Below, one piece after another: positions 1 through 64,000 of a stretch of DNA of 64,000 nt; position 1 is the first letter of the stretch; each line of letters begins with the position of its first letter. The stretch covers positions 496,001-560,000 of the forward strand of contig NZ_JAJVKW010000002.1 in assembly GCF_024198255.1 (NCBI RefSeq). Reading direction: 5' to 3'. The translations under genes were made by a program, and so were the position numbers. The notes beneath the pieces were generated by a model. That model was not told the origin of the DNA. It saw only the letters and a list, made by a program, of their open reading frames with translations, and searched no databases. Origin of the DNA: Myxococcus guangdongensis. GTDB lineage: Bacteria > Myxococcota > Myxococcia > Myxococcales > Myxococcaceae.

Positions 1-111
1 GAGCGGCGCCTGGGTACCACGGGCCACGCGGCGCCGTCGCGGCTGCTCGCTTCTTGCGTCCCCCTCCACCTTGGGCGTCAATGCCCGGGTCGTTTCACCT
101 CCGAGGTCTTC

Positions 112-924
112 ATGCTCGCCTCCCTCATCACCGTGCTGGCGCTCACGCTGGCCTCGGCTCCACCGTCGCAGGACCCCACCGCGCCCACCTGCCGGATGAT
201 GAACAGCCAGGTGGCGTGTGGGTATGGGTGCAAGACCGACTCGAACCGCGCCCGCTGTGCGCAGACGCCCCAGGGGCGCTGTCAGCTCATCGACGGGCAG
301 GCGGTGTGCTTCGACCCGCCCGCGTACGTGGTGAAGGCGTATGGCGCGTCGCTGCCGGAGCCCGAGTGCAAGGCCATCGATGGAGCGGTGGCGTGTGGCT
401 ACCACTGCGTGACGCAGCCGGGTCGGGTGAAGTGCGCGAAGTCGCCGGCCGGGGTGTGCAAGGCCCGGGGCGGCGAAGTGGAGTGCTTCGACCCGCCAGC
501 GGTGGTCTTCGCGGTGTACGGCAAGGAGACGCCGCGCGCGGACTGCCGCAGCAACGGGGTGGAGCTGACGTGCGGGTACAACTGTCTCAACGCGTCAGAG
601 GGGGTACGGTGCACCCGGACGCCGGCGGGGGTGTGCAAGATTTCGAGCGGGCGTATCACCTGCTTCGACCCGTCCCCGGCGGCCCTGTGCACGTGGAAGC
701 GCGCGATGCCCGCGCCGGAGTGCCGCAACACGGAGACGGGTCCGGCGTGCGGCTATGCGTGCACCACGGCGTTCTCGAAGTCCGCGTGTGCGTCCACGCC
801 CTCGGGCATCTGCAAGGTGTTCGACAGCGAGGTGCACTGCTTCGACCCGCCGGTGGAGCAGCAGGCGGACCCGGCCTGCCTGTCGGTCCTGGGGATGGCG
901 GCGCTGGACGGGGCCGCGCCCTGA
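112..924 (+). CDS. Secreted cysteine-rich protein with four internal repeats
   Basis: A 270-residue protein beginning with a signal peptide (hydrophobic residues 2-15, likely cleavage after the ASA segment). The rest is four tandem units of about 59 residues. Each has six cysteines in the same order, with the signatures CGYxC in the middle and CFDPP (CFDPS in unit 3) near the end. Units start near residues 25, 84, 143 and 202. The fixed cysteines suggest a disulfide-stabilised periplasmic or extracellular protein. A GAGG ribosome-binding site lies just before the ATG. No enzymatic motif is visible and I do not recognise the family; function is unknown. The 111 bases before it show no gene. 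Confidence 0.8.
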
Positions 925-1024
925 CCCAGGGTATGAGCCGTCCGCCCCGCCGTCTGCTTTGAGCCTTCCTGGGAGAGCGGTAGGGTTGCCGTCATCTCGC
1001 AGCAGGAATGGAGCAGAACCGCGC

Positions 1025-3691
1025 ATGGCGGAGGGTGACGTCCGTCAATATTGGGTCCGCAACGACAGGGGCACCCTGTGGGGGCCCCTCACCCTGCCGA
1101 CCATTGAACTGCTCGTCGACAGCGGCGCCATCAAGGGCAAGCTCCAGGTCTCCGAGGACGGGCTGAACTTCGCCTTCCCGTGGCGCTTCCCCGAGGCCCG
1201 CGAGGTGTTCCCGCGCGAGCTGTGGGGTGACGGCGCGCCGGCCAACCTCGGCCCCGGACCGGGTGCGCCCCAGGCGCAAGCCGCGCGCCCCGGTGTCCCC
1301 ATGGCGGGGCCCGGTGTGCCGATGGCCGGTCCGGGTGCTCCTATGACGGGACCTGGTGGCATGCCCATGGCGGGGCCGGGCGCGCCCATGGCGGGCCCGG
1401 GTGCAGCACCGATGGCGGGCCCAGGTACTGCTCCGATGGCCGGTCCAGGAGTGCCGATGGCGGGGCCGGGCGCTCCGATGGCACGCCCGGGCGTCCCCGT
1501 AGCGGGCCCAGGCGCTCCCATGGCGGGGCCGGGTGCCGCGCCGAACGCGCGCCCAGGTGTCCCCATGGCGGGCCCAGGTGCACCCATGGCGGGGCCCGGA
1601 GCAGTCCAGGTGGCTCGTCCAGGTGTCCCCATGGCGGGACCAGGGAGCCCCGCGGCGGGCGCGGGAGCCACGCCGAACGCGCGCCCAGGTGGCCCCGTTG
1701 CGGGCCCTGGAGCGCCCGTCGCGCGTCCAGGTGCCCCGATGTCGGGCCCAGGAGTCCGGCCGGCAAACCCGATGCAGGCCGGGCAGCCCCAGGTTCCAGG
1801 AGCACCGGGAGCGGTCGCACGGCCCAACACAGCCACCGGACAGCCGCAGGCGGGAGCCGTCCCTCCATCGCCTGTCGCGACGGCACAGCCCGGCGCTGCC
1901 CCTCTCCCCACCACGGGAGCCGCGCCCGCCGTCTCCGCGGAGGCCTCACCGTACGCGATGCCCTCGCAGGGTCAGCTCGAGCAGACCTCGCCGCTGAACC
2001 TCTACGGCCGCATCGCCTCCGCGGAGCAGACGGGCCTGCTCAAGCTGGCGCTCGCGGACCGGGTCACCCTGATTCACTTCCGCAAGGGCAACCCGGAGTT
2101 CGTCGACTCCAACCACGCCGAGGACTCGCTGGGCACCTCGCTGATGGGCGCGCGGCTGCTCACGCCCGAGCAGCTCCAGCAAGCCGAGGCCGCCAAGGAG
2201 CGCTTCGGCGGAGACCTGCTCGCCGCGCTCTTCGGACTGGGTCTGCTCCAGCCCGCCACCGCGTTCTCGATTCTGGCGCAGCGCGCCTCCAGCATCCTGT
2301 TCAAGGGCCTGCGCGCCGAGTCCGGCATGTTCGCCTTCGAGCTGCGGGAGCTGGCCGGCAACAAGGCCATGCCGCTGGGCAACCGGTGGGCGGTGCTCAG
2401 CGACACCGTGCGCCGCATGCCCTCCGCGGACATCAAGCGTCGGCTGATGCCCGTGCTCAACCTGCCCATCATGAAGTCGGGCGGGATGGTGGCCGCGAGC
2501 GAGCTGCGGCTGACGCCGCACGAGGTTCGCGCGCTCACGGTCATCGACGGGGTGCGCTCGGTGTCGCAGCTCCTCGCGGACTTCCCGCAGGACGCCGACC
2601 ACCTGCTGCGCCTGGCCTTCCTGCTGCGCGAACTGGACGCGGTGTCCTTCGCGGCCGCGCGCACGGTCCCCGCGACGGCGGCGGGCCCCTCGGTCGCGGC
2701 GCAGCCCGGACCGGCCCCCGCCTCGCCCCCCACGGCCGCACAGCCCGCCCGCCCCGCCACGCCTCCCGCGGCCCAGGCTCCGTCCACCGCGCCCGGAAAT
2801 CCCCCAGGAGCGGGTGCACCGCAGGCCGCGCGTCCAGGCAATCCGCCCGGAGCCGCGGCGCCGGCGGCGGCCCGTCCGGGTACTCCCCCTGGAGCCGCCG
2901 CCCCGCGTCCGCCGCCCGTCGTCGGAGCAGCAGCGCCAGCGCGTCCAGCGAGCCCCCCGCCCGCCGCGGCGCGTCCGGCGCCGCCCACGGTCTCCGGCCC
3001 TGCGCCCGGCGCCGACGAGATTCCGGCGCTCAAGCAGCTCGCGATGGCGTTGAAGCAGCAGACCCACTTCCAGCGGCTCGGGTTGGCGGAGCAGGCGGAC
3101 GGCAGCGCGGTCAAGGTCGCGTACTTCCGTCTGGCCAAGCTGTACCACCCGGACACGCTCCCGCAGGGGGCGCCGCCGGAGCTCGAGAAGCTCAAGGCCG
3201 AGGTGTTCGCCTACATCGGCGATGCGTACCGGACGCTGTCCGACGACAAGAGCCGGGCGGCCTATCTCGAGGAGCTGAAGAGCGGTGGGGCCGGGGCGGA
3301 GGTGGACATCAACGCCATCCTGATGGCGGAGGAGCTCTTCCAGAAGTCGTGCATCCTGGTGAAGGCGCGCAAGTTCCCGGAGGCCGTGAAGATGTTGAAC
3401 GAGGCCATCCAGCTCAACGCCGAGGAGGCGGAGTTCTACGCCTGGCGGGGTTATGCGCGGTTCTTCACGGCGGCGGACAAGAAGGCGGCGCAGCCGGAGG
3501 CGTTCCGGGAAATCCAGAACGCCATCAAGCGCAACGAGCGGTGTGCGCCGGCGCACTACTTCCTCGGGGTGATTGCGAAGCTGACGGGAGACACCACGGG
3601 GGCGCTGAAGCACTTCAAGCGGACCGTGGACCTTCAGCCAGACCACATCGACGCTCAGCGGGAGATTCGCATGGCGGCCCAGAAGAAGTAG
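1025..3691 (+). CDS. GYF-like / DUF4388 / DnaJ / TPR multidomain protein
   Basis: An 888-residue protein. Residues 5-60 ([15 protein letters not shown]) resemble a GYF_2/DUF4339 domain. Residues about 85-245 are Met-Ala-Gly-Pro-Gly-Ala-Pro repeats. From about 322 a DUF4388 (PATAN-like) domain begins at [10 protein letters not shown] Pro/Ala-rich linker follows, then a J-domain from about 680 with its HPD triad at 708-710 (YHPDTL). The end (about 760-880) is TPR-like helices. J-domains stimulate Hsp70 ATPases, and DUF4388 is common in myxobacterial regulators; the combination suggests a chaperone-linked scaffold, which is inference. The reading frame is open from 755, but the ATG at 1025 starts the conserved domain and is preferred. 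The specific partner is unknown. Confidence 0.85.
1285..1755 (+). repeat. Degenerate tandem repeat encoding MAGPGAP-type heptads
   Basis: Roughly 21-base units (ATGGCGGGGCCGGGTGCNCC-like) repeat through the coding sequence of the DnaJ/TPR protein and encode Pro-Gly-Ala-Met heptads. Units vary at third positions and include [14 protein letters not shown] and VAGPGAP variants, so the array is old rather than freshly amplified. The encoded segment is probably an unstructured linker. Confidence 0.7.
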
Positions 3692-3752
3692 GGTGCGCCC
3701 CCCATCCGGAGGGGCCAGGGGCCCCGCGGGTGGAGTCGAAGGAGACAGCAAC

Positions 3753-4043
3753 GTGTCGCTCACCGGGAAGCAACGCCGCCATCTGCGCGCGCTCGGACAC
3801 CACCTGGAGCCGGTGGTCATCGTCGGTCAATCCGGCGTCACCGAGGGCGTCATCGCCGCCGTCGAGCAGGCGCTGCACGACCACGAGCTCATCAAGGTGA
3901 AGATCAACGAGGGCCCCGAGTCGCGCCAGGAAGCCGCCGCGCGCCTCGCCGAGGGCACCAGCGCCGAGCTCGCCCAGCTGTTGGGCCGCACGGCGCTGCT
4001 CTTCAAGAAGCGCAAGGAGAAGTCCAAGTTCGAGAAGTTCTGA
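3753..4043 (+). CDS. YhbY-like CRM-domain RNA-binding protein
   Basis: A 96-residue protein of the CRS1/YhbY (CRM) family. The start LTGKQRRHLRALGHHLEPVV, then VGQSGVTEG and HELIKVKI, are the hallmark segments of E. coli YhbY, a protein associated with pre-50S ribosomal particles. Almost the whole protein is the single CRM fold, with a basic Lys/Arg tail. The GTG at 3753 is preferred because AAGGAGA lies just upstream and it gives the family's usual length; the frame is open further up to 3693. It sits 61 bases after the DnaJ/TPR gene and may be co-transcribed with it. Confidence 0.85.
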   Translation: MSLTGKQRRHLRALGHHLEPVVIVGQSGVTEGVIAAVEQALHDHELIKVKINEGPESRQEAAARLAEGTSAELAQLLGRTALLFKKRKEKSKFEKF

Positions 4044-4073
4044 CGGACCGTCCCCGAAGCCCGTGGGTTCACT

Positions 4074-4862
4074 TCACTTGCCGCTGAAGCGGGCCTCGCG
4101 GCGCTCGAGGAAGGACTGGACGCCCTCCGCGGCGTCCTCCGTCGCCACCAGCTCCAACAGCCGGGGCAGCAGCGCGGCCCTGGCTGCGTCGGGCCCTTCG
4201 TGCACCGCCTGTCGCGCGGACGCGAGCGTCGCCTGCACGCCCAGCGGAGCCTGCTTCGCCACTGTCTCGGCCAGGGCCAGCGCCCGCTCCAGGTGCCGGC
4301 CGCGCTCCACCACCTCTTGCACCAGGCCGATGCGGTAAGCCTCGCGCGCGTCGAACTCGTCACCGGTGAGCAGCCATCGCATGGCGTTGCCCCAGCCGGC
4401 GCGCTGAGGGAAGCGCACGGTGGCGCCGCCGAACGGGAAGATGCCGCGCTTGATTTCAATCTGTCCGAAGCGCGCGTCCTCCGAGGCCACGGTGATGTCC
4501 GCCGCGAGGATGAGCTCGATGGACAGCGTGAGGCACAGTCCCTGGACGGCGAGCACCAGGGGCTTGGTGCGCGGCGGGCCCTGGATGCCCCAAGGGTCGA
4601 TGAACCCCTCCGCGTAGAGCGGCTCTCCGCTGGAGAGCGCGGGCGCGACGCTCGCGAGGTCCAGCCCCGCCGAGAAGTGGTCTCCCACCGCGAAGAGGAC
4701 CATGCACCGCACGTCCGAGTGCCGGTCCGCCTCCGTCACCGCGGACGAGAGTCCCCGCAGCATGCCCACATCGAACGCGTTGCGCTTCTCCGGGCGATGG
4801 ATGCCGATGAGGGCGAGGTGTCCGCGCACTTCCAGGGTGATGCGAGGGTCCGACGGGCTCAT
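4074..4862 (-). CDS. Enoyl-CoA hydratase/isomerase family protein
   Basis: A 262-residue crotonase-fold protein. GDHFSAGLDL (oxyanion-hole segment) and ADITVASEDARFGQIEIKRG are typical crotonase motifs, with a glutamate (QIEIKRG) at a catalytic position of hydratases. ECH-fold enzymes act on acyl-CoA thioesters; the exact substrate cannot be read from sequence. An upstream in-frame ATG at 4892 would add ten residues, but the one at 4862 has a GGAGCG site and starts at MSPSDPRITLEV, where homology begins. It converges on the YhbY-like gene with a 30-base gap. It stands alone, without other beta-oxidation genes nearby. Confidence 0.85.
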   Translation of the reverse strand: MSPSDPRITLEVRGHLALIGIHRPEKRNAFDVGMLRGLSSAVTEADRHSDVRCMVLFAVGDHFSAGLDLASVAPALSSGEPLYAEGFIDPWGIQGPPRTKPLVLAVQGLCLTLSIELILAADITVASEDARFGQIEIKRGIFPFGGATVRFPQRAGWGNAMRWLLTGDEFDAREAYRIGLVQEVVERGRHLERALALAETVAKQAPLGVQATLASARQAVHEGPDAARAALLPRLLELVATEDAAEGVQSFLERREARFSGK

Positions 4863-4969
4863 CAGCGCTCCACGGTAGAGGTGGACGCGCATTGTCCGTC
4901 ACGAGCCTCGATTCACACCATCACCCGCATCGCCCCGTCCAACGCACGACGTTCAGCCGCGGCCCACCC

Positions 4970-6280
4970 TCAGCGCGTGAAGCCCGCCGTGCTCGCGGCC
5001 AGCTCCGCCGCCACGCCCAGCCGCTCCAACAACGCGGGGCCGAAGTACTGCCTGCGCGACTCTCCACCGTTCGCGTTCACCAGGTCCGGCGTCTCCACGT
5101 AGCCCACGTAACCGCCCGCGAGCCCCAGCACGCCCGAGGCCCCCGTGCGCCGCACCAGCTCCGCGCCCGCGTCCACCGTGGGCTCGCCCGGCACCGTCAC
5201 CAGCTCCAGCGGCCCCAGCACCAACGCGGACACCTCGGCCACACGCTCGGCCGAGCTGCACAACAAGTTATCCCCCGCCGCCCGAGTGAAGGCCGGCACC
5301 AGCCGCGACGCATCCGGCCGGGGCATCACCGCCTCCGCGCGCGCCAGCGACAGCCGCACCGACGCCCCCGCCGAAGCCAGGGGCGCCTTGCCCGCCAGCT
5401 CCGACAAGGCCCGAGCGAAGCCCGACACCCGCTCCAATCCCTGCCCTTCCGAGTAGGCCACCGACGCGTTGCCCACCGCGCCCTGCAACAACAGCGTCAC
5501 GCCGCTGCCCTCTGACTCGCGCAGCGTGCTCAAGCGGCCCGGATAGTCCGGGTCCACGTACGCGCGCTGCCGGGGCACCATCGCCGGGTGCGCCGCGAAG
5601 AAGAGCAGCTCCGCCACCGGCGCGGACGCCCCCCGCAGCACCGCGCGCGTCAGCGTCCCATCCGGCGCGGTGCCACCCGAGCGCGTGTAGACATACGAGG
5701 ACTCCTTCGCCTCGCCCAGCTCCAGCGTCACGTCCGTGAGCGAGGAGGCGGCCTGCCCGAGCGCCGCGCTCGCCGCGGCCACCACCGTCGCTTCCGAGTC
5801 CTCCCGATAACGCCCCGTCCCGACGAGCTGCGACACCAGCCGGGAGTCATATCCCCCGAGCGACGAGTGCGTGTGCGTGGCCAACACCAACACATCCTGC
5901 AGCCCCAGCGTCTTCGCGTGCTCGCGCACCCGCGCCGTCACCACATCCGTGATGAGCAGCAGCTCCAGCGACACCAACCCCACCCGCGAGCCCTCCACCT
6001 CAAACACCACCGCGCGCGCATGGAGCGGAGGGTCGGACTGCGTCGCATCGGGGCGCGGCGGCGAGTAGCCCGCCACCACCACCGGGAACGGCGGCACCAG
6101 GGCCACCTTCGCCGCGCCCGCGCGCAGCGGCCCCTCCGCCTTCACCTGCGACACCAGCACCGGCGCGCGCTCCGCCCACGTGCCGCACCAGTTCCAGGAA
6201 CCCAAGGCATAAGCGGCACCCACGGTGAGCAAGACCAGGGGAAACAGGGAACGCCAGGAGGCTCGTCGTGGGAACACCAT
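4970..6280 (-). CDS. Membrane-anchored neutral/alkaline ceramidase-like hydrolase
   Basis: A 436-residue protein with an N-terminal hydrophobic segment (residues 10-28) that should anchor or export it. [11 protein letters not shown] near residue 137 resembles the zinc-binding THTH segment of neutral/alkaline ceramidases (Pfam 04734), and [10 protein letters not shown] near 230 supplies a further histidine. It is shorter than full ceramidases (about 650 residues or more) and appears to contain only the N-terminal metallohydrolase-like domain. The substrate is not evident; myxobacteria do make sphingolipids, so a lipid amidase role is possible. It is divergent from purF. Confidence 0.65.
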
Positions 6281-6424
6281 GCGGTGCGCAGACTAACGGC
6301 ACGCGGCACTCACCGCGAGGCTCGTCTGCCCACATCGGACGACTCCGGTGACGGGTGGAATACCCACCAGAGGGGCGTGCGTTCCTGTTCCGCTCACCGC
6401 CCGAAAGGAGTAAGGCAGCGCGCC

Positions 6425-7810
6425 ATGTGCGGCATCTTCGGAATCACGGGACACGCCGAGGCCTCCAACCTGACGTACCTGGGGCTGCACGCCCTGCAGC
6501 ATCGCGGGCAGGAGTCCGCGGGTATCGTCGCCTCTGATGGTCATGGCCTGCGGGCACACCGTCAGATGGGGCTGGTGGCCGACATCTTCGATGCGCCAGT
6601 GCTCGCCGGCTTGCCCGGTCAGTCGGCCATCGGCCACGTGCGCTATTCGACGGCGGGCGGCAGCCAGCTCAAGAACGCGCAGCCGCTCTTCGTGCAGTAC
6701 GCGGGCGGTCAGTGCGCCATCGCGCACAACGGAAACCTGGTCAACGCGGCGACGCTGAAGGAGAAGCTGGAGGCCGACGGAGCCATCTTCCAGTCGGACG
6801 CCGACACGGAGGTCATCCTCCACCTGCTCGCGCGCTCGCGGCAGGGGAGCTTCGAGCAGAAGCTGGTGGAGGCCCTGCGCAAGGTGGAGGGCGCCTACAG
6901 CCTGCTGGTGCTCACCGAGAACAAGCTGGTCGCGGTGAGAGACCCCTTGGGCATCCGGCCGCTGGTGCTGGGGCGGATGAAGGAAGGCGCGTACGTCGTC
7001 GCCAGCGAGACGACGGCGCTGGACCTCATCGAGGCGGACGTGGTGCGCGAGCTGGAGCCCGGTGAGCTGCTCGTCATCGAGAACGGCCTCATGCGCACGA
7101 GCAAGCCGTTCGCGGAGCCCGCGCGGCTGGGGCGGTGCATCTTCGAGCAGGTGTACTTCGCGCGGCCGGACTCGGTGCTGTTCGGCAACAGCGTGTACGA
7201 GGTGCGCAAGCGCATGGGCATGCAGCTGGCGCGCGAGCAACCGGCGAACGCGGACCTGGTCATCGCGGTGCCGGACTCGGGAGTGGCGGCGGCCATCGGC
7301 TTCTCGCAGCAGAGCGGGATTCCGTATGACGTGGGGCTCATCCGCAGCCACTACGTGGGCCGGACGTTCATCGAGCCGCAGCAGTCCATCCGTCACTTCG
7401 GCGTGAAGCTGAAGCTGTCGGCCGTGCGCCACGTCATCAAGGGCAAGCGCGTGGTGGTGGTGGACGACTCCATCGTCCGCGGCACGACGAGCCGCAAGAT
7501 CGTGAAGATGATCAAGGCGGCCGGAGCGCTGGAGGTGCACCTGCGCATCTCCTCGCCGCCGACGAAGTGGCCCTGCTTCTACGGCATCGACACGCCCAGC
7601 CGGCAGGAGCTCATCGCCGCGAGCCACAGCACGGACGAGATTGCCCGCTACGTCACGGCGGACTCGCTGGGCTACATCTCCATCGAGGGCCTGGGCGAGG
7701 CCGTGGGCGACCCCAGCCGGGGCAGCTTCTGCACGGCGTGCTTCTCCGGTCAGTACCTCCTCGGAGACATGGCCGGCTCCGCGCAGGGAGCCAGCAAGCT
7801 CACCGCCTGA
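6425..7810 (+). CDS. purF: Amidophosphoribosyltransferase (PurF)
   Basis: A 461-residue enzyme that converts PRPP and glutamine to phosphoribosylamine, the first committed step of purine synthesis. The start MCGIFGITG puts the nucleophilic cysteine at position 2 with no propeptide. The C-terminal phosphoribosyltransferase domain carries the PRPP loop [15 protein letters not shown] near 342. Four cysteines at 238, 384, 436 and 439 match the ligands of the 4Fe-4S cluster in the Bacillus-type enzyme, although the cleaved propeptide is missing. The frame is open far upstream, but the GAAAGGAG site before 6425 and the Cys2 requirement fix the start. No other pur gene is adjacent. Confidence 0.95.
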
Positions 7811-7836
7811 CGCCGCTCACGCGCGCGTGAGGCCCG

Positions 7837-7868
7837 AGGCCCCCTGCCCTTCACCGGGTCGGGGGCCT
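7837..7868. terminator. Bidirectional hairpin terminator between purF and rluA-type gene
   Basis: Arms AGGCCCCC (7837-7844) and GGGGGCCT (7861-7868) pair perfectly, with further inner GCCC/GGGT pairing. The tail TCGTCGTTT follows on the plus strand. It lies between two convergent genes, as expected for a shared terminator. Confidence 0.6.
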
Positions 7869-7876
7869 TCGTCGTT

Positions 7877-8932
7877 TCAACGACCCTGCGTCGAGGAGGG
7901 CGGAGGTGGCAGGGGAGCGCCCGCGATGAAGTCCGCGAGGTCCGAGGGGAGCGGGGCCGAGAACGAGACCTCCGCGCCGGTGCCGGGGTGCGGGAAGACG
8001 ATGCGCTCGGCGTGCAGCGCGTGGCGAGGCAGTCGCAGCCGAGCCCAGGCCTCGGGCTCCAGGCTGTGTTTGCTGAAGCGGTCGAAGTAGCCCGGGTCCG
8101 GGCCGTACATCTTGTCGCCGACCAACGGGAAGCCCGCCTCGCGCAGGTGGATGCGAATCTGGTGCTGCCGTCCCGTCTCCGGGAAGCAGCGCAGGAGCGC
8201 GAAGGGCGCGCCGTCGCGCGTGAAGCGCTGGAGCACCTGGAACCGGGTCCGGCTCGGCTTGCCCTCGCGCGCGTCGATGCGCACGGCGATGCGGATGAGC
8301 TCGGTGCCCTCGGCGATGGGGGCATCCACGGTGAAGGTGTCCTCGGGAGGATGTCCTTCGCAGAGGGCGAGGTACTCCTTGTGCACGTCGCGCGAGACGA
8401 AGAGCCGGCCGAGCACGCGGCAGGATTCGGTGGTGCGACCGCAGACGACCAGGCCGCTCGTCTCGCGGTCCAGACGGTGCGCGGGTTCGGCGAAGCGCTC
8501 ACCGAAGCGCTCGCGCAGGAGGGAGACGAGGGTGCCCTTGTGGTAGCGCGCCGTCGGATGGATGGGCAGACCGGCGGGCTTGTCGAGCACCAGCAGCCAC
8601 TCGTCCTGGAAGACGACGGGCAGCGTGGTGGGCGTCTCCGGCTCCTCGCTGCCGGGACGGCGCAGGCGGAAGGCCAGCCCGGGGTACACGGGCGTGGAGG
8701 GCTTCAGCCGTCGCCCTTCGCAACGGACACCGCGCAGGATGATGCCGGCCAAGCGCTCGCGAGGCATGCGGCGCAGCTTCTGGCCCAGGTAGTCCTCCAG
8801 GCGCCAGCCCGCGTAGTTGGGCTCGACGACGAAGGAGATGTCGACGAAGCCCTCGGGAGCGGCGTCCGCGGGACTCGAGCCTTCCTGCTCAGGGGCGGAG
8901 CGCTCCACCGATGACTCCTTCTCGCCGTGCAT
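7877..8932 (-). CDS. RluA-family RNA pseudouridine synthase
   Basis: A 351-residue protein. Residues about 40-85 resemble the S4-like RNA-binding domain (WRLEDYLGQKLRRMPRERL). The RluA catalytic motif HRLDRETSGL is at 152-161, with the catalytic aspartate at 155. GRQHQIRIHL is the other conserved RluA segment. These enzymes isomerise uridine to pseudouridine in rRNA or tRNA; which site is modified (RluC- or RluD-like) cannot be decided here. The ATG at 8932 follows GGAGG. The N-terminal 35 residues are acidic and low in complexity. Confidence 0.9.
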   Translation of the reverse strand: MHGEKESSVERSAPEQEGSSPADAAPEGFVDISFVVEPNYAGWRLEDYLGQKLRRMPRERLAGIILRGVRCEGRRLKPSTPVYPGLAFRLRRPGSEEPETPTTLPVVFQDEWLLVLDKPAGLPIHPTARYHKGTLVSLLRERFGERFAEPAHRLDRETSGLVVCGRTTESCRVLGRLFVSRDVHKEYLALCEGHPPEDTFTVDAPIAEGTELIRIAVRIDAREGKPSRTRFQVLQRFTRDGAPFALLRCFPETGRQHQIRIHLREAGFPLVGDKMYGPDPGYFDRFSKHSLEPEAWARLRLPRHALHAERIVFPHPGTGAEVSFSAPLPSDLADFIAGAPLPPPPSSTQGR

Positions 8933-9208
8933 CGCCTCCGCGCTCTACCACGGCGCGAGACGGCACACAGTCTGAACCCATCATCGTCGGGGAGGCCGCA
9001 CGACGAGCCCCCCCGTACCAGCAACTCGGAAGCAGCAGGACCCGCACATCGAAGCGGATTCACGCCGACGTCTACGAGACACCTCGGACACACCACACGC
9101 GGGGCCCCCATGCGCCCCACGCCGCGCGCCCGCACAGCCTCACGCCGATGCGGACACGGGCCACACGGTGAAGCCCTCACGAGCCCCACCGCGTGCGCCG
9201 TCACACCC

Positions 9209-10339
9209 TCACGCGGAAGCCGCGCGTCGCGCGTCCTCATCCACGCCCAGGAAGCGCGCGAACAGGTCGGCGATGCGCTCGCCCGAGCGCCCATCCCAGT
9301 ACTCGGGGATGCGGCCCTTCTTGCCCTGACCATCGAGCACGCGGTCCGCGGATTCACGGATGCGGTCCGGGTCCGTGCCCACGACCTCGTTGGTGCCCTG
9401 CTCCACGGTGATGGGGCGCTCGGTGTTCTCGCGCAGCGTGAGGCACGGCACGCCCAGCGCCGTGGTCTCCTCCTGCAGTCCGCCCGAGTCGGTGAGAATC
9501 AACTTCGCCTGCGACGTCAGCGCGAGGAACTCCAGGTAGCCCATCGGGTCCACCGGGCGCAGGTTCGGGCTGCGCTCGAACCACGAGCCCAGGCCCTGCT
9601 CCGAAATCATCTTCCGCGTGCGCGGGTGCACCGGGAAGATGACCGGCACGCGCGAGGCCACGTGCGAGATGGCCGACAACAGCCCCCCGAGCAGCTTCGG
9701 GTCATCCACGTTGGAGGGCCGGTGGAGCGTGCACACCGCGTAGCCACGAGGCTCCACGCCCAGGGTCTTCAACACGGGCAACTGGTCCGCCCGCTCCTTC
9801 GAGGCGAGCAGCGAGTCGATCATCACGTTGCCCACGAAGTGGATGCGCTCCGGGTCCGCGCCCTCCTTCAGGAGGTTGGCGTCCGCGTCGCGCGAGGGCG
9901 TGAGCAGGAGGTCCGACAGCCGGTCCGTGACGACGCGGTTGATCTCCTCCGGCTGATGCCGCGAGTAGCTGCGCAGGCCCGCCTCGACGTGCGCGAGCGC
10001 GATGCCCAGCTTCGACGACACGAGCGCGGCGGCGACGGTGCTGTTGACGTCACCGACGACGGAGACCAGGTCCGGCTTGTGCTCGAGGAACACCCGCTCG
10101 AGCTCCACCATCGTCTTGGCCGTCTGCTGCGCGTGGCTCCCCGAGCCGATGCCCAGGTGCACCTCGGGCGCGGGCAGTCCCAGGTCCGAGAAGAAGACGT
10201 CGCTCATCTTGACGTCGTAGTGCTGTCCCGTGTGGACCAGGACCTGCTGGAGCTGATTCCGCGCGGCGATGGCGCGGTGAATGGGCGCGACCTTCATGAA
10301 GTTCGGGCGCGCGCCGACGATGTGGATGACCTTCTTCAT
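9209..10339 (-). CDS. wecB: UDP-N-acetylglucosamine 2-epimerase (non-hydrolysing)
   Basis: A 376-residue enzyme that interconverts UDP-GlcNAc and UDP-ManNAc for surface polysaccharide synthesis. The start MKKVIHIVGARPNFMK is the family signature. HTGQHYD, VVGDVNST, HVEAGLRS, CTLHRPSNVD, FPVHPRTR and TDSGGLQEE are all conserved active-site segments. The frame is open to 11080 upstream, but that part is the complement of kdsB; the ATG at 10339 begins the conserved domain. It diverges from kdsB with 105 bases between starts. The 276 bases downstream (8933-9208) show no gene. Confidence 0.93.
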   Translation of the reverse strand: MKKVIHIVGARPNFMKVAPIHRAIAARNQLQQVLVHTGQHYDVKMSDVFFSDLGLPAPEVHLGIGSGSHAQQTAKTMVELERVFLEHKPDLVSVVGDVNSTVAAALVSSKLGIALAHVEAGLRSYSRHQPEEINRVVTDRLSDLLLTPSRDADANLLKEGADPERIHFVGNVMIDSLLASKERADQLPVLKTLGVEPRGYAVCTLHRPSNVDDPKLLGGLLSAISHVASRVPVIFPVHPRTRKMISEQGLGSWFERSPNLRPVDPMGYLEFLALTSQAKLILTDSGGLQEETTALGVPCLTLRENTERPITVEQGTNEVVGTDPDRIRESADRVLDGQGKKGRIPEYWDGRSGERIADLFARFLGVDEDARRAASA

Positions 10340-10444
10340 GTCGCCAGCCAAGCTAGGCACGCCGGGTCGGATGCCTAGTGGCTGCGGGGCGGCGACCCAT
10401 CGAGGGGCCAGCGTCCGTTCTGAATCTGATAGACGGAGTGTGCC

Positions 10445-11188
10445 ATGCCCTCCTCGCGCACCATCGCCGTCATCCCCGCCCGTCACGCCAGCACCCGATA
10501 TCCGGGCAAGCCGCTCGCCCTCATCGCCGGCCGTCCCATGGTGGAGCATGTCTGGCGCCGCTGTCAGGAAGCAGGCGTCTTCCACGAGGTCTGGGTCGCC
10601 ACCGACGACGAGCGCATCCGCGCCACCGTCGAGTCCTTCGGCGGCCGCGCGGTGATGACCAGCCCCGCGTGCGCCACGGGCACGGACCGCGTGGCCGAGG
10701 TCGCCCGCGCCCGTCCTGACGTGGACGTCTGGGTGAACGTGCAGGGCGACGAGCCCCTGGTCGACCCGGCCGCGCTCGAGGCCCTCGCCGGACTCTTCGA
10801 CGACACCGCCGTGCGCATGGGCACCCTCGTGCGTCCCCTGGAGGCCGACGAGGCGGAGAGCCCACACGTCGTGAAGGCGGTGCTCGCGCTCAACGGCGAC
10901 GCGCTCTACTTCAGCCGCAGCCTGGTCCCCCACGCCCGGGAGACGGGCACCCCCGTCCCGCGCTGGGGCCACATCGGCCTGTACGGCTACCGGCGCGACG
11001 TCCTGCTGCGCCTCGCGGACCTGGCCCCCACGCCGCTGGAGGAGACGGAGAAGCTGGAGCAGCTGCGCGCGCTGGAGCACGGCATCTCCATCCGCTGCGC
11101 CCGCGTCTCCTGGCGCACGGTGGCCGTGGACATCCCCGCGGACGTCGCGAAGGTCGAGGCCGTCATGCGCGAGAAGGGCCTGCTCTAG
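10445..11188 (+). CDS. kdsB: 3-deoxy-manno-octulosonate cytidylyltransferase (KdsB)
   Basis: A 247-residue enzyme that activates Kdo as CMP-Kdo for lipopolysaccharide core assembly. IPARHASTRYPGKPL (nucleotide-binding loop), WVNVQGDEPLVD and WGHIGLYGYRRD are diagnostic. The length equals that of E. coli KdsB. It lies 3.4 kb before pyrG-kdsA-kdsC, so the Kdo genes are near one another but not in one operon. The convergent aldo/keto reductase ends 14 bases away. Confidence 0.95.
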   Translation: MPSSRTIAVIPARHASTRYPGKPLALIAGRPMVEHVWRRCQEAGVFHEVWVATDDERIRATVESFGGRAVMTSPACATGTDRVAEVARARPDVDVWVNVQGDEPLVDPAALEALAGLFDDTAVRMGTLVRPLEADEAESPHVVKAVLALNGDALYFSRSLVPHARETGTPVPRWGHIGLYGYRRDVLLRLADLAPTPLEETEKLEQLRALEHGISIRCARVSWRTVAVDIPADVAKVEAVMREKGLL

Positions 11189-11202
11189 AACACGCCCCGG
11201 CC

Positions 11203-12051
11203 TCAGAGCATCGGCAGCTCGTCGGTGGAGGCCCCCCGCGGGAACGCGGCGTCGATGCGCGCCAGTTCCTCCCGGGACAGCTTCAGCGACGCGGCCGCGG
11301 CATTGTCGCGCAGATGCGCCACGCGGCTCGCCTTCGGGATGGCGAACAGCGAGGGCCGCCGCACCAGGAACTGGAGCGCCACCTGTCGGGGCGTGACGCC
11401 ATGCGCGCCGGCCACGGCCTCCAGCACGCGGCCCCCCGGACTGTCGGGACGCGGGAAGCGACCGTTGCCGAACGGGCTGTAGCCCACCACCGCGATGCCC
11501 CGCGCCTCACACCACGGCAGCACTGCGTGTTCGATGGCGCGCTCCCCCAGGTGGTACAGCACCTGGTTGCACGCGATGCGCTCCGGCTTCGCGAGCTCGA
11601 CGAGTTCCTCCAGCTCCGCCACGCCGAAGTTGCTCACGCCCCACGAGCGAATCTTCCCGTCCGCCACCAGCTTCTCGAAGGCGCGCACCGTCTCCTCCAA
11701 CGGATGCGAGCCGGGCCAATGCAGCAGGTAGCAATCCAACGTGTCGGTGCGCAGCCGCTTCAGGCTCCGCTCACACGCGGCCAGCGTGCCCGCATACGTC
11801 GCGTTGGACGGCATCACCTTCGACACCAGGAAGACCTCCTGACGTCGGCCGGCGATGGCCGCGGAGACGATGGACTCCTCGACGCGGCCGTGGCCATACA
11901 GCTCCGCGGTGTCCACGTGCGTCAGCCCCAGGTCCAACCCCGCGCGCAGCGAGCGGATGGCCTCGTCGCGGTCATCCTCCTCCATCTGCCACGTCCCCTG
12001 ACCGAGGACGGGAACCTGCTTGCCGGTACCGCCGAAGACGCGCTGCTCCAT
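11203..12051 (-). CDS. Aldo/keto reductase
   Basis: A 282-residue TIM-barrel oxidoreductase of the aldo/keto reductase superfamily, which uses NADPH to reduce carbonyls. The catalytic tetrad is visible: Asp and Tyr in HVDTAELYGHG, Lys in VFLVSKVMPSN and His in CYLLHWPGSH. The C-terminal cofactor-binding part is seen in LFAIPKASRV. Substrate is unknown. It starts at ATG 12051, divergent from the ABC exporter, whose GTG lies 95 bases away. Confidence 0.9.
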   Translation of the reverse strand: MEQRVFGGTGKQVPVLGQGTWQMEEDDRDEAIRSLRAGLDLGLTHVDTAELYGHGRVEESIVSAAIAGRRQEVFLVSKVMPSNATYAGTLAACERSLKRLRTDTLDCYLLHWPGSHPLEETVRAFEKLVADGKIRSWGVSNFGVAELEELVELAKPERIACNQVLYHLGERAIEHAVLPWCEARGIAVVGYSPFGNGRFPRPDSPGGRVLEAVAGAHGVTPRQVALQFLVRRPSLFAIPKASRVAHLRDNAAAASLKLSREELARIDAAFPRGASTDELPML

Positions 12052-12145
12052 GGCCTACCTCCGTGTCCGGAAGGATGAGCACCTCCCACCCGCTCCGACA
12101 GCCGGGAGCCGTGCGAAGCGGGAAACTCCGCGCTAGTCTCCGCGA

Positions 12146-13912
12146 GTGCCCGCCAGTCCGTCACCCGCCAAGCCCCGGCTCCCCTCGCGCGTGACGCTGG
12201 GTCGCCTGCTCACCCTCGCCCGACCCGAGGTCCCCACGCTCGTCGTGGGCACGCTCTTCCTGCTGCTCAGCAGCGCCGCCACGCTCGTCTTTCCCCGCGC
12301 CATCGGCGATTTGGTGGACGAGGCGCTCGGCGCGCGCAGCCGCGACAAGCTGGACACCATCGCGCTGGTGATGTTCGCCGTCTTCGTCGTGCAGTCGGTG
12401 GCGATGGCGCTGCGCGCCTACCTCTTCAGCACCGCGGGCGAGCGCGTGGTGACGCGGCTGCGCAAGCGCCTGTTCCAGAGCCTGCTGTCCCAGGAGGTGG
12501 CCTTCTTCGACGAGCGCCGCACGGGAGAGCTCACCAGCCGGCTCGCCTCGGACACGAGCGTCCTGCAGAACACCGTCACCACCAACGTCTCCATGACGCT
12601 GCGCTACACCTTCCAGGCCCTGGGCGGCGTGGCGCTGCTGTTCTTCACCTCCCCCCGGCTGACGCTGGTGATGCTCGCGCTCATCCCCGCGGTGGCCATC
12701 GGCGCGGTGGTGTACGGCCGGCGCGTGCGAGTGCTGTCGCGACAGGTGCAGGACGCGCTCGCCGCCTCCAGCGAGGTCGCCGAGGAGGATTTGTCCGGCA
12801 TCCGCACCGTGCGTTCGTTCGCCGCGGAGGGCCACGAGGTGGAGCGCTACAGCGTCGCGGTGGACCGCGCGCTGGCGCTGGCGAAGGACCGCGCGCGCCA
12901 GTCCGCGCTCTTCATGGGCATCGCCTCGCTGGCCATGTACGGCTCCACCGCGGCCATGCTCTGGTACGGCGGCCGCATGGTGGTGGACGGCGAGCTCACC
13001 GTCGGCGCGCTCACCTCGTTCCTCATCTACACCTCGCTCGTGGCGCTCTCGCTGAGCGCCGTGGCGGAGGTGTGGGCGGACTTCATGCGCGCCAGCGGCG
13101 CGGCCGAGCGCGTCTTCGAACTGGTGGACCGCGTGCCCGCCATCCCCGCCGGAGGCCATCAGCTCCCGTCAGTGAAGGGCCACGTGGAGTTCCGCGGCGT
13201 GCGCTTCTCCTACCCCACGCGCGCGGACGTGCCGGTGCTCCAGGGGCTGGACCTGGAGATCAAGCCCGGCGAGGTCGTCGCCGTGGTGGGCCCGTCGGGC
13301 GGAGGCAAGTCCACGCTCGCCTCGCTCATGTCGCGCTTCTACGACCCGCAGGGCGGCGCGGTGGTGCTGGACGGACATCCCCTCACCACGCTCGAGCCCG
13401 AGTGGCTGCGCCGCAACGTCGGCATGGTGGCCCAGGAGCCGCAGCTGTTCTCCTGCTCCATCGCGGACAACATCCGCTACGCGCGGCCCGACGCCACCGA
13501 CGCGGAGGTCGAACACGCCGCGCGCGCCGCCAACGCCCACGACTTCATCCAGCGCTTCCCGGAGCGCTACGACACCCAGGTGGGCGAGCGCGGCGTGCAG
13601 CTGTCCGGCGGTCAGAAGCAGCGGGTCGCCATCGCCCGCGCGGTGCTCAAGGACCCCCGCCTGCTCATCCTCGACGAGGCGACGAGCGCGCTCGACGCGG
13701 AGAGCGAGCACCTGGTGAAGGACGCGCTGGAGCGCCTGATGAAGGGCCGCACCACGCTCGTCATCGCCCACCGCCTGTCCACCGTGGCCAACGTGGACCG
13801 CGTGCTCGTGCTGGAGTCGGGCCGCATCGTCCAGAGCGGCACCCACGCCAGCCTCATGGGCCAGGAGGGCCTCTACCGCCGCCTGGTCGAGCGCCAGTTC
13901 GTCGCGGCCTGA
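12146..13912 (+). CDS. ABC exporter, fused membrane and ATPase domains (MsbA/ABCB type)
   Basis: A 588-residue half-transporter: an ABC transmembrane domain with six helices (about 30-310), then a nucleotide-binding domain. The ATPase shows Walker A GPSGGGKST, Q-loop (VAQEPQLFS), signature LSGGQKQR, Walker B LLILDEATS and the switch histidine in VIAHRLST. It would act as a homodimer that exports a lipid or other hydrophobic substrate across the inner membrane. Its place among Kdo/LPS genes fits an MsbA-like role but does not prove it. The start is GTG at 12146. Confidence 0.88.
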   Translation: MPASPSPAKPRLPSRVTLGRLLTLARPEVPTLVVGTLFLLLSSAATLVFPRAIGDLVDEALGARSRDKLDTIALVMFAVFVVQSVAMALRAYLFSTAGERVVTRLRKRLFQSLLSQEVAFFDERRTGELTSRLASDTSVLQNTVTTNVSMTLRYTFQALGGVALLFFTSPRLTLVMLALIPAVAIGAVVYGRRVRVLSRQVQDALAASSEVAEEDLSGIRTVRSFAAEGHEVERYSVAVDRALALAKDRARQSALFMGIASLAMYGSTAAMLWYGGRMVVDGELTVGALTSFLIYTSLVALSLSAVAEVWADFMRASGAAERVFELVDRVPAIPAGGHQLPSVKGHVEFRGVRFSYPTRADVPVLQGLDLEIKPGEVVAVVGPSGGGKSTLASLMSRFYDPQGGAVVLDGHPLTTLEPEWLRRNVGMVAQEPQLFSCSIADNIRYARPDATDAEVEHAARAANAHDFIQRFPERYDTQVGERGVQLSGGQKQRVAIARAVLKDPRLLILDEATSALDAESEHLVKDALERLMKGRTTLVIAHRLSTVANVDRVLVLESGRIVQSGTHASLMGQEGLYRRLVERQFVAA

Positions 13913-13996
13913 ACCCTCGCCTACCCTCCACGTCCGCTGCTAATCGCACCGGAAAGTGGCGCGAAATCAGGGGGGCGATTAATTGTTCCGGCCTCA

Positions 13997-14010
13997 AGAA
14001 AGGAGGTGAT
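13997..14010 (+). promoter_or_regulatory. Exceptionally long Shine-Dalgarno sequence
   Basis: AGAAAGGAGGTGAT matches the complement of the bacterial 16S rRNA 3' end over essentially its whole length. The AGGAGG core is followed by seven bases and then a TTG codon at 14014. Such complete complementarity is rare in this window and implies that ribosomes are recruited here. Confidence 0.6.
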
Positions 14011-14013
14011 GCC

Positions 14014-14061
14014 TTGAACGACAGCAAGAGTCAGGCGTCCACCTCCGCTTCGGTGGGCTGA
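14014..14061 (+). CDS. Possible 15-residue peptide (leader peptide or small protein)
   Basis: A TTG-initiated ORF of 15 codons ending in TGA, encoding a Ser/Ala-rich, hydrophilic peptide (MNDSKSQASTSASVG). Support comes from the near-perfect Shine-Dalgarno sequence seven bases upstream and an intrinsic terminator beginning 44 bases after the stop, which together make a compact unit. It could be a leader peptide in an attenuator, a tiny structural gene or a chance ORF. There is no run of regulatory codons such as repeated Trp or His. No homology can be judged at this length. Confidence 0.4.
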   Translation: MNDSKSQASTSASVG

Positions 14062-14104
14062 AACGGCTTTCCGTCGCGGTGGAAGACGCTAAAGGTTTCA
14101 GGGG

Positions 14105-14137
14105 CCCGTCTCCGCGCATGCGGGGGCGGGTCTTTTA
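14105..14137 (+). terminator. Intrinsic terminator or attenuator after the mini-ORF
   Basis: An 11-bp stem (CCCGTCTCCGC at 14105-14115 with GCGGGGGCGGG at 14120-14130, two G-U pairs) is closed by a GCAT loop. The T-rich tail TCTTTTA follows at once. It ends about 90 bases before the zinc-ribbon gene, so it could limit read-through into that gene. Confidence 0.7.
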
Positions 14138-14228
14138 CTTTCCGGTCGGGAATGGAAGTCCCGACAACCTGTTCCGACGCGCCGGGGGGAGTGGCCGACC
14201 CTTGACGTACCCATCCGGGAGATTCGCC

Positions 14229-14462
14229 GTGTCCATCACCCCGTGCCCCAGCCCTCTGCCCACCGCCCTGCGTGACGAGGAGTCCGTCGAGGCGCAGCGC
14301 AACCTGTACTGCCCCAACTACGACGCCTGCCTGCACATGGTCGTCAAGCGCGGCTGGGAGGGGTGGAGTTGCCGCAATTGCGACTTGCGCGACTTCCGCG
14401 TCGGACAACCCGACGTCCGGGAGTTCGCCGTGTCTCGCCCGGGTGCTTGGGACGGCAACTGA
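14229..14462 (+). CDS. Small zinc-ribbon-like protein
   Basis: A 77-residue protein with CPNYDACLH (Cys-X5-Cys) and CRNC (Cys-X2-Cys) separated by about 18 residues. This is enough for one zinc site of zinc-ribbon type. The middle (VKRGWEGWSCRNC) resembles small metal-binding proteins seen in myxobacteria, but I cannot name the family. The GTG at 14229 follows GGGAGA; the frame is open further upstream without a better start. It is followed by pyrG after 84 bases. Function unknown. Confidence 0.6.
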   Translation: MSITPCPSPLPTALRDEESVEAQRNLYCPNYDACLHMVVKRGWEGWSCRNCDLRDFRVGQPDVREFAVSRPGAWDGN

Positions 14463-17016
<2,554 letters not shown>

Positions 17017-17017
<1 letters not shown>

Positions 17018-17628
17018 TGAACACGACGAGGGGAGCCGAGCAAACGATGCAGACGGACGCACCTTCCAAGCCTGGAAAGGAAGAGCTGACGTCCCGCGCG
17101 GCGCGCGTGCGGCTCTTGGTCTTCGACGTGGACGGGGTGCTCACCGACGGCGGCCTGTATTACGGCGACGGCGGGGAGCTGATGAAGCGCTTCGACGTGA
17201 AGGATGGTCACGCCCTGGTCATGGCCCGGTTGTCGGGCCTGCCCGCCGCCATCCTCACCGCTCGCACCTCAGGAATCGTGGAGGCACGCGGGCGGGAGCT
17301 CGGGCTGGCGGCTGTGTTTCAAGGCCGCCGGGACAAGGGTGCCGCACTGGACGAGCTTCTCCAACAGTTGGGCGTACCCCATGAGGCCTGTGCCTACATG
17401 GGGGATGACCACAATGACCTGGCCCCGCTGTCGAGGGTGGGCTTGTCCGCGTGTCCTGCGGATGCAGTTCCCGAGGTGCGTCAGGAGGTCCACTTCGTGG
17501 CTCAGAGCCCGGGAGGCCGTGGGGCCGCTCGGGAGCTCGTGGAGCTCTGCCTCAAGGCCAGTGCCCGGTGGGACGGGGCCGTGGGTCTGATGAGGGGGAC
17601 TGATGGACGCAGTGCGCAGAGAGGTTGA
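17017..17628 (+). CDS. kdsC: Kdo-8-phosphate phosphatase, HAD family (KdsC)
   Basis: A 203-residue HAD-superfamily phosphatase that releases Kdo from Kdo-8-phosphate. The nucleophile motif VFDVDGVLTDGGLYY and the acidic motif YMGDDHNDLAPL are characteristic of KdsC. The first ATG (17017) overlaps the kdsA stop by one base. An alternative ATG at 17047 has a GGGGAG site and would remove ten non-conserved residues; both are plausible. It completes a pyrG-kdsA-kdsC operon. The C-terminal 30 residues extend past the usual domain end. Confidence 0.9.
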
Positions 17629-17702
17629 AGGAAACCCCGTATTCAAGGTAGGTGGTTGATTCCATGGGCAGCGGAATGATGCAGCAAGAGGGGAGTACGG
17701 CG

Positions 17703-18284
17703 ATGACGGACCAGCTCTACACGACGCACGACATCAGTCGTTTGCTTCAGGTGGATCCGTCCACGGTGAGCAAGTGGATTGACCGGGGCATCCTGATGGC
17801 CTTCAGGACGCCGGGCGGTCACCGCCGGGTGCGCTCGGCGGACCTGCGCACCTTCCTCATCGCGCACCAGATGCCGGTTCCGGAGGAGCTGGGCAGCGGC
17901 ACGGTGCGGCTGTTGGTGGTGGATGACGAGCGGGCGGTGCTGGACGCCGTCAAGCGCGCGTTCAAGCCGTTCTCCGCGCAGGTGGAGCTTCAGACGACGA
18001 CGAGCGGCGTGGAGGCCCTGCTGCTGGTGTCCGAGCAGAAGCCGCACGGGATGATCATCGACCTGAACATGCCGGACATCGACGGCCTCGAGGTCTGCCG
18101 TCGCATCCGCGCGCGCAAGCAGATGGAGGGTGTGCGGCTCATCACGATGACGTCCATGCACACCGCCGACGTCGTGGAGCAGTCCAAGCAGGCTGGCGCG
18201 CTCGCGTGCCTGGCCAAGCCGCTCGATGTGCAGCAGGTGCTGGAGCTGTTCCGCGTGCCCATCTCGCTCGGCGCCAAGCGCTGA
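17703..18284 (+). CDS. Excisionase/MerR-type HTH plus response-regulator receiver protein
   Basis: A 193-residue regulator with reversed domain order: a helix-turn-helix of the excisionase type at 5-52 (TTHDISRLLQVDPSTVSKWI, then RTPGGHRRV) and a receiver domain at 68-188. The acidic pair (VVDDE, 73-76) and phospho-acceptor Asp120 (IIDLNMPDIDG) are present, as is the conserved lysine in LAKPL. It should bind DNA in response to phosphorylation, but no partner kinase is adjacent. The ATG at 17703 is chosen for its GGGGAG site; earlier in-frame starts exist at 17652 and 17664. It follows kdsC by 74 bases. Confidence 0.85.
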   Translation: MTDQLYTTHDISRLLQVDPSTVSKWIDRGILMAFRTPGGHRRVRSADLRTFLIAHQMPVPEELGSGTVRLLVVDDERAVLDAVKRAFKPFSAQVELQTTTSGVEALLLVSEQKPHGMIIDLNMPDIDGLEVCRRIRARKQMEGVRLITMTSMHTADVVEQSKQAGALACLAKPLDVQQVLELFRVPISLGAKR

Positions 18285-18290
18285 GGTCGG

Positions 18291-18323
18291 GAGGGCTTCC
18301 GCCGCCCCCTCGCGGAAGCCCTC
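18291..18323. terminator. Hairpin between convergent regulator and hsp20 genes
   Basis: GAGGGCTTCCGC (18291-18302) and GCGGAAGCCCTC (18312-18323) form a perfect 12-bp stem with a nine-base loop. No long T-run follows on the plus strand. Its place just after the HTH-receiver stop fits a terminator. Confidence 0.5.
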
Positions 18324-18416
18324 GACAGGGGTGAAGAAGGAGGAAGCCGCGCCGTTCTCGGCGGACAGCGGCCTCCCAGGAGGGGTGTGCGCGCGATTCG
18401 ACGCCTCGCGCGGAAA

Positions 18417-18866
18417 TCAGCCCTGGACCTTGACCTCGATGACCCGAGGCTTGGACTCCTCGCGTCGCGGCAAGGTGAGCGTCAGCACGCCCTGCTCGTA
18501 GCGCGCCTCCACCTTGGTGGCGTCCACCGTCTCCGGCAGGGAGAACGAGCGCGTGAAGCTGCCCTGGGCTCGCTCCTGGCGGCGCACGGACACGCCCTCG
18601 GCGACGGGCTGTGCCTTGCGCTCGGCCTTCACGGTGAGCACGTCGCGCTCCACCGTCACCTGGATGTCCTTGGCGTCCACGCCCGGCACGTCGAGGTGCA
18701 GGGTGACGCCCGCCTCGGACTCGAGGATGTCGGCCGCGGGCACGCGCTCGCGGGCCGCGGACTGACGGAAGAAGCCCGGCTGGGCGAACTCACGGAAGAG
18801 CGCGTCGAAGTCGCGCATCAGGGGGTTCACCACCACGGCGGAGTTGAACGGGTTGCGATTCTGCAT
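18417..18866 (-). CDS. Small heat shock protein, Hsp20/alpha-crystallin family
   Basis: A 149-residue ATP-independent chaperone. The alpha-crystallin domain spans about 45-140, with DILESEAGVTLHLDVPG, VKDI-like KDIQVTVERD and the near-terminal GVLTLTLPR signature. Small heat shock proteins hold unfolding proteins; a related protein is abundant in Stigmatella fruiting bodies and spores. The ATG at 18866 has AGGAGA upstream and is preferred over 18920. The 259 bases upstream contain TTGACA on the minus strand (near 19018-19023), but no convincing matching -10 or heat-shock element. Confidence 0.9.
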   Translation of the reverse strand: MQNRNPFNSAVVVNPLMRDFDALFREFAQPGFFRQSAARERVPAADILESEAGVTLHLDVPGVDAKDIQVTVERDVLTVKAERKAQPVAEGVSVRRQERAQGSFTRSFSLPETVDATKVEARYEQGVLTLTLPRREESKPRVIEVKVQG

Positions 18867-19125
18867 GGTCTTCTCCTGTGCGTGACACTCCTCTGGCGGA
18901 GTGCACGGTGTGTGAATCACAGACGTTGTCGTTGTCAGCGGTTCCGCCTCGGGGGCCCCATCGGGGCTCCACTCCAGCGCCGCCTCACAAGACTCAAGAG
19001 AACCATGCTCCGGGACGTGTCAAGCAACGCCCCCAGGCCCTCGCGGCACCTTCACACCCTGCCCGCACGCCTGCTCTCCGGGCCTCCGAACGGGGGCCCT
19101 CCAGGACGGGCGGACGCGGTCGACT

Positions 19126-19320
19126 TCAGTCGTCGTCGCGGGCCAGGGCCACGGCGTAGGCCTCCTCGTTGCGCGACACGTGCACCGTCCACGGGCGGCA
19201 GCAGACAGGGCAGTCCTCGATGTAGCGCTCCGCGCTGGCGCCGATGGGGTCGACGTCGACCTCCACCTCTTCGCCACAGTAGGGGCACTGCTGGATGGCG
19301 GCTTCCGCGAAGGGCTGCAT
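19126..19320 (-). CDS. CPXCG-motif cysteine-rich small protein
   Basis: A 64-residue protein with CPYCGEE and CPVCCRPW, two Cys-X2-Cys knuckles about 22 residues apart. This is the Cys_rich_CPXG family (Pfam 14255), predicted to bind one zinc or iron ion. AGGAGG lies nine bases before the ATG at 19320. It diverges from the MshEN-type gene. Function of the family is not established. Confidence 0.8.
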   Translation of the reverse strand: MQPFAEAAIQQCPYCGEEVEVDVDPIGASAERYIEDCPVCCRPWTVHVSRNEEAYAVALARDDD

Positions 19321-19401
19321 GGTGGTGCCTCCTCGCCCTCGTAGCGGGCGAAAGCGTCGCGGACTGAGCGTCCGCGCCGTCAGACGGTAGACTCCCGAGC
19401 C

Positions 19402-20265
19402 ATGGCTTCTCCTTCCCGCAATCGCATCGGCGAAATCCTCGTCAAGGCACGCGTCATCGACGAGCTCCAGCTCCGCAGTGCCATGGCCTCCCTGGACCAG
19501 TGGGGTGGTCGGCTGTCGCGCGTCGTCTCCGACCTGGGGCTGGCCACCGAGGACACGATTACGGAGGCCATCTGCCAGGGCCTGGGGATGCAGCGCGTGC
19601 AGTTGGGCAACATCAGCCGGGACGCGGGCGCGCTCGCGCGCGTGGACATGACGCTCGCCGAGCAGAAGGGCGTCTTCCCCGTGTCGCTCAAGGACAACGG
19701 CAAGACGCTGGTGCTGGCCATGGCGGACCCCACGGACCTGGCCACGCTGGACCAGGTGGCGGCCCGCAGCCGAGCCCGGGTGGTCCCCATGGTGGCGGGC
19801 GAGCGTGAAATCGAGCACGCCATCCTGCGCCACTACCGAGGCCAGGAGCCGGTCATCAGCACCCGCTTCTCGCCCTCGCGCAACCAGTCCTCGGACACGC
19901 AGGCCACCGTCGACGAGCAGGAGGACGAGTTCAAGGTCGTCGACATGAGCGGCAAGACGGTGGTGAAGCGCATCGCCGACATCCTCCCGCCCGAGCCGCC
20001 CGCGGCGGCGCCAGCGCCCCGCGCTCCGGAGCGCCCCGCACCGCCCGTGGCGGCCCAGGGTTCGAGCGCGGCGGACATCCTCGACGAAATCCTCGCCGGC
20101 GGCCCGTCCACCACGCCCGAGTGGACGGACGAGGACCTGCAGCGGCTGCAGACGCTCCAGCAGAACCAGGAGAAGAGCTCCAAGATTCTGCGCGCCCTGC
20201 TGGAGCTGCTCCTGGAGAAGGGCAAGCTCCAGCAGCGCGAGCTCGCCGCCCGGATGCGCCTGTAG
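19402..20265 (+). CDS. Stand-alone MshEN (T2SS ATPase N-terminal) domain protein
   Basis: A 287-residue protein whose first 150 residues match the N-terminal domain of type II secretion/type IV pilus ATPases (NRIGEILVKARVIDELQLRS, then a second similar half). This domain binds cyclic di-GMP in MshE-type ATPases. The ATPase domain itself is missing: no Walker A or B is present. The C-terminal half is Pro/Ala-rich then helical (residues 235-287). It may be a c-di-GMP-responsive adaptor in this motile group; that is inference. The second-messenger residues deviate in places and binding is not certain. Confidence 0.75.
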   Translation: MASPSRNRIGEILVKARVIDELQLRSAMASLDQWGGRLSRVVSDLGLATEDTITEAICQGLGMQRVQLGNISRDAGALARVDMTLAEQKGVFPVSLKDNGKTLVLAMADPTDLATLDQVAARSRARVVPMVAGEREIEHAILRHYRGQEPVISTRFSPSRNQSSDTQATVDEQEDEFKVVDMSGKTVVKRIADILPPEPPAAAPAPRAPERPAPPVAAQGSSAADILDEILAGGPSTTPEWTDEDLQRLQTLQQNQEKSSKILRALLELLLEKGKLQQRELAARMRL

Positions 20266-20269
20266 CGCG

Positions 20270-21460
20270 TCAGCCCGCTTCCTGGAGCTCCCGCCCGGTG
20301 AGCCCCAGGAGGTAGAGGATGGTGTCCAGCCCGCCGGCGGAGATGGACGTGTCGGCGGCCTCGCGCAGCCGGGGCTTGGCGCGGAACGCGATGCCCAGCC
20401 CCGCGCGCTCCAGCATCAGCAAGTCGTTGGCGCCGTCGCCCACCGCGATGACCTGCTCGAGCAGGATGCCCTCCTGGGCCGCGAGCTGCTCGAGCAGCTC
20501 CGCCTTGCGGCGCGCGTTGACAATGGCCCCCACGGTGCGGCCGGTGAGCCGGCCGCCCTCCTCCTCCAGCACGTTGGAGAAGGCGTGGTCGATGCCGAGC
20601 CGCGACTTGAGCGCCTCGGCCGCCACGGAGAAGCCGCCGCTGATGACGGCGGTGCGGTAGCCCAGCCGCTTGAGCACGCGCACCAGCGTCTCGGCGCCCT
20701 CCGTCAGGGGCAGATTCGCCGCGAGCTGCCGCAGCACGCCCACGTCCAGCCCCGCGAGCAACGCCACGCGCTGGCGCAAGGACTCGTCGTAGTCCATCTC
20801 CCCCTGCATGGCGCGCTCGGTGATGCGGGAGACCTGCTCGCCCACGCCGTGCGCGCGCGCCAGCTCGTCGATGACCTCGATGCGGATGAGCGTGGAGTCC
20901 ATGTCCATCACCACCATCCGCTTGCCGCGCCGGAACAGGCTCTCCTTCTGCAGCGCCACGTCGAAGGTGGCGTCGCGCATGGACAGCGCCAGGAGCGAGC
21001 GCTTGAGCACCTGGGGCTCCAGCGTGGGCGGCAGGGTGACGTGCAGCTCCATGGAGCCCAGGTGCGGCTCGGACAGCCGGACGATTCGCTCCACGTTGGC
21101 GCCCGCCTGGGCCAGGTGCGAGGTGAGCGAGTGCAATTGCCCCGCCCCCAAGGCGCGCCCCACCGCGGTGACGACGTAGCGCGCGGGCACGGGAGCCCCG
21201 AGGTCCGGTGTCTCCACCGCCTGGAAGTCCAGCGCCACGCCCAGCTCCCGCGCGGCGAAGAGCAGCGCCCGGGGGATGCCCACCGACTCAGGCAGCCGCA
21301 CCAGGAGGCACAGCGTCAGGCGGCCCTGCACCACCACCTGCTCCACGTCGAGCAGCTCGGCGCCCGCGTCCGCGAGCAGGCCGGTGAGGCGGGCGGTGAT
21401 GCCGGGGTGGTCCTTGCCCGTCACGGTGACGAGCACACAGCCAGGGGAAGACGAGGTCAT
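20270..21460 (-). CDS. serB: Phosphoserine phosphatase with N-terminal ACT region (SerB)
   Basis: A 396-residue enzyme catalysing the last step of serine synthesis. Residues about 1-170 contain two ACT-like halves (VLVTVTGKDHPGITARLTGL and MELHVTLP), which usually sense amino acids. The HAD phosphatase domain has the nucleophile motif MDMDSTLI, the ISGGF threonine/serine region and GDGANDLLML. The ATG at 21460 starts just before the ACT domain; the open frame to 21598 has no homology. The convergent MshEN gene ends four bases away. Confidence 0.93.
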   Translation of the reverse strand: MTSSSPGCVLVTVTGKDHPGITARLTGLLADAGAELLDVEQVVVQGRLTLCLLVRLPESVGIPRALLFAARELGVALDFQAVETPDLGAPVPARYVVTAVGRALGAGQLHSLTSHLAQAGANVERIVRLSEPHLGSMELHVTLPPTLEPQVLKRSLLALSMRDATFDVALQKESLFRRGKRMVVMDMDSTLIRIEVIDELARAHGVGEQVSRITERAMQGEMDYDESLRQRVALLAGLDVGVLRQLAANLPLTEGAETLVRVLKRLGYRTAVISGGFSVAAEALKSRLGIDHAFSNVLEEEGGRLTGRTVGAIVNARRKAELLEQLAAQEGILLEQVIAVGDGANDLLMLERAGLGIAFRAKPRLREAADTSISAGGLDTILYLLGLTGRELQEAG

Positions 21461-21642
21461 GGCGGGCGGACAATGCCATGACGCCGCCTGGACGGGGCGG
21501 ACGCCGCGAGGCCCTCGCGACGTGCCTGCCTGCGACCGCCGGGGTGACGGTGGCGGCGGAGGGCCCATCCCTGGCGCCTCCACGCCATCACCGTCCACGC
21601 GGGGGGGCGAGCCTCACGAGGAGGCCCGCGCCCGGCAGTGCG

Positions 21643-23229
21643 TCACTGCTGGGGCGACTCCGAGGACAGGATGAGGTCGTTGCGCACGAGGAACTCCTTC
21701 TCCGGGAAGGCCTTGTAGAAGTCCTCGAGCATGGCGTCGATGTCCGGGTAGCGCTGCTCGCGCTTGTCCTGGGTGGCCTTGTCGAAGAGCTGGTCCAACC
21801 CGCTGGGCGCCTCGGGGTTGACCTCCGAGGGCAGCGGCGAGCGGCGGCCCGGAATCTGCCCGGTCAGCATCTCGTAGAGCAGGATGCCCAGCCCGTACAC
21901 GTCCGCGGAGGGGCCCGGCTCCTTGGCGCCGCGGTTCATCAGCTCCGGGGCCATGTACGCCATGCCGCCGGTGCCCACGAAGACCTGGGGCATGCCCTTG
22001 GTGGCGTCCACCTCCACCACGCGGCCCAGGCCGAAGTCGGACAGCTTGGCGTTGCCGTAGCCGTCGAAGAGGACGTTCTCCGGCTTGAGGTTGTGGTGCG
22101 TCAGCCCCGTGGCGTGGGCGGCGCGCAGGCCGTAGGCCATCTGCAGGAAGGTGCGCAGCGCGAAGGGCACCGGCACCCCGCTGCCACCGCCCGCATCCAG
22201 CCGCTCCTTCAGGCTGCCGTTCATCAGCTCCAGGACGAAGTAGGGCCGGCTGGCCTCCACGTTCTGGTCCACCACCTGGACGATGCCGGGGTGGCGCACC
22301 TGGGCCTGGGCGCACAGCTCCTTCTTCAGCCGCTTGAGCACCTCACCGCGCTGCAGGAAGGAGAAGTAGCCGAAGATGTCCTTGAGCTCCTTCAGGCAGA
22401 TGTCCAGCCCCAGCGCCGTGAAGCGGCCCTTGAAGACGGTGCCCAGGGGGCCCGTGCCGATGGGGTCGAACTTCTGGTAGCGCAAATCCAGCTCCGTGCC
22501 CTTCGGGGCGACGGGCGCGGCGGCGACGGGAGAAGTGGCGGCGGGAGGGGGCATGGAAGGGGCGGCGGCGGACGACGACGGGGGAGCGAGGGGCAGCGGC
22601 GCGGTGGGAGCCAGACCGATGGAGGTCTCCCGGCGGGGCTCGGGCACCGCGGGGGTGACGAGCGCCACGGGCGCCGGCGGCGTGAAGGGCGCCGGGACGG
22701 GCACCGGCACCTGCGACGTGTTGGGCGGCGGCGTCAAATCCAGCGCGGGCATGGCCGAGCGCGCGGCGCGCATCGGGGGCATGGGCGGCGGCGACGGGGG
22801 CGGCGCAATCTGCGTGGCCGCGGTGGGCACCACCTCCGCCTCGTCCAGGAGCAGCTCCGGCGGGGGCGGGGGCAGAATCAGGGACTCCTCGGTGCCCTGG
22901 GCCACGGGGGGCTCGTCCTCGGCGGAGGCCAGCTGGTCGGCGAAGAACTCGCCCACCTCCACGGAGAACTTGTCCGAAAGCTCCCCGCCCGCCACGCGCT
23001 CGCCCTGCTCGGTGAGCTTGAGCTGGGCCTCGCGGTCCATGGCGATGTAGTGGAACTTGCGCAGGAAGAAGAAGTAGTTGTCGAAATCGAGCGAGACGGA
23101 CGGCTCCAGCGCGGCCTTCACATCGGCCAGCTTGTTGGAGCGTCCGTGTTGGCCGTTCTCCCTCAGGTTTCGGAGGATGAACAGCGCCTCGCCACTGACG
23201 GCGTCGCGGTTGATGGCGGCCTTCGGCAT
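21643..23229 (-). CDS. Serine/threonine protein kinase-like protein, probable pseudokinase
   Basis: A 528-residue protein. Residues 1-85 form a conserved helical region with no assigned function. Residues about 110-245 are Pro/Ala-rich. A kinase domain follows from about 255: glycine loop IGTGPLGTVFKG, ATP-binding Lys280 (ICLKELK), and DFG at 398-400, MAPEL and DVYGLGILLYEML. The catalytic loop reads HHNLKPEN, so the catalytic aspartate of HRDLKPEN is Asn380 and the arginine is histidine. This predicts weak or no phosphotransfer. It would act in the cytoplasm, as no membrane segment is visible. No partner is evident from its neighbours. Confidence 0.85.
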   Translation of the reverse strand: MPKAAINRDAVSGEALFILRNLRENGQHGRSNKLADVKAALEPSVSLDFDNYFFFLRKFHYIAMDREAQLKLTEQGERVAGGELSDKFSVEVGEFFADQLASAEDEPPVAQGTEESLILPPPPPELLLDEAEVVPTAATQIAPPPSPPPMPPMRAARSAMPALDLTPPPNTSQVPVPVPAPFTPPAPVALVTPAVPEPRRETSIGLAPTAPLPLAPPSSSAAAPSMPPPAATSPVAAAPVAPKGTELDLRYQKFDPIGTGPLGTVFKGRFTALGLDICLKELKDIFGYFSFLQRGEVLKRLKKELCAQAQVRHPGIVQVVDQNVEASRPYFVLELMNGSLKERLDAGGGSGVPVPFALRTFLQMAYGLRAAHATGLTHHNLKPENVLFDGYGNAKLSDFGLGRVVEVDATKGMPQVFVGTGGMAYMAPELMNRGAKEPGPSADVYGLGILLYEMLTGQIPGRRSPLPSEVNPEAPSGLDQLFDKATQDKREQRYPDIDAMLEDFYKAFPEKEFLVRNDLILSSESPQQ

Positions 23230-23295
23230 GGGTGGGCGACTCTACGACGTCCGCCCGCCATCGCTCAACGTGGGACTGCCAGAACCCGGGGGTTC

Positions 23296-24045
23296 TCAGC
23301 GGATGCGAAGCAGCTGCTTCACCGTCTCCAGGACCTCGACGAACTTCACCGGCTTGCGCAGGTAGATGTCCACGCCCAGCTGCAGCGCGCGGTCCTGGGC
23401 CTCCTTGCCGCCGGCGGAGATGGCGATGACGGGGATGCCCTTGAGGACCTCATCCTCGCGGATGCGCTCCACGAGCGCGAAGCCGTCCATCACCGGCATG
23501 TAGAGGTCCGTCATCACCAGGCTGAAGCGGCCCTCGCGCAGCATGCCCAGCGCGTGGTGCCCGTCCGGGGCGAAGTGGACCTCCAGGGGCACCTTCCCGT
23601 GCAGCTCCCCGGACGCCAGCTTCTTCAGGACGTAGCTGTACATCTCGATGATGTGCGGGTTGTCCTCGACGATGAGCACACGGTACCCCTCGTGCTCGGC
23701 GTGGGGCGCGTGGCTGTTGGGTCCTGCCGCACTCAAGATGTCACCCAGTCTGCGCCTGTCCTCCGCGCGCTCGACGCGGACCCCGACTCCTCCGGGCTGA
23801 TCGACGCCCGCGGGCCTCATCCAGGCCACGATGCCGGTGACTTCTACCGGATCCAGCAGTCCCGGGAAAGAAAGTGCGAGGCGCACGTCCTCCCCCAGCG
23901 TGAAGGCCTGGTCGGTCTGCACGAAGAGCCCCGAATGGGACAGGTTCTCCGTGACGTCACGCGCCTGGCGTCCGTCCGCGTACTCCACCTTCAGCACGGC
24001 CGGGATCCGGGGGTGCTGGCGCTTGTTCTCTGGGCCCGGGGTCAT
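23296..24045 (-). CDS. PilZ domain plus response-regulator receiver protein
   Basis: A 249-residue protein. Residues 7-105 form a PilZ domain of the Myxococcus-type (TIGR02266-like): RQHPRIP gives the arginine motif and NLSHSGLFV the N/DxSxxG motif that bind cyclic di-GMP. Residues about 120-249 are a receiver domain with VEDNPH, the phospho-acceptor in MTDLYMPVMDG and the lysine in LRKPVK. No DNA-binding output is present, so it probably works by protein contact, integrating a phosphorelay and c-di-GMP. It diverges from nuoE with 105 bases between starts. Confidence 0.88.
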   Translation of the reverse strand: MTPGPENKRQHPRIPAVLKVEYADGRQARDVTENLSHSGLFVQTDQAFTLGEDVRLALSFPGLLDPVEVTGIVAWMRPAGVDQPGGVGVRVERAEDRRRLGDILSAAGPNSHAPHAEHEGYRVLIVEDNPHIIEMYSYVLKKLASGELHGKVPLEVHFAPDGHHALGMLREGRFSLVMTDLYMPVMDGFALVERIREDEVLKGIPVIAISAGGKEAQDRALQLGVDIYLRKPVKFVEVLETVKQLLRIR

Positions 24046-24110
24046 AACAAGGGGTTGAAATCGCTCGGCAATTTGCTGATGGCGGCCCAGTGTACCGTCG
24101 AGGGTTTATG

Positions 24111-24139
24111 TTGACAACGCGGCCTTTGGAGCAATACGT
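24111..24139 (+). promoter_or_regulatory. nuoE: Possible promoter of the nuo operon
   Basis: A perfect TTGACA (24111-24116) lies 35 bases before the nuoE ATG in the divergent spacer. The -10 region is weak (ATACGT after 17 bases or TACGTA after 18), and a transcript starting here would have a very short leader. It is offered as a candidate only. Confidence 0.3.
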
Positions 24140-24150
24140 AGCCCCCCGCC

Positions 24151-24639
24151 ATGGCGGAGCCCCTGTTCACTCCTGAAGAGCAGAAGAAGTTCGACGCGGG
24201 TATCGCGGAGATCATCTCCCACTACCCCCCTGAGCGCAAAAGCGCGGGCATGCTCCCGGCGCTGCGCGTGCTCCAGGAGATCAAGGGCTGGCTACCGCCC
24301 GAGGGCCTGCGGCTGGTGGCCAGGCACCTGGAAGTCACGCCGGAGCGCGCCTACGAGGTCGCCAGCTTCTACGTGATGTACCACCTGAAGAAGCCGGGCA
24401 AGTACGTCATCGACGTCTGCACGAACCTGTCCTGCTCGCTCTGGGGCGCGGAGAAGATGCTCGCCTACCTGGAGGAGAAGCTCGGCCTCAAGGCAGGTGA
24501 AGCCAACGAGAAGTTCACCTTGCGCGAGACCGAGTGCCTGGCCTCCTGCGGCACGGCGCCGTGCCTGCAGATCAACGAGGATCATCACGAGAGCCTCACC
24601 CGCGCGAAGCTGGACGCCATCCTGGCCAAGCTGAGCTGA
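24151..24639 (+). CDS. nuoE: NADH-quinone oxidoreductase subunit E (NuoE)
   Basis: A 162-residue thioredoxin-fold subunit of complex I that carries the N1a [2Fe-2S] cluster. The four ligands are visible as Cys90 and Cys95 (CTNLSC) and Cys129 and Cys133 (CLASC). It docks on NuoF in the NADH-oxidising arm on the cytoplasmic face. It is the first gene of nuoEFJKLMN, and nuoF follows after 35 bases. Its normal partners NuoA-D and NuoG-I are not in this window. Confidence 0.95.
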   Translation: MAEPLFTPEEQKKFDAGIAEIISHYPPERKSAGMLPALRVLQEIKGWLPPEGLRLVARHLEVTPERAYEVASFYVMYHLKKPGKYVIDVCTNLSCSLWGAEKMLAYLEEKLGLKAGEANEKFTLRETECLASCGTAPCLQINEDHHESLTRAKLDAILAKLS

Positions 24640-24674
24640 AGCGCCACCCTTTCACGCAGGCAGGACGTCATCAC

Positions 24675-26011
<1,337 letters not shown>

Positions 26012-26015
<4 letters not shown>

Positions 26016-26521
26016 ACATCGAGCTCATCCTCTTCGGGGCGTTCGCGCTCCTGACGCTGCTGTCGGCCGGGATGGTCATCTTCGCGCGGAGCCCCATCAA
26101 CTCCGCCATGGCCCTGGTCTCCACGTTCTTCTTCCTGGCCGGGCTGTACGTCCTGCTCTGGGCGCACACGGTGGCGGTGCTCCAGGTGCTCGTCTACGCG
26201 GGCGCCATCATGGTGCTCTTCCTGTTCGTCATCATGCTGCTCAACCTGAGCGAGTCGCCCTCGCGTGGAAAGCCCACGCTGGCGCGAATCCTGGGCGGCG
26301 CGGCGACGGTGGGCCTGTTGGTGGTGCTGGGCATCGCGCTCAGCAAGCTGCCCGCGGGGCCTCCCCCGTCCATGGGCATCGAGGCGCAGGCGACCTTCGG
26401 CACCATGGCGACGCTGGGTCAGGTCATCTTCACCCAGTGGCTGCTTCCCTTCGAGGCGGTGAGCCTGCTGCTGCTGGTGGCCATCGTGGGCGCGGTGGTC
26501 GTGGCCAAGTCGCGAATCTGA
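26012..26521 (+). CDS. nuoJ: NADH-quinone oxidoreductase subunit J (NuoJ)
   Basis: A 169-residue membrane subunit of complex I with five predicted helices. LVYAGAIMVLFLFVIMLLNL is the conserved third-helix region of NuoJ/ND6. The start is a TTG (26012) overlapping the nuoF stop; GGAG lies seven bases upstream. In most bacteria nuoG, H and I sit between nuoF and nuoJ; here they are absent and nuoF joins nuoJ directly. Confidence 0.93.
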
Positions 26522-26596
26522 TCGCAGCCGACTCCCTCAAACTTTCTGTGCTAGATGGCGGCGCAGGTCGTCCGCCCGCGAGGCCCCGAACCGGCC

Positions 26597-26899
26597 ATGG
26601 TCCCCATCTCCTACTACCTCCTGCTTGCCGCCGCCCTGTTCTGCATGGGCATGTTCGGCGTGCTGGTGCGCCGCAACGCACTGGTCGTCTTCATGTGCGT
26701 GGAGCTGATGCTCAACGCGGCGAACCTGACGTTCCTGGCCTTCGCCCGCATGCACGGCGACAGCATCGGGCACGTCTCCGCCTTCTTCGTCATCGCGGTG
26801 GCCGCGGCGGAAGCGGCCATCGGACTGGCCATCGTCATCGCCGTCTTCCGGAGCCGAGGCAGCATCCTGGTGGAAGACATCCGGACCATGAAGCACTGA
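26597..26899 (+). CDS. nuoK: NADH-quinone oxidoreductase subunit K (NuoK)
   Basis: A 100-residue, three-helix membrane subunit. The glutamate in [14 protein letters not shown] (helix 2) and the one in [12 protein letters not shown] (helix 3) are the conserved carboxylates of the proton path. The ATG at 26597 gives the usual family length and starts [12 protein letters not shown]. An ATG at 26555 would add 14 residues without homology. It lies 22 bases before nuoL. Confidence 0.93.
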
Positions 26900-26921
26900 C
26901 GGACACGCCAGGAGCCCACTC

Positions 26922-29156
26922 ATGAGCACCTTCTCGGAATTCCTCCAGGTCGCGCCGGTCGCGCCAGAAGTGATGGCGCCCTCGCTCTGGCTCATCATCG
27001 CGCTGCCCCTCTTGGGCGCGTTCATCTGCGGCGTGTTCGGCAAGATGCTGGGCCGCGCCAACGTGCACCTGGTCGCGTGCTCCGCCGTCGCGGGCGCCTT
27101 CGTGTTGAGCGTGCTGGCCTTCTGGGCCACCAGCTCCATGGACCTGGAGAGCCGCCGGCTCCTGTCCTTCATCGTGAACCCGTTCGGCAACGAGCGGGAC
27201 TACGTGCGCTACGCCATCGCGCACGACTACGGCACCTGGTTCTCGGTGGGCGACTTCCGGGTGAACTTCGGGCTGATGGTGGACCACCTGTCCGGCATCC
27301 TCCTGCTGGTCATCACCGGCGTGGGCTTCCTCATCCACCTGTACTCCACCAGCTACATGGAGCACGACGAGGCCTACTGGCGCTTCTTCGCGTACCTGAA
27401 CCTCTTCGTCGCGGCGATGCTGACGCTGGTGCTGGCCGACAACCTGGTCCTGCTCTTCGTGGGCTGGGAGGGCGTGGGCATGGCCAGCTACCTGCTCATC
27501 GGCTTCTGGTACACGGACCCCGCCAAGGCGTGGGCCGGCCGCAAGGCGTTCGTCACCAACCGCATCGGTGACTTCGCCTTCCTCATCGCCACGTTCCTGA
27601 TGGTGCTGATGGTCGGCGCCTTCAACAAGCAGGCCGACGAGCGCGACTACACGGCCGCGGGCAGCACGAGCCAGCGCTACGCCGCCGCGCTCCAGGACAA
27701 GGGCCCCGTCACGTTCCTGGGCCTGCAGAAGTTCGCCGAGGCGATGCCCGAGGGCGGCGCCGGCAAGGTGGACCTGTCCACGACCATCGCCTCAGGGCCC
27801 CTGGAGGGCTACACGTTCGGCGGCGTGATGACGGTGGCGCTCCTGCTGTTCCTGCTGGGCGCCGCGGGCAAGAGCGCGCAGCTGCCGCTCTACGTCTGGC
27901 TGCCGGACGCCATGGCCGGCCCGACGCCGGTCTCCGCGCTCATCCACGCCGCGACGATGGTGACCGCGGGCATCTACCTGTTCAGCCGCATGGCCGCGCT
28001 GCTGGTGCTCAGCCCCACGGCGATGGCCACGGTGGCCATCATCGGCGCGCTGACGTCGCTCCTGGCGGCGCTCATCGCCTTCGCGCAGGACGACATCAAG
28101 AAGGTGCTCGCCTACTCCACGGTGTCCCAGCTGGGCATCATGTTCATGGGTGTGGGCATGGGCATCTTCTGGGCGGCCGTGCTGCACCTGGTGACGCACG
28201 CGTTCTTCAAGGCGTGTCTGTTCCTCGGCGCCGGCAGCGTGATGCACGGCAACGGGGACGAGACGGACATCAAGAAGCTGGGCGGCCTGCGCCACGAGAT
28301 GAAGTGGACGTGGGGCACCTTCTTCGTCGCCACGCTGGCCATCACCGGCATCATCCCGCTGTCCGGCTTCTTCTCGAAGGACGCCATCTTCCACGGCGTG
28401 CACCACAACCACCTGGAGGGCCTGCACTGGGTGTCCAGCGCGGTCTACTACCTGGGCCTGCTCATCGCCGCGTGCACCGCGTTCTACATGACGCGCGTGT
28501 ACCTGCTGACCTTCGAGGGGCCCCGCTCCAAGGAGGCCAAGGTGGCGCACGCGCACGAGAGCGCGTGGCAGATGACGCTGCCGCTGGTGGTGCTGGCGGT
28601 GCTCAGCGTGGTGGCCTCCGTGTACGCGTGGCCGCTGCTCAAGGCGCCCGGCGACGGTCGTCCCCAGCCGGTGTTCGAGAACTTCCTGAGCCCGGTGTTC
28701 GCCGCGATGAACCGCGTGGTCGCCACGGGCAAGACGGTGCAGCTCGACACGAGCGTCCCCACGCTGGCCGACTACGGCTTCGCGTGGCTGGTGGCGGTGT
28801 CCGGTGGCGCCCTGGCGGCGTTCCTGTACCTGCGCTACTTCCCGTCGCGCGCGGGTCAGCCCGCGCCGGCCTACGCCCGGGCGGTGCGCCGCGCGGCGCA
28901 GAACAAGTTCTACGTGGATGAGCTGTACGAGCTGGTCATCATCCGGCCCATCAAGTTCATGAGCTTCATCCTCTTCCGCGTGGTGGACGCGCTCCTCATC
29001 GACACCGTGGCGGTGCGCGGCACGGCGTGGGTGACGGCGCGCGTGGGCAGCGCGCTGCGCTACGTCCAGTCGGGCGACGCCCAGGCCTATGCCGCAGTGA
29101 TGGCCCTCGCCCTGCTCGGCGGCGTGGCCTACGCCCTCATCCAGGTGCTGCAATGA
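26922..29156 (+). CDS. nuoL: NADH-quinone oxidoreductase subunit L (NuoL)
   Basis: A 744-residue antiporter-like subunit, about 130 residues longer than E. coli NuoL. Core motifs include FVGWEGVGMASYLLIGFWY, AGKSAQLPLYVWLPDAMAGP with the key lysine, TPVSALIHAATMVTAG and HLVTHAFFKACLFLGAGS. The extra length lies partly in a soluble-looking segment at about 240-285 and partly in the C-terminal lateral helix. AGGAG precedes the ATG. Its stop overlaps the nuoM ATG by four bases. Confidence 0.96.
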   Translation: MSTFSEFLQVAPVAPEVMAPSLWLIIALPLLGAFICGVFGKMLGRANVHLVACSAVAGAFVLSVLAFWATSSMDLESRRLLSFIVNPFGNERDYVRYAIAHDYGTWFSVGDFRVNFGLMVDHLSGILLLVITGVGFLIHLYSTSYMEHDEAYWRFFAYLNLFVAAMLTLVLADNLVLLFVGWEGVGMASYLLIGFWYTDPAKAWAGRKAFVTNRIGDFAFLIATFLMVLMVGAFNKQADERDYTAAGSTSQRYAAALQDKGPVTFLGLQKFAEAMPEGGAGKVDLSTTIASGPLEGYTFGGVMTVALLLFLLGAAGKSAQLPLYVWLPDAMAGPTPVSALIHAATMVTAGIYLFSRMAALLVLSPTAMATVAIIGALTSLLAALIAFAQDDIKKVLAYSTVSQLGIMFMGVGMGIFWAAVLHLVTHAFFKACLFLGAGSVMHGNGDETDIKKLGGLRHEMKWTWGTFFVATLAITGIIPLSGFFSKDAIFHGVHHNHLEGLHWVSSAVYYLGLLIAACTAFYMTRVYLLTFEGPRSKEAKVAHAHESAWQMTLPLVVLAVLSVVASVYAWPLLKAPGDGRPQPVFENFLSPVFAAMNRVVATGKTVQLDTSVPTLADYGFAWLVAVSGGALAAFLYLRYFPSRAGQPAPAYARAVRRAAQNKFYVDELYELVIIRPIKFMSFILFRVVDALLIDTVAVRGTAWVTARVGSALRYVQSGDAQAYAAVMALALLGGVAYALIQVLQ

Positions 29157-30883
29157 GCTTCTTCGACACCCACCTGCTCAACCTCGTCGTCTTCCTGCCG
29201 CTCGTCTTCGCGGCGCTGGTGCTGATGCTGCCCGCCGGCGAGTCGGGGCAGATTCGCGCCGTCACGTTCATCGGCATGGTGGTGGACCTGGTCTTCGGCG
29301 CGTGGGCGTACTCACGCTTCGAGGTGGGCGGCCCCGAGTTCCAGCTCGAGTACCGGGTGCCCTGGTTCAAGGAGTTCGGGCTGAGCTACCACCTGGGCGT
29401 GGATGGCCTGGCGGTGAGCCTCATCCTCCTGACGGTGTTCCTGGGCCCCCTGGTGGTGCTGGCCTCCACCACGTACATCAGCCACCGCATCAAGGAGTTC
29501 CACCTGGCGCTGCTGGTGCTCCAGACGACGATGCTGGGCGCGCTGGTGTCGCTGGACGTGCTGCTCTTCTACATCTTCTTCGAGGCCATGCTCATCCCCA
29601 TGTACCTGCTGGTGGGTGTGTGGGGCGCCGAGGACCGCCAGATGGCGGCGGTGAAGTTCTTCCTCTACACGCTGGTGGGCTCGCTGCTGATGCTGGTGGC
29701 GCTCATCGCGGTGTACTTCATCAGCTCGCCCGCGGGCGCGCGCTCGTTCGACTACGCGAGCATCTACAACGGCCTGTTGGACGCGAACCGGCAGCTGTCC
29801 GCGTGCTCGGCGGGACCCGCGGGGGCGTGTGACTCACTGACGGGCATGGCCGCGACGCTGCACACCTACGGCCCCTGGCTGTTCGCGGCGTTCGCGCTGG
29901 CGTTCGCCATCAAGGTGCCGATGTGGCCGGTGCACACGTGGTTGCCGGACGCGCACGTGCAGGCGCCGGTGGCCGGCTCCATGATTCTGGCCGGCGTGAT
30001 GCTGAAGATGGGCACCTTCGGCTTCTGGCGCTACGCGATTCCGCTCTTCCCGGTGGCCGCGCAGCAGGCCCGGCCGTTCCTGGCGACGCTGGCCGTCATC
30101 GGCATCGTCTACGGGGCGCTCATGTGCCTGGCGCAGCGGGACATCAAGAAGCTCATCGCCTACTCGTCCGTCAGCCACCTGGGCTACTGCATGCTGGGCA
30201 TCTTCGCGCTGACGGCGGAGGGCGCCACGGGCAGCGCGTACCAGATGCTCAACCACGGCGTGTCCACGGGCGCGCTGTTCCTCCTGTTCGGCTTCCTCTA
30301 CGAGCGGCGCCACAGCCGCCTGATGGCGGACTTCGGTGGCATCGCCAAGGTGATGCCGGTGTTCACCACGGCCTTCATCATCATCACCTTCTCCTCGGTG
30401 GCGGTGCCCGGCACCAACGGCTTCATCGGTGAGTTCCTGGTGCTGCTGGGCACGTTCAAGAGCGATTTGGGCGCGGCCGCGGGCAACCCGCACCTGACGG
30501 CGGTGTTCGGCGCGTTCGCGACCACGGGCGTCATCCTGGGCGCGGCCTACATGCTGTGGATGGTGCAGAAGGTGTTCTTCGGCGGCCTGACGCACCGGGA
30601 GAACCAGCACCTGCGCGACATGAACGTGCGCGAGAGCCTGACGGTGCTGCCCTTCATCATCCTCGTCGGGGTGATGGGTCTGATGCCCCAGCCCTTCCTC
30701 GACCGCATCGAGCCGTCCACGGAGCGCTTCCTCTCCCGCGCCCGCGTGGGCACGCCTGGAGCGGGTGTGCAGGCCGACCAGGTGCGCGTGGAGGTGATGT
30801 CCCTGCCGGCCAACCCCACCGTGGCAGCCCCGAGCGCCCCTGCCCCGCTCGCCGCCCGGGCCGTCCCCTCGTCCCGGCCGTAA
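29153..30883 (+). CDS. nuoM: NADH-quinone oxidoreductase subunit M (NuoM)
   Basis: A 576-residue antiporter-like membrane subunit of complex I. FFEAMLIPMYLLVGVWG carries the conserved helix-5 glutamate, and PMWPVHTWLPDAHVQAPVAG and SSVSHLGYCMLGIF are family signatures. An insertion near 200-230 (between helices 6 and 7) contains two cysteines. The C-terminal 60 residues are Ala/Pro-rich and unique. Coupled to nuoL by an ATGA overlap; nuoN follows 18 bases later. Confidence 0.96.
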   Translation: MSFFDTHLLNLVVFLPLVFAALVLMLPAGESGQIRAVTFIGMVVDLVFGAWAYSRFEVGGPEFQLEYRVPWFKEFGLSYHLGVDGLAVSLILLTVFLGPLVVLASTTYISHRIKEFHLALLVLQTTMLGALVSLDVLLFYIFFEAMLIPMYLLVGVWGAEDRQMAAVKFFLYTLVGSLLMLVALIAVYFISSPAGARSFDYASIYNGLLDANRQLSACSAGPAGACDSLTGMAATLHTYGPWLFAAFALAFAIKVPMWPVHTWLPDAHVQAPVAGSMILAGVMLKMGTFGFWRYAIPLFPVAAQQARPFLATLAVIGIVYGALMCLAQRDIKKLIAYSSVSHLGYCMLGIFALTAEGATGSAYQMLNHGVSTGALFLLFGFLYERRHSRLMADFGGIAKVMPVFTTAFIIITFSSVAVPGTNGFIGEFLVLLGTFKSDLGAAAGNPHLTAVFGAFATTGVILGAAYMLWMVQKVFFGGLTHRENQHLRDMNVRESLTVLPFIILVGVMGLMPQPFLDRIEPSTERFLSRARVGTPGAGVQADQVRVEVMSLPANPTVAAPSAPAPLAARAVPSSRP

Positions 30884-30901
30884 GCCGACTGAGCCCTCGC
30901 C

Positions 30902-32467
30902 ATGACCTTGCCCCTGCCCAATCTCACCCTGGCAGACTTCCTCCCGCTGCTGCCCGCCATCATCCTGGTGGTGGGAGCGTGCATCCTGCTGCTGTCGGAG
31001 GTGTTCCTCAGCACCACCGCGTCGCGGTCCTACCAGGCCGTGCTCGCCGTGGTGTCGGCGGTGGCGGCCGGCGCCGTGGCCGTGTCCAACATGTTCGAGC
31101 CGGCGCACGAGGCGTTCCTCGGCTTCGGCGTGCTGGACCCGTTCTCCAGCTTCCTCACCTTCGTGGTGTGCGTGGGCCTGGGGCTGGCGTCGCTCAGCTC
31201 CGTGAGCTTCCTGCGCAAGCGCGGCGCGGAGCGCGGTGAGTTCTACGCGCTGATGCTCTTCGCCGCGGCGGGCATGAGCCTGCTGGCGCTGTCCAACGAG
31301 CTCATCACCCTGTTCGTCAACCTGGAGGTCCTCTCCATCGCCACGTACGCGCTGACGTCGTACCTGCGGCGCGGGACGCGGCCCTCCGAGGCGGGCTTCA
31401 AGTACTTCATCCTGGGCGCGTTCTCGTCCGCGGTGCTGCTGTACGGCGCGGCGCTCCTGTACGGCGCCACCGGCACCACCAAGCTGACGGCGATGGCCGG
31501 CCCGCTGTCCACGGCGCTCGCCACCCAGCCGGCGCTGGTCTACGCGGGCCTCATCCTCCTGGGCTCCGGCTTCGCCTTCAAGGTGGCCGCGGTGCCGTTC
31601 CACATGTGGACGCCGGACGTCTACGAGGGTGCCCCCACCCCCGTCACCGCGCTGATGAGCGCGGGCGTGAAGGCGGCGGCCTTCGCGGCGCTGGTGCGCG
31701 TGTTCCTGACGGTGGGCAAGGGCATCGACCCGCAGATGCCGCTGGTGCTGTTCTCGTCGCTGGCCTTCCTCACCATGGTGGTGGGCAACCTGCTGGCGAT
31801 TCCGCAGCGCAACGTGAAGCGCATGCTGGCGTACTCGTCCATCGCGCACGCCGGCTACCTGCTGGTGGGCGTGGCGGCGCTCTTCGTGACGGCGCCGGGC
31901 GAGCAGTTCCGCCTGCTGGGACCGTCGGAGCTGACGGGTGGCTCGCCGCTGGAGCTGGCCCGCTCGCAGGCCCTGCGCGGCATCCTCTTCTACCTCTTGG
32001 CCTACACCTTCAGCGCGGTGGGCGCCTTCACCCTGGTCTCCGTGCTCGAGCGTCGCGAGGACGAGGAGAAGGGCACCGCCTGGGATTTGGAGCGCTTCAG
32101 CGGCCTGGCGCAGCGGCGTCCGGGTTGGGCCGTGGCGATGGCGGCGTTCATGCTGTCCCTGGGCGGGATTCCCCCCACCATCGGCTTCATGAGCAAGCTG
32201 CTCATCTTCCAGAGCGCAGTGGACTCGGGCCTCATCGGCCTGGCCATCATCGGCGTGCTGTCCAGCGCGGCGGGCGTCTATTACTACCTGCGCGTGGTGG
32301 TCTACATGTTCATGCGCCCGGTGCCCGAGGGCGCCCAGGCGCTGGAGCGCAGCTGGTCCACCGAGCTGGCCCTGGTGCTCTCCACCGCCGCCGTGGTGGT
32401 GCTGGGCATCCTCCCCGGCCCCGTCACCGCGTGGCTGGAGCAGGCCAGCAGCCTCTTCGGTCAGTAG
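30902..32467 (+). CDS. nuoN: NADH-quinone oxidoreductase subunit N (NuoN)
   Basis: A 521-residue antiporter-like subunit, the third of the complex I proton-pumping modules. LSNELITLFVNLEVLSIATY carries the conserved glutamate, and FKVAAVPFHMWTPDVYEGAP and SSIAHAGYLLVGV are typical. It ends the operon, with a hairpin terminator 31 bases after the stop. Confidence 0.96.
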   Translation: MTLPLPNLTLADFLPLLPAIILVVGACILLLSEVFLSTTASRSYQAVLAVVSAVAAGAVAVSNMFEPAHEAFLGFGVLDPFSSFLTFVVCVGLGLASLSSVSFLRKRGAERGEFYALMLFAAAGMSLLALSNELITLFVNLEVLSIATYALTSYLRRGTRPSEAGFKYFILGAFSSAVLLYGAALLYGATGTTKLTAMAGPLSTALATQPALVYAGLILLGSGFAFKVAAVPFHMWTPDVYEGAPTPVTALMSAGVKAAAFAALVRVFLTVGKGIDPQMPLVLFSSLAFLTMVVGNLLAIPQRNVKRMLAYSSIAHAGYLLVGVAALFVTAPGEQFRLLGPSELTGGSPLELARSQALRGILFYLLAYTFSAVGAFTLVSVLERREDEEKGTAWDLERFSGLAQRRPGWAVAMAAFMLSLGGIPPTIGFMSKLLIFQSAVDSGLIGLAIIGVLSSAAGVYYYLRVVVYMFMRPVPEGAQALERSWSTELALVLSTAAVVVLGILPGPVTAWLEQASSLFGQ

Positions 32468-32497
32468 CCTTCCCGCGGGCAGCAAGCCCGTCGACTC

Positions 32498-32538
32498 CGC
32501 CCGCCCCGGCCTCGTGCCCGGGCGGGCGTCGTCTTTCT
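32498..32538 (+). terminator. Terminator of the nuo operon
   Basis: CGCCCGCCC (32498-32506) and GGGCGGGCG (32520-32528) form a 9-bp stem with a 13-base loop, followed by the T-rich tail TCGTCTTTCT. It separates nuoN from the convergent GNAT gene. Confidence 0.7.
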
Positions 32539-32558
32539 GGGGCACCCAGGTGCCGCGG

Positions 32559-33395
32559 TCAGCGCGGGAGTTCGCCGCGCAGCTCGTACGTCTCCAGGCG
32601 CGTGCGGGCTCCGGCCTTCCGCAGGGCGTCCTCCAAGGATGGGTTGTCCGTCATCACCACGCCCAGGGACTGACGCGCGGGCCCCACGCGGGTGAAGGCG
32701 TCCTCCAGGAGCGCCCGCGCATGTGCGAGGGACACCGCGAAGAAGGGGTAGAGCACCACGCCGCCGGAGCGCAGGTCCATCACCCCCAGCCGCTCGGTGG
32801 CCGCGCCCTCCCCTCGGGTCAGCTTGAAGAGCTGGTGCGAGGCCAGCGAAGAGAAGCGCGCGAGCTTGCCCGGAATCATCCCGAAGGCCTCCGTCAGCGG
32901 CTCCCCATCCGATGACTCCACGGGCGACACCCGGAGGCCGCGGGGCGCCTCCGGCAGCGTGGCCACGTGGGCCCGCGTCACCTCCAGGTCGGTGGCCTGC
33001 CGGGCGCGCCGCATCCCCAGCGAGCCGTAGAGCTCCAGGGCCGGGGTGTTGTCGCGCACCACCATGAGGCACCAGTGCTGGCAGCCCTGCGTCCGGAGGC
33101 GCTCGGCCGACCTCAGCATCATCCACCGCCCCAGCCCCTGACGGCGCGCGGTGGGCGCCACCACGAGCTGGCCCACGTACCCCATGACACCCAGGGCCTC
33201 CGTGGACGTGTACCCCACCACCCCACCCGGCCCCTCGACGAGGAAGGTGCGACTCGCCAGCTCCTGCTCCCACATGGATACGGGCGGCGGAGGGTCCTCC
33301 AGCCCCAGCTCCACGAACAGCCTGGCGTACGTCGGGTAATCGTCGGCGCGTCCGGGTCTCTGCACCCACGGACACGACCCCACATCCACCGTCAT
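32559..33395 (-). CDS. GNAT-family N-acetyltransferase
   Basis: A 278-residue protein with the GNAT acetyl-CoA-binding motif VAPTARRQGLGRWMM near 80-94 and the following NTPALELYGSLGM segment. The C-terminal 140 residues look like a second, degenerate GNAT-like half. Substrate is unknown. GGAGG lies nine bases before the ATG at 33395. It lies immediately downstream of the pxr-like sRNA on the same strand; a GNAT gene in this position is part of the pxr neighbourhood I recall from Myxococcus xanthus. Confidence 0.85.
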   Translation of the reverse strand: MTVDVGSCPWVQRPGRADDYPTYARLFVELGLEDPPPPVSMWEQELASRTFLVEGPGGVVGYTSTEALGVMGYVGQLVVAPTARRQGLGRWMMLRSAERLRTQGCQHWCLMVVRDNTPALELYGSLGMRRARQATDLEVTRAHVATLPEAPRGLRVSPVESSDGEPLTEAFGMIPGKLARFSSLASHQLFKLTRGEGAATERLGVMDLRSGGVVLYPFFAVSLAHARALLEDAFTRVGPARQSLGVVMTDNPSLEDALRKAGARTRLETYELRGELPR

Positions 33396-33460
33396 CGGCC
33401 TGCCTCCGGCAAGGAAGGAGCGCTACCGACGCGAGCCTGACTCAACGCCCGACGGCACAA

Positions 33461-33499
33461 AAGAAGGCGGCCCGACACTCCAGGGGAGGGTCGGGCCGC
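33461..33499 (-). terminator. pxr: Intrinsic terminator of the pxr-like RNA
   Basis: On the minus strand GCGGCCCGAC (33499-33490) pairs perfectly with GTCGGGCCGC (33476-33467) and is followed by CTTCTTTTG. It is also stem-loop 3 of the RNA. It insulates the sRNA from the GNAT gene 66 bases further on. Confidence 0.8.
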
Positions 33500-33579
33500 G
33501 GGTCTTCTGAAGGTGACTCACCGGAAGTGCTGAAGGGGTGGGGGGGAACCGCCTTCAGCCTCGCTTCGATGTGTCCCGC
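33461..33579 (-). ncRNA. pxr: Pxr-like regulatory small RNA
   Basis: About 119 nt of structured RNA lie between the GNAT gene and the sigma-54 activator. Stem-loop 1 pairs GCTGAAGG (33559-33552) with CCTTCAGC (33536-33529) around a 15-base loop holding seven consecutive cytosines (33546-33540). Stem-loop 2 is built on GGTG/CACC (33522-33512) with an outer CTTC/GAAG pair. Stem-loop 3 is a perfect 10-bp GC stem with a T-rich tail. A -24/-12 promoter sits just upstream. In Myxococcus xanthus, Pxr is a sigma-54-dependent sRNA that blocks fruiting-body development when nutrients are plentiful. The neighbours, promoter class, three hairpins and C7 run all fit; the exact ends are inferred. Confidence 0.85.
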
Positions 33580-33589
33580 GTGAACCTAT

Positions 33590-33605
33590 AGCAGTCGCCG
33601 TGCCA
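33590..33605 (-). promoter_or_regulatory. pxr: Sigma-54 (-24/-12) promoter of the pxr-like RNA
   Basis: Minus-strand TGGCAC (33605-33600), five bases, then CTGCT (33594-33590) matches the sigma-54 consensus TGGCAC-N5-TTGCT at ten of eleven defined bases, with the -24 GG and -12 GC intact. The predicted transcription start is near 33579, just before stem-loop 1. Confidence 0.8.
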
Positions 33606-33676
33606 GACCCCGTTTTGAGACAAACTCCAGTTTTCTCAGGCACTTAGAGGTCTGCCCAACAATGGCCCACCCCGGT

Positions 33677-33767
33677 GATTGCATTTCAGCCCTGCAATCG
33701 GCTTTCAGAACTGAAAATCATCAATGAGTCCGGGCGGTTGTGTTTTTCACCGATGAACCCCGTTCAT
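33677..33767. promoter_or_regulatory. Three inverted repeats upstream of the pxr promoter (candidate activator sites)
   Basis: Three short dyads stand in an AT-richer stretch. They are GATTGCA/TGCAATC (33677-33683 and 33693-33699), TTTCAG/CTGAAA (33703-33708 and 33711-33716) and ATGAAC/GTTCAT (33753-33758 and 33762-33767). They lie about 98-188 bases upstream of the predicted start, the range where sigma-54 activators bind. None is followed by a T-run on either strand, which argues against terminators. Confidence 0.5.
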
Positions 33768-33816
33768 TTCGGATCTGAATCCACGGGTGCGCAAAAGTTA
33801 CACGTCCAACTCCACC

Positions 33817-35262
33817 CTACTCCCGACCCACCTCGTTGGGCGGCCGGAGGTTGAGGCGCTTCATCTTGCGCCACAGGGTGGTGGAGGAGACGCCCAGCTC
33901 GTCGGCGACGCGGGCCAGGTCCACGCCGTGGCGCTCCAGGGACTGGGCGATGGCGCGGCGCTCGGCGTCCTCGACCACCTGGGCCAGGGTGGGCCCCGAG
34001 CTGGTGCCAGGAGGCAGACTGCCCGGGCCGTCCAGCATGCCCAGGGCGCTGGTGCCGGCGACGGGCGTCAGGCGGGCCTGGCGCAGCGGGAAGTCCTCGG
34101 GCAACAGCTCGTCGCTCTCCGAGAGCGCGGCGGCCTGCTCCACCAGGTTCTCCAGCTCGCGCACGTTGCCCGGGAAGTCGTAGCTCATCAGGTGCGTCAC
34201 CGCGGCGGCGGACAGGCGCCGGGGGTTGGGGCTGCGGGTGTTGGCGCGCCCCAGGAAGTGCTCGGCGAGCGCGGGCACGTCATCCAGGCGCTCACGCAGG
34301 GGCGGCACGCGCAGCGTCACCACGTTGAGGCGGTAGTAGAGGTCCTGGCGGAAGCGCTTCTCACGCACCTCCTGCTCGATGTCGCGGTTGGTGGCCGCCA
34401 CGGTGCGCACGTCCACGCGCAGCGCGGTGGACTCGCCCACGCGGCGCACCTCGCCCTCCTGCAGCGCGCGCAAGAGCTTCGACTGGAAGGTGGGGCTGGT
34501 CTCCGTCACCTCGTCGATGAAGAGCGTGCCGCCGTCAGCCTCCTCGAACAGGCCCCGGCGGGCCTTCACCGCGCCGGTGAAGGCGCCCTTCGCGTGGCCG
34601 AACAGCTCGCTCTCCAGCAGCGACTCGCTGATGGCCGCGCAGTTGACGGGCACGAAGGAGCGCCCCTTGCGGCGGCTGTGCGCGTGGAGCGCGCGCGCCA
34701 CCAGCTCCTTGCCCGTGCCGCTCTCGCCCTGGATGAGCACCGTGGCGTCGCTCTGGGCCACGCGCATCAGCCGCGAGGTGAGGTCCCTCATGGCGGCGCT
34801 GCGGCCCACCAGCGCGGACAGGCCGTGGCGCTCGTTGAAGTCCGTGGCCAGGTTGTCCACGTCGCGCAGCAGGCGCGCTCGCTCCAGGGCGCGCTCCACG
34901 CGGTAGCGCAGCTCGCTCTCCTTGAAGGGCTTGGTGACGTAGTCGTACGCACCCAGGCGCATGGCCTCCACCGCGCTCTCGATGGAGCCGAAGGCCGTCA
35001 TCATGATGACCTGCAGCCGCGGGGCCACCTCCAGCGCGCGCTTGAGGAGCGTGAGCCCGTCCATGGGCTCCATCTTCAAGTCCGTCAGGAGCAGGTCCAT
35101 GCTGCCGCCGGACAGGTGCGCCAGGGCTTCCTCGCCGGTGCCCGCCTCGAAGACGGTGTAGTGCTCGGCGCGCAGGAGCAGCGCGGTGGTCGCGCGCATG
35201 TTGCGCTGGTCGTCCACGACGAGGATGCGTCCGCGGGACGGCGGGAGGTTCGCGTCGGTCAT
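33817..35262 (-). CDS. NtrC-family sigma-54-dependent response regulator
   Basis: A 481-residue activator. Receiver domain 10-125 with phospho-acceptor Asp61 (LLTDLKMEPMDG). Central AAA+ domain with Walker A GESGTGKE (179-186) and the sigma-54-contacting GAFTGA (226-231), so it should remodel sigma-54 holoenzyme. Its C-terminal Fis-type helix-turn-helix is near 440-470 (VADELGVSSTTLWRKMKRL). Its ATG overlaps the stop of the sensor kinase gene by four bases, making them a clear pair. It is the natural candidate activator of the adjacent sigma-54 promoter of the pxr-like RNA, though it could equally act elsewhere. Confidence 0.95.
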   Translation of the reverse strand: MTDANLPPSRGRILVVDDQRNMRATTALLLRAEHYTVFEAGTGEEALAHLSGGSMDLLLTDLKMEPMDGLTLLKRALEVAPRLQVIMMTAFGSIESAVEAMRLGAYDYVTKPFKESELRYRVERALERARLLRDVDNLATDFNERHGLSALVGRSAAMRDLTSRLMRVAQSDATVLIQGESGTGKELVARALHAHSRRKGRSFVPVNCAAISESLLESELFGHAKGAFTGAVKARRGLFEEADGGTLFIDEVTETSPTFQSKLLRALQEGEVRRVGESTALRVDVRTVAATNRDIEQEVREKRFRQDLYYRLNVVTLRVPPLRERLDDVPALAEHFLGRANTRSPNPRRLSAAAVTHLMSYDFPGNVRELENLVEQAAALSESDELLPEDFPLRQARLTPVAGTSALGMLDGPGSLPPGTSSGPTLAQVVEDAERRAIAQSLERHGVDLARVADELGVSSTTLWRKMKRLNLRPPNEVGRE

Positions 35263-37775
35263 GGGAAGGACGGGGGCTGCGAGAGGGGAAGCCGGAAGGT
35301 GAAGGTGGTACCGCGACCGGGGGTGCTGTCCACGGCGATTTCGCCGCGGTGCTCCTCGAGGATTCGTTTCACGACAGCCAGCCCCAGGCCGGTGCCCTGG
35401 GCCTTGGTGGTGAAGAAGGGTTCGAAGACGCGGTGGAGCAGCTCGGCGGGAATCCCCGGCCCCTGGTCCGCCACGTCGATGCGCAGCTGCTCCCGGCCCG
35501 CGTGGGCCTCACGGCGCGCGCGCACCTGCACCAGGCCCCCCTGCGGCATGGACTGGATGGCGTTGACCGCCACGTTGACCAGCGCCTGGCGGATGAGCCG
35601 GCGGTCCATGGGCACGGGCGGCAGGCCCTGCTCCACCTCCGCGTCGATGCGCACGGGCCGGTCCGGCGCCCCACCCTGCGCGCGCGCCGCCTCCAGCGAG
35701 TCCTGCAGCACGCGGCTCAAGTCCTCGTGCTGGAGCACCGGGTCGCGGGGCCGCGTGTAGTCGAGCAAGTCGCCCACCATGCGGTTGAGGCGGTCGCTCT
35801 CCTCGCCCAGGATGTCCAGCAGCATGGCCGCGTCGCCCGAGGGCTCCAGGAGCCGGCGCAGCGAGGCCACCGCGTTGAAGATGACGCCCAGGGGGTTTCG
35901 CACCTCGTGGGCGACGATGGCGGACAGCTCGCCCAGGGCGGCCAGCCGCTCGCGCTTCACCATCTCCGCGCGCGTGGCGGCCAGCTCCGCGTAGCTGGCC
36001 CACAGCGATTCGTACAGGCGCGCGTTGGCGATGGAGAGTGACAGCTGGCCACACGTGGCCTCCGCCAGCTCCACCAGCTCCGGGCTGAACGTGCGCGCGC
36101 GGCGCGTGTCGTCCACCAGCACCACGCCGATGAGCTCCTCGCGCGAGGTGAGCGGCAGCGCCAGGAGCGCCTTCTCCCCGAAGCGCTGGACGAGCTGCGG
36201 ATTGAAGCCGCCGCCAGAGGCCTCCACGTCCTCGATGACCACCGGCTTGCGCTCGCGCGCGGCGCGCGATGCCACGCTGTCGCTGGAGAGCGACAACACC
36301 ACCGTGCGGAAGAAGTCGCGGTGCGCCGCGGAGGCCGCCGCGCCCCGGAGCACCTTCGCGCTCTCGTCGTACAGCATGATGTAGCAGTTGGAGACGTCCA
36401 GCAGGTGGACGAGGAAGTCCGACGCCACGTCGAGGATGCTCGAGGTCTCCAGCACGCCCGACGTCGTCCGGGCCAAATCCAGGAGCAGCCGCGTCTCGGT
36501 CAGCTGGCGTTCGGACTCCGAGCGCAGCCGGCGCTGCTCGAGCAACGTCACCAGCAGCTCCGACAGCGTCCCGAGCAGCCGCACGTCTCGCGCGTCGAAG
36601 GGACGGTCCGGCGCGCGCAGCACCTGGAGCACGCCGCACGCCTCGCCGCCTCGCGCCAGTCGCACCGCCGCGCCACTGCCCAACGTGCCTTGCGAAGCCT
36701 CGCGCAGCGCCTGGGCCTGCGCCTCGCTGGTGAGGTCGCCATCCAACGCGTCCGGCACCGAGCCGCCCATCACCCCCCCCAGCCGCGCCACGTCGCCGCC
36801 CGGGCCCACCACCTCCGTCAGGCCGACGTGGGCCGACAGCACCAGGGGCCCCTCCGTCTCCCGTGTCAGGTGCAGCACCGCGGCCTCCGCCAGCAGCAGC
36901 TCCGACACGCGCGAGAGGAAGTCCTCGGGCGTGGGTGGAATCGGCCGAGCCACGAAGCGCGCCATCTCCGCGACGGCCCCCACCTCCCACCGGCTGCGCG
37001 TGCTGTCCGACTGCACGCGCGCGTCCGTCAGCGCCGCGCCCACCACCTTCGCGAAGAGCGTCAGCACCGAGCCATGCCGGGGCGCCACCCACGGCCCCTC
37101 CACCCGAAGGACCTCCACCTGGGGGCCGCCGACGGGCAGGTACACGTGCGTGGGCGAGGCCCGCTCCGCGCCGCCGAACACGGGGCGCCCGTCCGACAGC
37201 GCCTCCAGCCCCAGGGCCACGTCCGGCGGAGGCGCGCCGCCATCGAGCGCGTTGAGCCGCAGACCGTCCCAGCGCAAGAGCCGCACCCGGAAGCCCGCGG
37301 CCTCCAGGCCCTTGAGGGCCACCCGTCGCACCGCGTCCTCGGAGTGCGCGGACACCAGGCTCGCGGAGGTCTCCACCAGCCGCTCCGCCATGGACAGCTC
37401 GGGGGGCTTGTCCGTCAGCGGCAGCAGGTTGAGCAGCAGCGCGTGCCGCCCGTCCTCCAGCGGGATTCGGGACGCGTAGAGGGCGACCTCGCGCGTGGCG
37501 CCGTCAGCCGAGGGCACCTGGTAGACCTGCGTCCTCGCCTCCATGGCCCCGCCGGACTCCACCAGGCGGTAGCGCTCGACGAGCCGGCTGCGCTCCTCGG
37601 GCTGGACGAAGTCCATGACGGAGCGCCCCTCCACCCGCTCGCGGGGCAGCCCCACCAGCGCGAGGTAGGCGTCATTGGCCGAGGACACACGCCCGTCCAC
37701 CACCGCGAGCACGGGGTTGCCGAAGGGCTCGATGAGGGCGCGCAGCGACGCCTCGCTGTAGTGGCTGGTGCTCAT
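35259..37775 (-). CDS. PAS/GAF sensor histidine kinase, partner of the sigma-54 regulator
   Basis: An 838-residue soluble-looking kinase with no clear membrane segment. It has an N-terminal PAS domain (about 8-125), then GAF-like regions (about 140-300, 310-470 and 480-600). The HisKA box AIVAHEVRNPLG has phospho-accepting His623. An HATPase domain follows with DQGPGIPAE, FEPFFTTKAQGTGLGLAV and GRGTTFTFRL. It should sense a cytoplasmic signal and phosphorylate the downstream NtrC-type regulator, with which it overlaps by four bases. The ATG at 37775 overlaps the selB stop in the same ATGA fashion; the frame upstream of it lies over selB. Confidence 0.93.
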   Translation of the reverse strand: MSTSHYSEASLRALIEPFGNPVLAVVDGRVSSANDAYLALVGLPRERVEGRSVMDFVQPEERSRLVERYRLVESGGAMEARTQVYQVPSADGATREVALYASRIPLEDGRHALLLNLLPLTDKPPELSMAERLVETSASLVSAHSEDAVRRVALKGLEAAGFRVRLLRWDGLRLNALDGGAPPPDVALGLEALSDGRPVFGGAERASPTHVYLPVGGPQVEVLRVEGPWVAPRHGSVLTLFAKVVGAALTDARVQSDSTRSRWEVGAVAEMARFVARPIPPTPEDFLSRVSELLLAEAAVLHLTRETEGPLVLSAHVGLTEVVGPGGDVARLGGVMGGSVPDALDGDLTSEAQAQALREASQGTLGSGAAVRLARGGEACGVLQVLRAPDRPFDARDVRLLGTLSELLVTLLEQRRLRSESERQLTETRLLLDLARTTSGVLETSSILDVASDFLVHLLDVSNCYIMLYDESAKVLRGAAASAAHRDFFRTVVLSLSSDSVASRAARERKPVVIEDVEASGGGFNPQLVQRFGEKALLALPLTSREELIGVVLVDDTRRARTFSPELVELAEATCGQLSLSIANARLYESLWASYAELAATRAEMVKRERLAALGELSAIVAHEVRNPLGVIFNAVASLRRLLEPSGDAAMLLDILGEESDRLNRMVGDLLDYTRPRDPVLQHEDLSRVLQDSLEAARAQGGAPDRPVRIDAEVEQGLPPVPMDRRLIRQALVNVAVNAIQSMPQGGLVQVRARREAHAGREQLRIDVADQGPGIPAELLHRVFEPFFTTKAQGTGLGLAVVKRILEEHRGEIAVDSTPGRGTTFTFRLPLSQPPSFP

Positions 37776-39688
37776 CCGCGACGCAGAACCCGCTTCTCGC
37801 CCACCCGGAGCGTCACCTTCTCCCGGTCGAAGTACTCGGACAGAGGGATGACGAACTTGCGGCTCTGTCCCACCAATTCCTTGAAGGACTGGGTGGTAAT
37901 GTCCTTCTTCTCGCGCAGGTGGGCAACCAGCCGTTCCTTCAAGGCCCCCAGACTGCCCGCGTCGAAGCACAGCTCCTCGCTGACGCGGACCACCTTGCCT
38001 TCGGCCATCAATGTTTTCAGCAGCTCGCGCAGGCGGGGCGCCGGGAGCTGGAGCTTCTGGGACAGCTCGCCCTCGGTGGGCGGCGCCAGCCCCGCCGCGG
38101 ACAGCTCCGCGGCGAGCCGCGCCCGCGCCGCCTCGTCCCCCAACGACAGCGCGCGTCCGCGCCCCTTCAGGCGCACCAGGTCCCGCTCGACCTCCAGCTT
38201 CCCCGCGTCCCCCAGCCCCTGCAACACCCGCTGGAAGGCCCGCGCATCCAACTCGCCGGACAGCCGCTGACGAAGCTCTTCGCGGGACAAGCCCTCACGC
38301 AAGGGCTCACGCTCGTGGAAGGCCGCCAGCACCGCGAGCGCCCGGCCTTGCAGCCCCTCGAGCACCTCGCCGGACAGGTACAGCCGGCTCTCCCGGTCCA
38401 ACAGCACCACCGCGCCCCGCGCGCCCAGGAGCTCCAGCGCGCGCGTGAGCACCTTGGGTCCCAGCGCCGAGCGGCCGAACAGCGCCTGCTGCGTGAGCCC
38501 CGCGTAGCCCGCCTGCCGGAGCAGCCACGCCACCTGCCCCGCCGGGTCCGCTTCTCGCAACGGCGCCACGATGGACGCGCCACCCTTGCGGCGCCTGGGC
38601 GGGGAAATCGACAGCACGCGCCCGCCCGCCACCGTCGCGCCCCGCCCCGGCAGCGCGCGTGAGCCCCGCAGGATGAAGCGCTGCCCCACGAGCGCGGCCA
38701 CCGGTGCGTCCAGGCGCAGCTGCGCGAGCGTCGTCTCGCCGGGCTCCAGCCGCTCCACGTCCAGCAGCGCCACCGTGGCCTCCACCTGCGCGGTGCCCAG
38801 GTGCAACAGCAGCTTGCGGCGGCGCGGCAGGGGCGACGGCGCGGAGGGGAGCAGCGTCAGCTCCACGTCGAGCATGCGCGTCTCGGGCAGCTCTCCTGCG
38901 CGCGTCAGCACCTGCCCCCGGTGGAGCGACTCCGGCTCCACGCCGGGCAGATTCACCGCGGCGCGCTGGCCCGCCTCCACCCGCGTCACCGCGCGCCCAT
39001 GCTGCTGCACCCCGCGCACGCGCAGCGGCCCGGGCGTGCCTGGCAGGAGCGACACCGCGTCGTCCACCGCCACCGTGCCCGACAGGAGCGTGCCCGTCAC
39101 CACGGTGCCGAAGCCCTTGAGGGTGAAGACGCGGTCCACCGGCAGGAAGGTGGGCCCCTCCGAGGGGCGCTTGCCCAGCGAGCCCACGGCCCGGGTGAGC
39201 GCCGCGCGCAGCGCCACGAGCCCCTCGCCCGTGCGCGTCGAGCACGGCACCACCGGCGCGCCCTCCAGGAACGAGCCCGCGGTGAGCGCGGCGAGGTCCG
39301 CCTCCACCAGCGCGCGCCACTCGGGCCCCGGCTCCGCCAGCAGGTCCGACTTGGTGAGCGCGACGACGCCGGCGCGAACGCCCAGCAGACTGCAGATGTC
39401 CAGGTGCTCGCGCGTCTGGGGCATCACGCCCTCGTCCGACGCCACCACCAGCACCGCCAGGTCCACGCCGCCCGCGCCCGCGGCCATCGCCTTCACGAAG
39501 CGCTCGTGGCCCGGCACGTCGACGACGCCCGCGAGGGTGCCGTCGTCCAGCGTCAGGTGCGCGAAGCCCAGCTCCAGGGTGATGCCCCGGCGCTTCTCCT
39601 CCTGGAGCCGGTCCGTGTCGATGCCGGTGAGGGCCTTCACCAACGACGTCTTGCCGTGGTCGATGTGGCCCGCCGTCCCGACAATCAT
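37772..39688 (-). CDS. selB: Selenocysteine-specific elongation factor (SelB)
   Basis: A 638-residue translational GTPase that delivers selenocysteyl-tRNA to the ribosome at UGA codons with a SECIS element. GTPase motifs GTAGHIDHGKTS (4-15), RGITLELGFA, DVPGHERF and TKSD are intact. Two beta-barrel domains follow, then C-terminal winged helices (from about 400) that read the SECIS RNA. The ATG at 39688 begins MIVGTAGHIDHGK, the family start. Its stop overlaps the histidine kinase start. selA, selD and tRNA-Sec are not seen in the window. Confidence 0.94.
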   Translation of the reverse strand: MIVGTAGHIDHGKTSLVKALTGIDTDRLQEEKRRGITLELGFAHLTLDDGTLAGVVDVPGHERFVKAMAAGAGGVDLAVLVVASDEGVMPQTREHLDICSLLGVRAGVVALTKSDLLAEPGPEWRALVEADLAALTAGSFLEGAPVVPCSTRTGEGLVALRAALTRAVGSLGKRPSEGPTFLPVDRVFTLKGFGTVVTGTLLSGTVAVDDAVSLLPGTPGPLRVRGVQQHGRAVTRVEAGQRAAVNLPGVEPESLHRGQVLTRAGELPETRMLDVELTLLPSAPSPLPRRRKLLLHLGTAQVEATVALLDVERLEPGETTLAQLRLDAPVAALVGQRFILRGSRALPGRGATVAGGRVLSISPPRRRKGGASIVAPLREADPAGQVAWLLRQAGYAGLTQQALFGRSALGPKVLTRALELLGARGAVVLLDRESRLYLSGEVLEGLQGRALAVLAAFHEREPLREGLSREELRQRLSGELDARAFQRVLQGLGDAGKLEVERDLVRLKGRGRALSLGDEAARARLAAELSAAGLAPPTEGELSQKLQLPAPRLRELLKTLMAEGKVVRVSEELCFDAGSLGALKERLVAHLREKKDITTQSFKELVGQSRKFVIPLSEYFDREKVTLRVGEKRVLRRG

Positions 39689-39707
39689 CGCATCACCGCG
39701 GTACGGC

Positions 39708-40529
39708 TCAGGCGCCCGCCTTGTCCGGGTCCTCGTCGAAGCGCGCGTCGCCGGTGCCGGGCGCGTAGTCCCACGGGAAGACGACGAGCGCCCCCGTGGA
39801 GATGCCCGCGAACTGGGGCGCGTACGCATCCGGCTTCGCCACCAGGCACGCCGTGGACACCTTCTTCGCCCCCGCCTCGCGCGCCAGCGCCATGGCCAGC
39901 TCCAGCGTGTCTCCGCTGGACGCCACGTCGTCGACGATGAGCACGCGCTTGCCCTTCAGCTCGCGCGGCATCTCGTTCGAGGGCTTCGGTCCGCCCCGCG
40001 GATGCGCCTTGTCGCCGCGGTCCCGGCTGCGGCGGCTGATGCGCACCGGATGGAACGCGCACCCGAGCGCCGACGCCAACGCGCCGCCCACGAACACGCC
40101 GCCATGGGCCACGCCCACCACGGCCTCGGGCTGGAAGGACTTGCGGATGTCGTCCGCCATCTGCTGCACGGCGCGGTCCAGCTGCGCCCACGACAGCTCG
40201 CGCAGCACGCCCGCGGTGCGCTTGCGCGACTGGTCCTTGCCCGTCGGCTGACGGGGGGCCTCCGCTTGAGGCGCCAGGACCATGTCCGATGGGATGGAGA
40301 CCAGCTTCTGCGCCTGCGCGCGCGCGGCCGCGGACGGCGACGCGACGCGAGACTTCGCGGGGGCCTTCTTCGACGACGAAGGCTTCGGGGAGGATTTCGC
40401 GGTGGGCTTGCGCTTGCCCTGGGCCTTGGGCCCGGGTGCTGCCCGCTTGGTGGCCACGGCGGTGAGCTCCGGCTGAAGTGCGGCCCCGTCATACCCCGAG
40501 GCGCGCGCCCTGGCCACATCCCCGCTCAC
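39708..40529 (-). CDS. Phosphoribosyltransferase with basic Lys/Ala/Pro N-terminal tail
   Basis: A 273-residue protein. Residues 25-75 are rich in Lys, Ala, Pro and Ser (PKAQGKRKPTAKSSPKPSSS), like histone H1-type or TopA tails. The C-terminal part is a type I phosphoribosyltransferase with the PRPP loop VLIVDDVASSGDTL near 203-216, resembling hypoxanthine/xanthine-type enzymes (WDYAPG near the end). It likely salvages a purine base, but the substrate is not certain. GTG start at 40529. It precedes selB by 19 bases and may be co-transcribed with it. Confidence 0.82.
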   Translation of the reverse strand: MSGDVARARASGYDGAALQPELTAVATKRAAPGPKAQGKRKPTAKSSPKPSSSKKAPAKSRVASPSAAARAQAQKLVSIPSDMVLAPQAEAPRQPTGKDQSRKRTAGVLRELSWAQLDRAVQQMADDIRKSFQPEAVVGVAHGGVFVGGALASALGCAFHPVRISRRSRDRGDKAHPRGGPKPSNEMPRELKGKRVLIVDDVASSGDTLELAMALAREAGAKKVSTACLVAKPDAYAPQFAGISTGALVVFPWDYAPGTGDARFDEDPDKAGA

Positions 40530-40585
40530 ATCCCCACCACCTCACGGACACGAGGCGGTGGGAATCTCCCGGCCACGGCCTTCAC

Positions 40586-41617
40586 TCAGGCCTGGAGCTT
40601 CTCCTCCACCATCCGGTCCGCGACCTGCTCGGGGCGCAGGCCCGACTCCTTCGCGCGCCGCAGCACGGTGTCGATGGTGTCGAAGATGTTCGCCGCCCGG
40701 GCGTACGCCTTCTGCCGGTCATACCCCGCCCACTCCTGGGCGACGTTGATGAGGCCGCCCGCGTTGGCCGCGTAGTCGGGCACGTACAGGATGCCCCGGC
40801 TGGCCAGCTGCTCGCCGTGGCGCATGGTGAGCAGCTGATTGTTGGCTGCTCCACACACCGCCTTCACCTTGAGCAGGGGCAGCGTGGTGTCGTTGATGGC
40901 GCCGCCCAGCGCGCACGGGGCGTACACGTCCGCCTCCATGCGGTGCAGGGTGTCCGCGTCCACCGCCGTGGCGCCGTACTGCTTCACCGCGTGCTCCACG
41001 CTGGCCGCGTTGATGTCGCTGACGAAAATCCGGGCGCCGCGCTCGTGCAGCTCCTTCACCAGGTACATGCCCACGTGGCCCACGCCCAGCACGGTGACGC
41101 GCAGGCCCTTGAGGTCCGCGCCGCCGAAGACGTGCTTGGCCGTGGCCTCCATGGCGCGCGCCACGCCGTACGCCGTGACGGGCGACGGGTCTCCGCTGCG
41201 CTCCTTCAGGCCGACGACGTTCTTCGTGTGCTTGCGCACGTGCTCCATGTCGTCGGTGCTGGTGCCGCTGTCCTCGGTGGTGATGTAGCGACCGCCGAGC
41301 GACTCCACCGCGCGACCGAAGGACTCGAACAGCTTCGCCCGGTCGAAGTTGCCCCGGGGCAGCATGATGACCGCCTTGCCACCTCCGTGCGGCAGCCCCG
41401 CGAGCGCCGCCTTGTACGTCATGCCGCGCGCCAGCCGGAGCGCGTCCGCGACGGCTTCCTCCTCGCTGGTGTACGTCGACAGCGCGCGCGTGCCACCCAG
41501 CCCGGGGCCGAGTCGCGTGTTGTGCATTCCGACGATGGCGCGAAGCCCCGTGCGGGAATCACTGAGCAGATGGACGGCTTCGTAGCCGCCTTCGAGCAGT
41601 TGCGTGAAGTAACTCAT
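40586..41617 (-). CDS. Leucine dehydrogenase (Glu/Leu/Phe/Val dehydrogenase family)
   Basis: A 343-residue NAD-dependent deaminating dehydrogenase. The catalytic glycine-rich/lysine segment GMTYKAALAGLPHGGGKAV and the Rossmann motif VTVLGVGHVGMYLVKEL are present. PCALGGAIND and NNQL fit leucine/valine dehydrogenase rather than glutamate dehydrogenase, as does the short length. It would make branched 2-oxo acids, precursors of isovaleryl-CoA and of iso-branched fatty acids, which are important in myxobacterial development. GAGG precedes the ATG. Confidence 0.88.
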   Translation of the reverse strand: MSYFTQLLEGGYEAVHLLSDSRTGLRAIVGMHNTRLGPGLGGTRALSTYTSEEEAVADALRLARGMTYKAALAGLPHGGGKAVIMLPRGNFDRAKLFESFGRAVESLGGRYITTEDSGTSTDDMEHVRKHTKNVVGLKERSGDPSPVTAYGVARAMEATAKHVFGGADLKGLRVTVLGVGHVGMYLVKELHERGARIFVSDINAASVEHAVKQYGATAVDADTLHRMEADVYAPCALGGAINDTTLPLLKVKAVCGAANNQLLTMRHGEQLASRGILYVPDYAANAGGLINVAQEWAGYDRQKAYARAANIFDTIDTVLRRAKESGLRPEQVADRMVEEKLQA

Positions 41618-41651
41618 GGCGCGCGGCCTCTACCGAGGCCACGCACCCAAG

Positions 41652-42542
41652 TCAAACCGAGCCGCTCTCCAACATGCGCCGAATTTCATCTCCTGGAATG
41701 ACATAGCGCGTCGTGCAGAATTGACACGTTGCTTCAGCCTGTCCTTCCTTCTCCAGCACGTCCTGGAGTTCCTCGCGTCCCATGGCGAGCAGCGCGCGCT
41801 TCACGCGGTCCTCGCTGCACGAGCAGCCGAAGCGCAGCGGATAGCGGGCCATCACCTCGAAGTCCGCCTCCGGGAGCAGCGCCCGCAGCACGGCGGACGC
41901 ACCCGCGGGGGCATGGGCCCGCAAGGCGCCTTGCGCGTCACGACGCAGCCGCTCACCGAGCGCCTGGAAGACCTCCAGGTCGGCATTGGGCAGCGGCTGG
42001 ACGAGCAGGCCCGCGACGATGCCCAGCGACTCCGGCTTCCCGTCCACCTCGGCGGGCAACTGCATGAGCACCACGTGCGAGGGGAGCTGGTCGGACTGAT
42101 TGAAATAGCGCTCCAGGTCGCCGGCCAGGTCGAAGCGCTCCAGCTCCACCAAGGAGCGGTAGTGCTCGCCCCCGCCCAAATCGCGCAGCACGGAGAGGAA
42201 GCCCTTGTTCCCCAGCACGGGACGCCAGTGGTACTGGTCGTCACTGCCCGTGTACTCCACGAGCGTGTTCTTCACGTAGCCCCGCACGAGCCCGGACGTG
42301 TCGCCGTCCACGAAGAGGCCCCGCAGGGGGCCGTCGCACTCGAGCTGGAGGTTGACGCGGGAGTCGCCCTTCTGGAGGGCGCCCAGCAGGGCGGCGGCGG
42401 TGAGGGACTGGGACAGCAGCGCCGCGGCGGCCGGGGCGGTGTGGTGGGTGGCCCGGGCCTGACGGGACAGCTGCGTGGTGAGGGCCAGCACCACGCGGAC
42501 ATCGGACTTCTTCAGCAATCCACTGACGAGCTCATCGGACAT
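41652..42542 (-). CDS. hslO: Hsp33 redox-regulated holdase chaperone (HslO)
   Basis: A 296-residue chaperone activated by oxidation. The C-terminal redox switch CSCSED ... CQFC supplies the four zinc-binding cysteines (Cys-X-Cys and Cys-X2-Cys), which form disulfides on oxidative stress. GALQKGDSRVNLQLECDGPLRG is the conserved N-terminal core. It lies 34 bases before the leucine dehydrogenase gene on the same strand. Confidence 0.93.
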   Translation of the reverse strand: MSDELVSGLLKKSDVRVVLALTTQLSRQARATHHTAPAAAALLSQSLTAAALLGALQKGDSRVNLQLECDGPLRGLFVDGDTSGLVRGYVKNTLVEYTGSDDQYHWRPVLGNKGFLSVLRDLGGGEHYRSLVELERFDLAGDLERYFNQSDQLPSHVVLMQLPAEVDGKPESLGIVAGLLVQPLPNADLEVFQALGERLRRDAQGALRAHAPAGASAVLRALLPEADFEVMARYPLRFGCSCSEDRVKRALLAMGREELQDVLEKEGQAEATCQFCTTRYVIPGDEIRRMLESGSV

Positions 42543-42807
42543 GACAGGGCGAGTAGCGTGCCCGAGCCCGGCGTGCCCGCCAACGTCAGAAGGCGGACGC
42601 CCCGTCGCATGCCGGCCCGGCAGCAGGCCCGCCCGGGGTGACGCATAAGTCCAGGCTTATGCCTCCATGCGCGAAGGCTGGGATGCGCAGGTGCGGAAGA
42701 AATCCAGCGTCGTGGCCGGAACGGCTATAAACCGCCGACCGACAGTCAGTCACCTGACCTTGAGCTGGGGCGCGGCCACCTGCCCGCGCGCCATCGCTGG
42801 AGAACCG

Positions 42808-43485
42808 ATGAGCACCCAGGCCGCCACCGCCGACGCCGTTGCAACGAAGACTCCGCTCCTCAAGTCCCGCCTGGGCTCGTTCCTCGCGGTGGTGCCCCTG
42901 AGCTTCTGGGTCGTCAACCACCTGTGGAACAACCTGGCCGCCTTCAGTGGCGGCGCGGCGTGGCAGAGCGCCGTCACCACGTACTCCAACCCGTACGCCC
43001 AGGGCCTCACCTTCATCATCGTGCTGCTGCCGCTCCTGTTCCACACGGGGTGGGGCCTGGTGCGGCTCTTCAGCTTCCGGCCCAACAACAACCGGTACAA
43101 CAACTACGGCAACTTCAAGTACCTGCTCCAGCGCGTCAGCGCCCTGGGCGTGCTCGCCTTCCTGGGCGCCCACATCTGGCTGGCGTTCCTGCGCCCGCGC
43201 CTGACGCTGGGTCACCCGGAGCTGTTCGAGGACATCGCCCGGGAGATGCACTTCCACGGCCCCACGCTCGTCGTCTACCTGCTGGGCACGCTGGGCACCG
43301 CGTACCACCTGGCCAACGGCCTGCAGGGCTTCGCCATGGGCTGGGGTCTGCTCGGCTCCGAGCGCGCCATGCGCCGCTTCGAGCCGGTCTCCATCATCAT
43401 CTTCCTGCTGCTGACGGCGATGAGCTGGAGCGCCATCTACGCGCTGTACCAGGCGGGCGCGGCCTTCGGGCCCGCGGGCCACTAG
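42808..43485 (+). CDS. sdhC: Succinate dehydrogenase cytochrome b subunit, di-haem type (SdhC)
   Basis: A 225-residue five-helix membrane protein of the B-type (Bacillus-like) cytochrome b558 family. Four haem-ligand histidines are visible, one per helix: NHLWNN, FHTGWGL, GAHIWLAF and YHLANGLQG. It would anchor SdhA and SdhB and exchange electrons with quinone. No sdhA or sdhB follows; the next gene is convergent ssb. The ATG at 42808 has GGAGAA upstream, and the open frame to 42667 has no homology. Confidence 0.9.
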   Translation: MSTQAATADAVATKTPLLKSRLGSFLAVVPLSFWVVNHLWNNLAAFSGGAAWQSAVTTYSNPYAQGLTFIIVLLPLLFHTGWGLVRLFSFRPNNNRYNNYGNFKYLLQRVSALGVLAFLGAHIWLAFLRPRLTLGHPELFEDIAREMHFHGPTLVVYLLGTLGTAYHLANGLQGFAMGWGLLGSERAMRRFEPVSIIIFLLLTAMSWSAIYALYQAGAAFGPAGH

Positions 43486-43555
43486 GCCCCTTGCGTCACC
43501 GGGCACTCCGCGAGGGGTGCCCGTCGCTCGAAGCGCCCACCTTCTGAAAAGCACA

Positions 43556-43590
43556 CCGGCCGCCCCCGAGTCCTTCCGGGGAGCGGCCGG
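43556..43590. terminator. Bidirectional terminator between sdhC and ssb
   Basis: CCGGCCGCCCCCG (43556-43568) pairs with CCGGGG...GCGGCCGG (to 43590). T-rich stretches flank both sides (TTCGCTTCT on plus; TGCTTTTC on minus). A smaller hairpin GGGCAC/GTGCCC lies just before it at 43501-43522. Confidence 0.65.
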
Positions 43591-43638
43591 TTCGCTTCTG
43601 GGGTGTCCGACCGGAGCGGCCGGAGGCCAGAGACGGGC

Positions 43639-44142
43639 TCAGAACGGGATGTCGTCCTCGTTGTTGCCGCCGCTGCTGCCACCGCCCATGCCGTCATCCA
43701 TCGGAGGCGGCTGGCCGTAGTCGTTGTTGTCGCCGCCGCGCGGCTGCGAGCCGAAGTTCCGGCGCCCGCCACCACCACCGCCGCCACTGCCCATGTTGTC
43801 CCCGGCGTCACGGCCGCCCAGGAACGTCACCGCGTTGGCCACGACCTCGGTCGTGTAGTTCTTGCGGTTCTCCTTGTCGGTCCACTCACGCGTCTGGAGG
43901 CGGCCCTCGACGTAGCACTGCCGCCCCTTCTTCAGGTACTCGCCGCAGAGCTCCGCGAGCTTTCCCCAGACGACGATGCGGTGCCACTCGGTCCGCTCCT
44001 GCTTCTGGCCGTTCTTGTCGGTCCAGCTCTCGCTGGTCGCGATGCGGAAGTTCGCGACCGCCTGACCGCCCGGGGTGAACCGCACTTCGGGGTCCGCACC
44101 CAGGTTGCCGATGAGGATGACCTTGTTCACGCCTCCTGCCAT
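43639..44142 (-). CDS. ssb: Single-stranded DNA-binding protein (SSB)
   Basis: A 167-residue SSB. The OB-fold covers 1-112 ([20 protein letters not shown], then [16 protein letters not shown]). A Gly/Asn/Pro-rich linker follows, ending in the acidic tip DDIPF that recruits replication and repair partners. SSB coats single-stranded DNA during replication, repair and recombination. GGGAG lies upstream of the ATG, and a GC hairpin sits just before it. Confidence 0.96.
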
Positions 44143-44685
44143 GACTGCTCCCTCTTCCTTTTCGTCGAGTTCCCCCCCACCACGGGGGGGAAATAGGCCC
44201 GCCGGGCGTCAGCCCTGGCAGGTTGCCTTCCACGTATAGCAGTGCGCCCTGACATTTCCAGAAGGCGGACCGCGGCACGGGGTCCGCCCGGGCGACAGCG
44301 CACCAGACGAGCAGGCAGGACCTGACGGGTACGGGACGGGCCCACCTGGGCGTGAACCCGAGGGCTCAGCGCACGGGACGGCACTCGAGGCGAACCAGGA
44401 CGGAGGTGCGTCCCCGAGCGTCGCGCGGCGGAGCCAGCCCTGAAGCACGGCCGGGGCCCCCGCACAGCGCTGTAGCTCGGCGATGCGAGGCGCGGGGCCC
44501 AAGGCCCGACAGCACGTGAAGCCCACACGTCCGGGGGCTTCGAGGCACGGGATGGGCGGTACGAAATCACCGCCCGGGTGCGGCTCGGCGATGCGAGCCC
44601 CAGCCAACACCCGGAGGCCACGCGCCCAGGCACCTTCCGGTCCGACGAGACGCGGAAGATGGGCGCGCGCGTGGCGCGACGCTCG
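44143..44685. other. Gene-free stretch between ssb and dacB with degenerate repeats
   Basis: About 540 bases without a convincing gene; the open frames here lack homology and look like chance ORFs in GC-rich DNA. A motif of about 31 bases (CGCCCGGGTGCGGCTCGGCG...) at 44571-44601 recurs, with about four mismatches, at 44691-44721 inside the 3' end of dacB. A shorter copy (GCTCGGCGATGCGAGGC) occurs near 44475. It also holds the ssb leader hairpin. Confidence 0.5.
44170..44192 (-). promoter_or_regulatory. ssb: GC-clamp hairpin in the ssb leader
   Basis: On the minus strand TTCCCCCCC pairs with GGGGGGGAA across a GTGGT loop: nine perfect pairs, seven of them G-C, 28 bases before the ssb start and just ahead of its ribosome-binding site. 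It could affect initiation or transcript stability; no T-run follows, so it is not a standard terminator. Confidence 0.45.
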
Positions 44686-46956
44686 CTACCCGCCCGGATG
44701 CGTCTCGGCGGTGCGGGCCTCGGGGGCGCTGCCCTGGGGCTTGGAGGACGCCGGAGGCGGCGTTCCCGCCGGAGCCACCACCTGCACCGGCGCGCCTTCC
44801 ACCGGGCGGGCCTTGGCCTCCGCCACCTTCTGCGACAGCGCCGAGTCCAGGCCCTTGGCGAAGGTCGCCACCTGGGGATCCGCCGCGCCCACCAGCTTGC
44901 GCAGCGACTTCCAGAACGGATGGTCCGCCTGCCCCGTCTGCACCAGCGCCCGGGCCAGCAACGTCGTGGACGCCTCGCGGTCCGAGGCCGACGCCGCGCG
45001 CAGCGCCACCACCAGCTCCTCCGGCGCCGTGCGAGCCACCTCGCCCAGGGCCACGGACATCTCGCCCTGCGCCGTGGCATCCACACCCGTGGCGCCCGCG
45101 AGCTCCAGCACCCGCGCCAGCGCCTCTGTGTTCCCGCCCGCCGCCAGCTCCACCATGCTCGTGACGCCCGGCACCTCCACCGCCAGCACCCGCGCCACCT
45201 CCCTCAGCCGGCCGTACACGTCGCTGCCCGCCGAGTAGCTGTCGAGCAGCGTGCGCGCGCCCAGGTAGTCGTGCGGGTTGGACTGGTACAGGCCCTCCGC
45301 CAGCACCGCGCGCACCGCCGGGTCCCGCTCACTGCGCCACGCCGTGCGCAGGAAGCCCAGGTTGCGTGGATCTCTCTGACGGCCCAGCTCCAGGTACGTC
45401 TTCACGCGCGAGGCCACATCTCCAATCGCGCCCGCCGCCTTGCCACCGTCCGCCAGCGACGCCACCGCGCTCGAGGGCCCCAGGCTGGAGCCCGTGGCCG
45501 CCACCGCCGCGCCCAGCGCGTCCAGCCCCGCGACGATGGGACCCGCGCGGCCCGCGAAGTCGTTCACCATCATCGAGAACGAGAAGCGCTCACCGCCCGC
45601 GCTCGTCACGTAGCCGCTCAGCGCGGACACACCCTCGAGCGTGCCCGTCTTCGCGCGCAGCCGGCCCACCGCGTCGCTGCCCTCGAAGCGGTACTTGAGC
45701 GTGCCGTCCTTGCCCGCGATGGGCACCGAGGACAGGTACTCCGGCGCGAACGGGAAGCGCTCGTACATGTAACGCAGGAGCTTGTTGAGCTGCGTGGCCG
45801 AGAAGCGGTTCGCGTCGTTCAACCCGCTGCCGTTCTTCATCACGTACGTGCCGCGCTGGATGCCCACGTCGCGCTCCAGGAACTGCTCCACCACCTCCAC
45901 GCCCTTGGTGAAGGTGCCCGGCTGGCCACGCCCCTCGGCGCCCATCGTCTTGAGCAGCTGCTCCGCGACGAAGTTGCTGGAGAGCTTGTTGAGCCGCTTG
46001 AGCAGCACGTCGAACGTGTCCGACTGCGCCACGTACACCGCCCGAGCGCGCGACGGCGTCTGCCCCGCCCGCACCTTGCCCTTCACCTTCATGCCGCGCG
46101 TGTTGAGCAGCTGCTTGAGCGTCTGCCCGAAGTACATGGGCGGGTTGTCGATCTTCTTCCAGACGCTCACCGCGCCGCCGCGCTCGGGCGGCACCTGCCC
46201 GCGCACGACAATCTTCTGCTGCGGGCCCACCGGGTCCGACGTCACCGACACCCGCCGCGCCCGCCGCGCTCCCGTGGAGAGCTGGTTGTCGACGATGAAG
46301 TAGTCGCTGGGCGGCTCCATCTCCACCACGCCCTTGGCGCCCGCGCTCGCGCCGGGCCGCAGGTAGATGGCCGCCGCGTTCCAGTTGAGGCTCAGCGCGC
46401 CCGTGGGCGCCATGTACGCCCGGTCCGAGTCCTCCTGGTCATACCCGGGCGGCGTGCGCTCGGCGTCGAACCACGAGTCGTCCACGACGATTTCGCCCAC
46501 CTCGCGCACGCCCGCGTGCCACAGCTCCGACACCATGCCCCACAGCCGCTCGGTGGTGACGGACGGGTCGCCCTTGCCGCGCACGTAGAGCGTCTTCACC
46601 TTGCCGTCCGCGCCCAGTTCCGGGTCCACGAGGAACTCCGTCTCGTAGCGGAACTCCGGCCCGAGCGTCGCCAGCGCCGCCGCGGACGTCACCAGCTTCA
46701 CGTTGGACGCGGGGTTGAGCAGCTCGTCCGCGTTGTGGGTGAACACCACCGCGCCGTCATCCAGGCTCTGCATGTGCACGCCCACCCGGCTCACCTTGAG
46801 CGGGGCGCGCTGCAACACCTCGAGCAGGGCCGCGCGCAGCGCCTCGCGGTCCGCGCGCTTCTCGGCGGAGGGCGGCGCCGCCAGGGCACCAGGGGGAAGC
46901 AGCAGGGAAACGATGGCCGTCGCGGCCAAGAGGTGTCTGGCTCGAAGAACCTGCAC
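44686..46956 (-). CDS. dacB: D-alanyl-D-alanine carboxypeptidase/endopeptidase, PBP4 type, with C-terminal extension
   Basis: A 756-residue periplasmic enzyme of the PBP4 (peptidase S13) family that trims peptidoglycan cross-links. The signal peptide covers residues 1-26. The active-site triad is visible as SNVK (Ser83, Lys86), SGLN and KTGT. Past about residue 490 the protein continues for some 260 residues as helical, Ala/Leu-rich repeats that are not part of PBP4 and may bind partners. The GTG at 46956 is chosen for its GGAG six bases upstream and the signal peptide it begins; ATG 46983 lacks a ribosome-binding site. Confidence 0.88.
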   Translation of the reverse strand: MQVLRARHLLAATAIVSLLLPPGALAAPPSAEKRADREALRAALLEVLQRAPLKVSRVGVHMQSLDDGAVVFTHNADELLNPASNVKLVTSAAALATLGPEFRYETEFLVDPELGADGKVKTLYVRGKGDPSVTTERLWGMVSELWHAGVREVGEIVVDDSWFDAERTPPGYDQEDSDRAYMAPTGALSLNWNAAAIYLRPGASAGAKGVVEMEPPSDYFIVDNQLSTGARRARRVSVTSDPVGPQQKIVVRGQVPPERGGAVSVWKKIDNPPMYFGQTLKQLLNTRGMKVKGKVRAGQTPSRARAVYVAQSDTFDVLLKRLNKLSSNFVAEQLLKTMGAEGRGQPGTFTKGVEVVEQFLERDVGIQRGTYVMKNGSGLNDANRFSATQLNKLLRYMYERFPFAPEYLSSVPIAGKDGTLKYRFEGSDAVGRLRAKTGTLEGVSALSGYVTSAGGERFSFSMMVNDFAGRAGPIVAGLDALGAAVAATGSSLGPSSAVASLADGGKAAGAIGDVASRVKTYLELGRQRDPRNLGFLRTAWRSERDPAVRAVLAEGLYQSNPHDYLGARTLLDSYSAGSDVYGRLREVARVLAVEVPGVTSMVELAAGGNTEALARVLELAGATGVDATAQGEMSVALGEVARTAPEELVVALRAASASDREASTTLLARALVQTGQADHPFWKSLRKLVGAADPQVATFAKGLDSALSQKVAEAKARPVEGAPVQVVAPAGTPPPASSKPQGSAPEARTAETHPGG

Positions 46957-47171
46957 GCACGCTCCGGGGAAGTCGGCGGCCATTATGGTGAATCGCGTGA
47001 AACCACGGCAAGAGAGAGGGGGTGCGGGAGTCCACGGTTGGGCGCTCGCTCTCCCGCCAAGAACAAATTGGCCGCCCTGGCATGTGGACTTCTTTTCATA
47101 ATCCAAGGGCGCAAGATGCCACGCGCCCCTGACAGTCGGCGGCGGACAATCGCCCCTGGGAGGAAAGTTCG

Positions 47172-47639
47172 ATGCGTGCGGTGGTGCAGCGGGTGCTGGA
47201 AGCGTCGGTGACGGTGGACGGACAGAAGGTGAGTGACATCGGCCCGGGGCTGCTCGTGCTGCTGGGCGTGGGCAAGGGCGACACCGAGGCGGACGTGGCG
47301 TGGATGGTGGAGAAGCTCGCCACGCTGCGCATCTTCGAGGACACGGCCGGCAAGATGAACCTGTCGCTGGAGGACACCTCGCGGCAGCTCATCGTCGTCA
47401 GCCAGTTCACGCTCTACGGCGACGCGCGCAAGGGCCGGCGCCCCAGCTTCATCGACGCCATGGAGCCCACCGTGGCCAAGGCCCTGTACGAGAAGGCCTG
47501 CGAGGGGCTGCGCCTGCGCGGCCTGTCCGTGGGCACCGGCATCTTCGCCGCGGACATGAAGGTGGCGCTCGTCAATGACGGGCCCGTCACGCTCCTGTTG
47601 GAGAGCCCCGGGACCACCGCCGCCGCGCCCAAGCCCTAG
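47172..47639 (+). CDS. dtd: D-aminoacyl-tRNA deacylase (Dtd)
   Basis: A 155-residue enzyme that hydrolyses D-amino acids (and glycine) mischarged on t[11 protein letters not shown] and the cis-proline GP motif in [12 protein letters not shown] form the chirality-proofreading pocket. Start MRAVVQRV is canonical, with GGAGGAAAG upstream. Its stop overlaps by four bases the end of the convergent gene of unknown function. Confidence 0.96.
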
Positions 47640-48481
47640 ATGCGAGAGGTGGTGCCCTTGGTGACGAGCGCGGCGAGGCCCTGCTTCGCCAGCGCCGCCT
47701 GACGGATGTGGCCGGTGAGCGCGCCCAGCTCTCGAATCCAGTTCGCCGCGCGCGGCCCCAGCCCGGAGAAGGCCACCGTCAGCGGCGGCGGCTGAGCTTG
47801 CTTGCCCAGCCAGTAGGCGAGCACCTCGTCACGCTCCGGCAACGACGGCAGCTTCATGCGCTCCTGCTCGCGCGTCAGCAGCCGCTCCAGCTTGCGCGGC
47901 AGGTTCACCTGCCAGTGCGCCACCGCGCGCGCCGGGCGCCAGGCCCAGTCCGCGAAGGCGAAGCGCTCATGGGGGAAGTACTCCCCCCGGCCCTGGGTGA
48001 CGAAGACGCGGTCCGGGGGGAACTCCGGGAAGGGGTCCCACTGCCCCGCCAGCAGCGAGGCCAGCCCCACGTCCGCCAGCGGACGCAGGCGGAAGCCGTC
48101 GCGCACCTCTCGGGACGTCCGGTTGTCCCAGTAGGGGTAGTGGCCCTCCTCCAGCATCAGCGACAGGTGCAGCGCCTCGTCCCAGGCGTCCGCGTACCCC
48201 GAGTGGCGGGCGTCCACCTCCCAGCCCATGGGGCCCGTCTTCCAGGGCTGGAACGCGAGCCGGTCCACCAGGTCCGCCCAGGGGTCCGCGTCCACCGAGC
48301 CCAGGCCACCGGGCACCGACGTCGCCAGCATGCGCTCGCACAGCATGCGCGACTGGCCGTCCCCCAGCTGCTCCATCAGTGACTCCAGGGCCCCGCTGGC
48401 GTCGCCCATGGCGCGAGTGAGGAACGGGAGCACCTGCTCATGGAAGAACGCGTCGTTGATGGGCCGCAGCACCACGTCCAT
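47636..48481 (-). CDS. Protein of unknown function
   Basis: A 281-residue soluble protein that I do not recognise. It is rich in Trp, Phe and Arg in its middle ([23 protein letters not shown]), with no signal peptide, membrane segment or known catalytic motif. Coding character is supported by codon bias and by tight packing between dtd (4-base overlap) and ptsN (22 bases). It may be co-transcribed with ptsN, which lies upstream on the same strand. Confidence 0.7.
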
Positions 48482-48503
48482 GGTGTCCCCCCGGGCCCGG
48501 CGC

Positions 48504-48965
48504 TCAGGGCCGGGCGTCTTCCTGGATGATGAGCGCGTGGATGTCCGCGGCCGTGGGCGCCTCGAGGATGGCGGCCCGGAAGCGGGGGTTCTTGAAGAGC
48601 CGGGAGATGCGGGCCAGGGCCTTCAGGTGCACGCCGGCGCTGTTCTCCGGGGCCACCAGGGCGAAGAACAGGTGGGTGGGCTTGCCGTCGATGGCCTCGA
48701 AGTCCACGCCCGCGCGGGACACACCGAAGGCCGCCTGCAGCTGCGTCATGCCCGGCAGCTTGCCGTGGGGGATGGCCACCCCCTCGCCGATGCCGGTGCT
48801 GCCCAGCTTCTCGCGCTCTCGCAGCACCTCCACCAGCCGCTCCTCCAGGAGCGGGGGGTGGGCCTGGGCCAACGTGGCGCTCAGCTCGCGCAACACCTCC
48901 TGCTTCGTCCGCGACTGCATGTCCGCGATGACGGCTTGGGGGCTGAGGAACTCGGCGATTCTCAC
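48504..48965 (-). CDS. ptsN: PTS EIIA-Ntr-type phosphocarrier (PtsN)
   Basis: A 153-residue EIIA domain of the fructose/nitrogen PTS class. The phosphorylated histidine lies in GEGVAIPHGKLPG, the family hallmark. EIIA-Ntr is a regulatory phosphocarrier that links PTS phosphorylation to potassium and nitrogen physiology. The GTG at 48965 follows GGGAG and starts at the conserved MRIAEFLSP-like segment; the frame is open further upstream. It is the last member of the dispersed rpoN-hpf-ptsN cluster. Confidence 0.9.
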   Translation of the reverse strand: MRIAEFLSPQAVIADMQSRTKQEVLRELSATLAQAHPPLLEERLVEVLREREKLGSTGIGEGVAIPHGKLPGMTQLQAAFGVSRAGVDFEAIDGKPTHLFFALVAPENSAGVHLKALARISRLFKNPRFRAAILEAPTAADIHALIIQEDARP

Positions 48966-49198
48966 TGACGCTCCCGCGCTGGCGCTCCTGAGATGGCGGC
49001 AATTACTCCTCACCCTCGATTCGCGCAAGGGTCGCCTGTCGTCCCGGCGCCACACCCGCTCACTGCGCGTCAAGGACCGGGACCCTGGGCCGCCCCCATG
49101 TCTCCCCGCCCTCCCGTCCCCAGGGGACGATATGCCCATCCCCAGCGTCCGTTTCCGCCAGTGAACCACGACAGCAAAAGAAAAGGGGAGCGACCGCC

Positions 49199-49816
49199 AT
49201 GAAGCGAACGCTGTGCTCGAGCCTTGTCCTCTCGCTGCTGGCCACCGGCTGCGCCACCACCGGTGTCCAGGGCCTGGCGTTGGGAGACGCCGCCGAGGAG
49301 TCCCTGCTCCTGCAGGGAGACGCCATCACCGGCCCCACCTCCACGCTGAGCATCTCCGGCAACAGCCTGCGCGGCCGCTACCGCCTGCACCCGGTGGCGC
49401 TCCAGTGGGACTACCAGCTGCTCACGGGCTCGGTGGCCCAGCAGGGCGCGCGGCTGGAGCTGGCCGAGGGAGACGACACCCGCGTCTGGGGCACCTTCGG
49501 TGGCCAGCTGGTGGACCTCACCGAGGACGGCACGTGGCTGCACGGCCGGGTGGGCCCCTGCGCCTATCTGCTGAAGCGGGAGGCGGAGACGCTCTCGGGC
49601 GTGCGCGAGTGCGGGGGAGCGCGCGAGTCGGACATCGTCGTGGCCTTCCCCTCGGCCATCCACTCGCGCCCGCTGGGTGAGCGGGCCGCGCTGATGACGC
49701 TGGCGCTCGTCAACGTCCGGGCCCCCGTCGTCACCACGCCCGTGGCGGTCTCCACCGGTGTGCTCACCGACCTGCGCAACGCGCAGGGGAGCTCCAGTTG
49801 CAAGAAGGGCTACTGA
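49199..49816 (+). CDS. Putative lipoprotein of unknown function
   Basis: A 205-residue protein with a lipoprotein signal peptide: basic MKR, a hydrophobic core and lipobox LLATGC with the modified cysteine at 18. The mature part is predicted beta-rich (SGNSLRGRYRLHPV, TRVWGTFGGQLVDL) and contains three more cysteines. I do not recognise it. It stands between ptsN and hpf on the opposite strand and is followed by a strong terminator, so it is a monocistronic insertion in that cluster. Confidence 0.75.
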   Translation: MKRTLCSSLVLSLLATGCATTGVQGLALGDAAEESLLLQGDAITGPTSTLSISGNSLRGRYRLHPVALQWDYQLLTGSVAQQGARLELAEGDDTRVWGTFGGQLVDLTEDGTWLHGRVGPCAYLLKREAETLSGVRECGGARESDIVVAFPSAIHSRPLGERAALMTLALVNVRAPVVTTPVAVSTGVLTDLRNAQGSSSCKKGY

Positions 49817-50117
49817 CGGCCCCTCCCAGCCAGGGCCGAGGCGCGCTCCATCTCCCGGGGGAGAGGTGGGGCGCGTCGTTTTTTCCGGGCGTCCCGCGAT
49901 ATGCGCGTCAAAGCCCGGGCGTTCTTCGCGGCGGATGCACCCACCACCCTCCTCGGGTGGTGGGGGGGACACTCCAAGGCAGTGGCCGACCGCGAGCCTT
50001 GGAAGAAGCATCCATGAAGGGGCGGCAACGCTCCCGTCACCATCAGGATGGGAGCGTCCGCGCTCCGACTCCTCGAGAGGGGTGGCGGAGCGCGGGTTCT
50101 TCCTTCAGGCCCTCACG
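49817..50117. other. Gene-free stretch with four hairpins
   Basis: Between the lipoprotein and hpf genes are four stem-loops in 300 bases. One is the terminator at 49841. The others are CCCACCACCC/GGGTGGTGGG (49940-49964), ACGCTCCC/GGGAGCGT (50028-50057) and CCGCGCTCCG/CGGAGCGCGG (50058-50095), all perfect. The last three lack T-tails. No gene is seen. Confidence 0.6.
49841..49884 (+). terminator. Intrinsic terminator of the lipoprotein gene
   Basis: A stem starting GCGCGCTCCATCT (from 49841) pairs with AGGTGGGGCGCG (to 49875) with two G-U pairs, and is followed by a run of six T (49879-49884). This is the clearest intrinsic terminator in the window. Confidence 0.8.
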
Positions 50118-50771
50118 TCAGGTGCCGGCGGCGGCGGCCAGCGCGGGCGGTTCGTGGGGCTCGATGAGGCCGTACTGGCCATCCTTGCGCCGGTAGACGA
50201 TGCCCAGCGCGTCCGACTCCACGTTGTGGAACACGTAGAAGTCGTTGTTCATCAGGTTCATCTGCATCACCGCCTCGTCCACCGACAGCGGCTTGACGGT
50301 GAGCTGGGTGGAGCTCACCACGCGCGTCGCGACGGCCACGGGCGTCGCGGGCGGGGCGACGGTGAGCTTGGGCGAGGGCGTTTCCACCGCCAGCTCCTCC
50401 ACATCCGGAACCTCGAAGACGGCGTGCCGCACCCTCATCTGGTTCAACAGGTCCTGTCGGTGGTGGACGCGCTCCTTGCCGTGATGGTTCTTGAGCTTGT
50501 CGCGGTAGCGACGCAACTGGCGTTCGATCTTGTCCATCGCCAGGTCGATGGACGCGTACATGTCCTCGCTCTTCTCCCGCCCGCGCAGCACCCAGGCGCC
50601 GGAGTGGACGGTGATGTCAGCGTGATGGATGCGACCGGCTTCCAACGACAAAACGACGTGTGCCTCTCCTGCTCTGTCCAACAGCTTGTTCACCCGCTCG
50701 ACCTTCTCGCGTGCGTACTCCTTGAGGGAATCCGACGCCCCGAACTGACGGAAGGTGATGTTGAACTGCAT
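50118..50771 (-). CDS. hpf: Long-form ribosome hibernation promoting factor (HPF)
   Basis: A 217-residue long HPF. Residues 1-100 are the S30AE ribosome-binding domain (MQFNITFRQFGASDSLKEYA, then ADITVHSGAW). A variable linker follows, and residues about 155-205 are the C-terminal dimerisation domain (VKPLSVDEAVMQMNLMNNDF) that pairs ribosomes into inactive 100S dimers. AGGAGG precedes the ATG at 50771. It belongs to the rpoN-hpf-ptsN neighbourhood. Two dyads lie in its upstream region and could be regulatory. Confidence 0.95.
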   Translation of the reverse strand: MQFNITFRQFGASDSLKEYAREKVERVNKLLDRAGEAHVVLSLEAGRIHHADITVHSGAWVLRGREKSEDMYASIDLAMDKIERQLRRYRDKLKNHHGKERVHHRQDLLNQMRVRHAVFEVPDVEELAVETPSPKLTVAPPATPVAVATRVVSSTQLTVKPLSVDEAVMQMNLMNNDFYVFHNVESDALGIVYRRKDGQYGLIEPHEPPALAAAAGT

Positions 50772-50811
50772 GCGTGGCTGCCTCCTAGGGTGAGGGGAGC
50801 TGCGTGACAGA

Positions 50812-50826
50812 TCAGAAACGTTCTGA
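50812..50826. promoter_or_regulatory. Operator-like dyad upstream of hpf
   Basis: TCAGAA-ACG-TTCTGA is a perfect 6-bp inverted repeat with a three-base centre, ending 41 bases before the hpf start. Position and symmetry suggest a dimeric regulator site near the promoter. No regulator can be named. Confidence 0.4.
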
Positions 50827-50827
50827 C

Positions 50828-50869
50828 CTCGGGAAAGCAACCCATCCCCCCGGGTTGACTCTTCCCGAG
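50828..50869. promoter_or_regulatory. Nested stem-loop upstream of hpf
   Basis: CTCGGGAA (50828-50835) pairs perfectly with TTCCCGAG (50862-50869), and inside it AACCC pairs with GGGTT. There is no T-run on either side. It may be a structured leader of hpf if transcription starts further up, or a terminator remnant of the SDR gene downstream on the other side. Confidence 0.4.
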
Positions 50870-51007
50870 CGCACCTGCCGTCCGGGGCCTGACAACACGC
50901 CGTTGCTGGTGCTCGGACCTGCGGGGCATCAGACTCTTCAACCCCTCGGAATCAGGCGATGCGCCGCGGCACGGACAGCAGCGCACCGGGTAGCTCGCGA
51001 CACGGGC

Positions 51008-51770
51008 TCAGGCGAGCAGCCTTCCTCCCGTGACACCCAATCTCTCCGCGTTCACGAAGCGTGATTCATCCGAGGCGAGGAACACGTAGGACGGCGCCAG
51101 CTCCGCCGGCTGCGCGGGGCGGCCCATGGGCGAGTCCTCGCCGAACGTCGACACCTGCTTGCCGTCGAAGGACTGGGGCGTCAGCGGCGTCCACACAGGG
51201 CCGGGCGCCACGGCGTTGACCCGAATGCCGCGCTCGATGAGGTGCTGCGCCAGGCCCTGGGTGCAGGTGACGATGGCGCCCTTCGTGGTGGCGTAGTCGA
51301 GCGCGGCGGCGTGGGCTGATACGCCTGGAGGGAGGCCGTGTTGATGATGGTGCCGCCGGCCTTCATGTGTGGCAGCGCGCAGCGCACCAGGTGGAACATC
51401 GCGAGGATGTTGACGCGGAACGTGCGCTCCAGCCGCTCGGGGTCCAGCTCCTCGAACGTCTCAAGGCCGCGTTGTTGACGAGCGCGTCGATGCGACCGAA
51501 GCGCCGCACCATCTGCTCCACCAGCTCGCGGCACGTCGCCTCCACCGCCAGGTCCCCGGGCGACAGCAGCGCCGAGCGCCCCGCGTCCTCCACCACGTGC
51601 TGCACCTGACGGGCGTCGTCCCCCTCGCTGAGGAAGGAGACGGCCACGTCCGCGCCCTCGCGCGCGAAGGCCAGGCACACCGCGCGGCCGATGCCGCTGT
51701 CGCCGCCGGTGACGAGCGCCACCCGGTCCTTCAGCCGCCCCAGTCCCTTGCTTGTAGGACTGCTCGCCAT
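51008..51770 (-). pseudogene. Short-chain dehydrogenase/reductase broken by two frameshifts
   Basis: Three overlapping frames together encode one SDR. The first (from ATG 51770) has the cofactor motif TGGDSGIGRA and ends at DALVNNAA. The second resumes at ETFEELDPERLER and holds INTASLQAY. The third runs from DYATTKGA (catalytic Tyr-X3-Lys) to GVTGGRLLA at the stop. The breaks are near 51465 and 51308; each is fixed by adding one base. It resembles glucose/general-stress-type dehydrogenases. The protein sequence between breaks is fully conserved, so this is either very recent decay or two sequencing errors. Confidence 0.75.
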
Positions 51771-51993
51771 GGTCCGGCTCCGGCGACATCCGCCCCTCCT
51801 TGCCCGGATGAAGCTGCGTCTGCTCGGGGAAGGGAGGCTTGGGGCCCGCCTCACGCGGGTCGGGGTTCTTCTGGGCCCTGGCTGCGCTCCGTTCAGGGGA
51901 AAGAGGGTCCCTGCACGGTGGCGTCCGAGCCTGGCCGCGACAACCGGGCGAAGCGGGCTCACGCGCCCGCCCCGGAAGGATGCGAGCGGAAGG

Positions 51994-52773
51994 CTACTGC
52001 ACCGCGACGACCTGCTCCTTGGAGTGGAAGTAGGTGCCCGAACAGCTCACCACGCCCGAGCACTCCAGCACCTCGCCGCGGACCTGGCCTCTCACGGTGA
52101 GCAGGTACGTGGCGGCGCCCAGGTTGGGCGGCACGGTGAAGGTGACGCGGCCGCCGTCGCGCGTGGTGGTGAGCGTCGCGGTGACGGCGCCGCCCTCGGC
52201 CAGGAGCGTGGCGCCAGCGGACTCGAGCGACTCGCTCGACGGCATCCACTGGTACGAATAGGTCTGGCCCCGGAGCAGCCGCTGCACCTCTGACAGGCCA
52301 TCGAAGGAGCGCTTGGCCTGGGCCTCCTTCATCACGAGGGTGATGGTGGTGCCGGAGCCGTCCTGGAAGACGACGCGCGCGTTGGTGGGCGACAGCGCGG
52401 CCCACGCATCCGGGTCGTAGTCGAGGAAGGCGCGCGTGGGCAGGCACACGTCACGGCCCGCGGTGTCATCCACCCCGCCCCGCTCCACCTGCATCGGCTC
52501 GCCGTTGAACGTCGCCGTGACACCCTCGGTCAACCGCGTGCAGACGTCGCCGCCCGCCTGCGAGAAGGTGACGGTGACGCGGTGCGAGCCCGCGGCCTGC
52601 TCGAGTTCGAACAGGTCCACGTCCGCGTGCGTGTACAGGAGCGTGCGGCCGGACAGCCCCGCCAGGTCCACGTCCTGCTCCTTCAGCGAGGAGCCACAGC
52701 CTGCCGCGAGGAGCCCGAGCGCGGCCAGGACACCCGACACCACGCCACCACGGAAACGAGAGGAAGAGTGCAT
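51994..52773 (-). CDS. Putative lipoprotein of unknown function
   Basis: A 259-residue protein with a lipoprotein signal: hydrophobic core and lipobox LLAAGC with Cys26. The mature part has several beta-rich segments (ATFNGEPMQVERGG, GRVTFTVPPNLGAATYLL) and four further cysteines, probably forming disulfides. I cannot assign a family; it reads like an outer-membrane-attached beta-sandwich protein. ATG 52773 starts the signal peptide, while the longer frame adds an unlikely basic leader. It is one of three genes separating rpoN from hpf. Confidence 0.78.
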   Translation of the reverse strand: MHSSSRFRGGVVSGVLAALGLLAAGCGSSLKEQDVDLAGLSGRTLLYTHADVDLFELEQAAGSHRVTVTFSQAGGDVCTRLTEGVTATFNGEPMQVERGGVDDTAGRDVCLPTRAFLDYDPDAWAALSPTNARVVFQDGSGTTITLVMKEAQAKRSFDGLSEVQRLLRGQTYSYQWMPSSESLESAGATLLAEGGAVTATLTTTRDGGRVTFTVPPNLGAATYLLTVRGQVRGEVLECSGVVSCSGTYFHSKEQVVAVQ

Positions 52774-52867
52774 ACGGGCCGCACCTATACCGCCCGCGCC
52801 CGCCCGACGGGAGCACAACGGCACGGGGGCGTTGCCTTTCCCACCCCGCCCATGGCCCGCCTGCTCG

Positions 52868-53518
52868 CTAGGCCTCCTTCTGGAGCATCCCCGAGAGCCG
52901 CGCCTTCACCTCCGGCCACTCGGTGTCGATGACGGAGTAGTAGGCGCTGTCGCGCACCACCCCACCCCGCACCAGGACGTGGTTGCGGAGGATGCCCTCG
53001 AACTTCGCGCCCAGCCGCTCAATCGCGGCGCGCGAGCGCGTGTTGCGCTGGTCCGTCTTGAGCTGCACGCGCATGGCGCCCAGCGACTCGAAGGCGAGTT
53101 GGAGCAGCAGGAACTTGCACTCGGTGTTGACGCGCGTGCGCCACACCCGGCGCCCCAGCCACGTCCAGCCGATCTCCAACGTGCGGCTGTCGCGCTGGAT
53201 GTCCAGGTAGCTGGTGGAGCCCACGGGCACGCCCGTCGCCTGCTCGATGATGACGAACGGACGCTCGGTGCCCTTCTCCGCGCCGCGCAGGCGGTCCGCG
53301 ATGAAGCGCTCCACGTCCTCGCGCGTGCGAGGCACCACGGTGAAGTACGTGAAGAGTTCGTCCTCGCACAGTGAGGCGAGGGCCGGGGCGTGCTCGAGCG
53401 ACAGGGGCTCCAGGCGCACCGCGCGGCCCTCGAGGACGACGGGGGGAACGACCAGCGGCAGGGGCTCCCGTCGGGGGAGCCCCTCGTCCGAGGCAAGCAG
53501 GAGGACAGGGGCGCTCAT
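52868..53518 (-). CDS. GNAT acetyltransferase, RimJ/RimL type
   Basis: A 216-residue acetyltransferase. VRLEPLSLEHAPAL at the start, VGSTSYLDI and LEIGWTWLGRRVWRT are typical of the ribosomal-protein or antibiotic acetyltransferase group (Acetyltransf_3), ending in NTRSRAAIERLGAKFEG. The substrate is probably a protein N-terminus or small amine; which one is unknown. ATG 53557 would add 13 residues; neither start has a strong ribosome-binding site. It lies 58 bases after the rpoN stop on the same strand. Confidence 0.85.
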   Translation of the reverse strand: MSAPVLLLASDEGLPRREPLPLVVPPVVLEGRAVRLEPLSLEHAPALASLCEDELFTYFTVVPRTREDVERFIADRLRGAEKGTERPFVIIEQATGVPVGSTSYLDIQRDSRTLEIGWTWLGRRVWRTRVNTECKFLLLQLAFESLGAMRVQLKTDQRNTRSRAAIERLGAKFEGILRNHVLVRGGVVRDSAYYSVIDTEWPEVKARLSGMLQKEA

Positions 53519-53575
53519 GATGCGCCCACTCTGCGTCGGCGCGTCTTGGCGCGCCAAGAGCCACTTGTCGCCGGC

Positions 53576-55093
<1,518 letters not shown>

Positions 55094-55141
55094 GAGACAG
55101 GGTCTCCCCGAGTGATTCAGCCCCTACACAACACGGGACCA

Positions 55142-55157
55142 ATCAAAGACCGTGCCA
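55142..55157 (-). promoter_or_regulatory. rpoN: Sigma-54-like element upstream of rpoN (imperfect -12)
   Basis: Minus-strand TGGCAC (55157-55152), five bases, then TTGAT (55146-55142), 49 bases before the rpoN start. The -24 half is perfect, but the -12 half has GA in place of the near-invariant GC. It may be a weak or decayed autoregulatory promoter, a sigma-54 binding site without activity, or chance. Confidence 0.3.
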
Positions 55158-55341
55158 ACGTAACAAGGCCCCCTGACGGCGTCTAGTGCCGGAATCGTGG
55201 TCCCTTGCTTGCATATTCAAAATTCCACAAGGAAACCAAGAGCTTGCACGCACTGAGCGTGACTGGGCCTTGTTGACCTGTCGACGCAAAAGCGGGGCCA
55301 ACCCAGTCTATGCACTCGGTTGTCTGGAGGCCAGTCGTCCC

Positions 55342-56085
55342 TCAAAGCGGCTGCTGGAGGCGGAACCGCTCCCCCAGGTAGACGGCGCGCGCGCGGGGCG
55401 AGGCGGCAATCTCGGCGGGCGTGCCCTCCTCGAGGATCTGCCCCTGTGTGATGATGTAGGCGCGATCACAGATGCCCAGGGTGTCCTGGACGTTGTGGTC
55501 GGTGATGAGGACGCCCAGGCCGCGCTCGCGCAGGAGGAAGATTTGCCGCTGGAGGTCGCCCACGTTGATGGGGTCCACGCCGGCGAAGGGCTCGTCGAAG
55601 AGGATGAAGCGCGGCTGGGGCAACAGGCTCCGGGCAATCTCCGCGCGGCGGCGCTCGCCGCCGGAGAGGGTGCCGCCCAGGGACTCGGCGACGTGGGAGA
55701 GGCCGAACTCCTCGAGGATGGCGCTGGCGCGGGCCTCGCGGGCCTTCTTGTCCAGGCCCTTCTGGAGCTCCAGCACGGACAGGAAGTTGTCGCGCACGGT
55801 GAGCTTGCGGAACACGGAGGCTTCCTGGGGCAGGTAGCCCACGCCCCGGCGCGCGCGGCGGTGCATGGGCAGGTGCGTGAGGTCCTCGTCGCCCACGCGC
55901 ACGCGGCCCGCGTCGGGCGTCACCAGGCCCACCACCATGTTGAAGCTGGTCGTCTTGCCGGCGCCGTTGGGGCCCAACAGGCCCACCACCTCGCCCGGGG
56001 ACACGGTGAAGGACACGCCGTTGACCACCTGGCGCCCGCGGTAGGCCTTCTTGAGCCCCTCCGCGTACAGCTTCGCGTCGCTCAT
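55342..56085 (-). CDS. lptB: LPS export ABC transporter ATPase (LptB)
   Basis: A 247-residue ATPase that powers lipopolysaccharide extraction from the inner membrane with LptFG. Walker [10 protein letters not shown], signature LSGGERRR, Walker [14 protein letters not shown] and the switch histidine in ITDHNV are intact. [17 protein letters not shown] is typical of LptB. Its ATG overlaps the lptA stop (ATGA). The long open extension upstream lies over lptA and is not coding. Confidence 0.95.
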
Positions 56086-56669
56086 CGCGGCGCTGCCTCC
56101 GGGGCCGTGGGGGCCGTGCGAGCGGGCGCGGGCGCGGCCTTGCGCTTGGAGGGCGTGGGGGCCGACGGCGGCGACTCGAAGATGATGACGGCGTTCTCCA
56201 CCTCGAGCTTCTCGCTGCCCAACGTGAGGCGGACCTTGGTCCCGCGCATGTACGTGGTCCCCTGGCGCGCCTCCGGGGTGCCGGTGACGACGAGCACGCC
56301 CGAGGCGACGTCGTACTCGGCGCGCTCGCCGCGGGCCATGCGGTCGCCGTCCACCGCGTGCACGCCGCCGGTGCACACCACGCGCGTCACCACGCGGGGC
56401 GGCGCGAAGTAGGCGGTCATCCGGTCGCACTTCAAGTCCAGGGTGCGGTGCTTCACCTTCACGTTGCCGGTGAGCGTGGCCTGCGACTTGCCGCCCTCGA
56501 TGAGGTCGGCGGTGATTTGCACCGGCTCCTTCAGGTCCACCGGCCCCAGGGGGCCCTGGGTGGGGCTGCCCGCGGCGGCGGCAGGCGTGCCCCCGTCCGT
56601 GGGCGTGGCGGCGGCGACGGCGGGCATCGGCTGCGCCACGAAGAAGGCCATCACGAGGAACTCAATCAC
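56082..56669 (-). CDS. lptA: LptA/OstA-like periplasmic LPS transport protein
   Basis: A 195-residue protein with a signal peptide ([17 protein letters not shown]) and one OstA-type beta-jellyroll domain from about 45 ([25 protein letters not shown], split by the typical turn). LptA forms the periplasmic bridge for LPS between LptC and the outer membrane. Its C-terminal 25 residues are Pro/Ala/Lys-rich. The GTG at 56669 overlaps the lptC stop by eight bases and has GGGAGA upstream. Confidence 0.87.
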
Positions 56670-57219
56670 GCCCTGACTCTCCCAGCACGGTCTCCACCGA
56701 GCCTTCGAAGGTGAACGTCTCATCCGGGAAGGACAGCGAGAAGCGGTCCGCCCGCAACTGGTACGCCGGCCCTCGTACCTTCACGCCCTCGTTGCCCCGC
56801 GCGCCCTTCTCCACGGCGTCGTAGGTCAACCGCGGCGTCTCCACCACCATGCCCTCGCCCGTGCGCACCACCACGCCGCCGGACGCCACCAGCTGCTTGG
56901 ACGCGACGCTGCCCTCCATATTCGGGGCGCTGATGTCCAACCCCTTCTCCGTGCCCACCGACATGCCCTGCTCGGGGGTGCCCGGGGGGATGCGCAAGGT
57001 CGCGTTCGTGGCCTGCACGTCGCCGCCGGAGCGCTGGTACGTCAGCGACTCGGCATTTCCCGACAAGGTCAGGCGCTCGCCCTCGTAGGACGCCAGGCGC
57101 GCGCCGTGGAGCACCACCTGGGGCGGGGGCCCTTGGGGGGCGTCCTCCGCCGGGCGACGCGGGGTGCACGCCGCGACGAGCAGGCAGAGGGCGAGGAGGC
57201 GGACGGGCGAGCGCGACAC
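56662..57219 (-). CDS. lptC: LptC-like lipoprotein
   Basis: A 185-residue protein with lipobox LLVAAC (Cys18) and an OstA-like beta-rich body (LTLSGNAESLTYQ, DETFTFEGSVETVLG). By position and fold it is the LptC component linking the LptBFG transporter to LptA, although E. coli LptC keeps its N-terminal helix rather than a lipid anchor. The GTG at 57219 has AAGG seven bases upstream and starts the signal. It lies 14 bases after the acyltransferase stop. Confidence 0.82.
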   Translation of the reverse strand: MSRSPVRLLALCLLVAACTPRRPAEDAPQGPPPQVVLHGARLASYEGERLTLSGNAESLTYQRSGGDVQATNATLRIPPGTPEQGMSVGTEKGLDISAPNMEGSVASKQLVASGGVVVRTGEGMVVETPRLTYDAVEKGARGNEGVKVRGPAYQLRADRFSLSFPDETFTFEGSVETVLGESGRD

Positions 57220-57233
57220 GAGGGTGCCTTCTA

Positions 57234-58208
57234 TCACCGGGCGGTGGCCGGCGCCGCCCCGGCGAGCAGGGCCTGGGGGGAGGCCTCGACGGGGGGCCGC
57301 GTCTTCCAGCGCTGATGCATCCACACCCACTGCTCGGGGGTGCGCCGGATGGCCGCCTCGATTCGCGCGGACAGGGCGGCGGTGAGCGCCAGCGCCGCGG
57401 CCTCCCGGTCCTCGCCCTCGGGGAGGGGCACATCCTCCATCACCAGCCGGTAGCCGCCACCCTCCACGCGGTGGCAGAAGCCCGTCACCACCGCCGCGCC
57501 CGTGCGCACGGCCAGGTCCGCCGCGGCGCGGGGCGTGGCCGCCAGCTGCCCGAAGAAGGGCACGAAGAGCGACTGCACCTTGGTGTCCTGGTCGATGAGC
57601 AGCCCCAGGATTTCACCGGCCCTGAGCGCGCGCAGCATGGCCCGCGCCGCGCCGTCCTGGCCCCGCCAGATGCTGCGCACCCCACCCCGCTCCCGGAACC
57701 GCTCCACCAGCTTCGTCAGGCGCGGGTCCGTGGTCTCCTTCGCGATGCTCTGGCTGGGGTAGCCCGCGCGCGCCACCCGCCGGGCGAGCAGCTCCCAGTT
57801 GCCCACATGCCCTGAGATGAAGACCACACCCTTGCCCTTCGCCAGCGCCGCGTCCAGCACCGCCCGGTCCGCCTCCGGCCACGCCACCAGCGACTCCAGC
57901 CCCCGGTCCAGCGCGCCCGTGCAGGCCACCTCCAGCGCCGCCGCGCCCAGGTGACGGAAGGACGCGCGGGCCAGCGCCTGCCGCTCCGCGTCGGACTTCT
58001 CCGGAAACGCGGTGGCCAGGGACTTCAGGGCCTTGCGGCGCTCACCGCCCGCGATGGCGTAGGCCCACCCACCCAGACGGGAGCCCAGGGCCCGGGCCCA
58101 CCCCAGGGGGAGGGGTTGAAGGCACAACAGGACCGTCCGGATGAGCAGGTACCGGAGGAAACGTTTCAGGCGCTTTGCTAAGGGTGGACGCTCCACACGT
58201 CGCTCCAT
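57234..58208 (-). CDS. Lysophospholipid/lipid A acyltransferase, LpxL/HtrB family
   Basis: A 324-residue inner-membrane acyltransferase. The catalytic His-X4-Glu motif is in ISGHVGNWELLA, and the C-terminal WVWMHQRWKTRP closes the family. Such enzymes add secondary acyl chains to Kdo-lipid IVA, which fits the downstream lptCAB genes and the Kdo genes elsewhere in the window. The annotated ATG is only five bases from that of divergent astB, so a later start (for example within RTVLLCL) is possible. Confidence 0.88.
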   Translation of the reverse strand: MERRVERPPLAKRLKRFLRYLLIRTVLLCLQPLPLGWARALGSRLGGWAYAIAGGERRKALKSLATAFPEKSDAERQALARASFRHLGAAALEVACTGALDRGLESLVAWPEADRAVLDAALAKGKGVVFISGHVGNWELLARRVARAGYPSQSIAKETTDPRLTKLVERFRERGGVRSIWRGQDGAARAMLRALRAGEILGLLIDQDTKVQSLFVPFFGQLAATPRAAADLAVRTGAAVVTGFCHRVEGGGYRLVMEDVPLPEGEDREAAALALTAALSARIEAAIRRTPEQWVWMHQRWKTRPPVEASPQALLAGAAPATAR

Positions 58209-58213
58209 ATCCC

Positions 58214-59536
58214 ATGCGCGAATACAACTTCGACGGACTCGTCGGTCCTACCCACAACTACGCGGGTCTGTCGCCCGGCAACCTGGCGTCACAGAGTCAC
58301 GTCGGAGAGTCGAGCCATCCCCGGGAGGCCGCGCTCCAGGGCCTGGAGAAGATGCGCTTCGTCTCTGGCCTGGGGGTCGGCCAGGCGGTGCTGCCGCCCC
58401 AGCCGCGCCCCTCGCTGCGCGCCCTGAGGACCCTGGGCTTCACCGGCACCGACGAGGAGGTCATCACCCGCGCCGCGCGCGAGGCCGAGCACCTGCTGCG
58501 GCTGACGTCCAGCGCCTCCTCCATGTGGACCGCCAACGCGGCCACGGTGGCGCCGAGCACGGACACGGCGGATGGACGGGTGCACCTGACGCCCGCCAAC
58601 CTGTCGCAGATGTTCCATCGCGCGCTCGAGGCGGACACCACGCACGCGGTGCTGCGCGCCATCTTCGCCGACGAGAAGCACTTCGCGGTGCACGCGCCGC
58701 TGCCGCCCGGCAGTCACTTCGCGGACGAGGGCGCGGCCAACCACACACGCCTGGCCACCCCGGGGCACGCGGGCGTGCACCTGCTCGCCTGGGGCCGCAG
58801 CGCGTGGCAGGACGTGGCGGGCCCCAAGCGCTTCCCCGCGCGGCAGACGCTGGAGGCGAGCCAGGCCCTCGCGAGGCTGCACCAGTTGGATGCGCGCTCG
58901 GTGCTCTTCCCGCAGCAGAACCCCGAGGGCATCGACGCGGGGGCCTTCCACACGGACGTGCTCGCGGTGGGCAACGAGCGCTTCCTCATGCTGCACGAGC
59001 TGGCCTTCGTGGACCACCCAGGGCTGCTTCAGGTGCTGCGCGAGAAGCTGGGTCCGGACTTCCGCGCGGTGGTGGCCAGCAGCGCGGAGCTGCCGCCCAA
59101 GGACGCGGTGAAGGCGTACCCCTTCAACTCGCAGGTGCTGACGCTGCCGGATGGGACGATGGCCATCGTCGCCCCCATCGAGAGCCGCGAGACGCCCGCG
59201 GCCCGCGGCTTCCTCGAGCGCGTGGTGGCCGAGGACACGCCGGTGAAGGCGGTGCACTACCTGGACGTGCGCCAGTCCATGAACAACGGCGGCGGGCCCG
59301 CCTGCCTGCGCCAGCGCGTGTGGCTGACGGACACCGAGCGCCGCGCCATCCACGCGGACGTCTTCTACACGCCCGCCCTGCACGAATCCCTGGCCGCCTG
59401 GGTGCGCCGCCACTACCGCGACGTGCTGCGCCCCAAGGACCTGCAGGACCCGCTGCTCGCGCGCGAGACGATGACGGCGCTGGACGAGCTGACGCGCCTC
59501 CTGAAGCTCGGCAGCGTCTACGACTTCCAGCAGTGA
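58214..59536 (+). CDS. astB: N-succinylarginine dihydrolase (AstB)
   Basis: A 440-residue enzyme of the arginine succinyltransferase pathway, which converts succinylarginine to succinylornithine with release of ammonia and CO2. The start EYNFDGLVGPTHNYAGLS is diagnostic. The catalytic residues are visible as the His in AFHTDVLAVGNE and the Cys in GGGPACLRQRV. No astA, C, D or E lies nearby, so this is an isolated pathway gene here. The frame is open to 58175, but 58214 is the family start. Confidence 0.94.
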   Translation: MREYNFDGLVGPTHNYAGLSPGNLASQSHVGESSHPREAALQGLEKMRFVSGLGVGQAVLPPQPRPSLRALRTLGFTGTDEEVITRAAREAEHLLRLTSSASSMWTANAATVAPSTDTADGRVHLTPANLSQMFHRALEADTTHAVLRAIFADEKHFAVHAPLPPGSHFADEGAANHTRLATPGHAGVHLLAWGRSAWQDVAGPKRFPARQTLEASQALARLHQLDARSVLFPQQNPEGIDAGAFHTDVLAVGNERFLMLHELAFVDHPGLLQVLREKLGPDFRAVVASSAELPPKDAVKAYPFNSQVLTLPDGTMAIVAPIESRETPAARGFLERVVAEDTPVKAVHYLDVRQSMNNGGGPACLRQRVWLTDTERRAIHADVFYTPALHESLAAWVRRHYRDVLRPKDLQDPLLARETMTALDELTRLLKLGSVYDFQQ

Positions 59537-59664
59537 CGCCTGCCCGCCTGCCCCAGTGACGGGACGCCGAGCCCTCGCCCCCGAGGCTCCGTCCCGAGGG
59601 ACGAGGAGTGCCGTGGCCCCAACCGTCGCGGTGACACACCTTTCGTTCAAGGAGGTGGCGTCCC

Positions 59665-60204
59665 GTGATTCCGGCTTCCATCCAATACTATCTGCGGCGT
59701 AACCGAGTCCTCTACGAGCGCTACTGGCATCCCAGGGCGGTCAGCGCCCAGGAGCTGGCGGAGGCGCTTCATGTCTCCGGCTGGCGCGTCGCCAAGTCCG
59801 TCATCGTGATGGCGGACCGTCAGCCCTGGATTTTCGTCGTCCCCGCGGCGGGCACCGTGGACCTGGAGCGCGTGCGGGAGCTGCTCGGCGTGCGCACCGC
59901 CCGGCTCGCCACCGAGCGGGAGTTCGCCGACCACTTCCCGGACTGCGAGACCGGGGCGGAGCCGCCCTTCGGCGAGCTGTACGGCCTGCCCGTGGCGGTG
60001 GACGAAACGCTGAGCCTCACCGAGCACCTGCTCTTCCGCGCGGGCTCGCACGAGGAGGCCCTGGAGATGCGCTTCCAGGACTTCGCCACGCTGGAGTGGC
60101 CGCTCGTCGCCTCGTTCATCCACGAGCGGCTGCAGCCCGCGGCCTCGGCCGTCACCATCATCCCGCCGCTCATGATGGAGCAGGACGCGCCGATTCCGGC
60201 GTGA
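59665..60204 (+). CDS. YbaK/ProX-type aminoacyl-tRNA deacylase-like protein
   Basis: A 179-residue protein of the YbaK/EbsC superfamily, whose members deacylate mischarged tRNAs in trans. AKSVIVMADRQPWIFVVPA is the conserved central strand-helix part, with the catalytic lysine in KSVIV, and ELYGLPVAVDETL follows. The start is a GTG with a very strong AAGGAGGTGG site. Substrate specificity (prolyl, cysteinyl or alanyl) is not decidable by eye. It follows astB after 128 bases. Confidence 0.82.
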   Translation: MIPASIQYYLRRNRVLYERYWHPRAVSAQELAEALHVSGWRVAKSVIVMADRQPWIFVVPAAGTVDLERVRELLGVRTARLATEREFADHFPDCETGAEPPFGELYGLPVAVDETLSLTEHLLFRAGSHEEALEMRFQDFATLEWPLVASFIHERLQPAASAVTIIPPLMMEQDAPIPA

Positions 60205-60211
60205 GGAGGGC

Positions 60212-62812
60212 TCAGGGCTCCACGAGCGGCTCGCGCGATTCTCCCAGCAGGTGCTCCAGCTCCTGCGCTCGCGGGTCGCTCAGGAGCTCCTTGCGACGCG
60301 AGTCCACGCGAGCACGCTCGGCGGACTCCAGCCGCGTCATCCAGGCGCGCGCGGCCTCACGGGCGTCGGGAGGCAACAGCGCCAGGCCCTCGCTCACCGA
60401 GCGAGCCGCCGCGTCGTAGCGCTTGAGCGACTCCTGCAGCCGCGCCACCGCGAAGTGGGCCTCCGCGCTCGGCAGGAGCCGGGCCACCGTCTGCCGCCGG
60501 TCCACCGCGCGCGACAGGAGCCCCTCGCGCTCCAGGCCATCCGCCTCCATCGACAGCAGGCGCGCCCGCTGACGGTAGTCCGTGACGAGACCGCCCACCG
60601 ATTGAAGTGTCTGGCGCGCCCGCCGCGTCAGGCCCGCGTCCATCTGCCAGGAGGCCAGGATGAGGGCCAGTTCCAGGTCCTCGGGGTGACGTGAGCGCAG
60701 GACCTCGATGTCCCGCAGCGCGGCCTCGCTCTCCCCTCGCCCCCGGAGCACCTCGGCGCGCAGGAGCACGGTGTCTCGCTCCCCCGGCGCTCGACGCTCG
60801 ACCTGCACGCAGGCCGCCTCCGCTTCGGGCAGCTCCTTTCGCGACAGCCGCAACCGCGTCTCGCGCGCCCACAGCGCCGTGACGCCAGGGCGACCCTCGA
60901 AGTGCTCTCGCGCCCAGGCGCCATAGGCCAGCGCGAGCTCCGGACGATTCAAGTGCCAGGACAGCGCGTCCAGCAGCGCGCCGGCGATGTCGGGGGAGTC
61001 CGGCGTCATCGCCACCAGGTCCTCCACCGTCCGCGCCCGGCGGACCGCGTCGCCCACGAGCGCGCCCTTCTCGCCCGCCTCGTACGCCAGCCGGTACTCC
61101 AGGAAGGCCTGTGAGCGATGCCCCATCGCCAGCAGCGCATGCGCCGCGACCCGGTGCGACACCGCGTCCAGTGGCGCCAGGTACAGCGCGCGATTCACGA
61201 AGGCCAGCGTCTCGCTCGCGCCCTCTCCACCGCGCGCCGCGTGCGCGGAGGCCACCAGTCGATACAGCAGGTAATCCGCTGGGTGCCGGTCGATGAGCTC
61301 GAGCCCCCGGGCATGCACCGTCTCCACCGGCGCTCGCGCGCGGACCAACTCCGCCAGCTCGGTCTCCACCTCCGCGAGCCGCGAGGCGCCAGGCAGCAAG
61401 GCCACCAAAGCCAACGCCATCAGCGCACCACAGGCCGCCAGCGACAACCCGGACGAAGGCAGCGCCCACGCATCCAGGGTGTCACGCTCGCGAGGACGCG
61501 CCACCGTGCCCAGCACCACCAGCGCCGCCACGGCGCAGGCCGGCAGCTCCAGGCTGAAGTCGAAGAGGTTGTGCAGGGCCAGCGCGGCCACGCCCGCGAG
61601 CGCGGACACCTCCAGGGCGTCCAGCCCCTCGCGTCGCGCCAGCCGCGCGAAGCCCCAGACGGCCAGGACCAGCAGCAGCAATCCCGGCAGCCCCAGCTCC
61701 GCCACCAGCTGGAGCACGACGTTCTCCGGATGCGTGAGCGTGTTGGGGTTGAGCTCGGACTGGTAGCGCGGGAAGGCCGCCTCGAACGCGCCGCGTCCCA
61801 TGCCCAGCGCTGGGAAGGACGAGGCCGCCTTCGCCATCATCGGCCACAGCGACACCTTGGACTGCCCCAGCTTCTCCAGGCTGTCCGCCGAGCGGGCCTC
61901 GGCCCAGAGCGGCTCCGCCACCGCATACGCGCCCACGGCCAGCACCGCCAGGAGCCCCAGCACCGGGACGAAGCTGCGCGCGGATGTGACGCCGCGTCGC
62001 TCCTCGCGGCGCCTTCGCATCAGCCACAGCGCGAGCAGGCCCTGACCGAGGACGAAGAACACGATGCCGCCTCGGGACAGCGTCAGCACCACGCCCAGCC
62101 CACACGCGCCCGCCGCCAGCGCATACGGCAGCGCCTTCATGGGAGGACGCATCGTGAGCGCCAGCCCCACGCCCACCGACGCCCCCAGGCCGAGGAAGCC
62201 CGCCAGGTGGTTGGGGTTGCCGAAGAACGTCACCAGCGTCGGATGCGCATGCACCCAGGAGCGCAGTCCGAACAGCGACGTCACGCCCATGAGCGCGTGG
62301 CCCAACCCCACCAGCGTCACCGCCGCGCCCGTGAAGGTCACCACCGCGAGCAGCCTGCGACGGCTGTCCTTCGAGCGCGACACCTGGACCGTGGCGAGGA
62401 AGACGAACAGGTACGCCAGGTGCTTCGACAGCTCACGCCACGTGGCCGGCGGGTCCAACGACACGGGCCGCGCACCGCCGAGGCCCAGGGGCTCCAGCGC
62501 GAACTCCCGCAGCGCCGCGGCCTCCGGGCTCACCAGCCCCAGCACACCAGACGGCAAGGGGACGAGCTGCGCCACGCACAGCACCGCGCCGGCGGCCAGG
62601 GGCACGGCCACGAGGGGGAAGCGCAACGAGTGCCCGTGTCGCCGCGCGCCAATACACGCCAGCAGCGCGGCCGCGCCGGAGAGGAGGCCCAGCGGGACGA
62701 GCACCCACCTGGCCGCTCCGCCGAGCGCCAGCGGACACACGACGACGAGCGTGGCCAGGGCCACTTCGGCGAGCCGGGTGTACCGGGAGCTGCTGCGTTG
62801 CGAGGGGGCCAT
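60212..62812 (-). CDS. O-antigen ligase-like membrane protein fused to TPR-rich C-terminus
   Basis: An 866-residue protein. About ten membrane helices occupy 12-450, with the O-antigen ligase/polymerase signature region FFGNPNHLAGFLGLG and a large periplasmic loop (about 300-370) with RYQSELNPNTLTHPENVV. Residues from about 490 to 866 are helical TPR-like repeats in the periplasm or cytoplasm. Wzy/WaaL enzymes polymerise or ligate polysaccharide chains; fused TPRs occur in related exopolysaccharide proteins. The ATG at 62812 is preferred to the open extension to 62995. It converges on the YbaK-type gene. Confidence 0.85.
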   Translation of the reverse strand: MAPSQRSSSRYTRLAEVALATLVVVCPLALGGAARWVLVPLGLLSGAAALLACIGARRHGHSLRFPLVAVPLAAGAVLCVAQLVPLPSGVLGLVSPEAAALREFALEPLGLGGARPVSLDPPATWRELSKHLAYLFVFLATVQVSRSKDSRRRLLAVVTFTGAAVTLVGLGHALMGVTSLFGLRSWVHAHPTLVTFFGNPNHLAGFLGLGASVGVGLALTMRPPMKALPYALAAGACGLGVVLTLSRGGIVFFVLGQGLLALWLMRRRREERRGVTSARSFVPVLGLLAVLAVGAYAVAEPLWAEARSADSLEKLGQSKVSLWPMMAKAASSFPALGMGRGAFEAAFPRYQSELNPNTLTHPENVVLQLVAELGLPGLLLLVLAVWGFARLARREGLDALEVSALAGVAALALHNLFDFSLELPACAVAALVVLGTVARPRERDTLDAWALPSSGLSLAACGALMALALVALLPGASRLAEVETELAELVRARAPVETVHARGLELIDRHPADYLLYRLVASAHAARGGEGASETLAFVNRALYLAPLDAVSHRVAAHALLAMGHRSQAFLEYRLAYEAGEKGALVGDAVRRARTVEDLVAMTPDSPDIAGALLDALSWHLNRPELALAYGAWAREHFEGRPGVTALWARETRLRLSRKELPEAEAACVQVERRAPGERDTVLLRAEVLRGRGESEAALRDIEVLRSRHPEDLELALILASWQMDAGLTRRARQTLQSVGGLVTDYRQRARLLSMEADGLEREGLLSRAVDRRQTVARLLPSAEAHFAVARLQESLKRYDAAARSVSEGLALLPPDAREAARAWMTRLESAERARVDSRRKELLSDPRAQELEHLLGESREPLVEP

Positions 62813-62997
62813 TCGGGGTGCGCGTCGAGTATGGCATGGGCTCCGGAACCCTCTGCTTTCCGGCCCGCACATCCTGCTCGGCGGCTGACAGGGCCGGCAG
62901 GCGCGGAGCCCCTCCCTCCCTGTCCGGCGTTGAAAACCCCTCCGGCCCCCGAGTGGGCTTGCATCCCGAAGACCTTCTGGCATCTTCGCCCGCACCC

Positions 62998-63288
62998 ATG
63001 CGCCGCTTCCTGCTCGCCACCGCCCTCCTCTGCGCCACCCTGTCCGGCCTCGCCGGCTGCAAGGGGCCCTGCCGCGAGCTGTCCGAGAAGCTGTGCGACT
63101 GCTCCATCAACTCGGTGGAGAAGGAAATCTGTCTCCAGAACGCCTCGCGCGAGGAGAACCGGGTGGAGCCCACGCCCGAGCAGGAGGCCGTCTGCGAGAC
63201 GAAGCTCGCCGGCTGCGACTGCAAGAAGATCGAGACCCCCGAAGGCAAGCGCGAGTGCGGCATCGCCCGCGAGGGTGGCATCGACTGA
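62998..63288 (+). CDS. Small cysteine-rich lipoprotein
   Basis: A 96-residue protein with a lipoprotein signal ending in lipobox LAGC (Cys21). The mature part has eight more cysteines in closely spaced groups (KGPCRELSEKLCDC, KLAGCDCKK) and is acidic. It is probably an outer-membrane-anchored, disulfide-rich protein. I do not recognise a family; similar short Cys-rich lipoproteins are common in myxobacteria. The ATG at 62998 begins the signal; the open frame upstream is not coding. Confidence 0.72.
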   Translation: MRRFLLATALLCATLSGLAGCKGPCRELSEKLCDCSINSVEKEICLQNASREENRVEPTPEQEAVCETKLAGCDCKKIETPEGKRECGIAREGGID

Positions 63289-63294
63289 GGGCCC

Positions 63295-64000
63295 TCAGGC
63301 CCCCGGCGCCACCGGCCGCGCGCGCGTGGATGCACCGTCCGCATCCACCCACGGCTGCAGCGCCTTTCGCACCCGCGAGCGCATCGGCGTCTCCACGTAG
63401 CGGTGCACCAGCACGGACGCGGGCAGCGCCAGCAGCAGCACCGAGCCCAGCCAGCCCCACGGCGTGTTGAGGTCCACCCACGGCGACAGCACGCGCTCGA
63501 GCTTCATCGCCGCCTCGCCCGCGGGGTACTGCAGCAGGTACAGCGCGTAGCTCGCCGAGCCCAGGTGCACCACCCACGGGCGTGACAGCACCCGGCCCAA
63601 CAAGCCCCCACCCCGCGCCAGTCCGTACACCAGCAGCCCCGACGCGGGCGCCAGCAGCGCGTTGTGCATCAGCACGTACGGAATCCGCGCGCCCGCCGCG
63701 CCCGCCGCCACCAGCAGCGCCGCGCCCAGCGCCGCCAGCACCGCGCCCGAGCCCTTCGCCGCACCCGACTGGCGCTCGCGCACGAAGCACCAGCCCAGCA
63801 GCACGCCGAAGAGGAACTCCGGCAGGCGCGAGAGCGGCGCGAACTTGAGCACCGCCAGCCACGTGCCCCACGAATGCGCGTCCACGGTGTCCAGCCCATC
63901 GGGCCGCAGCGCGAGGTAGAGCACCGGCGGCACCAGCCCCAGCACCCACGTCGCGGCCAGCGCCACCGGCAACAGCGAGGGCCTCAGCCGCGACAGCCCG
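63295..64000 (-). CDS. Acyltransferase family 3 membrane protein, C-terminal part (partial)
   Basis: The frame is open through the window edge, giving the last 234 codons or so of a multi-helix membrane acyltransferase of the OafA/YrhL type. Seven or more hydrophobic segments and the conserved LGSASYALYLLQYPAG motif near the end identify it. Such proteins O-acetylate surface or secreted sugars. The N-terminal half with its catalytic histidine lies beyond base 64000. Confidence 0.8.
   Translation of the reverse strand, partial: GLSRLRPSLLPVALAATWVLGLVPPVLYLALRPDGLDTVDAHSWGTWLAVLKFAPLSRLPEFLFGVLLGWCFVRERQSGAAKGSGAVLAALGAALLVAAGAAGARIPYVLMHNALLAPASGLLVYGLARGGGLLGRVLSRPWVVHLGSASYALYLLQYPAGEAAMKLERVLSPWVDLNTPWGWLGSVLLLALPASVLVHRYVETPMRSRVRKALQPWVDADGASTRARPVAPGA

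Follow-up and report, generated by a model that had tools for sequence, protein, structure and literature searches.

The pxr locus and its neighbours

The window, by which we mean the whole 64-kb stretch of DNA analysed, carries nuoN and, facing it on the minus strand, pxrA (a GNAT gene), pxr, pxrR and pxrK, in the order known for M. xanthus (Table 1). RF01812, the Rfam family for Pxr, is the only family with a match at gathering score in the window; its whole model aligns to 33459-33566 on the minus strand with 120 bits against a cut-off of 80 (E 6e-21). A search of this 11.2-Mb Myxococcus genome with RF01812 finds pxr in single copy, and the same RNA sequence recurs in one close genome (G099). 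Judged by sequence, the pxr gene of this Myxococcus species lies at 33459-33579 on the minus strand, and pxr is a known kind of gene. Beyond the known gene, and past the excerpts of the literature consulted, lie the paired leader P0, the predicted PxrR sites and the compact relatives described below.

A preliminary description of this DNA had placed a pxr orthologue here, in a Cystobacterineae host, with a GNAT gene on one side and a sigma-54 activator and histidine kinase on the other. The RF01812 score and the neighbours, which are those published, bear out the orthology; the flanking genes are confirmed by their Pfam domains, and the host falls within the Myxococcaceae (genus g1). Sigma-54 dependence and repression of development, which that description also named, agree with published accounts in the excerpts on which we draw here and below: Pxr of M. 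xanthus blocks development and needs the SL1 loop, PxrR/PxrK and RNase D (PMC5684412, PMC10217877), and its gene sits between nla19/pxrR and an NADH dehydrogenase gene (PMC5568312).

Table 1. Genes, RNA elements and predicted control sites at the pxr locus, in window coordinates
Feature	Position	Strand	Basis or remark
nuoN, conserved convergent neighbour	30902-32467	+	Pfam Proton_antipo_M
pxrA, GNAT acetyltransferase, 278 aa	32559-33395	-	Pfam
pxr sRNA, predicted full transcript of ~121 nt	33459-33579	-	RF01812 over 33459-33566; start inferred from promoter
SL3 / intrinsic terminator	33462-33508	-	RF01812, covariation, best fold
P0 helix, 3' strand (region published as 'SL2')	33512-33523	-	Best fold, leader:mid pairing, covariation; comparison with SL2
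SL1 hairpin	33525-33562	-	RF01812, covariation, best fold
SL1 loop core GGTTCCCCCCCACC, presumed pairing seed	33537-33550	-	Identical in 110/119 Myxococcaceae copies
P0 helix, 5' strand, leader GGGACACAUCG	33567-33577	-	Best fold, leader:mid pairing, covariation
Predicted sigma-54 promoter TGGCACGGCGACTGCT	33590-33605	-	GG-N10-GC
Predicted PxrR site 1, TTTCAGCCCTGCAA on + strand	33684-33697	-	Degenerate palindrome, centre -111.5
Predicted PxrR site 2, TTTCAGAACTGAAA on + strand	33703-33716	-	Degenerate palindrome, centre -130.5
pxrR, NtrC-type response regulator, 481 aa	33817-35262	-	Pfam Response_reg, Sigma54_activat, HTH_8
pxrK, PAS/GAF histidine kinase	35259-37970	-	Pfam

The GNAT protein MXAN_1079 has been identified as PxrA, with residues numbered to 278, the length found here, and under a strict cut-off pxrA was reported from Myxococcus only (PMC11928866). 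Judged by coordinates, it lies beside pxr in 34 of the 96 Myxococcaceae genomes, among them Hyalangium-like and Archangium-like genera at 46-54% identity. nuoN is also the neighbour in loci L298, L281, L282, L297 and L300. The homology of pxrK starts at about residue 113-150 in the fetched loci that include its 5' part (many loci end there), and its true start probably lies downstream of the listed GTG.

The preliminary description had also read a -24/-12 promoter on the minus strand, and this reading holds: the predicted sigma-54 promoter has the form TGGCAC-N5-CTGC, with TGGCAC at 33605-33600, CTGCT at 33594-33590 and GG-N10-GC spacing. Setting the start 12 nt past the -12 element places it at about 33579. 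In the genome search, model R1, built on predicted full transcripts, matches 33459-33578 of the window. The predicted transcript (33579-33459) folds at -61.5 kcal/mol, whereas 200 dinucleotide shuffles average -40.5 (sd 3.6) and none is as good (z -5.9); the strong terminator described earlier is likewise there, following the strongly folding RNA on the minus strand.

In a class-wide survey run with stricter filters, RF01812 matches 93 of 147 genomes at E<=0.001 (61 above the cut-off), all of them in the Myxococcaceae (f1, 96 genomes); the matches G076:C1:1410810 and G055:C46 were rejected as false on inspection. Our comparison covers 119 copies, up to five per genome, drawn from 80 of the 93 genomes; 11 Corallococcus and 2 Myxococcus genomes were left out. 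GG-N10-GC lies upstream of 117 of the 119 copies and the stricter TGG[CT][ACG][CT]-N7-GC upstream of 114; the former is absent in g21 (2 copies). A switch to a sigma-70 promoter in the small g23 genomes was suspected and dropped, because GG-N10-GC is present there. Loci L059 and L060 (G122, G123) have pxr apart from pxrR and no GG-N10-GC; TTGTCA-N17-TAT(T/C)TG stands upstream, and the promoter type may therefore have changed. A contig labelled Comamonas sp. KCTC 72670 (L104, BNCN01000002.1, 969165 bases) carries pxr; this label looks wrong.

The window copy resembles M. xanthus Pxr (RF01812) in sequence, gene order, sigma-54 promoter, the C7 loop of SL1 and the conserved SL3 core. It differs in carrying another SL3 allele, and we read it as a two-domain RNA with a paired leader and two predicted PxrR sites. 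With the tandem Pxr paralogues of Cystobacter and Archangium it shares the family, the possession of its own sigma-54 promoter and the SL1 core, whereas the window genome has a single copy.

Predicted folding of the full-length RNA

The window copy keeps SL1 with an intact C-rich loop (GGTTCCCCCCCACC), as well as the conserved core and terminator of SL3 (GCGGCCCG/CGGGCCGC); in the nine remaining Myxococcaceae copies the loop core is a variant of GGTTCCCCCCCACC. In the best fold of the predicted full-length transcript, the partner of the leader GGGACACAUCG is the strand assigned to 'SL2' in the literature; the two form a helix, P0, that makes SL1 part of one long hairpin. Of 117 predicted transcripts, counted as copies and including identical ones, 116 show at least six leader:mid pairs in their best fold; two copies are left out of this test, namely the second copy of G052, which forms no P0, and that of G092, the only g17 member. 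The three stem-loops in about 119 nt of the preliminary description stand in part: the length agrees with the ~121 nt predicted here and three stem-loops fit the 108-nt Rfam interval, but once the leader is added the best fold is one of two hairpins.

The leader prefers its own partner when genera are compared. With one representative each from 24 of 25 genera, own leader:mid pairing averages -17.03 kcal/mol, against -12.95 (sd 0.67) when partners are swapped between genera, the best of 1000 swaps reaching -15.05. Shuffled leaders pair at -12.46 kcal/mol (best of 300, -14.32), windows shifted upstream at -10.5 to -12.5, and the leader with the SL3 arm at -13.9. The effect is one of averages: the own partner ranks first in five of the 24 genera and within the top four in 13, and for the genus of the window 11 foreign partners pair as well as or better than its own.

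Covariation in the stems, named in the preliminary description as a test on which its reading would stand or fall, is present. For P0 and SL2 we used a sequence-only alignment of 46 transcripts, comprising up to three per genus and the window. The diverged copy L048 (G088) was left out of alignments A1 and A2 and L041, with one N, out of A1, while two g21 transcripts entered A2 with an arbitrary start because no GG-N10-GC was found there. P0 pairs are formed in 79.5% of the cells of the 46 transcripts against 36-48% in slid versions, with 75 double-change cells against 20-42 and a covariation score of 0.457 against at most 0.205. Two of the five measures taken for P0 are without clear excess: eight pairs have a double change against 7.2 in shuffles (216 of 500 as high), and the number of further pair types is not above every slid version. 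Compensatory changes between genera thus occur in P0, and we infer, from folding and covariation models, that this helix is real and SL2 at most an alternative.

The main competing account holds that the published fold of three stem-loops (SL1, SL2, SL3) is the functional one and that the leader is untranscribed or unpaired. It is the published model (PMC5568312, PMC5684412) and the Rfam structure, and when the RNA is cut at the Rfam start, leaving the 108-nt interval, an SL2-like hairpin appears in 95 of 119 folds. The published SL2 pairs also exceed their slid controls, being formed in 75.2% of cells against 32-64%, with 13 double-change cells against 4-12 and a score of 0.332 against at most 0.198; a P0/SL2 switch is therefore possible. 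Against this account, the short separate SL2 hairpin is absent from the best fold of the full window transcript, where forcing it costs 5.9 kcal/mol, and an SL2-like local hairpin occurs in one of 117 full predicted transcripts. SL2 surpasses its slid controls by less than P0 does, P0 has more double changes and the higher covariation score, and the related f3 and f6 RNAs consist of little more than P0 and SL1. We therefore consider the three-stem-loop account unlikely. The comparisons suggest a fold that departs from the published one, with the published SL2 probably representing what the mid strand does in folding models once the 5' leader is missing. Known Pxr occurs in Pxr-XL, Pxr-L and Pxr-S forms, with processing by RNase D; it is no more than a guess that the leader is lost between Pxr-L and Pxr-S.

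If the leader is one strand of a helix, then in the assays of PMC5568312, where alleles were placed behind upstream DNA of M. xanthus, the alleles had to work with a P0 strand that was not their own. When the Myxococcus leader is joined in silico to the RNAs of nine genomes, P0 still forms in all 27 folds (10-16 pairs), and first tandem copies lose about 3-5 kcal/mol. As a cause of the failing Cystobacter alleles, foreign-leader chimeras were set aside on these folds, which are not decisive.

Control of pxr and its candidate targets

In M. xanthus, synthesis of Pxr is reported to be under the control of PxrK and PxrR (PMC10217877, PMC5684412). The pattern TTKCA-N4-TGMAA occurs exactly twice in the 64-kb window, both times upstream of pxr, and precedes 109 of 118 Myxococcaceae copies at a distance of 40-260 nt, against 3.7% of random 220-nt stretches of the compared loci. 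This enrichment is partly by construction, because the pattern was read off these upstream regions; not built into it are its placement, the window count and its absence in genera without PxrR. No occurrence was found in g21 (0/2) or g23 (0/3), two genera without a detected PxrR orthologue, and the pattern is also missing from one of two copies of g13, two of four of g20 and the single g16 copy. Since the sites recur and are absent from g21 and g23, the paired occurrences are probably PxrR sites, to which PxrR would bind. An earlier candidate, TTGCA-N7..11-TGCAA, had exact occurrences at 5 of 118 Myxococcaceae copies and gave way to TTKCA-N4-TGMAA; with up to two mismatches, TTGCA-N9-TGCAA is present at 59% of 142 places against 2%.

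PxrR orthologues are set apart from paralogues by E<=1.4e-147 against at least 4e-121, and were found in 130 of 195 genomes of the phylum, 87 of the 96 Myxococcaceae and 43 of the 99 others. In six Myxococcaceae genomes the RNA is present and PxrR was not found (G087, G122, G123 and G125-G127), the contigs of G049 and G124 are broken at the PxrR place, and G134 has neither RNA nor PxrR. The genomes of G125-G127 (L062, L063, L064) are small, at 2.1-2.7 Mb with 53-54% GC in the fetched loci; they keep pxr after nuoN, with no PxrR orthologue and no predicted PxrR site found.

In the mechanism that we propose, PxrK and PxrR would act through the two predicted upstream sites (33684-33716) on the sigma-54 promoter, which would yield the ~121-nt RNA during growth. 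This RNA would consist of two domains, a long 5' hairpin (P0 and SL1) with a C7 loop and the 3' terminator hairpin SL3, and its C-loop would pair with G-rich stretches of mRNAs, thereby holding development back. C-rich single-stranded loops that presumably pair with G-rich mRNA stretches are also described for RepG of Helicobacter and RsaE of Staphylococcus; their promoters and structures differ from those of Pxr, and the likeness, drawn from descriptions, implies no claim of homology.

Alternatively, pxr could act in cis, its terminator setting the read-through into pxrA, so that the rise of pxrA in pxr deletions would reflect lost termination rather than lost pairing. The start of pxrA, 63 nt past the RNA end, is compatible with this, and a positional effect was left possible by the authors of the deletion study in the excerpt cited (PMC11928866). 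We regard such a cis role as quite improbable: altering a single position of the SL1 loop is enough to destroy function (PMC5684412), development is blocked by heterologous alleles of pxr (PMC5568312), earlier data cited in PMC11928866 have pxrA raised with impaired Pxr function, and a close pxrA beside pxr was not found in 62 of 96 Myxococcaceae genomes, while the RNA is present in 95 of them.

The proposed pairing through the loop invites a search for complements of the SL1 core. A perfect complement of GGTTCCCCCCCACC is listed once in the genome, at pxr itself. Matches to the loop complement number 228 in the window genome against 119 for the reversed pattern, and no target emerged among the seven one-mismatch places read there. 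In three genomes of 2.1-2.7 Mb, complements of their own loops with up to two mismatches number 46, 60 and 54 against 82, 69 and 70 for the reversed pattern, without enrichment. In the window, a 13/14 complement of the core lies 26-39 nt before the start of ssb; ssb was rejected as a target because the G-run is not kept, the genus retaining only a hairpin of varying sequence.

The ssb leader hairpin itself (TTTCCCCCCCGTGGTGGGGGGGAA, window 44170-44193, minus strand) is kept over the Myxococcaceae and seems to have a covarying stem. Across 51 distinct leaders, which represent 56 of 67 loci, variation is seen at six of the nine consensus pairs, each still formed in 38-50 leaders, and three C-G pairs are invariant. 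Going by these leader sequences, it is possibly an undescribed cis-regulatory element.

Compact relatives outside the Myxococcaceae

The origin of Pxr has been placed within the suborder Cystobacterineae or the Myxococcaceae (PMC5568312, PMC5684412, PMC11928866, PMC8538405, in excerpt), and RF01812 has no match outside the Myxococcaceae at E<=0.001, nor any at E<=1 in eight loci. Model R1, made for the full RNA from Myxococcaceae (f1) only and run over 195 genomes of the phylum, matches 115 of them at E<=0.01, including 95 of 96 Myxococcaceae, and finds RNAs in f3, f6 and f7. In the Anaeromyxobacter-like genome G013 the match lies directly 3' of a PxrR orthologue; its RNA is a single hairpin, P0 and SL1 with loop GGTCCCCCCCCGCC, in which the P0 stem is followed by a T-run, with no SL3. 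The f3 and f6 RNAs are essentially of this kind, with P0 predicted to act as their own terminator stem in place of SL3. R1 also picks plain terminators, at 5 of the 19 places examined (G137:C44, G005:C97, G054:C699, G061:C111 and G065:C109, all rejected).

A second model, R2, was built from nine compact RNAs of f3, f6 and f7 only. Its alignment has 94.3% of cells paired and 16 double-change cells against 1-3 in slid versions, with a structure taken from one of the nine RNAs, which favours it. At E<=0.05 it matches 114 of 195 genomes, 84 of the 96 Myxococcaceae and 30 of the 99 others, and a reading of the list shows every Myxococcaceae place to be a pxr place. The match spans SL1 only in Myxococcus (model 20-50 of 73; E 0.0014 in the window genome) and the whole model in Corallococcus and several other genera; the best Myxococcaceae match is in G089 (E 3e-7, model 6-62).

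We inspected 39 places outside the Myxococcaceae and accepted 38. GG-N10-GC lies 23-34 nt upstream in 38 of the 39, against 15% at random positions, and the strict sigma-54 motif at 32 of 39, against 0.14%; the R2 match in G148 was rejected for having no promoter. The accepted genomes comprise 29 found by R2 and G037, matched by R1 alone. In 14 PxrR-positive, R2-negative genomes we read the DNA that follows PxrR, which added two RNAs, in G143 and G032 (0.0014 and 1.5e-4 with R2 run unfiltered); none was seen after PxrR in ten, and G144 (a C-run at a contig end) and G020 (contig end) were left out of the count. Outside the inspected set are the R1 matches in G001, G140 and G185, the additional R1 matches (second or third) of many f1 genomes, the R2 match G018:C1:20537 and antisense R2 matches.

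In total, a compact C-loop RNA is present in 32 of 99 genomes outside the Myxococcaceae, one of them outside the class. It is shorter than Pxr and usually a single hairpin with a C-rich loop and a predicted sigma-54 promoter; f2, f4 and G143 of f9 have a separate terminator hairpin 3' of the C-loop hairpin. The RNA adjoins PxrR in 13 of 16 R2-positive f3 genomes and G032, in all three of f6, in G143 and in G188, a genome from outside the class whose RNA has a looser C-rich loop; it comes directly after PxrR in f3, f6, f27 and G143. In the R2-positive genomes of f2, f5, f7 and f8, PxrR lies elsewhere in the genome. TTKCA-N4-TGMAA precedes 27 of 36 places outside the Myxococcaceae. The RNA occurs in 31 of 43 PxrR-positive outside genomes (G144 not counted) and in one of 56 PxrR-negative ones, G037; these genomes are related, and the counts are not a test on independent samples.

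That the compact RNAs are unrelated terminators or repeats, alike by chance or convergence, is very improbable: RF01812 misses them, the f3/f6 forms lack SL3 and R1 does pick plain terminators, but the two models match in both directions, and the C-rich loops, promoters, predicted PxrR sites and ties to PxrR all recur. We therefore treat them, on these sequence criteria and with the Myxococcus R2 match covering SL1 only, as homologues of Pxr and not as members of RF01812 as defined. An Anaeromyxobacter dehalogenans 2CP-C-like genome (G014) is among the hosts, with the compact RNA predicted at G014:C1:489322-489394; for strain 2CP-C, sporulation was never observed and devRS and fruCD are lacking, according to the excerpt cited (PMC2330069). 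Comparison of genomes suggests that older relatives of Pxr occur in bacteria for which fruiting bodies are not known. The matches listed in a limited search of literature titles include no report of the compact RNA or the paired leader.

The RNA at this locus may then be the Myxococcaceae form of an older C-loop hairpin RNA linked to sigma-54 and PxrR and present in many Myxococcales genomes. We hold the explanation as a whole, a Myxococcus pxr under PxrK, PxrR, two sites and sigma-54, with an RNA of P0 and SL1 plus SL3 and an older C-loop ancestry, with high confidence. It is also likely, if less firmly so, that Pxr was not born as a developmental regulator: an old PxrK-PxrR-sigma-54 C-loop regulon of the Myxococcales would have been given a terminator domain and tied to development later, with the fold P0 and SL1 plus SL3 and with a loop target that is older and non-developmental.

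Pxr is an sRNA with a clean multicellular phenotype. If the loop and its control by a two-component system and sigma-54 are older than current accounts have it, direct targets can be sought in relatives with small genomes, in organisms not known to develop and through conservation across families. P0 alters which strands stay free to pair and bears on the processing of Pxr-L to Pxr-S, and the predicted PxrR site makes the remaining regulon searchable.

Several genomes hold more than one compact RNA. In L285 2116-2735 (G041) and L345-L349 (G138, G139) there are three to four compact C-loop RNAs per genome, all preceded by GG-N10-GC. In f3 a further hairpin type, diverged and with a GGGGACCCCCC(C)GCACC-like loop, occurs in L338, L335, L336 and L340; it has no pxrR orthologue alongside, and G024 holds both types.
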